NCBI GenBank assembly: GCA_026421185.1 | Contig: JAPKCH010000017.1 | Location: forward strand, 1-35,246 | DNA length: 35,246 bases | Source of the DNA: Dehalococcoidia bacterium | Lineage (GTDB): Bacteria > Chloroflexota > Dehalococcoidia > Lucifugimonadales > Lucifugimonadaceae | Direction: 5' to 3' | Part shown: positions 1 to 35,246 of the stretch, one piece after another | How positions within the stretch are numbered: the stretch's first letter is position 1 | Layout: each line of letters starts with the position of its first letter | The notes under the pieces: model-generated | Database searches by the model: none | What the model was told of the DNA's origin: nothing | What the model saw: only the letters and a program-made list of their open reading frames with translations | Position numbers and translations under genes: made by a program

Positions 1-571
1 CCATATCGATAACGAAAGGAGGCTCTTCGCCAGCCGGAGCTGCAAACGCCATTGGGTTTGTACCCATCCACGGATATCGAGCGTTCATTGGAATGATGAC
101 GCGTCCGCCACCCGACGACATCGTGTAGCCGATCATGTCGTGCTTCAGGGCGAGTCGCGCGTAGTAACCTGCGGCGCCGTAGTGTGAAGAATTTTTTACA
201 GCAACTGAAGCCATGCCTGTGGTTCTCGCTTTTTCGATAGCAAGTTCCATCGCCTTAACGCTGGCGATCATTGCCATACCTCTGTCGGCGTCGATAACGG
301 CAGTGCCGGGAGTTTCGTAAGTGACTTGGACGTTCGGCGTCGGGTTGATGTAGCCGTTCATCAGACCGGTGAGATAGTGCAGGTCGAGGTTGTAGCAAAC
401 GCCGTGCGTATCGATTCCGTTCATGTCCGCATCGACTAATACGTCAGCACAGAGGTTAGCTTCATTTTTGGGCATCCCAGCGGCTGCGAACAGGTTCGCA
501 ATGAACTCTGCGAGTGGCGCCTGCTGAACATAAGTAGGGTCGGGGACGTGCTTTAGCTTCTCGAGAACCAT
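1..571 (-). CDS. Ldh2-family malate/L-lactate dehydrogenase-like oxidoreductase (partial, C-terminus outside window)
   Basis: The gene reads leftward from an ATG at 571 and runs off the window edge, so only about 190 N-terminal residues are visible. The translation has hallmarks of the Ldh2/YlbC-type NAD(P)-dependent 2-hydroxyacid dehydrogenases: a helical start, an early NGIDTHGV segment (around residue 50), the SVAVKNSSHYGAAGYYA segment (around 125-140) carrying the family's conserved His, and GTNPMAFAAP near the window edge. Members oxidise malate, lactate, ureidoglycolate, sulfolactate or similar 2-hydroxy acids with NAD(P); the substrate cannot be told from this fragment. It is divergent from the FAD oxidoreductase at 787, and both share the 215-base gap 572-786, so co-regulation is possible. 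The family call is firm, the specific activity is not. Confidence 0.88.
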   Translation of the reverse strand, partial: MVLEKLKHVPDPTYVQQAPLAEFIANLFAAAGMPKNEANLCADVLVDADMNGIDTHGVCYNLDLHYLTGLMNGYINPTPNVQVTYETPGTAVIDADRGMAMIASVKAMELAIEKARTTGMASVAVKNSSHYGAAGYYARLALKHDMIGYTMSSGGGRVIIPMNARYPWMGTNPMAFAAPAGEEPPFVIDM

Positions 572-702
572 CTTTGAAAACTGAACTTTCTATTGAGTCG
601 TTTGGGAGCGTCGGATGCACTCGTAACTGCTTATGCGGCGAATATTACTAGCACTCGACGGGTTTGGTGATTGGTGTCCCCCTGTTGTAAGGCAGTTTCT
701 TG

Positions 703-718
703 TGTCAAAGTAGTGACA
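703..718. promoter_or_regulatory. small inverted repeat in divergent intergenic region
   Basis: TGTCA-N6-TGACA (arms 703-707 and 714-718) lies between two divergent metabolic genes. It could be a half-site pair for a regulator serving both. Arms are only 5 bp, so it may be chance; no convincing -35/-10 pair was identified around it. Confidence 0.25.
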
Positions 719-786
719 AATTACTAACTGGCTACATAAGACCTATCGGGTCACGTTTATGAGCGCATTTCAGGAGATTCGATTCG

Positions 787-1971
787 ATGGCAGATACAGC
801 AGACATTGTTGTTGTTGGCGGCGGTGTTCACGGGACTTCAACGGCGTGGCATCTGGCAAAACGTGGTGCAGGTAAGATCGTTCTAATCGAAAAGGACGGT
901 ATCGCTTCAGGCGCTTCCGGCTGGTCGAGTGCGATTGTTCGTATGCACTACTCGCTCGAATCGCTGGTGAAAATCACGATGTACGGTCGTGATATGTACG
1001 ACGACTGGGAAAACATCGTCGGGATTGGAGAGAGCGGATTCCGTAAGACCGGATTCCTTGTTCTGTTCCCTGAAGCTGAGCTTGACCACGGTCGAGAGGT
1101 TGTAGATATGCAACAACGACTTGGCATCGACGCTCGCTACATCTCGGTCGATGAAGTGGGTGAAATTGAACCACGACTGGTTCGTGACGATGTGGCGGCC
1201 GGAGCTTGGGAGCCTGAATCAGGTCATGCTGACGGATCTACTGTGGCTAACTCGTTTATCGCAGCGGCGCGTGAGCTTGGGGTTGACATTCGAATTGGAC
1301 CTGAAGTTCTTGGCGTAACCTCTGAGGGCGGCAAGGTCACTGGAGTCAAAACTTCTGAGGGTGTGATTTCTGCCGATACCGTGATTGTCGAAGCAGGCTT
1401 CAGGACTAGTGCGTTGTTGGCTCCACACGGAGTCGATCTGCCGATCACACCGGTTCGCCACGCCATTGCCGTGGTCGAACGAACGCCTGACTTTGGTGAT
1501 ATTCATCCAGTGGTTTCTGACCGAATTGCGCGTGCGTACTACCGACCTGAGCGTGAATCGCTGGTGTTGCTTGGTGAACACGATCCTCTGAAGGGCCCGG
1601 TCGACGATGAGGTCGAAGCCGCCAAGCCGCCGATTCTTGATGAAGAGGTGAGCCTCATGGAACGATTTGCGCATCGCTTCTCGGGTCAGGAATTAGCTTC
1701 AAAAATGCAGGGTTATACTGGCGTTTACGATTGTTCACCCGACTTCCAGCCTGCGTTCGGAAAGGTTCAGGCGCTTGACGGTTTATTTGTTGGAGCGGGC
1801 TTCAGTGGTCACGGATTCAAGCTGAGCCCGGGGATCGGCAAGATCATGAGCGATCTTGTTGTGGACGGCTTGACCGACATGATCGACGTCCATCCGTTCA
1901 GGATTGAACGATTTGCTGAGGATGATCTATTGCTAGACGGCGAGGGCTATTCGAACAGGTCTCTGGCCTAA
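787..1971 (+). CDS. FAD-dependent oxidoreductase, DAO family (glycine/sarcosine oxidase-like)
   Basis: This 394-residue protein opens with a dinucleotide-binding Rossmann motif, VVVGGGVHGTSTAWHLAKRG (about residues 8-27), followed by an acidic residue at the end of strand 2 (LIEKDG), as expected for FAD binding. The GASGWSSAIVR segment resembles the second FAD contact region of D-amino-acid oxidase, sarcosine oxidase and glycine oxidase relatives. The C-terminal part has the typical GYTGVYDCSPDFQPAFG and GLFVGAGFSGHGFKLSPGIG segments that cover the flavin. Length matches the family (about 370-400). The likely reaction is oxidation of an N-methyl or primary amine of an amino-acid-like substrate; the substrate is unknown. 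AGGAG at about 771-775 precedes the ATG. Its stop overlaps the stop of the convergent SDR by 3 bases. Confidence 0.88.
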   Translation: MADTADIVVVGGGVHGTSTAWHLAKRGAGKIVLIEKDGIASGASGWSSAIVRMHYSLESLVKITMYGRDMYDDWENIVGIGESGFRKTGFLVLFPEAELDHGREVVDMQQRLGIDARYISVDEVGEIEPRLVRDDVAAGAWEPESGHADGSTVANSFIAAARELGVDIRIGPEVLGVTSEGGKVTGVKTSEGVISADTVIVEAGFRTSALLAPHGVDLPITPVRHAIAVVERTPDFGDIHPVVSDRIARAYYRPERESLVLLGEHDPLKGPVDDEVEAAKPPILDEEVSLMERFAHRFSGQELASKMQGYTGVYDCSPDFQPAFGKVQALDGLFVGAGFSGHGFKLSPGIGKIMSDLVVDGLTDMIDVHPFRIERFAEDDLLLDGEGYSNRSLA

Positions 1972-2708
1972 TTGAACAGTGGGTTGGTTCCGCCGAAGGA
2001 ATCGACTGCTGTGCCGGTGATTGCTGAACTGGCGTCGGACGCAAGGAAGAGTGCGACCTCTGCGATCTCGCTTGGATCCATTAGCTTCGGATGTTCATCT
2101 CGTCCGGTTGTGTTGAATGCCGCTCGGAAACCCTCGGTATCGGTTCCGGCAGGGCAAATAGCGTTCACGTTGATCCCATGCTCGTAGACCTCAGCAGCCA
2201 GTGACTGTGTGAAGCTGATGAGACCGGATTTAGTTACGCGGTACGCACTGCGACCGGGGCCACCTGATCGACCGCCAATCGACGAGATATTGATTACCTT
2301 GCCGTAACGACTTTCGATCATTCCTGGCAAAAGCTTTTGAGTGATTAAAAACGCACCCGTCAGGTTTACATTGAGAACTTCGCGCCACAAGTCAGGATCG
2401 AAGTCGGCCACCTTGATTTTCGGGTGAATGATTGCAGCGTTGTTGACCAAAATGTCGACGCTGCCGAATTCCTGTTGAACTGCTTCAACAAGATCGTTGA
2501 TTTCGGATTCAACACCCAGATCGGCGGTTACTCCAAGTGCGTTGCTACCACGTGCACTTATCGTCGCCGTGACGTCGGTGATTTCGTCCTGGTTCCTGCC
2601 GGTGGCAACGACGTTAGCTCCAGCTGCTCCAAAGGCGATTGCGATTGCTTTTCCGATTCCTTTGGATGCGCCGGTTACGAGTGCTGTTTTTCCTTTGAGT
2701 GATGTCAT
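1968..2708 (-). CDS. SDR family NAD(P)-dependent oxidoreductase (classical, 3-oxoacyl-ACP reductase-like)
   Basis: This 246-residue classical short-chain dehydrogenase has the cofactor motif TGASKGIG (residues 12-19), the NNAA structural motif (89-92), Ser142/Ser143 and the catalytic YRVTK (Tyr156, Lys160), plus a C-terminal GTAVDSFGGTNPLFN segment where many family members have a TG-x-DGG motif. A polar TGRNQ segment after strand 2 would be compatible with NADP, but this is an inference. FabG-like sequence does not fix a substrate, because many catabolic alcohol or sugar dehydrogenases look the same. It converges on and overlaps the FAD oxidoreductase end. The upstream gap (2709-2820) is shared with the divergent epimerase-like gene. 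Confidence 0.88.
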   Translation of the reverse strand: MTSLKGKTALVTGASKGIGKAIAIAFGAAGANVVATGRNQDEITDVTATISARGSNALGVTADLGVESEINDLVEAVQQEFGSVDILVNNAAIIHPKIKVADFDPDLWREVLNVNLTGAFLITQKLLPGMIESRYGKVINISSIGGRSGGPGRSAYRVTKSGLISFTQSLAAEVYEHGINVNAICPAGTDTEGFRAAFNTTGRDEHPKLMDPSEIAEVALFLASDASSAITGTAVDSFGGTNPLFN

Positions 2709-2820
2709 GGTGGAAGATGTTACCCGCTGCGTAGTCGCAATGACTGAATACCCGGTTCATACTGGGTTTTAGTTTTTTTATTCGGCAATCTCATATGCCG
2801 CAACCAACACGGAGAATTAC

Positions 2821-3750
2821 ATGGCAGAGAAGGTAGTAGTTACAGGCGGATCGGGGAGGGCTGGTGAATACATCATCGCTGAGTTCTCAGCAGCTGGGTA
2901 TGACGTTTTCAACGTTGACTCGGTGCCACCTCGACCCGGATCCCCTTCCAATTCTGCCCAATGGTGGGATGTCGATGTAACTAACTTCGGTGAAGTGGTT
3001 AACGCACTAACCGGTGCGGATGCAGTAGTTCACATGGCCGCGATTCCTGCACCTAACAAGGACGCAGAGCACAAGCTGTTCCGCATCAACATGCTTTCAA
3101 ACTGGAATGTGCTTGAAGCTGCTGAAATTCACGGTATCGAACGTATTTGTATGGCTTCATCAATCAATGCTGTTGGCGCTGGTTGGGGTCAAAAGGTTTA
3201 CACGCCCGAGTATTACCCCGTCGATGAGAACCACCCAACTCGAGTTGAAGACGCTTATTCACAGTCGAAATGGCTTGGTGAAGAAATGGCCGAGGCGTTC
3301 GTTCGACGTCGTGAAGGCAATGTTCAGATCGCCAACATGCGATTCCACGCACTATGGGACCCTGCACACGGCAAGAACCATTTGGATTCGGGCGATAAGA
3401 CTTCAGTTTCTGGACGTCACGCCGGTGGATTCTGGAGTTGGGTGGGTCGACACGACGCTGCTCGAGCTTGCCGTTTGACCATCGAGAAGGAATTTGGCGG
3501 AGCCGAGGCATTCTTCATCAACGCCACCGACACGACTCTCGATATTCCGACGATGGATGCGATCAAAGAGATTCATCCTGATGTAGAACTTCGTGAGCCT
3601 ATTGAAGGATTTAGAAGTCCTTTGTCTGTTGCGAAGGCTGAGAAGCTTCTTGGATGGGTTCCAGTTGAGTCGTGGCGAGAAGGCACCGTTCGTGACCCAG
3701 AGCCAAACGATGTTCAGCCTCAGCCATACCAGGCACAGTGGACTCGCTAA
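2821..3750 (+). CDS. NAD-dependent epimerase/dehydratase family protein (extended SDR)
   Basis: The 309-residue protein starts with VVVTGGSGRAGEYI (glycine-rich NAD motif TGGSGRAG, residues 8-15), has a DVDVTN segment typical of the acidic adenine contact, HMAAIPAP (about 71-78), Ser113/Ser114 and the catalytic YSQSK (Tyr146, Lys150). This is the extended SDR layout of UDP-glucose 4-epimerases, uronate dehydrogenases and related sugar enzymes. The rather short substrate domain and hexuronate-dehydrogenase-like size leave a uronate or aldose dehydrogenase role possible. GGAG precedes the ATG with good spacing. It faces the SDR at 3909-4673 across a hairpin-containing gap. Confidence 0.85.
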   Translation: MAEKVVVTGGSGRAGEYIIAEFSAAGYDVFNVDSVPPRPGSPSNSAQWWDVDVTNFGEVVNALTGADAVVHMAAIPAPNKDAEHKLFRINMLSNWNVLEAAEIHGIERICMASSINAVGAGWGQKVYTPEYYPVDENHPTRVEDAYSQSKWLGEEMAEAFVRRREGNVQIANMRFHALWDPAHGKNHLDSGDKTSVSGRHAGGFWSWVGRHDAARACRLTIEKEFGGAEAFFINATDTTLDIPTMDAIKEIHPDVELREPIEGFRSPLSVAKAEKLLGWVPVESWREGTVRDPEPNDVQPQPYQAQWTR

Positions 3751-3764
3751 GTTCCGAACTTGTT

Positions 3765-3786
3765 CTCCCTCCCGACGGGGAGGGAG
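3765..3786. repeat. REP-like GC-rich hairpin, 9-bp stem with GACG loop
   Basis: Arms 3765-3773 (CTCCCTCCC) and 3778-3786 (GGGAGGGAG) are perfectly complementary around a 4-base loop. No T-run follows on either strand, so a simple intrinsic terminator is not supported. The arm plus the following GTTAGAGGATGGGTTGG resembles the flank of the hairpin at 15882-15911. Both look like dispersed intergenic REP-type elements of the gagaggacttaggtgagggtg kind seen in many bacterial genomes. Confidence 0.5.
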
Positions 3787-3810
3787 TTAGAGGATGGGTT
3801 GGATCGTTTA

Positions 3811-3835
3811 GGCTGAGCAATTGATATTGCTCGCC
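3811..3835. repeat. second hairpin in the convergent gap
   Basis: GGC-T-GAGCAAT, loop TGAT, ATTGCTC-GCC: a 10-bp stem with one bulged T (3814). It lies 24 bases after the first hairpin, between the convergent genes ending at 3750 and 3909. It could separate the two transcription units, but no U-tract follows on either strand. The remainder of the gap up to 3908 is C-rich and repeat-like (CCCCACCCCAGATCCCT). Confidence 0.4.
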
Positions 3836-3908
3836 TGAGATTTCAGCCCCACCCCAGATCCCTCGGCTTCGATGACTTCGCTTGGGAAGTTGAACTGGTG
3901 TTGAGAGC

Positions 3909-4673
3909 CTAACTAGTCACGCCACCGTCGACGGGTATTGCTTGACCGGTGATGTAGCTGGCGGCATCTGAGCACAGGAACGAGACGACTTGGCCGACCT
4001 CAGAAGGCTCGCCGTACCGATTCATTGGCACCCATGATTCCATCTTGGCTCGTGCCGCCGGATCGCCACCTCGGTCGAGTCCGTGCATCATCGTTGTGTC
4101 GATCACACCGGGACAAACAGCATTCACTCGAATCCCTTTGCGAGCATAGTCACGCGCCGCAGCTTTCATTAGCCCGATTACACCGTGCTTACTCGCCGTG
4201 TATGCGGTTTGTCGACCCGTTCCACCATTGAGGCCCATGTACGAAGAATCGTTGACGATCGCACCGCCCCCGTTTTCAATCATGTATCTAATTTCGTATT
4301 TCATGCTCAAGAATGCACCCTTGAGATTCACGTTGATGATTGCGTCGAAGTCTTCATCTTCAACTTCATGAAGATGCCCGGCTGGTTCGAGAATTCCTGC
4401 GTTATTGAAAGCAGCGTTTAGTCCGCCGTAGGTCGAAACCGCGTGCTGAACCGCTCGTTCAACCTGCGCACCATCCGAAACATCGGTAACTGCGTATGAT
4501 GCCGTGCCGCCAGCCGCTTCGATGAGTTCTACGGTTTCTGCGAGATTCGCTTCACGTCGAGCAGCAACAATAACTTTCGCTCCGTGAGCTGCCATGACGA
4601 TCGCAGTTTCACGTCCGATGCCAGAACTAGCTCCGGTGATCAGAGCGATTTTGTCTTCGAGAAGGGCGGGCAT
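3909..4673 (-). CDS. SDR family oxidoreductase (classical)
   Basis: This 254-residue protein carries TGASSGIG (13-20), NNAG (90-93), Ser143/Ser144 and YTASK (Tyr158, Lys162), followed by RVNAVCPG and the C-terminal [11 protein letters not shown] signature. VAARRE after strand 2 provides arginines, suggesting NADP(H) or a broad cofactor range (inference). It belongs to the glucose-1-dehydrogenase / cyclopentanol-dehydrogenase-like set used for many alcohol and keto substrates. The only nearby start is the ATG at 4673. It is convergent with the epimerase-like gene and divergent from the acetyltransferase pair. It is clearly a different SDR from the one at 1968-2708, so this is a paralogous family rather than a recent duplication. 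Confidence 0.88.
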
Positions 4674-4782
4674 TCGGCGATTACCTTTAGTTGTTTTTTG
4701 TTACTTGGGCGAGTGGCTCAGGCTATGTACAACACGTAGCATACGTCCTCGGGTCAATTCCATGCTCGTATTTGTAAATCCA

Positions 4783-6024
4783 ATGACTATCGAACTACGA
4801 CAAGTAACAGACAACAATTTTGACGAATGGCGCAAAGCCGTTCGACACGGATTTGGGCAGCATGTGCACCCGGACGATATTGCACGTCTGCGAAACGACA
4901 GGGCTGAGCTTGATAGATTAATCGCCGCTGTCGATACTTCTTCAGACCGAATCGTAGGTACTGGTGGCGCTGATTCTTACTCGCTGACCCTTCCCGGAGG
5001 ATCCAGCGTGCCTATGGCAGGCGTTGCGTACATGACTACGTCGGTTACACATCAGAGGCAGGGTGCGTTCTCACGCATGATGACTCAGATTCATGATGAA
5101 GCACGTGAACGTGGAGACCTCGTCAGCGGACTCTGGGCATCTCAGTCACATCTTTATAGTCGGTTCGACTACGGGCTAGCTGTGAATTCCTACGATTGGG
5201 AAATCGATCCAAGCTTCGGTGAGTTCTCGCACTCAGCAGTCGATTCTTCGGACGAATCTGACGCTCATGTTTACTTTGTAGACGCCGACGAAGCTGCTGC
5301 AATTCTGCCCGGAATATACGATCAGATGCACCAGCAGACCATCGGTTCAGTGAACCGTAATGAAGGTCGGTGGCGTTATGAACTGTTCGATGAAGAACGA
5401 GTCCGTGGTGGGGCAAGTGAGCTGTTCTTTGCGATATGCGAAGAAGCTGGTGAACAGACCGGTTATGTTGCTTACCGAATGCGTAGAATTGGTGATTCCG
5501 ACATGGGCATACTCGAAGTTGTCGAGCAGGTTTCGGTTACCAATACTGCGCACGAAACGATGTGGCGATTCCTGTTGAATTTTGATCTCGTCGGAAAAAT
5601 CACTGCTGTAAATCGTCCTTCCGACGATCCGCTATGGTGGATGCTTTCTGATCCACGCCGTCTGAATCGTAAATCGCACGATGCTTTGTGGATTCGCCTG
5701 CTGGATATTCCCAAGGCGCTCGAAGCCAGAAGCTACAACGCCGATGGCCGTCTGAAAATCGGTTTGGTCTCAAAGTCACAGCCTGGCGTGGTGGGTACCT
5801 ATGTGCTTGATATCGACGACTCACAGGCTTCGGTGAAAAAGACAACCGACAAACCTGATGTTGTGATGACCCCCGCTGACTTATCTGCGATTTATCTCGG
5901 AGGTATGACTCCAGGGCCGCTGGTTGAAGCAGGGCGAATTGATGTGGTTACAACCGGTTCGAATTTCAAGCTTCATGGCATGTTTTCGACCGATTCAGCA
6001 CCGTGGTGTGCGCACTACTTCTAG
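4783..6024 (+). CDS. Eis-type GNAT N-acetyltransferase, copy 1
   Basis: The chosen start (ATG 4783) gives MTIELRQVTD and 413 residues. It aligns with the start of the next gene, whereas ATGs further upstream would overlap the divergent SDR. Residues 84-97 (MTTSVTHQRQGAFS) contain the acetyl-CoA pyrophosphate loop R/Q-x-x-G-x-A of GNATs. The SHLYSRFDYG segment places Tyr125 where the Eis family has its general acid (Tyr126 in M. tuberculosis Eis, from memory), and the chain ends in APWCAHYF, with a C-terminal Phe whose carboxylate is the general base in Eis. The C-terminal third resembles the SCP2-like domain of that family. Members acetylate amines, including aminoglycosides; the natural substrate here is unknown. 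It is followed 26 bases later by a paralogue. Confidence 0.85.
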   Translation: MTIELRQVTDNNFDEWRKAVRHGFGQHVHPDDIARLRNDRAELDRLIAAVDTSSDRIVGTGGADSYSLTLPGGSSVPMAGVAYMTTSVTHQRQGAFSRMMTQIHDEARERGDLVSGLWASQSHLYSRFDYGLAVNSYDWEIDPSFGEFSHSAVDSSDESDAHVYFVDADEAAAILPGIYDQMHQQTIGSVNRNEGRWRYELFDEERVRGGASELFFAICEEAGEQTGYVAYRMRRIGDSDMGILEVVEQVSVTNTAHETMWRFLLNFDLVGKITAVNRPSDDPLWWMLSDPRRLNRKSHDALWIRLLDIPKALEARSYNADGRLKIGLVSKSQPGVVGTYVLDIDDSQASVKKTTDKPDVVMTPADLSAIYLGGMTPGPLVEAGRIDVVTTGSNFKLHGMFSTDSAPWCAHYF

Positions 6025-6050
6025 GCAATAGGATTTTCAGCGAACACACC

Positions 6051-7280
6051 ATGAACATCGAATACCGACAATTTGCTCCATCTGAGCACAGGCGTTTTGC
6101 TGCGATGATCGATCGAGGGTTTGGTGAACACTACGAACCAGATCACGACACGTATCAACTAGACTTAAAGACGTTCACTCCCGACATGTCTATGGGCGCG
6201 TTTGATGGCGACGATATCGTCGGTACTTCTGGCGCAATAGCGTTCGAATCGGCAGTTCCCGGCGGTGCGATTATCAAGAACGCTGGCGTGACTGGGGTGA
6301 CGGTCGCCACCACGCATCGTCGTCAAGGCATTCTCACCAACATGATGAAGCGACTGCTGAAGCAGGAGCGCGAAAAAGGGCAACCCGTCGCATCTTTGTG
6401 GGCTTCGGAAAGCATCATCTATGGTCGTTTCGGTTACGGGATGTCGATCCAGCACGAGAATATTTTGATCGATACCCGGAAGGCCGCTATCAAGCACATG
6501 CCAGAAGTGCCAGGCAAGATTAGATTCGTAAATCAGGCTGAGGCTCGCAAGGTATTTCCTGAGGCATGGGAAGCTTCGGTGAATTCGCACAGCGGTATTC
6601 CGCGCCGCGACGACCGTAGTTGGGATCGTATGTTTATGGAGACAGCAAGCAATGACGGTTGGAGCAAGCCGTGGTTGATCGTGTACGAAGAGGACGGTAA
6701 TGCTCTCGGATTCGCAAAATATATGTTGAAGGAGCTACATGTATTTGGTGAGCAGGTGCACGGATTAGTGAACGCCGACATGGTGATGCACAGCAACGCC
6801 GCTTCGCACGCTGCTCTATGGAATCATTTATTGAATGTCGATCTTTACGACACCGTGAGCAACTGGCGTTCGCCGGTAGACGATGGCCTGCCGTGGATGC
6901 TAGCCGATCAACGTCAGCTTGAGCGCAAGCCTTACGACGGTGTGTGGTACCGAATGCTCGATACTGCTGCTGCACTTTCGACTCGAACGTATATGGCAGA
7001 AGATAGCTTGGTTCTGGAAGTCGAAGATTCGTACATCCCCGAATGGGGAGGTCGATTTGAGCTTACGGGTGGCCCTGATGGAGCTACTTGCGTGCCGACT
7101 ACGAGCGCTGCCGACATCACTATTCCGACAGCTTCGTTATCGACGATCTACCTCGGTGGCGCGAAGCTGGCTGATCTTGAGCGAGCGGGTCGAGCAGAAG
7201 AGAATGTCGATGGCTCGATAGCACGTGCGGACGCTATGTTTGCCTCCGAACGGGCGCCGTGGTGCCCGCTGATGTTCTAG
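6051..7280 (+). CDS. Eis-type GNAT N-acetyltransferase, copy 2
   Basis: The gene is the tandem paralogue of the preceding one and encodes 409 residues from ATG 6051 (MNIEYRQFAP). Shared landmarks are the HRRQGILTNMM acetyl-CoA loop (89-99), LWASESIIYGRFGYG (117-131) with Tyr124 at the Eis general-acid position, a WMLADQRQLERKPYDGVWYRML block that mirrors the first copy, an IYLGGA segment near the end, and a C-terminal APWCPLMF with terminal Phe. The two copies are clearly diverged, so the duplication is old. The 26-base spacing indicates co-transcription. A longer reading starting at 6003 would overlap the first gene and lacks family resemblance at its N-terminus. The substrate is unknown; both copies keep the residues expected for activity. 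Confidence 0.85.
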   Translation: MNIEYRQFAPSEHRRFAAMIDRGFGEHYEPDHDTYQLDLKTFTPDMSMGAFDGDDIVGTSGAIAFESAVPGGAIIKNAGVTGVTVATTHRRQGILTNMMKRLLKQEREKGQPVASLWASESIIYGRFGYGMSIQHENILIDTRKAAIKHMPEVPGKIRFVNQAEARKVFPEAWEASVNSHSGIPRRDDRSWDRMFMETASNDGWSKPWLIVYEEDGNALGFAKYMLKELHVFGEQVHGLVNADMVMHSNAASHAALWNHLLNVDLYDTVSNWRSPVDDGLPWMLADQRQLERKPYDGVWYRMLDTAAALSTRTYMAEDSLVLEVEDSYIPEWGGRFELTGGPDGATCVPTTSAADITIPTASLSTIYLGGAKLADLERAGRAEENVDGSIARADAMFASERAPWCPLMF

Positions 7281-7501
7281 GGACCACCGGTTTACGTTAT
7301 TAATGCTCGAGACTTAGCAGCCGGCTCTTCCAATCTCGTTATACTCGGGGTGTCATCGAATGAGTTGGTCGCGTATCTCCCCCCTATAACTCCTCCGATG
7401 AGGTGAGGACTGTTTGCGCAATTGTTAATCGTAATTTCAGATAAAAATTTCCGAAGTGGGCAATTCACAACTAGAATGTAGTTAGCTCACTAGGAGAACT
7501 C

Positions 7502-7966
7502 ATGACTAACTTTACGCCTGCACATCTTGGAAAATGGGAATCGCTATTCACCGATTTGGTCGATGGCGAAGGTTCAGCGTTAACCGAAGAGGGCAGCTGG
7601 ATGCTCGGCGAGAAGCCAGGACTGGTGTGCGTGTTCGAAGATGACGAACCGCTTTACATTGAAGCCGCAGCCAACATTTCAAAAACGCTTCAGTGCTACA
7701 TCAAGGGCGGATCCGAGTGCGACTTCCGAACGATGGTCGGCGTAGTCGAAATGGGTGCGTCTCTCAAGAACGCAGCCCAGCGCGCCAAATCTGGTCCGCT
7801 GGCGATTCGAATCTCCAAACGAGTTGAGAAGTTTAGGTATCGTGTTGCTCCGGCTCCGGCTAAAACTATGAACCAACTCGCCGATGCCTTCAATGTAGTC
7901 GCCGACACCCGCTACGCAGGCCCTAGCGCCCTATCTAACCGCGCACTGGACGCACTGCCGGGTTAG
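7502..7966 (+). CDS. hypothetical 154-aa protein with a GIY-YIG-like pattern
   Basis: ATG 7502 is preceded by an excellent AGGAG (about 7492-7496). I do not recognise a firm family. Residues 40-70 read PGLVCVFEDDEPLYIEAAAN followed by ISKTLQCYI. This parallels the GIY-YIG nuclease core (G-[VI]-Y ... LYIG ... N-L-R-x-R-L), but GIY is GLV, YIG is YIE, and the catalytic Arg is replaced by Ser/Lys. A later VVEMG could be the acidic position. If homologous it would be a catalytically degenerate member, perhaps nucleic-acid binding. The C-terminal half (RISKRVEKFRYRVAPAP) is basic. No signal peptide or membrane segment is visible. It is convergent with ftsZ across a terminator hairpin. Confidence 0.6.
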   Translation: MTNFTPAHLGKWESLFTDLVDGEGSALTEEGSWMLGEKPGLVCVFEDDEPLYIEAAANISKTLQCYIKGGSECDFRTMVGVVEMGASLKNAAQRAKSGPLAIRISKRVEKFRYRVAPAPAKTMNQLADAFNVVADTRYAGPSALSNRALDALPG

Positions 7967-8013
7967 TTCGTGCTAGGAACAGTCGTATCGTTGACACACG
8001 AACCGTTAAAAAC

Positions 8014-8044
8014 GATAAGGGCAGGAAAATATCCTGCCCTTATC
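8014..8044 (-). terminator. intrinsic terminator of ftsZ
   Basis: A perfect 13-bp stem (GATAAGGGCAGGA at 8014-8026 and its complement at 8032-8044) encloses a 5-base loop. Read on the minus strand the stem is followed by GTTTTTAAC, a U-tract, so it terminates leftward transcription from ftsZ. No U-tract follows on the plus strand, although the stem could still slow rightward transcription from the gene ending at 7966. Confidence 0.85.
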
Positions 8045-8170
8045 TAGTTACCAGACTGAGCTAAATCACTGTCAAGTGCGGATAAGCTCTCGGCTAGACT
8101 ATTTTTTTTACAACTCGGACCATTGAATCAAAGATTCTCGTCTTTGCCGTAGAAAGGGTGCCAATGGCAG

Positions 8171-9319
8171 CTAGTCGTCGGCCATAACAGCGGTTTCTTC
8201 CCGCTGAGTCTCGGTAGAGTCTCTATACATCCCACCGTTTCGGTAGCGTGTCCGCGCTGCCGGGTGGTGTCGCAGGAATGGCGGAATTGCCATTGATGCA
8301 GGATCTTCGAGTGCCTTTCGAGCAGCCGTTTCGGCTTCTTCCTCAATTTCACCAGATACCGGGAATCCGGTGGCGATGATAGTGAGTTTTACTTCGTTCT
8401 CCATCTTAGGATCGGTTACCGTTCCAAAGATGATGTTAGCGTCGGGGTGAACTGTCGAAGCGATCACCTCTGAAGCACGCTGGACTTCGTCTAGCGTCAA
8501 ATCTGTGCCACCGGTGATGTTGAATATCACGCCTTTGGCTCCGGCAATTTCTACTTCTAGAAGAGGAGAGTTGATCGCCTGTTCTGCAGCATCGATTGCT
8601 CGGTTGTCGCCTGAACCTTTACCAATAGCCATCCATGCAGGACCGGCGTTGTCCATAACTGCACGAACGTCGGCGAAGTCGAGGTTGATTTCACCAGGTA
8701 CAAGAATTAGTTCTGCGATCGATTGGATGCCTTGTCGAAGAACATCGTCGGCCAACTTGAACGCCCGGTCCATCGTCAGTTGTTCATCGGAAATGGCGAC
8801 TAACCGATCATTAGGAATTACTATAAGAGTGTCGACTTCTTTTCGAAGCATCTCGATGCCTTCGATGGCTCTTTTCTTTCGAACTGCGCCTTCAAATGTG
8901 AATGGCTTGGTTACGACACCAACCGTGAGTGCGCCGAGATCTTTAGCGACTTCGGCTACCACAGGTGCTCCTCCAGTTCCAGTTCCGCCACCCATACCAG
9001 CAGCTACGAATACGAGGTCGGCTCCCTTGAGAACTTCCTTGATTTCGTCACGGTCTTCTTCGTGACACTGTCTACCCTTTGTAGGGTCTCCACCGACACC
9101 AAGACCTCGTGCGGTCGAATCACCGACTCTAAGGCGAACTGGAACCGCAGATGCGTCCAAGGCCTGTGAATCGGTGTTTACAGAAATATATTCAACTTCC
9201 GGCACTCGTTCTCGATACATGCGGGTAACAGCGTTCTGGCCGCCACCGCCAACACCAACTACTTTGATGTTTGCGGTACCAACTGAACCTTCAGGATTCG
9301 GAGTGTTGTGGTCAGGCAT
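8171..9319 (-). CDS. ftsZ: cell division protein FtsZ
   Basis: FtsZ is the tubulin-like GTPase that polymerises into the division ring. The start at 9319 ([10 protein letters not shown]) is preferred because GGGGAG lies just upstream; this gives 382 residues. Visible landmarks: [13 protein letters not shown] (18-30) nucleotide-binding loop, NTD (48-50), the tubulin signature GGGTGTGG (110-117), the T7 loop NLDFADV (212-218) with the aspartates that complete GTP hydrolysis in the next subunit, and IPPFLRHH (about 349-356), which resembles the conserved C-terminal peptide that docks membrane tethers. About 26 further residues follow that peptide, which is unusual. It stands alone, without ftsA or a mur cluster, and ends at a strong terminator. 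Confidence 0.96.
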
Positions 9320-9516
9320 TTCGTACGATCTCCCCGGCGTTTCAGGCGGGCTTTGACTGCGTTTGTGGTCAGTCGTTACATAAGTTGTTCTGTCACAACT
9401 ACTATCGTGATTGAGCAGATATTCAAACTTTACCCGTAGCACAATCGATCAGCCCTAGAAGATTTCGTGCGTGATTTGAGAATTTTCACCGTTTTGTATC
9501 GATTTCAAAATTCAAA

Positions 9517-9545
9517 TTGCGCCTCATCTAGGTCGGAGCTACACT
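9517..9545 (+). promoter_or_regulatory. possible promoter of the TPP-enzyme gene
   Basis: TTGCGC (9517-9522), a 17-base spacer and TACACT (9540-9545) lie about 95 bases before the start at 9640, preceded by an A/T-rich stretch. The match to the sigma-70 consensus is partial, so this is only a suggestion. Confidence 0.3.
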
Positions 9546-9639
9546 CGTGAGCCTTTCCCAACGGCTTCATTAATGCGCAGGGCTTATTAGATTGCCGCGG
9601 TACATCAGTCGATCCATTCGACCTCAGGAGATCTAACGT

Positions 9640-11286
9640 ATGAACGGTTACGAGGCGATTGCGAAAATATTGAAGGCAGAGGGCGTCGAATGGATGGCTT
9701 GTTTCCCAGCAAATCCACTCATTGAAGCAGTCGCCAAAGAAGGTATTAAGCCGTTCGTGTTCCGTCAGGAGCGTGGCGGAATCATGGCTGCTGACGGGTT
9801 CTCTCGAATGATGGCCACGCAAGGCAAGTTCGGGGTATTCGCTTGTCAGGGTGGTCCTGGAATTGAAAACGCCTTCGGTGGAATTGCTCAGGCATCCTCC
9901 GAGGGCGTTCCTCTGATTTTCTTACCAGACGGTCCGGGCACTGATGTAACACCAGTCGCACCTAACTTCTCTGGTCCCGACAACTTTCGCTTCATCACTA
10001 AGTGGGCGCAGTCGGTTACCAACGCAGAACGTATACCTGCGCAGATGCGACAGGCTCTTTCGATCATGAAAAACGGTCGACCCGGACCTGTATTGCTAGA
10101 AATGCAGCGAAACATTATGGGTAACGAGGTTTCAAGCCTTGATGATTTCCGATCACCCAAGCGATACGTTGCTGCTCCTGACAAATCTGATCTTAGAGCT
10201 GCCGTAAAGAAGCTACTCGCCGCTAAGAAGCCTGTTTTCTACGCAGGTCAGGGCGTGCTCTATGCTGGCGCTTCGGCCAAGCTCACTGAACTTGCCGAAC
10301 TTACCCAGATTCCTGTTATCACTTCAATGCCGGGCAAGTCTGCCATCGACGAGCGACACCCGCTCGCTCTCGGCGCAGCTAACAAGACAGCTCCTAAGGG
10401 TGTTTGGGAATGGCTCAAGTCGAGTGATGTTCTTTTCGCTATTGGTGCGAGTCTCACGAAGACCAGCTTTGGTATCGACATCCCTTCAGGCAAGACTTTG
10501 ATTCACTCAACCGTGAACTCGGAAGATATTGACAAGGAATACACCACCGATATCGGACTTGTTGGTGATGCAATGAAGACACTCTGCATGCTCGTAGACG
10601 AGGTCAAGGCAGAAATTGGTGAAGAAGGACGTAAGTCTGACTCTTCGACAAGGGAAGCCGTTGCTGAGGTCAAGAAAGAGTGGATGAACGACTGGGCAGC
10701 GCTGCTCAATTCGGACATGGCCCCGATTAATCCTTACCGACTCGTAAATGAGCTGAATAAGGCTGTCGACCACGAGACAACTATCGTTACTCACGATGCT
10801 GGACACCCACGTGATCAGATCATGCCGTTCTACACAGCCACTGTTCCGCACAGCTACATTGGCTGGGGTAAGAGCACTCACCTCGGATACGGTATTCCGT
10901 TGATGATTGGTGCCAAGATCGCTCATCCTGATAAGTTCTGTGTGAACTTCATGGGCGATGCTGCTTTCGGTATGTCGGGACTTGATTTGGAGACTTCAAC
11001 CCGAATCGGTGCGCCTATCACCACTGTTCTGTTGAACAACGGAACTATGGGGGGTTACAACCGATCATTACCAACTGCAATGGGCGAGTACAACGCCGGA
11101 AACATGTACGGCGATTACGCTGGAATTTCTGAAGACCTCGGTGGAGTTGGTATCAAGATCACCGAGCCAAGTGAAATTGCTGGTGCGCTGACTAAGGCTC
11201 GCCAGATCAACTTCGATGAAGGTAAGAGCGTGGTGCTTGATGTAAAGACACAGCAGTGGGTAGAGTTCTCTGAGTACAAAGACTAG
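9640..11286 (+). CDS. thiamine-pyrophosphate-dependent enzyme, acetolactate synthase / oxalyl-CoA decarboxylase-like
   Basis: The 548-residue protein has the three-domain layout of the AHAS/POX superfamily. The N-terminal Pyr domain carries FRQERGGIMAADGFSR, with Glu44 at the position that activates the TPP aminopyrimidine. A central domain begins near residue 185 (AVKKLLAAKKPVFYAGQGVL). The C-terminal PP domain (from about 375) contains the metal/TPP motif NFMGDAAFGMSGLDLE ending in LLNNG about 30 residues later (GDA in place of the usual GDG). GGAG at about 9627 precedes the ATG. It lacks any adjacent small regulatory subunit (ilvN), so a catabolic decarboxylase or carboligase role is more likely than branched-chain amino-acid synthesis. 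The substrate is not determinable. A hairpin follows at 11312-11350. Confidence 0.87.
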   Translation: MNGYEAIAKILKAEGVEWMACFPANPLIEAVAKEGIKPFVFRQERGGIMAADGFSRMMATQGKFGVFACQGGPGIENAFGGIAQASSEGVPLIFLPDGPGTDVTPVAPNFSGPDNFRFITKWAQSVTNAERIPAQMRQALSIMKNGRPGPVLLEMQRNIMGNEVSSLDDFRSPKRYVAAPDKSDLRAAVKKLLAAKKPVFYAGQGVLYAGASAKLTELAELTQIPVITSMPGKSAIDERHPLALGAANKTAPKGVWEWLKSSDVLFAIGASLTKTSFGIDIPSGKTLIHSTVNSEDIDKEYTTDIGLVGDAMKTLCMLVDEVKAEIGEEGRKSDSSTREAVAEVKKEWMNDWAALLNSDMAPINPYRLVNELNKAVDHETTIVTHDAGHPRDQIMPFYTATVPHSYIGWGKSTHLGYGIPLMIGAKIAHPDKFCVNFMGDAAFGMSGLDLETSTRIGAPITTVLLNNGTMGGYNRSLPTAMGEYNAGNMYGDYAGISEDLGGVGIKITEPSEIAGALTKARQINFDEGKSVVLDVKTQQWVEFSEYKD

Positions 11287-11311
11287 TTTCAACTTTTAGT
11301 AGTCAAATATG

Positions 11312-11350
11312 AACATGGGCGATCTGCAATAGGTTTGATCGCCTCATGTT
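11312..11350 (+). terminator. hairpin downstream of the TPP-enzyme gene
   Basis: AACATG-GGCGATC (11312-11324) pairs with GATCGCC-t-CATGTT (11337-11350): 13 bp with one bulge and a 12-base loop, 25 bases after the stop. Only TTTAT-like sequence overlaps the end, so termination is plausible but not of the strong U-tract type. It also marks the left edge of the recognisable hydrolase remnant. Confidence 0.55.
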
Positions 11351-11690
11351 TATCGGCATGACCTACTGCCCACATAAACCGGTATAGCAATCATTAGGAC
11401 ATTCAGGGAATCGAGTCTCGGGAGCTAAACGATAGTCGACCTACACGACTACAGCGCTCACTTGGTTGCACATTCGTCGTGCCGAAGGATTCTCGTGGTC
11501 GAGATCTCCAATCAACCATCCACTACAGAGGAGGAGCATCAGAAACGGATGCAGTCCCGCGGAGTCTGGTCGACATATTTGAATAGGTAAATCGTCCCCT
11601 GCTCCGGAATCGTACAACCCCTAATCTCATCCACTGGCTGGAGACCGGACGGGAATGCGGATCACCAGATATGAGAGTTTTCTCGCGCCT
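11345..11690 (-). pseudogene. decayed tandem copy of the alpha/beta hydrolase (N-terminal half only)
   Basis: Reading leftward, this stretch translates to fragments that align with the intact hydrolase immediately upstream of it. DLPIQICRPDSAGLHPFLML matches EIPIRIYRPTTEGPHPLIML; SGWLIGDLDHEN matches GGWVIGDLDSED; RLAPETRFPECPNDCY matches RMAPEVRFPGAPEDCY; and after a one-base shift WAVGHAD matches WAVQHAE. In-frame stops interrupt it (for example the codon at 11441-11443 within the segment corresponding to LISVDY, and two near 11615-11625). The oxyanion-hole HGGGW has become LCSGW. The C-terminal half with the nucleophile Ser is absent; the hairpin and the TPP gene occupy that space. It is therefore dead. 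The right boundary is approximate: similarity fades beyond about 11660-11700, and up to 11785 I see nothing clear. Confidence 0.88.
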
Positions 11691-11785
11691 AACCGGGCGA
11701 CATCTCCCTTTTTGTGAGCAAGGTTCAACGCTATTCGTTTATCTCGAAACGCTATGACTTGGGGATGTAGACGCACGAGAGAGTG

Positions 11786-12721
11786 CTACTTGGCGAACGA
11801 TCTCAGAATGCCAGCAGAAGCCTCTTCACACGCCTTTATTGCATCGTCGATAAGACCGAATGAACCATTGAAGCCGTGCGTCATCCCTTTGTACTCCGTG
11901 AAGGTCACATCATTGCCAGCATCCTTTAGAGCCGATGCGTAATCGGCTGCTTCATCCAGCAGCGGATCGTACTGTGCAGCGATCACTGTGGCATCGGCTA
12001 GTCTGCTCAAATCTTTGGCGCGAATTGGAGAAGCGTACGGGTGGAGCGGATCACCGTCTGGACCGATGTATTGGTCCCAGAACCAGATCATGCCATCTCG
12101 AGTAAGTCCATAACCTTCGGCATTGGCTATCACGGAAGGGCGCTCGAAATCGTGATCTATCACAGGGCAGAACAGCACTTGGTGTTTGATAGTTGGTCCG
12201 CCACGGTCTCGTGCCATAAGTGCTACCGCAGCCGATAGATTTCCGCCTGCCGATGTTCCAGCTACCGCGATATTTGAGGCATCGATTCCAAGCTCTTCTG
12301 CATGCTGGACTGCCCAAACAGTGGCGGCGTAGCAGTCCTCGGGCGCACCCGGGAATCGGACTTCAGGAGCCATCCGATAGTCGACTGAAATAAGAACAGC
12401 GTTTACGCGATTAACCAGACCTCGTGAAGTCGAATCTTCTGAGTCTAGGTCTCCGATAACCCATCCACCGCCATGGAACAACATGATCAGAGGATGCGGA
12501 CCTTCGGTTGTTGGACGGTAGATACGAATAGGTATTTCGCCAACCGGCCCGGCAATACTGCGTTCGGTGATTTCACCAACCGGTTCTTGGTCTGAAGGTA
12601 TCGTCGCTTTAGCGGCTACTGCATTGGCGCGAGCCACAGCCGGCGTTACATCTCTAAAGTCAGCAAAGCCGAGTGCAGCGCGTCGATCCATCAAATCTTT
12701 TACCTGTGGGTGAAGTGGCAT
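11786..12721 (-). CDS. alpha/beta hydrolase fold-3 esterase (HSL family)
   Basis: The start at 12721 gives MPLHPQVKDLMDRRAALG and 311 residues, the usual size, with GGAG just upstream; an extended reading to 12862 would add 47 residues unlike the family and overlap the divergent gene. HSL-family signatures are HGGGW (83-87, oxyanion hole), the nucleophile elbow GTSAGG (Ser157), YDPLLDEAADYA (the Asp of the triad, around 250) and MTHGFNG (catalytic His, around 280). Such enzymes hydrolyse short-chain acyl esters or lactones in the cytoplasm. A broken tandem duplicate lies just downstream (11345-11690). The gene is divergent from the kinase-like gene at 12816, leaving 94 bases between them. Confidence 0.9.
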   Translation of the reverse strand: MPLHPQVKDLMDRRAALGFADFRDVTPAVARANAVAAKATIPSDQEPVGEITERSIAGPVGEIPIRIYRPTTEGPHPLIMLFHGGGWVIGDLDSEDSTSRGLVNRVNAVLISVDYRMAPEVRFPGAPEDCYAATVWAVQHAEELGIDASNIAVAGTSAGGNLSAAVALMARDRGGPTIKHQVLFCPVIDHDFERPSVIANAEGYGLTRDGMIWFWDQYIGPDGDPLHPYASPIRAKDLSRLADATVIAAQYDPLLDEAADYASALKDAGNDVTFTEYKGMTHGFNGSFGLIDDAIKACEEASAGILRSFAK

Positions 12722-12815
12722 AGGGGGGCTCCGTATGGACGAACTTGGAATTGATTTATGGAATTTATCAGAGTGTTGCTGGCACGGTTGCTCACAGACA
12801 CATAAAGTTACGGGT

Positions 12816-13418
12816 ATGCCAGAGATGAAACGTACATACTCATCATTTAAATTGATACTCAATGCCGTTCAGAATGCCGTAGCGGGAAGCCCTGACAAAG
12901 TGGTTCTGGTTGGTATCGATGGAGCAGGCGGGTCGGGTAAATCGACGCTGGCGAAGAAGTTAGCTAGCGTTCTAGATAACTCGACTATCGTTCATCTCGA
13001 CGATTTTGCCGATTGGAACGACGGTTCAAATTTTCAGTTGAGTACGTTCGCCGAACGAACGCTTACACCACTAGTCGCCGGAATCACTTCGAAGCACCAG
13101 CGCTACGATTGGTCAACCGACTCGCTTGGCGAGTGGTTCGAGATTCCCTCTAGCGGAATAGCGATTATCGAAGGAGTTACTGCGCTTCGGCCTGACTTAC
13201 GGGATTATTGGCATGTGTCGGCTTGGGTCGACTGCCCGCGTGATTTGCGACTAGAACGAGGCGTGGCTCGTGATGGCGAGGCTATTCGCTCGAAATGGGT
13301 TGAGGAGTGGATACCGGGTGAAGATGAGTATTTCGCGCGTGAACGACCATGGGATTCCGCTGGGTTTATTTTCGATGGTGCATCGAGTGGGAACTCCGAA
13401 TTCGCCCCACCTGCGTGA
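12816..13418 (+). CDS. P-loop NTPase, uridine kinase-like
   Basis: The start at 12816 (MPEMKRTYSS) gives 200 residues; ATG 12825 is an equally possible start, and the longer reading from 12735 runs into the divergent promoter region. A Walker A motif GIDGAGGSGKST is at about residues 32-43, followed by VHLDDFADW (a Walker B-like Asp pair typical of uridine/pantothenate-kinase-like proteins) and IAIIEGVTALRPDLRDYW, which matches the region where uridine kinases read ILEGI and bind the substrate. ERGVARDG resembles the arginine-rich lid. It likely phosphorylates a small molecule in the cytoplasm; which one cannot be said. Confidence 0.72.
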   Translation: MPEMKRTYSSFKLILNAVQNAVAGSPDKVVLVGIDGAGGSGKSTLAKKLASVLDNSTIVHLDDFADWNDGSNFQLSTFAERTLTPLVAGITSKHQRYDWSTDSLGEWFEIPSSGIAIIEGVTALRPDLRDYWHVSAWVDCPRDLRLERGVARDGEAIRSKWVEEWIPGEDEYFARERPWDSAGFIFDGASSGNSEFAPPA

Positions 13419-13535
13419 TCAACGTACAAGTTGAAGTTATCCAGTTACGCCGATTGCCCTTAGAATGGGTTAATTGAAAATTGCGATCGGTCTGCCGTTT
13501 GCATCCAAGCCGAAGTCATTCACATCGAGAGAAGC

Positions 13536-14711
13536 ATGAAGACCACTGGATTCCGAACACTGGTGCTGGGTACGCCCTGGCGAAACCTCACCTACTGCAT
13601 CATTGAAACCGACGAAGGAATAATCGGTGTAGGTGAAGCTCGTGTTCTGGGTAAAACCCACACGGTCATCGAGTACCTGAAAGACGCTCAGCGTCACTTC
13701 ATTGGACACGACCCGTTCGATATTGAAGCGCTTTACCGTCGAATGACTCTGTTGGACTTCGGTAAGCCGGGTGAGGTTGTCTACACAGGCTTGGCTCTCG
13801 TCGAGTTGGCGTTTTGGGACATCATCGGCAAGAAAACGGGCCAGCCTGTTTTCAAACTGCTTGGCGGTCAGGTCAAAGAGAAGATTCCTGCGTATGCAAA
13901 CGGTTGGTACACAGTCGAACGTACGCCTGAAGCATTCGCTGAGGCCGCTCGAAAAGTTGTTGACCGCGGTTACCGCGGAATGAAATTTGATCCGTTTGGT
14001 AACGGTGACATGGAGCTTGAACGTTCAGAATTCTTCCGGTCGCTTGATTTGATTGAAGCTGTCGCAAATGTAGCCGGTACGCGGGCGCAGATCATGATCG
14101 AAATGCACGGTCGGTTCGCACCAGTGCAGGCTCGTGAAATCGCTCGCCACATCGAGAAATACAACATCGGTTGGATCGAAGAACCGGTGCGACCTGGCGA
14201 TACTCCGGCGTTGCAGTCGGTAAGACAGCACACGTCGTTGCCGATCGCGACCGGAGAGCGACTGTATGGTGCTCCTGAGTTCCGAGAAATTTGGGGATCG
14301 GGGAACGTGGATGTGCTGCAGACCGATATTACTCAGTCGGGTGGTATTTTTGAGACGAAGAAGATCGCATCGACAGCCGAGACATACTCGATCATGGTTG
14401 CTCCGCACAACGTTGGTGGAATCGTGTCGACAATGGCTGCATTGCACCTTTGTCTCACACTACGAAATGCCAAGATACTTGAGCATTTCAATGACTTCGC
14501 CGATCCGCATGTGAAGAAGGCTGGAACTGGTTATCCCGAAGTAATCGATGGCTACTTCCCTGTGCCAACCAAGCCGGGTTGGGGCATCGAGCTTGATGAG
14601 GACTTCATTAAGGCGAACCCACCGAACTACACGTCAGCTGGAGTCATTGCTGATCCTGGCTTGAACATGTTCGAGAACGCCAACTGGGCGAAGCGCGGGC
14701 AGGATGACTAA
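13536..14711 (+). CDS. enolase-superfamily enzyme, mandelate racemase subgroup (galactonate dehydratase-like)
   Basis: This 391-residue protein has the N-terminal capping domain (1-about 120) and the modified TIM barrel of the MR/MLE family. Residues lining the active site are easy to place: MKFDPFG (149-155), E189 and H191 in IEMHGR, E215 in WIEEP, E241 in GERLYG, and H291 in APHNVGG. From memory, E. coli D-galactonate dehydratase uses Asp183, His185, Glu209, Glu235 and His285; the spacing here is identical with a constant offset of 6, with Asp replaced by Glu at the first metal ligand. An acid-sugar dehydratase role is therefore likely, but the substrate is open. A GAGAG purine run precedes the ATG. 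This fits a sugar-acid catabolic neighbourhood. Confidence 0.88.
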   Translation: MKTTGFRTLVLGTPWRNLTYCIIETDEGIIGVGEARVLGKTHTVIEYLKDAQRHFIGHDPFDIEALYRRMTLLDFGKPGEVVYTGLALVELAFWDIIGKKTGQPVFKLLGGQVKEKIPAYANGWYTVERTPEAFAEAARKVVDRGYRGMKFDPFGNGDMELERSEFFRSLDLIEAVANVAGTRAQIMIEMHGRFAPVQAREIARHIEKYNIGWIEEPVRPGDTPALQSVRQHTSLPIATGERLYGAPEFREIWGSGNVDVLQTDITQSGGIFETKKIASTAETYSIMVAPHNVGGIVSTMAALHLCLTLRNAKILEHFNDFADPHVKKAGTGYPEVIDGYFPVPTKPGWGIELDEDFIKANPPNYTSAGVIADPGLNMFENANWAKRGQDD

Positions 14712-14871
14712 GTGCCATTTGTACTTTCCCGCCATAGACTCTAACTATGTTGATTTGGGTAATTAATCTTGATTATTGGTTTTACGTACCTAAACTTGTG
14801 AAACCTACCTGATCGTCTACTGAGATTGAGTTATTTTGGTTTACTGACAGTTCGACGATGGGGTGTAGCGG

Positions 14872-15876
14872 ATGCGTGTTTCGGCTGGTGAATTAGAGTT
14901 TGATTGGATTGGTGATTGGGCGCAATTGCCATCGTCCGAAATGGTGGCACGCGGTTGGTCACATCATGGAATGGCGTTCTCGAACGAAGGACAGATCGTA
15001 ACGTTTCACCCTACCGAATCGCTGGTTGTAATTCTCACGACTGAAGGCGAACTGGTTCGGTCATTCGAGATTCCGGTTATCGAAGCTCATGGAATGACTC
15101 TTTCAACGCTTGGACTTAACCAATCGATTTGGATTGCCGACAATGGTCGCAAGCGACACCCAGGCCATGAGTACGAATATCTGCCTGACCCACTACAAAG
15201 CAAGGTCGTGCGAGTTTCGATGGATGGGCTAGTCGAAATGGAGCTATTTGAGCCTTCGGTTCCAGCCTTACAGGGCGGTATATTTTCGCCTACTAGTGTC
15301 ATCGCTTTCGACGAAAACCTTCGAGGAAATGGCGATATTTGGGTTGCTGACGGATATGGTAAAAGCCTTGTTCACCGCTACAACTCGAATGGTGATTATC
15401 TTCGGTCGATAGACGGTACTCGTGGATCTGGTCGGTTCGATTGCCCGCACTCGCTGTGGATCGACACCCGTTCGGGGACGCCTGAACTACTTGTAGCTGA
15501 TAGGGCGAACGGTAGGGTGCAGGCGTTCGATATGGAAGGTGACTACATTAGGACTATTGGCAGTGATTATTTTGATCGACCAACGGTATTCGCAAGCTAT
15601 GGCGATAATCTGCTTGTAGGCGAGTTGAATGCTCGCATCACCGTGGTTGGTCCGAACGATGAGCTGATTGGATACATCGGTGACAACACTCCAGTATCCG
15701 AAGAAGCTGCATGGCCAAATGAACCAGATTCCTCGGGAATTCCGAAGCGAACGTCGCGTTTGAAAGAAGGATTGTTCAACAGTCCGCACGGCATAACTTC
15801 GGATAGCGATGGAAACATCTACGTCACCGAATGGCTCATCGGTGGACGCTACACGAAGTTGGCGCTGGTTGAGTAG
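14872..15876 (+). CDS. NHL-repeat / six-bladed beta-propeller protein
   Basis: The 334-residue protein is made of repeated blades with the motif [IL]-W-[IV]-A-D-x-x. Examples are SIWIADNGRKRHPGHEYEYL, GDIWVADGYGKSLVHRYNSN, ELLVADRANGRVQAFDMEGD, DNLLVGELNARITVVG and GNIYVTEWLIGGRYTKLALV, the last closing the ring. FDCPHSLWID and FNSPHGITSD are the His-containing NHL starts. Similar proteins include peptidyl-alpha-hydroxyglycine alpha-amidating lyase-like and SMP-30/gluconolactonase-like propellers. No signal peptide is visible, so it is probably cytoplasmic. Because it follows the acid-sugar dehydratase-like gene, a lactonase role is conceivable, but this is inference. GGGGTGTAGCGG precedes the ATG without a strong Shine-Dalgarno site. 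Confidence 0.78.
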   Translation: MRVSAGELEFDWIGDWAQLPSSEMVARGWSHHGMAFSNEGQIVTFHPTESLVVILTTEGELVRSFEIPVIEAHGMTLSTLGLNQSIWIADNGRKRHPGHEYEYLPDPLQSKVVRVSMDGLVEMELFEPSVPALQGGIFSPTSVIAFDENLRGNGDIWVADGYGKSLVHRYNSNGDYLRSIDGTRGSGRFDCPHSLWIDTRSGTPELLVADRANGRVQAFDMEGDYIRTIGSDYFDRPTVFASYGDNLLVGELNARITVVGPNDELIGYIGDNTPVSEEAAWPNEPDSSGIPKRTSRLKEGLFNSPHGITSDSDGNIYVTEWLIGGRYTKLALVE

Positions 15877-15881
15877 TCATG

Positions 15882-15911
15882 CTAAGTCCTCTGCACCGGG
15901 AGAGGACTTAG
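15882..15911. repeat. REP-like hairpin with 11-bp perfect stem
   Basis: CTAAGTCCTCT (15882-15892) and AGAGGACTTAG (15901-15911) are perfect complements around an 8-base loop, then GTAAGGGTGG follows. No U-tract is present on either strand. Arm and flank sequence resemble the 3765-3805 element, so these are probably members of one dispersed intergenic repeat family. Confidence 0.55.
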
Positions 15912-16070
15912 GTAAGGGTGGAATCGATAGGCTGGTTCCAGTATTCAAGCCTCCTCCAATCACACCTTTTCTTGTTTATAGCTTGGTGCATCGTGCCAAC
16001 TGATCGATCTGAGCCAACCCTTCCAAACTTTGTTTGCCGATCGCTGTCGGTCGAATATATTTTGGAGCGT

Positions 16071-16379
16071 ATGAACGAACTCGGTGTCGATATTGATGAA
16101 GTCGATTTCAAAGGTTGGTCAGGCTTGCACTGGGCGTTAGTTAGAGAAGTCCCTAAAGTAATTAAGCTACTTCTCGATTCTGGCGCAAACCCAAATCTGG
16201 CGACCGGCACAGGTCGACTCCCGCTCAACATCGCAATGAGAAGCGGTCAGGTCGATGCAGTTCAGATGCTTTTGGCATCAGGTGCCGACCCGGAAGCCGC
16301 AGATTCAGACGGCAAGACACCGAGGATGGTCGGCATGTCAGGCAAGTATCCAGAGCTGGTGAATTTGTTGGATCTATGA
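16071..16379 (+). CDS. ankyrin-repeat protein, small
   Basis: The start at 16071 (MNELGVDIDEVDFKGW) is chosen because TTGGAGCG sits 4-9 bases upstream; the product is 102 residues. A longer reading from 15918 adds about 50 hydrophobic residues that look non-coding. Two full ankyrin repeats are visible: KGWSGLHWALVREVPKVIKL continuing to LLDSGANPN, and TGRLPLNIAMRSGQVDAVQM continuing to LLASGADPE, plus a partial third, DGKTPRMVGMSGKYPELVNL. Such proteins mediate protein-protein contacts; the partner is unknown. It converges on dnaE2 with a 30-base gap. Confidence 0.75.
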   Translation: MNELGVDIDEVDFKGWSGLHWALVREVPKVIKLLLDSGANPNLATGTGRLPLNIAMRSGQVDAVQMLLASGADPEAADSDGKTPRMVGMSGKYPELVNLLDL

Positions 16380-16409
16380 TCCAAGTCTGCACTGGTGATT
16401 TTTCCGCAC

Positions 16410-19400
16410 CTAACCCCAATCCCTTGAATGGAAATCTGGAACCAACTCCGGGATAGGTCTGATTGTTTCGACGACGATGTTCATCGTTCCATCGCGTCGA
16501 GATACGGTGCCAGTGGTGAGTAATAGTGATTCTTTAATGACCAATTTCAGGCGCTGATAAAGGATTGGCCAGATGATTAAAGGCGAATGTCCGAACTCAT
16601 CCTCGAGCGTGATGAAAACAGTTTTCCCATTTGGTTTCTGACGCCTGACCACAAGTCCTGCTACCGAAATCCTATCTCCATTCGCGTAGTTTCTGACCTC
16701 TTCACTTCGTATGACTGTGGAGGGTAAATACGGTCTGATTTTCGACATTAAGTGACCCTGCGGATACAGGCCGGTTGCGGAGTACTCACCGATCATTCGA
16801 TGCCAACTCGATTCGTCTGGCAGCGCGACTACGTCCTGCTCAACTGGCATTTCAAAAGCTAGCTGGCGTGAACCGTCCTTTTTCTCTCCACGTGGTCGAT
16901 ATCGTAAACCCGACTCCCAGCGGAGATACCTGCGATCGGAAATCGTTGGCGGTTCCCGATTTGGGTCGGCTATTTCATCGAATTGATCTAGTGCACCTGC
17001 AGCAGATAGGTAGTCAATAATTTCTTGTTTCACCCCGGTTCTCGACATGAAATTTGCAAGCGAGAGAAATTTTCCTGCACCCTCACGTTCTTCAAGAATT
17101 GGTGTCGCTGTCGCAGCCCGTAACTTCACCACGTGTGTCAGACCCAACCGAAGCGCACCGTCTTCAATGACGGCCTTCACTCCGCTTAGGTTTACGTCTG
17201 GCCTGAGCACTTTGACTCCGTGCCTAACCGCATCCTCTTTTAACGTTTCAAGGTTGTAAAAACCCATAGGTTGGTTGTTGAACAGGCCGACGAAAAATTC
17301 GAGTGGCCAGTAGTGTTTGAGCCACGACATTTGGTATGCCGTTACGCCAAATGCAAAGGCATGCGCTTCTGGAAATTGGTACATGCCGTGGAACTTACTG
17401 AACACACGCTCGGCAGCATCAGGCGGGACGCCTTTTGCTAGAGCACCGGTGATGAATTTGCCTTCCCAAACAGCGATATTCCGTTCGTTGTTTCGACGTG
17501 TGAACGCACGCCGCATCTGATCGCCTTCTACAGCGCTCATACCACCGACATGCATTGCTAGTTCACTAAGTTGATCCTGGTAAAGTGGCACGCCGTAGGT
17601 TCTGCCCAGCGCTGGTTCTTCTAACGGATGGTCGAACTTCCAATTGGGATCCTTGCCCATGTGGCGCCTGATTAACAGCGTCACGCCATCGTTCACACCA
17701 ACACCGGGACGAACTACTCCGACTTCCCACGCCATCTCAGTCAGATTGCGTGGACGCAGACGTGTGACAGTCTGCATTTGTGCCGCCGATTCGATTTGGA
17801 AGACACCGATAGTGTCTGCGTTATGAATGTCGGTGTAGACAGCGTGATCTTCGAAGTCGATTCGAGATATATCAACTCTTTCTTCAGTCTGTTTTCTTAT
17901 AAGTTCCAGTGCTTCGGAAAGCTGTGAAAGCGCACCAAGAGCGAGAAAGTCTATCTTCACAAAGCCAGCATCTTCAGAGGCATTTTTGTCCCACTGGCAG
18001 ATGAATCGACCGTCGATGGCGCTACGTTGTAGTGGCACGGTTTCGGAGAGAGGACGTGCTGATAGGATCATTCCGCTGGGGTGCTGGGCAAGGTATTTTG
18101 GGAAGTGGTTGAGCTGCTGTGCGAGTTCGATGAGCATTTCCCACACCGGGACATCGACTCGGTCTTTGAATTCGGGAAGCTCTGACATTTCCTTTGCTAA
18201 AGTGGGAATTGAGCTATGAGCATCAAGTCGCTTGTTCAGTCGACCGAGATCATCATCTGCAATGCCTAAAGCTTTGCCCAGATCACGCACTGCGCCACGA
18301 ATTTTGTAAGTCGAAATCATCCCTGTTAACACAGCGCGTTCGTATCCCCAGCGTTCGTGAATTCTAAGAATTAGCTCGGTGCGGATTTCACGAGGGAAGT
18401 CGAGATCGATGTCGGGTGGCGATAGTTTTTCTCCATCGGTGGTTTCCGGTAGAAACCGATCTAGGCGAAGTCCGAACCTGAGCGGGTCGATGTGCGATAA
18501 CCCTGTGAGGTAGCCGATGAGCAGCGCCACCGATGAGCCACGACCTCGTCCCGGCGGGTTCTCTTCAATGGGAAGCCCAGGTTCAACGAATCCGAGGTCT
18601 TCTTGTACTTCACGGGCGATTCGTATGATGTCGTAGTACTGCAGCATAAAACCGACAAGACCGTGCTTTTCGAGAAGGTCGAATTCTTTGTCAAGTCGAG
18701 CTGTTACCTCTGGTGTGAGGCTATCGTATCGCCGCACGGCTGCTGCTTCGCAAATCTTACGTAGGTAGCTTGATTCGGTGTGCTCAGGTGGCAGGAAATC
18801 GTAGGATGGAAAGTCGTAAATAGCGTCGGATATGAGATCGAATTCACACCTGTCGGCGATCTTAACTGTGTTTGTTATTGCTTCTGGATGCTCACCAAAT
18901 AGAACACTCATTTCATCGGCTGATTTCAGGAAGAATTGATCGTTGGGTCGACGCTCTCGGTGGCTTGCTTCAAGCGTTTTTTTGTGTTTGATTGCAACCA
19001 ATGAATCGTTGAGTCGATGCCGGTCTTTAACGTGATAGTGGACGTTGTTGGTGGCGACTATTCCTATTCTGATTTCTCGTGCAATCGCCGCCATGCTGCG
19101 ATTGCGTTGAACATCACCCATAACAAGGTTTTGCTGTAATTCTAGGAAGAAGTTTTCTCTGCCAAATATTTCGGTATATCTCTCAGCTGTACGCTGAGCT
19201 GAATCGATATCTCCAGCAGCCACAAGCTCGGAAATTTCACCTCTACGGCAACCGGATAAGCAGATCACACCGTCGGTATGTTCAGCGAGCAGGGCAGGGT
19301 CGAGATGTGGGTCGTTGCGTTCCTCAGCATCGATGTGAGCACGTGTGGTGAGAAGCGATATGTTTCTATAGCCGGCGGCAGTTTCAGCAAGAAGAGTTAT

Positions 19401-20021
19401 GTGATGACGCTTGGAAGGATCGTATTCAGTATTAATAGGTTCGTTGAGGCCGCGTGCGAGAGTAATTTCAATGCCGATGATCGGCTTGACGCCGAGTTCT
19501 TTGGCTGCCTGAGTGAATTCCATGATTCCACTCACATTGTCGTGATCGGTGATGGCGAGAGCGTGAAGCCCTAGCTGTTTTGCAGCGAGTAGTAAGTCCC
19601 AAGCTTCCGAAGCTCCTTCTTGGAACGAGTAGTTGCTATGGGTGTGTAGCTCTGCGTAACGATGGGTGGGATTTTCTACGGCTGGATTGGGTTTGCTCGG
19701 ATTCGAGGTATTGGATACTTCGTTATCCGGCGTCTGTGAATTTCTTAAGTATTCGGCTTGCTCGTCATTCAGCCCTCCTGTGACACATCGACCGTCACTG
19801 ATCCAACCCGCGTGTTCAGGATTGGTGCTTCGCCTGTTTGGTGTGGTTTCTTTCGACTTTGAACTCCCTTGGCGACGCTGAGAATTCGTTTCGTAGCAAG
19901 GGTCAATTGTTACAGCGGTATCAAAGCTCAGCGAGACATCAGCCGTTCGTCCGGGTGAACCTACGACCTCTTTGGCAGGTACAACCTTTTCTATTTCTGA
20001 AAATTTATCCATTGAATCCAT
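16410..20021 (-). CDS. dnaE2: error-prone DNA polymerase III alpha subunit DnaE2 (ImuC)
   Basis: DnaE2/ImuC is the C-family polymerase that performs damage-induced mutagenic synthesis with ImuB. The PHP domain begins at YAELHTHSNYSF (122-133) with TDHDN at about 158-162. The polymerase core has GRGRGSSVA (491-499) and the catalytic PDIDLDF (536-542, aspartates 537 and 539 corresponding to Asp401/403 of E. coli DnaE from memory). A C-terminal OB-like segment, VAGLVVRRQKPNGKTVFITL, starts near 1120. The end, HSRDWG, resembles the SRDF[HR] tail of DnaE2 proteins, and the C-terminal tau-binding part of DnaE1 is missing. An N-terminal stretch of about 120 polar residues is not part of the family core; no better internal ATG exists, so the true start is uncertain (ATG 20012 or a GTG/TTG also possible). 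It is the third gene after imuB and the DUF6504-like gene. Confidence 0.92.
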   Translation of the reverse strand: MDSMDKFSEIEKVVPAKEVVGSPGRTADVSLSFDTAVTIDPCYETNSQRRQGSSKSKETTPNRRSTNPEHAGWISDGRCVTGGLNDEQAEYLRNSQTPDNEVSNTSNPSKPNPAVENPTHRYAELHTHSNYSFQEGASEAWDLLLAAKQLGLHALAITDHDNVSGIMEFTQAAKELGVKPIIGIEITLARGLNEPINTEYDPSKRHHITLLAETAAGYRNISLLTTRAHIDAEERNDPHLDPALLAEHTDGVICLSGCRRGEISELVAAGDIDSAQRTAERYTEIFGRENFFLELQQNLVMGDVQRNRSMAAIAREIRIGIVATNNVHYHVKDRHRLNDSLVAIKHKKTLEASHRERRPNDQFFLKSADEMSVLFGEHPEAITNTVKIADRCEFDLISDAIYDFPSYDFLPPEHTESSYLRKICEAAAVRRYDSLTPEVTARLDKEFDLLEKHGLVGFMLQYYDIIRIAREVQEDLGFVEPGLPIEENPPGRGRGSSVALLIGYLTGLSHIDPLRFGLRLDRFLPETTDGEKLSPPDIDLDFPREIRTELILRIHERWGYERAVLTGMISTYKIRGAVRDLGKALGIADDDLGRLNKRLDAHSSIPTLAKEMSELPEFKDRVDVPVWEMLIELAQQLNHFPKYLAQHPSGMILSARPLSETVPLQRSAIDGRFICQWDKNASEDAGFVKIDFLALGALSQLSEALELIRKQTEERVDISRIDFEDHAVYTDIHNADTIGVFQIESAAQMQTVTRLRPRNLTEMAWEVGVVRPGVGVNDGVTLLIRRHMGKDPNWKFDHPLEEPALGRTYGVPLYQDQLSELAMHVGGMSAVEGDQMRRAFTRRNNERNIAVWEGKFITGALAKGVPPDAAERVFSKFHGMYQFPEAHAFAFGVTAYQMSWLKHYWPLEFFVGLFNNQPMGFYNLETLKEDAVRHGVKVLRPDVNLSGVKAVIEDGALRLGLTHVVKLRAATATPILEEREGAGKFLSLANFMSRTGVKQEIIDYLSAAGALDQFDEIADPNREPPTISDRRYLRWESGLRYRPRGEKKDGSRQLAFEMPVEQDVVALPDESSWHRMIGEYSATGLYPQGHLMSKIRPYLPSTVIRSEEVRNYANGDRISVAGLVVRRQKPNGKTVFITLEDEFGHSPLIIWPILYQRLKLVIKESLLLTTGTVSRRDGTMNIVVETIRPIPELVPDFHSRDWG

Positions 20022-20136
20022 TGATCAGCTTTGACTAGCGCTATAAAAAGGTGAACGGGTGTTTGATGTCGATACAAACTCTCATAAGTTTTTTTTCGAT
20101 CTTGGTAAATAATTAGCTTTGGCCAAGTGCCAACTC

Positions 20137-20532
20137 TTAACCTGATTGTCGGTACCAACTGTTGGAGATGAGGTCGAGGTGGATAGTTATCTGCTGGCCA
20201 CTTTCGAGTCGTAGCACGTAGTAAAGGCGAGATATTTCGTCATCGGGACCACGCCACCACTCATCGTTTACCTTCCACAGGTTTTCTATCTCGACGACTC
20301 TCATCCACTTGCCATCTGAGACCAGTGCTGCCTTCGGGCTGCCTTGTTCACTATCCATAGAAAAGCTCGGATTCTTGCGACGTCTTGCGCTATGGCGGGC
20401 GCGTGGCGATTCGATGGCTGGCGGGACTTGTATTGAAGTCGGGTTGCCATTGGAGTCGGTTCGGATGTGAATGGTTCGAGGTGCGTTTAGAGGCTTGATC
20501 CCGCCTGAATGCTTGGGTGCTGTTTTAGTCAA
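20137..20532 (-). CDS. DUF6504-like small protein of the imu cassette
   Basis: This 131-residue protein starts at a TTG (20532) that overlaps the last 8 bases of imuB, so translation is probably coupled. The N-terminal 60 residues are basic and disordered-looking (RARHSARRRKNPS). The C-terminal 60 residues form a compact block with VVEIENLWKVNDEWWRGPDD, then SRLYYVLRLESGQQITIHLD and WYRQSG. This block matches my memory of the DUF6504 proteins that accompany imuB/dnaE2 in actinobacteria and other non-proteobacteria. The function is unknown; position suggests an accessory factor of the mutasome, filling the place where other lineages have imuA/imuA'. The family assignment is moderate, gene reality is good. 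Confidence 0.68.
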   Translation of the reverse strand: MTKTAPKHSGGIKPLNAPRTIHIRTDSNGNPTSIQVPPAIESPRARHSARRRKNPSFSMDSEQGSPKAALVSDGKWMRVVEIENLWKVNDEWWRGPDDEISRLYYVLRLESGQQITIHLDLISNSWYRQSG

Positions 20533-21916
20533 CTTTTACTGTCTCTTCATCGCTGCTGCAGCTGCTTAGTTGAACCAGTGCATATCTGCGTTCAGGGATT
20601 CTCGACCACGGCTCGAGTTCTTTCACTTGGTAGATAGGTGGAGCGATTCGCAAGCGTGACCTAAGCTGGCTAATCGTTTCCTGTAGATCGGTATCGCGCT
20701 TCACCTCCTTCCACATAGATTCCTGTCGTCCTGCCTCGCCAGTGATACCGGAAAGCGTTATTCGCATGTCTTCTAACGGACCGGGTATTTTAGTCATGTC
20801 CAACTTTGATTTGATCGCAAATAGCGCCTGGTGTTTACTTCCTGCGGGGTCTTTGAACGACACTCGCATGGTCCACGGAGCATGCTGGAAAACCTGTGAT
20901 TGGATATTCGCTTGACGAGCAAAACGACGTATAAACTGCGGTCTGCCGTATGCGCGCCCAAGCAAACTTTCGAGGGCTGTAACGATTGCTGCCATGCTCA
21001 CCGTGGGGTCAGGAAAGTCAAGATGTTCAGATACGCCGAGCACACTTCGCTTCGGCATTAACGGGCGGTTGTCGATTCCGTTTGCTAGTTCCCACGCTGC
21101 GCCGCCTGATTGTCCGAACTGAGCTTCCATGGGACCTCGGGGAATGTCGGCGATGTGACCCATAGTTGTTAGCCCGAAAGCGTGGAGCCGTTTAATGAGC
21201 GAGTATGGAACGGGTAGCGAATCTACAGGGAATTTATCGAGAAATCGTCCAGGCTCCCCCGTTATTTTTCGCCCACTATTTGATCGGCTCAAAAGCGATG
21301 CAGCGTACGCCAGCCACTTGTTGTCGCCAACACCGATACGTATGTCGAAATCGTCTACTGCGCCCGCAAGTAATCTCACTACATGCGCATCGTCACCATA
21401 AAGACCTTCTAGCCCCCATATGCCCAGGTAGGCAAGACCCGGAGCTGCTGCTTCGATATCGGGAACGATATGTTCGAGATTTTGGATGATTTCATCGAAC
21501 ATCAGTGCATATAACGCTGTGTCGGCTTCAATGATGAGCACGCCCTTGTGGCGTGATGTTGCCTCGATGATGGACATGCCGGGCATAACGTCGGTTAGAT
21601 CTGGTGATGCAGCTAGAACAACACGGGCAGAAAGCGAATTTTTTGCAGCTTTTGATGCCTGACCCAATCCCGGTCCGCTAGGCATATTCGTGAGATCTTC
21701 TGAAAGATCAAGCGCATTACCAGCAACGATTGCTGAATGATCGTGAAGCTCAGGCTTGCGTAGTACTTCAACCTGCCACGGAAAGTTGGGTACACGTAGG
21801 CAGGCAATGGGTCTGACACGCCCTTCTGGCAGCTGTGGAGTGGTACGTCGTGAGCTTTCTCGCTGCGAGTTGGTAGCGGCGGCTGGCGACTTAAGTTTGG
21901 TTATGGGTCGTCTCAT
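20525..21916 (-). CDS. imuB: ImuB-type Y-family DNA polymerase homologue (catalytically inactive)
   Basis: The 463-residue protein follows the Y-family fold: palm start PIACLRVPNFPWQ (36-48), a MPGMSIIEATSR block (111-122), AAPGLAYLGIWGLEGLYG (157-174), IRIGVGDNKWLAYAAS, a helix-hairpin-helix PVPYSLIKRLHAFGLTTMGH and a little-finger region ending about residue 400. In active Y polymerases the first block contains D-x-D and the third contains S-x-D-E. Here these are LRVPNF and AAPGLAYLG, with no acids, so polymerase activity is not expected, as for ImuB generally. ImuB acts as a hub linking DnaE2 to the sliding clamp; I did not find a clear clamp-binding Q-L-x-L-F motif. The start ATG lacks a strong ribosome-binding site. 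It is the first gene of imuB-DUF6504-dnaE2. Confidence 0.85.
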   Translation of the reverse strand: MRRPITKLKSPAAATNSQRESSRRTTPQLPEGRVRPIACLRVPNFPWQVEVLRKPELHDHSAIVAGNALDLSEDLTNMPSGPGLGQASKAAKNSLSARVVLAASPDLTDVMPGMSIIEATSRHKGVLIIEADTALYALMFDEIIQNLEHIVPDIEAAAPGLAYLGIWGLEGLYGDDAHVVRLLAGAVDDFDIRIGVGDNKWLAYAASLLSRSNSGRKITGEPGRFLDKFPVDSLPVPYSLIKRLHAFGLTTMGHIADIPRGPMEAQFGQSGGAAWELANGIDNRPLMPKRSVLGVSEHLDFPDPTVSMAAIVTALESLLGRAYGRPQFIRRFARQANIQSQVFQHAPWTMRVSFKDPAGSKHQALFAIKSKLDMTKIPGPLEDMRITLSGITGEAGRQESMWKEVKRDTDLQETISQLRSRLRIAPPIYQVKELEPWSRIPERRYALVQLSSCSSDEETVKVD

Positions 21917-22097
21917 AGATGGTGCTTTGAGTGATAGAGGGTGAAGGCCGTGAATAAGACCTAGAAATCAATCAGCGCGAACTTGAAATCAACGCTGTAA
22001 ATGAGACGAATCAGATCCGCATATTAATCCAAGTGATCCAACTTTTGGACTGTTTACGTTTCTTGTTTTTAAGAAGCAAATATCGTCTGAGGCACTG

Positions 22098-22125
22098 ATC
22101 ATAGAACATATGTTCTAAAAGTTAA
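22098..22125 (-). promoter_or_regulatory. candidate SOS promoter of the imu cassette
   Basis: On the minus strand TTAACT (-35, 22120-22125), a 16-base spacer and TATGAT (-10, 22098-22103) form a good sigma-70 promoter. A perfect palindrome occupies the spacer. Transcription would begin near 22090, leaving a 5' leader of roughly 170 bases before imuB at 21916. No small gene is visible in that leader. Confidence 0.6.
22103..22116. promoter_or_regulatory. LexA-box-like palindrome (GAAC-N4-GTTC)
   Basis: AGAACATATGTTCT is a perfect 14-base palindrome with the GAAC-N4-GTTC core of the LexA/DinR boxes of Firmicutes and Actinobacteria. It sits between the -35 and -10 elements of the promoter that points at imuB, where bound LexA would block RNA polymerase. 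Site identity is inferred from the motif; no lexA gene is in the window. Confidence 0.68.
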
Positions 22126-22524
22126 GAGGGGGTGTCATATTGGTATTGGGAGCTTTATCTCACGCTTAAAAGCAAAGATCCGAGCTATTGCTCGATCCAT
22201 GCTTAGGAGGTGTGCAGCTAGTAGTTATCTAGCTTTGCGTGCACTAAGAAAATTGCAGCAACCGCACCTGCCATGTATCTGTCCTCCGTTTTGAGCGTCG
22301 TTAAATAGCGAGAAAGACGAGTGTTGTTTGTATCCTGTGATTTACTTATTAGATGCACAGCATTACAAGAAGCTGGGAATTCGCTAAGAATGGCACGCCA
22401 CATTTTTTGAAAGGCCAAGCGATATGTAATGGTGTTGGAGTGGCAGCAGTGGTAATTCATGGGCAAGATACTGTGAGAACACCCGGTGCCGAAAACGCAT
22501 TAGTAATTGAGGAGGAAATCAGAT
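22126..22524. other. 399-base intergenic stretch with no convincing gene
   Basis: This lies between the imu promoter and the alpha/beta hydrolase. Short open frames exist on both strands (22218-22466 minus, 22353-22541 plus) but show no family resemblance and mutually overlap. A small hairpin CGAGC-TATT-GCTCG sits at 22181-22194. The hydrolase promoter probably lies here, but I could not pick one. Confidence 0.5.
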
Positions 22525-23322
22525 TTGCCGTTTGTAATTAACGATGGAGTGAAAATTTGGTTTGAAGTCGAGGGCGAAGGTCCTCCACTAATGCTTATGC
22601 ACGGAACAACAGGAAGCTCTAAATCGTGGAGAAGGCTGGGTATTACCGATGCTCTTAGAGACGAATACAAACTGATCCTTGTAGACGCCCGAGGGCACGG
22701 AAAGAGCGACAAACCGCACGATCCCGTCGCGTACCTCCCTGAGCCCAAAACGAACGATATCAAGGCAATTCTTGACCAACTAGACATCGAAAGTACGCAC
22801 TACATGGGTTACTCGATGGGTGGGCGAATTGGATTTGATGTGGTCGCAAAAGCCCCCAACCTTTTTCGTTCAATGATCGCTGGGGGGGCAGGTCCATCAC
22901 CGCAATCGCTATTAGAAATGTCAAGTCAGGTGTATGAAAACACCATCGAGCAGATAGTAGAAATGAGAGAAGCCGTAAACGGCAGGATGGCAGACGACTT
23001 CCGCACCGATTTCCTGGCAAACGATATTCATGCGATACGTGTTTCTTTGGATCCTGCGGTTCTCGATCAGGAAGAACTTTACAGAGCAAAGCTCAAGAAA
23101 TTTTCAAAGCCAACATTGATGTTCGTCGGTACAGAAGATCCACGTATCGACGACATCGAGACGATGACAGAGCAGATGCCACAGGCAGAGTTTATTTCGA
23201 TTGAAGGCCGAGATCACGGTGGTGCTATGGAAGCAATTCTGGGTCTAATGCCGCAAATAAAAAGATTCCTCGAACGGGTTTCGCAAAGCCAAAACTCAAC
23301 GAACAGTCGGGACCGAAGCTAA
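22525..23322 (+). CDS. alpha/beta hydrolase (fold-1)
   Basis: A TTG start at 22525 is chosen because GGAGG lies 9 bases upstream (22511-22515); the product is 265 residues (MPFVINDGVKIWFEVEGEG). Signatures: LMHGTTGSSKSW (oxyanion-hole HG), DARGHGKSDKP, the nucleophile elbow GYSMGG, the acid in FVGTEDPRIDD and the catalytic His in GRDHGGAMEA near the C-terminus. This is the classical 3-oxoadipate enol-lactonase / esterase / haloperoxidase-like layout. The substrate is unknown. It is upstream of proS with about 150 bases between, and unrelated in sequence to the HSL-type hydrolase at 11786-12721. Confidence 0.86.
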   Translation: MPFVINDGVKIWFEVEGEGPPLMLMHGTTGSSKSWRRLGITDALRDEYKLILVDARGHGKSDKPHDPVAYLPEPKTNDIKAILDQLDIESTHYMGYSMGGRIGFDVVAKAPNLFRSMIAGGAGPSPQSLLEMSSQVYENTIEQIVEMREAVNGRMADDFRTDFLANDIHAIRVSLDPAVLDQEELYRAKLKKFSKPTLMFVGTEDPRIDDIETMTEQMPQAEFISIEGRDHGGAMEAILGLMPQIKRFLERVSQSQNSTNSRDRS

Positions 23323-23473
23323 TCGACTCACTAATAAGTGGGATGAAGCTTGCGTTACACACGCTCGTTCGCGTTGTAGTCTGAATCCACCTTCCGCAGC
23401 ATTCACTGTCGGCAGAACATAATCTCGCCGAGCAACGGGTTCGGCGTGCAGTAAAACGGTAGATGAACGACCA

Positions 23474-25168
23474 ATGAGAAGCTCCCAACTATTCGGAAAA
23501 ACTCTTCGACAGGCACCTGCCGATGCAGAAACCATAAGCCATAAGCTGCTAATACGAGCTGGATATATTCAGCAGATCGCTGCCGGAATATTTAGTCTCC
23601 AACCACTGGGTAATCGTTCAATCACGAAAATCCGAAACATCATCCGTGATGAGATGGATCGTGCTGGCGGGCAGGAAATCAATATGCCTGTAGTCCAGCC
23701 ACGGAGCCTGTGGGAAGAGTCGGGCAGGGCAGAAACGTTCGTGCCGCCCCTAGCTACTTTCAAAGATAAACGTGAGCGCGAAATGATCATTGCGCCTACT
23801 CACGAAGAAACGGCTACTGCAATGGCACGGGCTGGAGTGACTAGCTATCGAGATTTACCATTCACTATTTACCAGATCCAAACTAAATTCCGTGATGAAA
23901 CTCGCCCAAGGGGTGGATTGCTTCGAGTTCGTGAGTTCGAGATGAAAGACGCTTACTCGTTCGATGCGGATGAAGAAGGTATGGACCGTAGCTTCCAATC
24001 TATGGTTGATGCCTACAAGCGTATATTCAAACGCTGTGGTCTAGAAGTGATCATGGTTGAAGCCGATTCGGGCGGAATCGGTGGTAAAGACTCGAACGAG
24101 TTTGTGCTGCTTACCGACAGCGGTGAAGACACCATACTAATGTCGAACGAAAGCGATTACGCAGCCAACTTAGAGAAGGCATCTTTTATTAAGAAGGCGT
24201 TCCCAATCGGTGATCTCGGCCAAGTAGAAGAGTTCGCCACACCCGGAATCAAGACAATCAACGAGCTTGCTAAGTCTGAAGGCGTATCGAAATCGAAGAC
24301 AGCTAAAGCTGTTTTCTACAGCGTTGATGGAGAAATCGTTGTTGTAACAATTCGTGGCGATTACGAAGTCAACGAAACGAAGCTTCGAAATCAGTTGGGT
24401 GGATTAGAGCCAAAGCTCGCTACACCAGAAGAAGTGAAAGCTGCAGGACTGGTTTCAGGATCAGCTTCGTCAGTTGGACTCGAAGGCATCAAGAGCATTG
24501 TGGATGATTCGATCACCTTGGGATCGAACTATCTTGCAGGTGCAAACAAAGAAGGTTTCCACCTACGCAACGTAAACCTAAATCGTGATTTCAAGGCAGA
24601 TATTCTGGGCGATATTGCCGAGGCTAAGAAAGGTTACCTTTCGCCCGATGGCAAAGGAAAGCTGGTTGCTAAGCGCGGTATTGAAATCGGTCATGTATTC
24701 AAACTTGGCAATGTTTATTCATCAAAGATGGGTGCGGATTACACCGATGAAGACGGTGAGCAGAACGAAATACTGATGGGCTGCTACGGAATCGGTGTGG
24801 GGCGAATGTTGGCAGCAGCCATTGAATCAAATCACGACGATTTCGGCATGATTCTTCCTCAAGCCATTGCCCCTTACGATGTGTATCTCGCTGGTCTAAA
24901 CCTTAACAATGACGATATTGCTGGCAAGGCTGAGCAGATTTACGAAACTTTGCAGGACGCTGGATACGACGTGCTGTTTGATGATCGAGACGTGCCTCCA
25001 GGGGTGAAATTCAAGGACGCCGACCTTATCGGAGTTCCTGTCCGTGTTGTAATCAGCTCACGTAGTCTTGAAAACGGCGGAGTAGAGGTGAAATCTCGCA
25101 CAAGCAAAGACTCCGAAATTATCTCGGAATCCGATGTTCTTGCAATCGTTCAAAAAGTACTTGGCTAA
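23474..25168 (+). CDS. proS: prolyl-tRNA synthetase (bacterial type, ProS)
   Basis: ProS attaches proline to tRNA-Pro. The 564-residue product is the bacterial-type enzyme: the class II core begins with MRSSQLFGKTLRQAPADAE; motif 1 surrounds ITKIRNIIRDEMDRAG; motif 2 is TKFRDETRPRGGLLRVREFE; and motif 3 is GCYGIGVGRMLAAAIE. Between motifs 2 and 3 lies the editing (INS) domain of roughly 170 residues that clears mischarged Ala-tRNA. The anticodon-binding domain starts near 465 (APYDVYLAGLN). Length fits the long bacterial form (about 565-570). ATG 23474 fits the conserved N-terminus. A strong terminator follows at 25175-25215. Confidence 0.96.
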   Translation: MRSSQLFGKTLRQAPADAETISHKLLIRAGYIQQIAAGIFSLQPLGNRSITKIRNIIRDEMDRAGGQEINMPVVQPRSLWEESGRAETFVPPLATFKDKREREMIIAPTHEETATAMARAGVTSYRDLPFTIYQIQTKFRDETRPRGGLLRVREFEMKDAYSFDADEEGMDRSFQSMVDAYKRIFKRCGLEVIMVEADSGGIGGKDSNEFVLLTDSGEDTILMSNESDYAANLEKASFIKKAFPIGDLGQVEEFATPGIKTINELAKSEGVSKSKTAKAVFYSVDGEIVVVTIRGDYEVNETKLRNQLGGLEPKLATPEEVKAAGLVSGSASSVGLEGIKSIVDDSITLGSNYLAGANKEGFHLRNVNLNRDFKADILGDIAEAKKGYLSPDGKGKLVAKRGIEIGHVFKLGNVYSSKMGADYTDEDGEQNEILMGCYGIGVGRMLAAAIESNHDDFGMILPQAIAPYDVYLAGLNLNNDDIAGKAEQIYETLQDAGYDVLFDDRDVPPGVKFKDADLIGVPVRVVISSRSLENGGVEVKSRTSKDSEIISESDVLAIVQKVLG

Positions 25169-25174
25169 TTCAAA

Positions 25175-25215
25175 AACTGTCTAGTTGAAATCAAGAACTA
25201 GACAGTTAAGTTTTT
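25175..25215 (+). terminator. intrinsic terminator of proS
   Basis: AACTGTCTAGTT (25175-25186) pairs perfectly with AACTAGACAGTT (25196-25207) around a 9-base loop, followed after AAG by TTTTT (25211-25215). It lies just after the proS stop. Confidence 0.85.
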
Positions 25216-25372
25216 ATGAATTTGTTCCAATAATGAATATGTATTACCGCATGTAGCACTTCGCAGGTAGAATAGTTTAAGTGTTCGCTTAGTTCGATGA
25301 CAGACTTGCAGGTTTCCTTATAGGAAATCGAGTGATTCTGGCGAATGTCTTGAGCGGGTACTAAAAAAAGAA

Positions 25373-25441
25373 CGTGGGACGATAACCGTACGTACGGCAA
25401 TTGGATATGTTCAACTGTGAACATTCGATGGGATTCCCACG
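25373..25441 (+). promoter_or_regulatory. structured 5' leader of the RRM protein gene (possible three-way junction)
   Basis: An outer stem CGTGGGA (25373-25379) with TCCCACG (25435-25441) encloses two self-complementary elements: CCGTACGTACGG (25386-25397) and TGTTCA-ACTG-TGAACA (25408-25423). Together they can fold as a three-way junction ending only a few bases before the ribosome-binding region (GAGG, about 25445-25448) of the gene at 25457. The inner palindromes could instead be protein operators. The fold is seen by eye, not by energy calculation. Confidence 0.5.
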
Positions 25442-25456
25442 AACGAGGCTTGATTT

Positions 25457-25810
25457 ATGGGTAAAAAGTTATTTATTGGTAGCCTGGCATGGGCTACAGA
25501 CTCTTCTGGTCTTCAAGCTGCTTTCGAGCGGTTTGGTGAGATCGAAGAAGCTACGGTTATCAGTGATCGCGAGACCGGACGGTCACGTGGTTTTGGTTTC
25601 GTAACGTTTGTTGACGAAAGTTCAACACAGCAGGCTATTTCAGAAATGAATGGTTCAGATCTTGATGGTCGACCAATCGTTGTGAACGAAGCTAAAGAGC
25701 AGGCTCCTCGTAGCGGCGGCGGCGGCGGCGGCGGCGGATACCGTGGCGGCGGCGGCGGCAGAGACGGCGGCGGCGGCGGCGGCGGCGGCGGACGACGCGA
25801 ACGCTGGTAA
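25457..25810 (+). CDS. RRM-domain RNA-binding protein with glycine-rich C-terminus
   Basis: The 117-residue protein is one RNA recognition motif followed by a Gly/Arg tail. RNP2 is KLFIGSLAW (4-12) and RNP1 is RGFGFVTF (44-51), both with the aromatic residues that stack on RNA. The tail is almost pure glycine with interspersed R, Y and D (YRGGGGGRDGG), ending RRERW. This is the architecture of cyanobacterial and other bacterial Rbp proteins, often cold-induced RNA chaperones; that role here is inference. The tail is encoded almost only by GGC triplets. The gene has a structured leader and its own terminator, so it is monocistronic. Confidence 0.92.
   Translation: MGKKLFIGSLAWATDSSGLQAAFERFGEIEEATVISDRETGRSRGFGFVTFVDESSTQQAISEMNGSDLDGRPIVVNEAKEQAPRSGGGGGGGGYRGGGGGRDGGGGGGGGGRRERW
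25714..25794 (+). repeat. (GGC)n trinucleotide tracts within the RRM gene
   Basis: Three runs of GGC triplets (starting about 25714, 25745 and 25766) are separated by short non-Gly codons. Elsewhere glycine codons are mixed (GGT, GGA, GGC), so this uniformity looks like microsatellite expansion. Slippage would change tail length in steps of one residue without breaking the frame. Confidence 0.75.
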
Positions 25811-25814
25811 GCGA

Positions 25815-25841
25815 TTCACTGTAGTTACAGCAACTACTGAA
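25815..25841 (+). other. small hairpin after the RRM gene
   Basis: TTCA-(CT)-GTAGTT pairs with AACTAC-TGAA around a 5-base loop, with a 2-base bulge. It stands directly before the terminator and may protect the 3' end of the mRNA. Confidence 0.4.
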
Positions 25842-25852
25842 TGATCTTAATT

Positions 25853-25888
25853 ACGGGTGTGGCTTTCGGGCTGCACCCGTTTTTTTTG
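25853..25888 (+). terminator. intrinsic terminator of the RRM gene
   Basis: ACGGGTG (25853-25859) pairs with CACCCGT (25874-25880); a run of T continues to 25888. It lies 43 bases after the stop. Confidence 0.85.
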
Positions 25889-25903
25889 ATTATTCCCAAT
25901 TGG

Positions 25904-25932
25904 TTGACGAGGGTAATATTCGATTCTGATAA
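25904..25932 (+). promoter_or_regulatory. promoter of the nusA-infB operon
   Basis: TTGACG (25904-25909), a 17-base spacer and TGATAA (25927-25932) form a strong sigma-70-type promoter right after the preceding terminator. It would give a leader of about 180 bases before nusA. Confidence 0.65.
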
Positions 25933-26066
25933 GAACTATTTTCGACGTTCAGTTCGAGCGATTACGAACCATTGTTTTCCGTATAGAAAATGATGAGTAA
26001 TAAATAGGGAAACGTGGTACCTTTATTTAAGTAAGGCTCAGATATTTTAAGAGCTTGATATTGAGA

Positions 26067-26089
26067 AGTGGGCGCCGCCCGCTTTTTTT
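26067..26089 (+). terminator. terminator hairpin inside the nusA leader (candidate attenuator)
   Basis: AGTGGGC (26067-26073) pairs with GCCCGCT (26077-26083) with one G-T pair and a 3-base loop, followed by seven T (26083-26089). It stands 33 bases before the chosen nusA start, too close for another promoter to fit after it. Transcripts from the promoter at 25904 must therefore read through it. A second hairpin directly before it pairs CTCA-g-ATAT (26037-26045) with ATATTGAG (26058-26065). Confidence 0.6.
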
Positions 26090-26122
26090 GTGTCTTTCAG
26101 TAGTGTGAACCGGAGGAATGGG

Positions 26123-27616
26123 TTGAAGAGTGATCTGCTAATTGCGGTTACCCAACTCGCAGCAGAACGAAACCTGCCGCAGCCAATCGTAGTGAAGGCT
26201 GTGGAGGCTGCGCTCGCGGCTGCCTACAAGCGTGATGCTGCTGCCCTAGGGCAGGACGTGATTGTTGAGATGGACCCAAGCGACGGCGATGTAGTTGTTC
26301 GCACAGTTCGTCACGTTGTCGAAGAAGTTGAAGACCCTCTGATGCAACTGACTGCCGAAGATGCGCAAGAACTGCAAGAGGGCGCCATCGTTGGCGACAT
26401 CATCGAAACTGGAAAACTCGAATACGAGCCTGGTCGAATTGCCGCGCAAACTGCCAAGCAGGTCGTAATGCAACGACTGCGTGAGGCTGAACGCGACATC
26501 GTATTTGAAGAGTTCATCGACAAAGAAGGTGAAGTACTCACTGCTACTATTCAGCGAGTTGAATCACGCTGGGTAACTGTCGACCTTGGTAAGGCCGAGG
26601 CAGTAATGCCACCTGCGGAGCAATCGCCATTCGAACGGTACCGTCCCGGTCAACAGCTCAAGTTCTTCGTTGTTCAGGTTGGTCGCACAATTCGCGGTCC
26701 TGAAATCGTTGTTTCTCGAACTCACCCAGACCTTCTCCGTAGATTATTCGAAGTTGAAGTTCCTGAAATCTTCAGTGGTGTGATCGAAATAAAGGCAATC
26801 GCACGAGAGCCTGGTGCCCGATCTAAGGTTGCTGTTTCATCGAACCAAGAAGGTGTCGATGCTGTCGGCGCTTGTGTTGGTTTACGTGGAATACGTATCC
26901 AGAACGTCGTAAACGAACTTCTCGGTGAGAAGATCGACGTTATTGAATGGGATGCTGACCCAGTCAAATTTATTTCAAACTCCCTCAGCCCGGCTGTTGC
27001 AGATCGAGTCGATCTCAATGCCGAAGAGGAATCAGCAACAGTTCTAGTCCCGGACCGTCAGCTTTCTTTGGCAATTGGTCGTGAAGGTCAGAATGCACGC
27101 CTAGCTGCGAAGCTGACCAACTGGCGAATCGATATTCAGGGCACTAGCCAGCTTGCTACCGAAGAGCCAGAGCCTGAAGTTGTCGAAGCCGCGCCAGAAG
27201 CGGAAGCAACCGAAGTCGCAGTTTCTGAAACTGTGGCAGCTGTAACAGCCGTAGCCGCTGAAGTCTCACCTGCTGTTGAAGTTGTAGCACCAGACGCCGC
27301 TGAAGTTGTAGTCGCTAAGCCTGAAATAGACGAAGCGGCTTCGAAAGCCGCTGTTGATGCAGAACTTCTTGCGCTAGAAGAAGAACTTGCTGTTCTTGAA
27401 CGAGAAGAAGAAGCCCGTAAAGCCGTCACTGAAGCTGAAGCACTTGATGTTTCATCTGATGATCTGTGGCAAGTTTCTGGCGGGAAATCTGAGTCAGCTA
27501 AGGGCACTGGTGGAATTCGATTCGCTGAAGACATCGCTGGATTCCGTGAAACAACCGATGCTGGTCGCCGTGGCGGTCGCAGAGGCGGAAGTAGTGCACG
27601 AAACCGTCGTCGTTAG
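26123..27616 (+). CDS. nusA: transcription termination/antitermination factor NusA
   Basis: NusA binds RNA polymerase and modulates pausing, termination and antitermination. The TTG start at 26123 (MKSDLLIAVTQLAAERNL) has GGAGG 6 bases upstream; the alternative GTG at 26090 abuts the terminator T-run. The product is 497 residues: N-terminal RNAP-binding domain (1-about 130), S1 domain (GEVLTATIQRVESRWVTVDL onward), KH1 (FEVEVPEIFSGVIEIKAIAR) and KH2 (VLVPDRQLSLAIGREGQNAR, with the GREGQNARLA signature). After about residue 340 comes a long Ala/Glu-rich low-complexity region and a basic RRGGRRGG tail. It heads nusA-ylxR-infB-rbfA-truB; rimP, usually just upstream, is missing here. Confidence 0.95.
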   Translation: MKSDLLIAVTQLAAERNLPQPIVVKAVEAALAAAYKRDAAALGQDVIVEMDPSDGDVVVRTVRHVVEEVEDPLMQLTAEDAQELQEGAIVGDIIETGKLEYEPGRIAAQTAKQVVMQRLREAERDIVFEEFIDKEGEVLTATIQRVESRWVTVDLGKAEAVMPPAEQSPFERYRPGQQLKFFVVQVGRTIRGPEIVVSRTHPDLLRRLFEVEVPEIFSGVIEIKAIAREPGARSKVAVSSNQEGVDAVGACVGLRGIRIQNVVNELLGEKIDVIEWDADPVKFISNSLSPAVADRVDLNAEEESATVLVPDRQLSLAIGREGQNARLAAKLTNWRIDIQGTSQLATEEPEPEVVEAAPEAEATEVAVSETVAAVTAVAAEVSPAVEVVAPDAAEVVVAKPEIDEAASKAAVDAELLALEEELAVLEREEEARKAVTEAEALDVSSDDLWQVSGGKSESAKGTGGIRFAEDIAGFRETTDAGRRGGRRGGSSARNRRR

Positions 27617-27643
27617 TGATAGGAAAATGCAGACAGAGGCAAG

Positions 27644-27940
27644 ATGAGTCAGGAATCAAGGCGCATCCCAATCCGAACCTGCGTGATCTGTCGAGAAAAG
27701 CGTCAGATAAATGATCTCCTCAGGATCGTAAAAACTCCTGAGGGCGAAATTGTGTTTGATAAGACTGGACGTATGGACGGTCGAGGTGTGTATGTTTGCT
27801 GTGATGTTGAACACTGGGGACAGAATAGTCCAAGTGAAGGCATTAGCAGAGGTAAACTAAGTAACGCACTAAAAATGAAAATTGATGATTCGAAAGTGAA
27901 ATTGCTCAACATTGCAATCAATTTGCATATAGTTGAGTAG
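27644..27940 (+). CDS. rnpM: YlxR/RnpM family RNA-binding protein (DUF448)
   Basis: This 98-residue protein sits between nusA and infB, the standard YlxR place. It has the family features IPIRTCVICREKRQ (a CxxC with basic residues), LLRIVKTPEGEIVFDKTGRM and DGRGVYVCCD. In Bacillus the homologue (RnpM) binds the RNA of RNase P. The start ATG at 27644 has an AGAGG upstream. The C-terminal third lacks the usual Lys/Arg-rich end and instead reads KVKLLNIAINLHIVE. The spacing to neighbours is 27-28 bases, consistent with one operon. Confidence 0.88.
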   Translation: MSQESRRIPIRTCVICREKRQINDLLRIVKTPEGEIVFDKTGRMDGRGVYVCCDVEHWGQNSPSEGISRGKLSNALKMKIDDSKVKLLNIAINLHIVE

Positions 27941-27968
27941 TTGACCTAACAAGGGAACTAACTGGTAC

Positions 27969-29837
27969 ATGGCACAACGTCGCGGACAACGTAGCTTCAA
28001 AGGCCGATCAAATAAGCGCAAACGTTCAGATGGTCCTGGCGGACCTGGCGAACAACGCGTTGTGGTCGAAGATAAAACTCCGCGCTCTCCAGTGGCACTT
28101 CCTGCACAGGCCACCGTCGGAGAGCTTGCTGAAATTCTCGAAATGTCTAACGTCGACACGATCAAGGCATTGATGCGCTTGGGTGTCATGGCAACCGTAA
28201 ACGAAACCGTTGAATTTGAAATTGCTGCCAAAGTAGCCGCATCATTTGAAATCGGTGTTCTGAAGCCGAAAGACCGTGAAGACAGTACTGCAGCCACCAA
28301 GGTTGGAGTCGATGAGGATATGACAGATGAAAACTCCGTCACACGTCCTCCGGTCATCACCGTTCTAGGTCACGTTGACCACGGCAAGACGACATTACTT
28401 GACGCTATTCGTGGCGCAAAAGTTGTCGATACAGAAGCCGGTGGTATTACTCAGAGCATTGGTGCATACCAAGTCGAGAAAAACGGCCAGAATTTGACGT
28501 TTATCGATACCCCTGGTCACGCTGCTTTCACGCAAATGCGAGCCAGCGGTGCACAGGCTACAGATATTGCAGTTCTGGTTATAGCAGCCGATGACGGTGT
28601 GATGCCTCAATCTATTGAGGCTATGGATCACGCACGAGCCGCCGGCGTCCCGATTATTGTTGCAATCAACAAAATGGACGCCCCTGGTGCGGATATAGAT
28701 CGAGCTAACGCACAGCTTGCAGAGCACGAAATTATTGTTGAATCGTACGGTGGTGACACCGTTGCAGTTGCAGTGTCAGCATTAAAGGGCGATGGTATCG
28801 GCGATCTTCTTGAATCATTGCTTCTGATTGCTGAAATTCAGGAACTCAAAGCTAACCCGAACCGACCGGGTATCGGTGTAGTTATCGAATCTCACATGGA
28901 TCGATCTCGTGGTGCGGTAGCTTCGGTACTGGTGAAATCTGGAACAGTAAGGATGGGCGATAACATTGTCGCTGGTATGTTCCGTGGTCGTGTCAAATCT
29001 ATGACCGATGGTTTCGGAAAAGTTGTGACTGAAGCTGGCCCCTCTACTCCAATCGAAGTCCTTGGTCTAAACGGTACGCCAGCCGCTGGTGCTCAGTTCG
29101 ATGTTGTTGCTAACGACCGGGCAGGTCGAGATCTTGTAACGACTCGAGAACGCCTTGCATCGAAACGCAAGGACACCCGGGCCGCAACGACGATGGCCGA
29201 AGTTATGCGACGTGTTCAGCAGTCGGGGTCTAAAGAACTTCTAGTAGTTATCAAAACTGGAAACCACGGTTCGATCGATGCTGTTCAGCGTGCTGTCGAG
29301 CAGGTTTCTAATGACGAAGTACAGGTTCGTGTGCTTAGTGCCGCATCTGGCGCAATCAACGAAGCCGATATTCTTCTTGCTTCAGCATCGAATGCAATGG
29401 TTATGGGATTCGAAACTTCAGTCGAAGCGGGCGCACGTCGTCAGGCAGATTCTGAAGGAATCGCAATCCGAACTTACGACATCATTTACAACCTCATTGA
29501 TGAAGTTGTAGACGCTGCACGTGGATTGCTCGAACCAGAACGGAAGATGATTATTACCGGGCACGCAAGTGTTCTGGAAGTATTCCAGCATGGTAAGCGA
29601 GAACAGATCGCTGGTATTCGTGTTACCGATGGAAACCTCAAGCGATCAGGTCGCATGCGTGTAATCCGTAATGGTGACGAGATCTTCGACGGTGCGATTA
29701 CTTCGATGCGTCACCTGAAGGACACTGTTCGTGAATTGACGAATAACTTTGAGGGTGGTGTGATGATCGATGGATTCCACGAATTCCAGGAATCCGACGT
29801 TCTCGAAGGTTACGAAATTCAAGTGACCCGCAGATAA
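27969..29837 (+). CDS. infB: translation initiation factor IF-2
   Basis: IF-2 is the GTPase that places initiator tRNA on the ribosome. At 622 residues it is a short form: a basic N-terminus (QRRGQRSFKGRSNKRKRS) and an IF2-N-like helical domain (about 47-95) instead of the long extensions of many bacteria. GTPase motifs: G1 GHVDHGKTT (134-142), the G2 region GGITQSIGAY, G3 DTPGHAAF, G4 NKMDAPG and G5 SALKGDG. Then come domain II, domain III and the C-terminal fMet-tRNA-binding barrel (YEIQVTRR end). It follows ylxR by 28 bases. Confidence 0.97.
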   Translation: MAQRRGQRSFKGRSNKRKRSDGPGGPGEQRVVVEDKTPRSPVALPAQATVGELAEILEMSNVDTIKALMRLGVMATVNETVEFEIAAKVAASFEIGVLKPKDREDSTAATKVGVDEDMTDENSVTRPPVITVLGHVDHGKTTLLDAIRGAKVVDTEAGGITQSIGAYQVEKNGQNLTFIDTPGHAAFTQMRASGAQATDIAVLVIAADDGVMPQSIEAMDHARAAGVPIIVAINKMDAPGADIDRANAQLAEHEIIVESYGGDTVAVAVSALKGDGIGDLLESLLLIAEIQELKANPNRPGIGVVIESHMDRSRGAVASVLVKSGTVRMGDNIVAGMFRGRVKSMTDGFGKVVTEAGPSTPIEVLGLNGTPAAGAQFDVVANDRAGRDLVTTRERLASKRKDTRAATTMAEVMRRVQQSGSKELLVVIKTGNHGSIDAVQRAVEQVSNDEVQVRVLSAASGAINEADILLASASNAMVMGFETSVEAGARRQADSEGIAIRTYDIIYNLIDEVVDAARGLLEPERKMIITGHASVLEVFQHGKREQIAGIRVTDGNLKRSGRMRVIRNGDEIFDGAITSMRHLKDTVRELTNNFEGGVMIDGFHEFQESDVLEGYEIQVTRR

Positions 29838-29911
29838 CCGTCCGAGGTTTTTTGACTGGTCGCTGTTCCCTCATTGATTATGGGTGGAATGGCTAAGGAG
29901 TTACGTAAGCA

Positions 29912-30289
29912 TTGGATGAAAGACGTGGCGGACGCATTAACCACACTATTCAGCGCGAGCTTGGAACACTGATTGAAAAACTCAGTGATCCGCGCTTGTC
30001 CTCGATGGCATCGGTTACTGGTGTTGAAGTCAATCGAGACCTTTCTATGGCGAAGGTGCACATTAGTGTTCTAGGCACTGATGTGGAACGTGAAGAGACC
30101 CTCGAGGCACTTCGTTCTGCAGCAACGAGACTGCGTATGGAAATTTCACAACGAATCGTAATTCGTAAGATGCCTCGCCTATCGTTCTACGCCGACGACA
30201 CGATGCAGACTGGTGCTGACATGGACCAGCTGATCGACAAAGTGTTGGGCCAAGATAGCCGACGACACGCTGACAGAGACGGCAGTTGA
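29912..30289 (+). CDS. rbfA: 30S ribosome-binding factor RbfA
   Basis: The 125-residue product begins at a TTG (29912) with AGGAG at 29896-29900; the neighbouring ATG is out of frame. The RbfA KH-type fold is clear: RINHTIQRELGTLIEKLSDP, then SVTGVEVNRDLSMAKVHISV, and RIVIRKMPRLSFYADDT, the family's most conserved stretch. It assists late maturation of the 16S rRNA 5' end in the small subunit. Its last bases overlap the start of truB (TTGA), indicating coupled translation. Confidence 0.93.
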   Translation: MDERRGGRINHTIQRELGTLIEKLSDPRLSSMASVTGVEVNRDLSMAKVHISVLGTDVEREETLEALRSAATRLRMEISQRIVIRKMPRLSFYADDTMQTGADMDQLIDKVLGQDSRRHADRDGS

Positions 30290-31230
30290 CTGACGATTCT
30301 CAGAACGTAGTGCGTGCTGGGTTTAGCTCCGGTGGCTATCTGAATATAAACAAGCCTCAGGACTGGACCTCGACTGACGTAGTACGAAAGCTCAAAGGTA
30401 TTACCCGCGCCAAGAAAATAGGACACGGAGGGACTCTCGATCCTTTGGCTACCGGAGTGCTACCAATTTGTGTTGGATCGGCGACTCGCTTCGCCGATAC
30501 CGTTCTGCTGGGCACGAAGTCGTATCGCATCACAATGGTGCTTGGATCATCGACCAACACCTACGACTCGACCGGTGATGTGACGGCAGAATCTGAATGG
30601 TTGAACGTAACTCGAGAAGATATTGTTGCTTCGCTCGATGGTTTCAGAGGCAAGTTCAATCAGATTCCACCGATGTTTTCAGCATTGCACCATAACGGCA
30701 AACGACTTTACGAACTCGCTCGAAAAGGTATCGAAGTTGAACGTCCTCCAAGACCTGTGGAGACTATGAGTCTCGAACTCATCGAGTTCAACGCACCCGA
30801 AGTGGTGATAGACGTTGAATGTGGGCACGGGTTTTACGCCAGAACTCTTGTGCACGATATTGGAGAGAAGCTCGGAACTCACGCTCACCTAACGGGTCTG
30901 GTGCGTACGCACGCCGGAGCATTCAAGCTCGAGGACACCGTTACTATCGAACAGGTATCTGCAGCTGCTGAGTCCGGAGACTGGCGTGAAGTTGCTTTGC
31001 CGATCGACACAACACTTCAGCACATGCCAAAAATCACCCTCAGTGATTCATTCGTAGAGATGGTCAAGTTCGGTCGGCAACTTTCGGACGGCGACATCGG
31101 AAAGCCTAGCGAATATCAGTCGGGCGATCGGATACGGGCTTATACGCCAGAGGACGAGCTTCTAGCGATTCTAATATTTGAGCCTGAAAAACTAGGTTGG
31201 CGACCCGAAAAAGTTTTGACCGGAATTTAG
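30286..31230 (+). CDS. truB: tRNA pseudouridine(55) synthase TruB
   Basis: TruB makes pseudouridine 55 in the T-loop of tRNAs. The 314-residue protein starts at a TTG overlapping the rbfA stop by 4 bases. Motif I KPQDWTSTDVV, motif II GHGGTLDPLATG with the catalytic Asp52, a YRITMVLGSSTNTYDSTGDV block, QIPPMFSALHHNGKRLYELA and CGHGFYARTLVHDIGEKL are all present. A C-terminal extension after about 235 holds a PUA-like segment. In many genomes nrnA lies between rbfA and truB; here it is absent. Confidence 0.95.
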   Translation: MTDDSQNVVRAGFSSGGYLNINKPQDWTSTDVVRKLKGITRAKKIGHGGTLDPLATGVLPICVGSATRFADTVLLGTKSYRITMVLGSSTNTYDSTGDVTAESEWLNVTREDIVASLDGFRGKFNQIPPMFSALHHNGKRLYELARKGIEVERPPRPVETMSLELIEFNAPEVVIDVECGHGFYARTLVHDIGEKLGTHAHLTGLVRTHAGAFKLEDTVTIEQVSAAAESGDWREVALPIDTTLQHMPKITLSDSFVEMVKFGRQLSDGDIGKPSEYQSGDRIRAYTPEDELLAILIFEPEKLGWRPEKVLTGI

Positions 31231-31279
31231 CTAACGAACCGTGAGAACAGTAATTCATGCTGCACAACTAAACTAGTGC

Positions 31280-31308
31280 TTGCTATAGTCGAAGCCAGAT
31301 ATTTATAT
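31280..31308 (+). promoter_or_regulatory. possible promoter of the Kef-type antiporter gene
   Basis: TTGCTA (31280-31285), a 17-base spacer and TTATAT (31303-31308), with a start near 31315. Match to consensus is fair. The palindrome at 31343-31360 would lie about 30 bases into the transcript. Confidence 0.4.
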
Positions 31309-31342
31309 GATTATGGTTCGCAGTAAATCCCACTTCAAATAG

Positions 31343-31360
31343 ATGAACACAAGTGTTCAT
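31343..31360. promoter_or_regulatory. perfect 8-2-8 palindrome before the antiporter gene
   Basis: ATGAACAC-AA-GTGTTCAT is a perfect inverted repeat of 16 paired bases, centred about 30 bases before the start codon at 31381. It may be an operator for an unknown repressor, or an RNA hairpin limiting translation. Its spacing (GAAC-N6-GTTC) differs from the SOS-like site (N4). Confidence 0.55.
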
Positions 31361-31380
31361 GCCACGTAAGAGTTTCCAAA

Positions 31381-32694
31381 TTGCACGATAGTCCGCTAGC
31401 GGTTGTAGCCGAATTAATCCTCCTGCTGTCGATAATCCTTGTCGCAGCAAAAGTTGGTGGAGAGGTGTCGGAGCGATACTTGAAAATTCCACCTGTTCTA
31501 GGTGAACTCGGTGCCGGAATTCTTATCTCACCATTTTTGCTCGGTGGCATTCACTGGTTCGGTGGTGGAGCAATATTCGAACTGCCGCACGATGGTGGTG
31601 GATTGCCCGTAGAACCACAGCTGTTCTTCGTTGCTCAGTTGGCAGCAGTAGTGCTGTTATTCGAGGCCGGGCTCGAAACTGACCGTGATCAGTTCATGAA
31701 GTACGTTCGCCCCGCAACCGCAGTTGCCGCGGGTGGAGTGATCCTCCCGTTCTTGATGGGATTCGCTGCGACAGTGATGCTCGGATTCGCCGATATGGAT
31801 TCGATCGAGGGCATGATCCCCGCACTGTTCGTCGGAGCGATCATGACAGCTACATCGGTGGGTATTACCGCCAGAGTTTTGGCTGATATTCGACGCCTTG
31901 ATTCACCGGAAGGTGTGACAGTGCTCGCCGGAGCGGTAGTAGATGACGTTCTAGGAATTATCATTCTCGCCATCGTTGTCGGTATCGCTGAAGAAGGCGA
32001 AGTTACCGCTGGATCGATAGGTCTCATATTCCTTAAAGCCGTTGGATTCTGGCTTGGACTTCTGGTTCTCGGTTCGCTCGTATCAAAGCAAATCTCTAAA
32101 GTGGTGTTGTGGTTCAAGAGCGCAGGTGGGGCGCTGGTACTTGCTCTGGCGCTGGCCTTTATTGCTTCAGCAGTTGCAGAAATTTACTTCGGACTAGCAA
32201 TGATTATCGGTGCATATACGATGGGGCTTGCTCTCTCTAGCACTGAACTGAAGCATCAAGTAGAAGACTCGATGCGATCGGTAAACAATTTCCTTGTGCC
32301 TATCTTTTTTGTAGTTATCGGTATGCAGGTTGATTTCTCAGCGTTCGGAGCAGGCGATACCTCGCTAATGTCAGCAGTTATTTTCGCCATAGTTCTCACC
32401 GTATTCGCTATTATCAGCAAACTTGTTGGTGCTGGTGTTCCAGCACTGTTTGTTGGTTTCAACCGAACCGGAGCGACCCGGATTGCACTAGGCATGTTGC
32501 CACGTGGTGAAGTTGCCTTGATCATCGCCGGTATCGGTCTTACATCGGGAGTGATTGGTAACGACATCTTCGGAGTCGCAATCGTCATGACAGTTATCAC
32601 GACTGTCATTGCACCTGTGTTCCTCATCCCTGCGTTCAAGGGTGGAAGCGGACTGAAGAACGTCGAAAAGAGCGAAACAGAGACCGAAGAGTAA
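31381..32694 (+). CDS. Kef/CPA2-type cation:proton antiporter
   Basis: This 437-residue integral membrane protein has about 12 hydrophobic segments, beginning LAVVAELILLLSIILVAAKV. The CPA2 signatures are KIPPVLGELGAGILI, LFEAGLETD (the family's conserved glutamate segment), and AVVDDVLGIIIL, which contains the paired Asp residues essential for ion transport in Na+/H+ exchangers. MLPRGEVALIIAGIGL corresponds to the conserved GEVALIIA helix. No C-terminal TrkA-N domain is present (family members often have one). The start is a TTG at 31381, with a weak ribosome-binding site; the family N-terminus fits. A palindrome and possible promoter lie upstream. The ion (Na+ or K+) is unknown. Confidence 0.88.
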   Translation: MHDSPLAVVAELILLLSIILVAAKVGGEVSERYLKIPPVLGELGAGILISPFLLGGIHWFGGGAIFELPHDGGGLPVEPQLFFVAQLAAVVLLFEAGLETDRDQFMKYVRPATAVAAGGVILPFLMGFAATVMLGFADMDSIEGMIPALFVGAIMTATSVGITARVLADIRRLDSPEGVTVLAGAVVDDVLGIIILAIVVGIAEEGEVTAGSIGLIFLKAVGFWLGLLVLGSLVSKQISKVVLWFKSAGGALVLALALAFIASAVAEIYFGLAMIIGAYTMGLALSSTELKHQVEDSMRSVNNFLVPIFFVVIGMQVDFSAFGAGDTSLMSAVIFAIVLTVFAIISKLVGAGVPALFVGFNRTGATRIALGMLPRGEVALIIAGIGLTSGVIGNDIFGVAIVMTVITTVIAPVFLIPAFKGGSGLKNVEKSETETEE

Positions 32695-32780
32695 GACTGT
32701 CCCACCTCTTTGACGTATGTGTATGATTCTCGCCGTACGGTCTCAAAGCAACCTGAAAAGACGTAGTTCGGAGATGTCAT

Positions 32781-33413
32781 ATGTCTGCCCATAGTTTCGA
32801 GCAAGTAATAACGTCTGAGGATGAAATTAGGGCGATTCTTGGACATCCGAGCCAGCGTGCCGTCGACAAGGTCATCGATAACATTGATGAGCATTGTGCG
32901 GCGTTAATCGCCCATTCGCCGTTCTTGGTAATTTCATCGGCCGATAGTGATGGCAACATGGATATGTCGCCGAAGGGCGATCCCGAGGGCTTTGTGAAAG
33001 TGCTCGATGAGAAAACTCTCGTGATTCCCGACCGACTCGGAAATCGTCGAGGCGATACGTTTTCTAATATCCTCCAGAATCCCAAAGTCGGACTGTATTT
33101 CTTAGCGCCCGGATACCGAGAAACTTTGCGAGTAAGCGGTACTGCACAGATCGTTCGTGATACGGCGTTGTTGGAATCGATGTCGGTTCAAGGAAAAATA
33201 CCGACGCTCGCTTTGGTGATCTCAGTGGAGAAGGCGTTCTTCCACTGTGCGAAATGCGTAATCCGTTCTGGACTTTGGAAGCCTGAAAGCTGGGGCAGCG
33301 TCGACGGGATTCCGGCGTTGGGAGAAATTTTGGTTGCTCATTCGAATATCGATGAACCAGCTGAAGAAATTCAAAAATCTATCGACGAATCGTACGAAAC
33401 TAAGGTTTACTGA
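32781..33413 (+). CDS. pyridoxamine 5'-phosphate oxidase-family FMN protein (DR_2398-like)
   Basis: The 210-residue protein has the split-barrel PPOX core. HSPFLVISSADSDGNMDMSP plus KGDPEGFVKV form the first barrel strands and FMN-phosphate contact, IPDRLGNRRGDTFSNILQNP continues it, and then VGLYFLAPGYRETLRVSGTA completes the fold. This order matches the DR_2398/MSMEG_1061-type subfamily as I remember it. The substrate is unknown; members are thought to be flavin or F420-dependent reductases or stress proteins. CAKCVIRSGLWKPESWG is the C-terminal block seen in this group. GGAG precedes the ATG. It is convergent with msrA. Confidence 0.83.
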   Translation: MSAHSFEQVITSEDEIRAILGHPSQRAVDKVIDNIDEHCAALIAHSPFLVISSADSDGNMDMSPKGDPEGFVKVLDEKTLVIPDRLGNRRGDTFSNILQNPKVGLYFLAPGYRETLRVSGTAQIVRDTALLESMSVQGKIPTLALVISVEKAFFHCAKCVIRSGLWKPESWGSVDGIPALGEILVAHSNIDEPAEEIQKSIDESYETKVY

Positions 33414-33435
33414 TTTTGGATCTGGGCCGGGCAGT

Positions 33436-34071
33436 CTAGCTGTACGCAACTTGGCAGAAGCCGTGATTGCAGTAGCCGTACGGATTCTTCGCCAAATATT
33501 GCTGGTGCTCTTCTTCGGCGTAATAGAACTCCCCGGCTTCGGCTATTTCAGTTGTGATCTTGCCAAATCCAGATGAAGTCAGCTCCGATTGGTATTTCTC
33601 AACACTCGCCTTCACTGCGACCAACTGCGTTTCGTTTGATCCGTATATTGCAGTGCGATACTGGCTTCCGTGATCGTTGCCTTGCCCCATGTGCTGTGTC
33701 GGGTCGTGGTTCTCCCAGAACACCTTGAGCAGAGTGTCTAGATTGACCTCAGCGGGATCGAAGACGACTATCACCGCCTCTGTGTGACCTGTGCGAGAAG
33801 TGCACGTCTCCGGGTAAGTCGGGTTCGGCGTCGTGCCCCCGCTGTAACCCGCCGCCGTGGTGAACACTCCGGGTACTTCCCAAAAGAGTCGTTCCGCACC
33901 CCAGAAGCAGCCCATTCCAAAAACGATTGTTTCCTTTTGGGTAGGGAAGGGCGGCAGCATTGAAGTGCCGTTCACAAAGTGCTTGCCACTGATCTTGATC
34001 GGAGTATCTCGACCCGACATCGCGTCTTCTGCTGCGATCACGCCTTCTGGCTTACTTCTGAAGAAATTCAT
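33436..34071 (-). CDS. msrA: peptide-methionine (S)-S-oxide reductase MsrA
   Basis: MsrA repairs S-sulfoxides of methionine. The 211-residue protein contains the catalytic GCFW (Cys55) followed by [34 protein letters not shown], and a C-terminal GYCNHGFC with two cysteines (Cys201 and Cys206), the resolving and recycling residues by analogy with E. coli. An N-terminal stretch of about 45 residues precedes the core, with no signal peptide. AGGAG lies within the last codons of the preceding gene (34077-35090), 5 bases before the start region, so the two are translationally linked. No msrB domain is fused. Confidence 0.95.
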
Positions 34072-34076
34072 ATTTT

Positions 34077-35090
34077 TTAGCTCCTAAGACCGAGTACGGA
34101 TCGGGCTGCGGTTGCGGTTTCCGTTACCTGTTCGATTGTTCCCATTCCGAACATCACGGACTCGACCCCAACGTCGTGAAACACGTATTCGAACGCCTTC
34201 TCGCCAAGATATCTTCCACCCGCCATCGGTTTGATAGCGATCACGGGCTTGTTGGTGTTGCGGACTGCGTCGACCACTCGATCTTGGGTAGGGAACATGT
34301 ACATACCCGGTTCGTTGACAGGCACGATGTAGCCGTCAAAATCTATCCCATGTTCCTCGATCAACGGAATTGTGATTCCGCCGTGATGAACGCTTGAAAT
34401 TACCGTGTCAAAACGGGTACGCAAGAAATCGAGATATTCCTGAATAAGGTCGAAACGTCCAACCGCAGCGAGAAGATCAATCTCGGCTCCGGGATCGGCG
34501 ACGAAGATTTTGCATCCAGCAAAGAATCCCAAATACTGCTCGAGCGTGGCGTAGTCGATCTTGAACTTCTCTGCGTCAGCTTGGCTGTAAGGCTCGACCG
34601 TTTTCGGTGTGACCAGATTGTCGAGACTGCCACCAACTGTGTATTCGAGAATTCTGTCCTGGCGAATTTGGGCAAGATAAGCCTCTTCACCAACGGCGGC
34701 GAGATCGTATCCAAACAAAGTCGAATGCGCCCGTTCGGAGTAAGCGACGATTTCGCCGTTGAGTGTGATCGGGATGAGGATGTATGCAAGAAGACCGATT
34801 TCGGTTTGCAGTCGTCGTTGGGTCTCCCAAATCGCCTGTAAGTGCAACCTATTCAACTCAGGGTTCATGTGGTCGACCTGCGCGACCGTAAATCCGAAGT
34901 TCTGCACGGCGTGAGCAATAATGTCGGCTACTTGATTTACTTCGCCAAAAAGCTTGAGATTCTCGGCGTCTCGTTCAACGCTTTGGTACGACACGCCATC
35001 GAAAGGATGGATGCCCATCGTTAGCCTCGGAAAGTCGATCTTGCCAAAAGGACTTGTCGGAATCGATTCGACTTTGCTGTGAATGGACAT
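34077..35090 (-). CDS. TIM-barrel-like (aldo/keto-reductase-like) protein of unknown function
   Basis: The 337-residue protein starts at ATG 35090 and ends 5 bases before msr[14 protein letters not shown] opens it, and its C-terminal half reads [57 protein letters not shown] and [19 protein letters not shown], the order of strands and helices of an aldo/keto-reductase barrel end (KPMA-G-R followed by a G-M-G-T/S motif). The classical AKR catalytic Asp-Tyr-Lys-His set is not obvious in the N-terminal half, so it may be a non-redox TIM-barrel protein. Linked to msrA, it may have a role in stress, but this is guesswork. Confidence 0.7.
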
Positions 35091-35146
35091 TTTCTTGCTG
35101 ACGACTTGGGCTAACTAATAGGTTGCTGGCGAACCACGATTGTATA

Positions 35147-35175
35147 TGGTGCCGAGGGGTCGGACTCGAACCGCC
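35147..35175 (-). other. tRNA 3'-end-like fragment
   Basis: Read on the minus strand this is GGCGGTTCGAGTCCGACC followed by CCTCGGCACCA: a T-arm with the TTCGAGTCC loop, an acceptor 3' strand, discriminator A and CCA. One inserted A breaks the T-stem. Upstream on that strand there is no matching 5' acceptor (GCCGAGG), no D-arm and no anticodon stem within the 70 bases available. It is therefore a remnant, possibly an attachment-site scar, rather than a tRNA gene. Chance similarity is unlikely but possible. Confidence 0.45.
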
Positions 35176-35246
35176 GATATATAGAACGGCGCTGCCAACA
35201 CTCGTGGGCATTTCGATTGGACTCGGATCTTCGGTGTCGATCATCC

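Follow-up and report, generated by a model that had tools for sequence, protein, structure and literature searches.

The operon and its host

The window, a stretch of 35,246 nucleotides from the genome of a marine Dehalococcoidia bacterium, contains three open reading frames on the minus strand, in the order imuB-like gene, middle gene and dnaE2. The imuB-like gene (20525..21916) encodes a dead Y-family polymerase of 463 aa (iPolY; Pfam IMS, E 4e-9) that lacks an ImuB-C domain. The middle gene (20137..20532) has a TTG start and encodes a standalone ImuB-C domain protein of 131 aa, and dnaE2 (16410..20021), starting 115 bp after the middle stop, encodes an error-prone C-family polymerase of 1203 aa. 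The middle-gene start and the imuB stop overlap by 8 nt (TTGACTAA, 20525..20532, minus strand); a first-pass annotation had already described the three genes and this overlap, and the reading frames and sequence of the window agree. The same TTG at -8 recurs in four further loci of the window's genus. A LexA-type box, the perfect palindrome GAACATATGTTC (22104..22115), lies upstream of the operon.

Among named relatives the nearest is Candidatus Lucifugimonas marina JH1073 (SAR202, Chloroflexota; 89% DnaE2 identity). Its complete genome also contains the split operon, again with an 8-nt overlap, and the box. Relatives in named genomes were gathered by DnaE2 query. Homologs of the middle protein occur in 98 of the 197 genomes of the window's order. 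Of the 80 loci retrieved, 50 carry the homolog as an ORF of its own, with PolY on one side and usually DnaE2 on the other; in the remaining 30 it forms the C-terminal end of a ~500-aa PolY protein. The middle gene is thus present and syntenic in relatives, where its absence would have counted against the earlier claim, and because of this the claim survives the refutation test that its own author had set. The same conservation bears on the idea that the split is merely a decaying or mis-assembled imuB. A frameshift error can yield short overlapping frames of this kind, but the split is found in the complete JH1073 genome, in 50 loci of one order and in three phyla; being conserved, it refutes decay or mis-assembly, to which we assign next to no probability.

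The best NCBIfam match of DnaE2 is error-prone DNA polymerase (E 1e-232), and PHP, polymerase, finger, HhH and OB domains are all recognized, with ~120 aa preceding the PHP domain. PDIDLDF and VKIDFLALG align with the catalytic motifs of Pol III alpha structures, in keeping with the intact active site reported previously. In the DnaE2 trees, the window's DnaE2 stands apart from the three reference DnaE2s used as outgroup.

The N-terminal half of ImuB

The catalytic acids of DinB, D8, D103 and E104, are replaced by R, G and L in the window ImuB, as expected from the earlier description of a protein without catalytic acids, and the first two are missing in every split and fused relative scored. 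The AF2 model of iPolY has a Y-family fold, and the structures that it matches in the PDB are Y-family polymerases. Combined into one profile, 49 split iPolYs match residues 3-392 of canonical ImuB (99.7%, E 4e-27), with the alignment ending at the VPER motif, while fused relatives align across the whole of canonical ImuB (E 9e-31); the canonical references were taken from ImuA-ImuB-DnaE2 operons on plasmids.

Three elements lie towards the end of iPolY, all on the minus strand. The first, QESMW (20711..20725), is a probable beta-clamp binding motif by analogy with QLPLW, the clamp motif of Mycobacterium smegmatis ImuB (PMC11791113); its position and pattern, Q-x-[SL]-[LM]-[FWL], are kept among iPolY relatives. 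The second is a predicted RecA-NT-like helix and strand (DLQETISQLRSRLRIAPPIYQV, 20615..20710), modeled as a helix at residues 403-422 and a strand at 429-434, at the place expected for RecA-NT and co-linear with canonical ImuB. The direct profile match between this tail and the RecA N-terminus is weak (E 0.015-0.03) and, although the best of 12 windows, is close to the next. The third is the motif EPWSRIPERR (20585..20614), whose codons hold the ImuB-C start in relatives; in the window this start is closed.

The middle protein is ImuB-C

Judged by the homology of its family, the middle protein is ImuB's own C-terminal beta-barrel domain (ImuB-C), separately encoded. Built from 47 standalone proteins, a family profile aligns to canonical ImuB-C (96.9%, E 1.7e-10). 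The domain DUF6504 falls on residues 431-504 of Afipia ImuB in a Pfam search and is the sole family matched repeatedly, if weakly, by the middle-protein set (16 of 73 members); "DUF6504" (PF20114) is the Pfam name for the ImuB-C domain. The window protein itself has no match in Pfam, NCBIfam, PHROGs or a PDB sequence search, and a DUF6504 search of its own genome likewise gave no match. Since it misses every Pfam model, its assignment rests on its family, and the earlier label "DUF6504-like" holds for its relatives, which match DUF6504 weakly, and not for the protein as such, which scores no Pfam family. Because both halves are homologous to canonical ImuB, the imuB-like and middle genes are two halves of one ImuB, separated, according to the alignments, within the linker that connects the RecA-NT region with ImuB-C.

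For the middle protein AF2 predicts a six-stranded beta barrel with a core pLDDT >90 and a low-confidence loop at about residues 40-70. The "basic disordered N-terminus" of the first-pass annotation corresponds in part to this region: a basic, low-confidence stretch exists, but it is mostly a loop inserted between barrel strands and is specific to the window's lineage. The C-terminal tryptophan, W126, is invariant in the family. Comparison of the barrel with known structures (Foldseek, VIA-align) gives no convincing match; the best Z of 5.3, to cystatin-like folds, means little, and the lack of a close PDB match has likewise been published for ImuB-C. Standalone ImuB-C proteins were described as a family in 2013 (PMC3765255), and with this ImuB-C/DUF6504 family the window protein shares the E-WW, R-x-Y[YF] and C-terminal W motifs as well as the beta barrel. 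It differs in an insert of ~35 residues and in being too diverged for the Pfam model.

The same evidence speaks to the proposal that the middle protein is a new accessory mutasome subunit in the place of ImuA'. That proposal took account of the missing imuA and of the position of the middle gene inside the operon. However, the family is homologous to ImuB-C (E 1.7e-10) and not to RecA or ImuA, neither the protein nor its family has a RecA-like Pfam match, and what the window iPolY lacks is precisely ImuB-C. ImuB-C, moreover, cannot replace ImuA, because canonical systems have both. Neither the new subunit nor its role in place of ImuA' is thus borne out; as to what the protein is, the proposal is refuted, and overall it is now highly improbable. 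The identification as ImuB-C removes a candidate subunit and gives meaning to an uncharacterized Pfam domain.

A probable start codon nested in the iPolY gene of relatives

The comparison of the junction between the two halves covers Chloroflexota, Thermomicrobiota and Gemmatimonadota and takes in 66 non-redundant split loci, whose rows are related, so that the counts are not fully independent. A possible ImuB-C start, NTG, is formed by the Pro-Trp codons of EPWSRIPERR; it precedes the end of the PolY stop by exactly 52 nt, in rare cases by 55 nt. The proline codon CCC, which would give CTG, occurs in 1/66 split loci vs 17/26 fused genes, and the single split locus with CCC has an ATG at -4 instead. 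A Shine-Dalgarno core at -18 to -3 from NTG is present in 58/66 split loci, in contrast to 8/26 fused genes and 18% of background windows from the same genes. The arginine four codons before the proline is encoded by AGG in 17 of 23 cases, compared with ~11% in general (p 1.5e-12). By these codon and spacing patterns, the start codon within the overlap is under selection. In the window the nested frame is shut after five codons (GTG GTC GAG AAT CCC TGA), and ImuB-C starts with the TTG at -8; on this sequence evidence the window's genus has lost the nested start.

ImuB-C has the same relative frame, with a 52-nt overlap, in 41/50 split loci. Such constancy could also reflect a programmed -1 frameshift that makes a fused ImuB in the overlap-type relatives, the split then being only apparent. 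The selected start codon argues against this, both through the rarity of CCC in split loci and through the excess of Shine-Dalgarno cores over background, and in the window's genus the frames differ and gaps reach 150 nt. Reading of the overlap sequences by eye revealed no slippery heptamer. We regard a frameshift as very unlikely.

Split and fused forms of ImuB

Mapped onto the DnaE2 tree, the fused and split states require three changes, and a constraint that unites the fused rows in a single clade is rejected (p-AU 0.003). When a second set was rooted on reference DnaE2s, every one of the earliest branches (Gemmatimonadota, Thermomicrobiota and other Chloroflexota) proved to be split, with at least two nested occurrences of fused forms. 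These trees are quick ones, with long outgroup branches and MAG data, and the fused/split calls in named loci were made by a length rule. From them the split ImuB looks ancestral. The history that we favor, with some reservation, is that in the DnaE2 clade of Chloroflexota, Thermomicrobiota and Gemmatimonadota the ancestral ImuB was split, with ImuB-C initiated from its own Shine-Dalgarno sequence inside the iPolY gene, and that two or three ImuA-less fusions followed.

If this history is true, ImuB fusion does not depend on ImuA. The 11 module types that the main text of PMC12926913 lists do not include an ImuA-less fused ImuB. Repeated fusion agrees with the published view of ImuB as a fusion product of PolY and ImuB-C, and adds that the fusion is possible without ImuA. 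With halves apart, overlapping and fused in one clade, all without ImuA, these bacteria offer a natural test of the origin of ImuB.

The LexA-type box

The GAAC-N4-GTTC box precedes the imuB ATG by 188 nt and occupies the spacer between a -35-like (TTAACT, 22120-22125) and a -10-like (TATGAT, 22098-22103) hexamer on the minus strand. The palindrome reported earlier is real (22104-22115) and lies between promoter-like hexamers, although such a hexamer pair by itself is not more than chance would give. The box itself is far from random: the 53 kb of DNA upstream of imuB in the 80 loci contain 42 GAAC-N4-GTTC sites vs 0 for a reversed control pattern; ~2 would be expected at the rate of the window's own genome (78 per 2.13 Mb). 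Related boxes are found at lexA: 26/28 lexA promoters carry a box that is exact or, in most cases, one mismatch off, typically GAACATTAGTGC, with 38 one-mismatch sites vs 5 in the control. In the window's genome lexA has two boxes, both one-mismatch only, and the recA box is GAACACTTGTGC, of the form GAAC-N4-GTGC. This recA box is common to the window's genus and family and mostly missing at recA promoters elsewhere in the order.

The boxes upstream of imuB in relatives and at lexA support the SOS-type control suggested by the first-pass annotation. This comparison makes a good case for LexA control of the operon, which is probably inducible by DNA damage. Cultured strains of Ca. Lucifugimonas marina, JH1073 and JH545, are slow-growing, and light inhibits or kills them (PMC10444878); this cultured relative of the window's genus allows direct measurement of the damage induction of a split, ImuA-less mutasome.

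Absence of ImuA and the proposed mechanism

None of the 80 loci has a RecA-like gene within 5 kb. A search of 46 genomes, 30 of them with a fused ImuB, using RecA and ImuA profiles gave essentially one RecA plus weak unrelated matches; the ImuA profile finds RecA itself at ~1e-16. In the window's genome (96.6% complete) ImuA was not found, and one RecA and a RadA-like protein are present. The cassette is thus without imuA, as had been noted. RecA probably fills the place of ImuA as partner, a role proposed for RecA in the ImuA-less split operon by PMC6511836 and PMC12926913.

Taken together, the three genes very probably constitute an ImuA-less DnaE2 mutasome with a split ImuB. Until damage occurs, the operon would be repressed by LexA via the GAAC-N4-GTTC box. 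iPolY would serve as a scaffold without catalytic activity, expected to bind the sliding clamp and, via its RecA-NT-like tail, RecA, and ImuB-C would dock on the PHP domain of DnaE2, as in published ImuA-ImuB-DnaE2 models. Jointly, iPolY and ImuB-C may do the job of single-chain ImuB, bringing DnaE2 to the stalled, RecA-coated primer end on the clamp, where DnaE2 could carry out error-prone bypass. We infer complex formation, the substitution of RecA for ImuA, damage induction and mutagenesis from the features described above.

Comparison with known systems

Canonical ImuA-ImuB-DnaE2 systems of mycobacteria and proteobacteria share with the window a dead PolY with a probable clamp motif, ImuB-C, DnaE2 and an SOS-type operon. 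The window differs from them in having no ImuA and in dividing ImuB between two chains. The Geobacter lexA-imuB-C-polY operon, as cited in PMC6511836, also combines a standalone ImuB-C with a Y-family protein; unlike in the window, the PolY is active and there is no DnaE2.

The closest counterparts are operons in which iPolY, ImuB-C and DnaE2 occur without imuA, published for Kyrpidia tusciae in 2019 (PMC6511836) and again in 2026, under the name "DnaE2X" (PMC12926913). Since this type has been published twice, the window operon is a further case of it, here in SAR202. The Kyrpidia tusciae and DnaE2X-iPolY-ImuBC-RecA systems have in common with the window an operon that combines a dead PolY with a standalone ImuB-C and DnaE2, in a genome without ImuA, and their RecA-NT-like tail has a putative counterpart in the window whose direct RecA match is weak. 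In the papers on split-ImuB mutasomes consulted, the conservation of the box, the nested start and the repeated ImuA-less fusion were not found as comparative results. What sets the window apart from the Kyrpidia tusciae and DnaE2X systems, as these are described there, is its SAR202 host, the 120-aa extension before the PHP domain and the loop insert in ImuB-C.

Architecture of the mutasome genes

In relatives from three phyla (Chloroflexota, Thermomicrobiota and Gemmatimonadota; loci L041-L063, L160-L228 and others), PolY and ImuB-C retain a 52-nt dual-coding overlap, with the ImuB-C start and a Shine-Dalgarno sequence both nested inside the PolY gene. DnaE2 is adjoined by a fused, single-chain ImuB at L057, L066, L075, L081, L083-L108 and L179-L197, and ImuA was not detectable in the genomes concerned; the fused form has originated at least twice. 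A Thermomicrobium roseum plasmid joins a RecA-like gene, a reduced ImuB-like protein (416 aa) and DnaE2 in one operon (L136, 1703-7168), and its ImuB-like protein gave no match to DUF6504. Two loci carry a second, more distant PolY-like ORF (4227-5297 in L059, 8259-9605 in L060) near the mutasome operon.

The window DnaE2 bears an extension of ~120 residues before its PHP domain (19665-20021), which is partially conserved in close relatives (L036, L038) and absent from most of the order.

Additional loci

Elsewhere in the same genome, two GAAC-N4-GTTC sites lie 19 nt apart (L132, C40:5736-5766) and mark a possible additional LexA target. An ORF of at most 246 aa lies downstream of the sites, and a cinA-like gene is divergent from it.

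The window also contains an enolase-superfamily-like ORF of the mandelate racemase type (13536-14711), judged by eye, in agreement with the many enolase paralogs reported for SAR202 (PMC10444878).

Follow-up and report, generated by a model that had tools for sequence, protein, structure and literature searches.

The stretch of DNA analysed here (hereafter the window; 35,246 nt) is one contig (C78) of the 2.13-Mb draft genome of a deep-sea SAR202 Chloroflexota bacterium from the genus of Candidatus Lucifugimonas. SAR202 is a major lineage in the ocean, and isolates of it are now in culture (Candidatus Lucifugimonas marina, PMC10444878). A gene for a glycine-rich RRM protein lies between proS and nusA, in the order proS, RRM gene, nusA. 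The features of this locus are as follows.

25175..25215, + strand: probable intrinsic terminator of the upstream proS, which sets proS apart from the RRM unit (12-bp stem and T-rich tail)
25268..25273, + strand: putative -10 box TAGAAT, for a promoter belonging to the RRM gene itself (in-register hexamer, at -106 from P1 in the window's copy)
25280..25362, + strand: P0, a long hairpin with imperfect pairing, at the predicted transcript 5' end (folding z, and pairing in an 11-copy subgroup)
25363..25372, + strand: A-rich linker (sequence and alignment)
25373..25379, + strand: 5' strand of P1, CGTGGGA (98.7% of helix cells paired; 2 pairs changed on both sides, plus G-U)
25380..25385, + strand: junction strand J1/2, CGATAA, unpaired (invariant in the alignment except at one position)
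25386..25397, + strand: P2 hairpin CCGT/ACGG (CCGTACGTACGG), with a nearly invariant stem and a variable loop
25407..25424, + strand: P3 hairpin, ATGTTCA (25407-25413) with TGAACAT (25418-25424), loop variable (94.1% of cells paired; 4 of 7 pairs changed on both sides)
25425..25434, + strand: junction strand J3/1, TCGATGGGAT, unpaired and nearly invariant (alignment)
25435..25441, + strand: 3' strand of P1, TCCCACG, at a fixed distance from the ATG
25445..25448, + strand: Shine-Dalgarno-like GAGG (GAG invariant in 24 of 24 copies)
25457..25810, + strand: gene for the glycine-rich RRM protein, 117 aa (Pfam RRM_1, E 6.8e-21)
25460..25483, + strand: codons 2-9, with the strongest synonymous constraint in the RRM gene (synonymous entropy)
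25853..25887, + strand: intrinsic terminator 3' of the RRM gene (12-pair stem and T run)

The hairpin of the probable proS terminator has a folding energy of -16.1 kcal/mol (z -3.87), equalled by none of 200 shuffles. Since terminators flank the RRM gene on both sides, at the end of proS and at its own 3' end, it appears to be a separate, single-gene transcription unit. The same genome harbors a second copy of the gene, a paralog with an RRM domain 90% identical. The terminators of the two paralogs are near-alike, GGGTGTGGC...GCTGCACCC (L002:1873-1896; window 25853-25880), and this similarity suggests that the gene and its flanks were probably duplicated as a whole unit. A gene for bacterial RNase P RNA (RF00010; L053:2312-2687) is located, in one species, about 1.1 kb or less from the second RRM copy.

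Upstream of the RRM gene, a 69-nt element forms a three-way junction (P1/P2/P3) that ends 16 nt 5' of the ATG. An earlier note on this DNA had described an outer 7-bp stem enclosing two palindromes and followed by the ribosome-binding region; the arms lie where it placed them, and RNA folding of the element returned the same three helices, at -23.1 kcal/mol. The note also held that three complementary pairs in 69 bases could hardly be due to chance. On energy this does not hold, since the fold is ordinary (z -1.47; 18 of 200 dinucleotide shuffles were at least as stable), and the case for the junction therefore rests on its relatives, in which 97.0% of cells are paired. The J3/1 strand is able to form a small rival hairpin, TGGG-ATT-CCCA, which is thermodynamically plausible; it is weakened in two sister copies that keep P1, and was ranked as secondary. 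When the full-length ensemble is predicted, a local hairpin and the coding sequence both compete with P1, whose mean probability is 0.34 at 20°C.

Pairing and covariation were assessed on 22 distinct homologous leaders drawn from 24 copies. The junction pairs were standard-paired in 97.0% of cells compared to 94.9% in shuffles, none of the 500 shuffles reaching the observed value, and the covariation score was likewise equalled by 0 of 500. When the partners were slid, pairing fell to 30-50%. Changes on both sides were found in 7 of the 20 junction pairs, among them pairs of P1 and P3. Most of the covariation sits in P3 (TGTTC/GAACA, TGTCC/GGACA, TGCTC/GAGCA and others). In P1 two pairs have changed on both sides, including one copy with GTGGAA/TTCCAC, and two copies carry a G-U pair; the covariation of P1 amounts to few changes. 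The support for P2 consists of invariance and one G-U change, with no covariation. The compensatory changes that had been anticipated for the outer stem and both hairpins are thus present in P1 and P3 and missing from P2, and the uncompensated drift of the arms that would have spoken against the structure does not occur in P1 and P3, which co-vary across the 22 leaders. In the alignment of copies, J1/2 (CGATAA) and J3/1 are almost invariant, whereas the hairpin loops and J2/3 are variable. Conserved, unpaired strands adjoining a closing helix usually mark a binding site, and we therefore read J1/2 and J3/1 as a candidate binding site. Compensatory pairing was found for P0 (below) as well as for the junction, with slid-partner controls far lower, and it is virtually certain that a conserved structured leader exists.

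To map the distribution of the leader, a covariance model of the junction was built and run in the family, the order, the class and the window's own genome. The family and order searches returned 24 copies, one for each RRM gene of this subfamily found in the genus (24/24). These 24 RRM genes come from 16 of 19 congeneric genomes, the window's own counted; in the three congeners with no detected RRM gene the leader is absent too. A DNA search gave a matching picture: for both paralogs and across 16 of the 19 congeneric genomes, similarity starts abruptly at about 25355-25375 and extends into the gene. The family, order and class searches found no copy before another gene and none outside the genus, and at E 0.01 none elsewhere in the order. 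A class-level match (G472, E 0.0024) proved to be a false positive within dnaK, and a weak match outside the genus (G020, E 0.097) was taken as noise. In its own genome the model found just the two known copies, so no shared regulon is seen. A pattern scan of 84,980 species genomes located the element in 21 stretches, every one labelled SAR202, Dehalococcoidia or Chloroflexi, two of them on the complete Candidatus Lucifugimonas marina JH1073 genome. Viral contigs contained neither a relative of the RRM gene nor the leader. The leader is kept in different genomic contexts, either between proS and nusA or with an MFS-transporter-like and a monooxygenase-like gene, which indicates that leader and RRM gene behave as one unit.

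Neither in the window nor at the leader in 8 loci did Rfam give a match at the gathering threshold (sub-threshold matches only, E 3 or worse), and the literature, searched mostly outside subscription papers, yielded no such motif and no relevant RNA switch in SAR202. We class the leader as a new RNA family of a known kind. In a neighboring genus (L018 and L019), where the RRM genes are 64-65% identical, the leader is different: a terminator-like hairpin, AGAGCTTGATGA...TCATCAAGCTCTTTT, lies about 30-90 nt 5' of the RRM start and has no Rfam match; it is possibly an attenuator or the end of an upstream gene.

The junction is likely the 3' part of a longer transcript leader. A TANNNT hexamer is located 92-97 nt 5' of P1 in 21 of 24 copies against a local background of 5% (binomial p ~1e-24, for copies that are related and not fully independent). 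Where a copy had several hexamer hits, the -10 box was chosen by eye, and the box positions defined where the P0 segments were cut out. No TTGACA-like -35 element was recognised upstream of the -10 box. A C-rich motif, TGAATAAnCnCCCCA, occurs about 20 nt 5' of the box in roughly half of the relatives and is not clear in the window's copy (25230-25267). This motif and the lack of a recognisable -35 suggest that the promoter may be activator-dependent or unusual. Transcription is predicted to start near 25280, giving a leader of about 177 nt. The conserved motif thus puts the likely start about 80-95 nt 5' of the element and not downstream of 25373, where it would have contradicted the earlier note. 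The span of 25373-25456 given in that note does contain the structure, but covers just the 3' half of the likely leader, and P0, the promoter motif and the synonymous constraint in the early codons are missing from its description.

P0 folds with a z of -3.56 in the window's copy and a mean z of -3.17 over the 24 copies. A closing helix extends across the region in almost every copy, the sequences being too diverged for a good genus-wide alignment. In the alignable group of 11 copies, 91.2% of cells are paired compared to 31-44% with slid partners, a margin somewhat favored by drawing the structure from the same alignment, and in 10 pairs both partners have changed. Of five measures compared with 500 shuffles, four were reached by 0 to 3 of them and the fifth, the number of pair types, by 150. 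In 11 relatives (alignment A3, columns 30-41), P0 is capped by a conserved small hairpin, ATC-ANCGA-GAT, that is absent from the window's copy; in the other paralog group, some copies have GTC-AGCAA-GAC instead. This apex hairpin is a possible second protein-binding loop. No terminator-like hairpin with a U run was found in the leader (+ strand, 25216 to 25457), and transcription attenuation was rejected for the lack of such a site.

The distance from the last C of CCCAC to the ATG (25457) is 16 nt in 20 of 24 copies. Constraint continues into the coding region: the mean synonymous entropy of codons 2-9 is 0.29 bit, the lowest of the 69 eight-codon windows in the first 78 codons. A TTA and a TTT among these codons are fixed in 22 of 22 complete copies, while in proS plus nusA TTA makes up 6% of Leu codons and TTT 19% of Phe codons. 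This constraint may come from a weak start-codon hairpin or from selection for efficient initiation. That hairpin is predicted to be marginal, at -0.7 kcal/mol at 37°C and -4.9 at 15°C. The predicted unpaired probability of the Shine-Dalgarno sequence is 0.28 at 4°C, 0.32 at 25°C and 0.36 at 37°C, and that of the start codon ranges from 0.10 to 0.29, so the scan of predicted accessibility from 4 to 37°C showed no clear switch. A helix that would sequester the Shine-Dalgarno sequence, AGGCU with AGCCU of codons 9-10, is complete in 17 of 24 copies and was rejected as no better than shuffled pairings (5000/5000).

We propose that the leader would act as a dedicated cis-acting RNA of the single-gene unit for the glycine-rich RRM protein. 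RNA synthesis would begin near 25280, and the first ~83 nt would fold as P0, which probably shields the mRNA from 5' decay. After the A-rich linker would follow the compact junction, in which CGATAA and TCGATGGGAT would make a binding site against P1, whose end, 16 nt before the start codon, would lie within the footprint of the initiating 30S subunit. In the bound junction P1 would be clamped shut, hindering ribosome loading; in the free junction P1 would breathe and translation would go ahead. Since the Shine-Dalgarno sequence is not clearly sequestered, any repression would need to act sterically. As the bound factor, the RRM protein itself is the most likely, which would give autogenous feedback. 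The analysis establishes the conserved structure, its exclusive link to this gene, the in-register promoter motif and the fixed spacing to the ATG; we infer binding by the RRM protein, repression when bound and the stabilising role of P0. The earlier note had called the region a possible regulatory leader of the RRM gene; a structured, RRM-specific leader is well supported, and its probable regulatory role is deduced from its conservation, its exclusivity to the RRM gene and its position before the start codon. Self-binding by the RRM protein and cold control, which the note also raised, are candidate mechanisms. That the leader exerts translational control of some sort is probable. Its restriction to one genus and one RNA-binding-protein gene, with a near-invariant junction by the ribosome site, is best fitted by autogenous translational control, for which we put the chances slightly short of even; the exclusive linkage also fits non-autogenous control. 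Target mimicry was rejected, as elsewhere in the genome the junction strands have only scattered matches with 2-3 mismatches.

Several features would also be accounted for by other roles. If P0 and the junction protected the mRNA 5' end or formed an RNase III site, with no ligand-dependent switching, then P0 would be expected to start at the predicted transcription start and to keep its pairing while its sequence drifts, as it does; such a stability or processing element is nonetheless unlikely, because it leaves the near-invariant junction strands and the fixed spacing between P1 and the ATG without explanation. Somewhat less likely is a temperature-responsive leader, whose fold or mRNA stability would shift and raise RRM synthesis in the cold with no specific bound factor. 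The cyanobacterial rbp genes make cold control plausible by analogy, as the protein class is related and 5'UTR-dependent cold control is reported for Anabaena rbpA1, and the marginal start-codon hairpin is predicted to strengthen in the cold. However, melting of a hairpin would induce in heat rather than in cold, the predicted accessibility of the Shine-Dalgarno sequence hardly moves over the scan (0.28 to 0.36), and near-invariant unpaired strands point to a binding site and not to a melting switch.

The binding site could instead be occupied by another protein or a small molecule that sets RRM expression. In layout, the conserved joining strands next to P1 together with the variable loops are reminiscent of known ligand-binding junctions, and Rfam holds no match; riboswitches, however, usually serve several genes in wider groups, whereas this leader precedes one gene in one genus, and we regard such an aptamer as improbable. 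An operator or internal promoter acting at the DNA level is very improbable: operators commonly carry inverted repeats, but the G-U intermediates in P1 and P3, the stems kept while the loops drift, the promoter motif ~94 nt 5' of P1 and the constant distance to the start codon all argue for RNA.

Autogenous control remains our preferred reading of the junction. A wider proposal, which we consider doubtful, is a genus-specific leader of two domains, a 5' hairpin (P0) that evolves freely and a conserved three-way-junction aptamer, with constraint reaching as far as the ninth codon. By sensing either the protein it encodes or a metabolite, this leader would set the level of a eukaryote-like glycine-rich RRM protein. 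If true, the two-domain sensing leader would be an undescribed class of regulatory RNA and, as far as we found, the first dedicated one in SAR202. RRM proteins occur widely in bacteria, their control and targets mostly unknown, and the leader offers a concrete candidate RNA partner for one of them. If the RRM protein binds it, then CGATAA and TCGATGGGAT are the first candidates for the recognition site.

Autogenous leaders of ribosomal proteins, such as that of S15 (rpsO), place a structure just 5' of the start codon of one RNA-binding-protein gene, have a narrow taxonomic range and often form a junction or a pseudoknot. The RRM leader is likewise structured, near the start codon, linked to a single RNA-binding-protein gene and narrow in range, and by this analogy would be an independent instance of the type. 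It differs in that its gene encodes a glycine-rich RRM protein, no Rfam match or rRNA mimic was identified, and self-binding is presumed. In ompA mRNA a stem-loop at the 5' terminus is stabilising; P0 similarly lies at the predicted extreme 5' end, with a presumed stabilising role, but, in contrast to ompA, is followed by a second conserved domain. The rbpA1 gene of Anabaena variabilis is reportedly cold-regulated with involvement of its 5'UTR, also a candidate control element of a bacterial RRM gene here; the SAR202 leader comes from a different phylum, and the two are likened by description and not by sequence. For RbpB, an RRM protein of Bacteroides thetaiotaomicron, a CLIP site in its own mRNA has suggested autoregulation (PMC11697453). 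Unlike the SAR202 leader, it belongs to a different clade and comes with no conserved leader structure in the accessible part of that report (PMC11697453). RbpB thus provides a precedent for the arrangement we propose for SAR202, in which the mRNA of an RRM protein carries a site for that same protein (PMC11697453).
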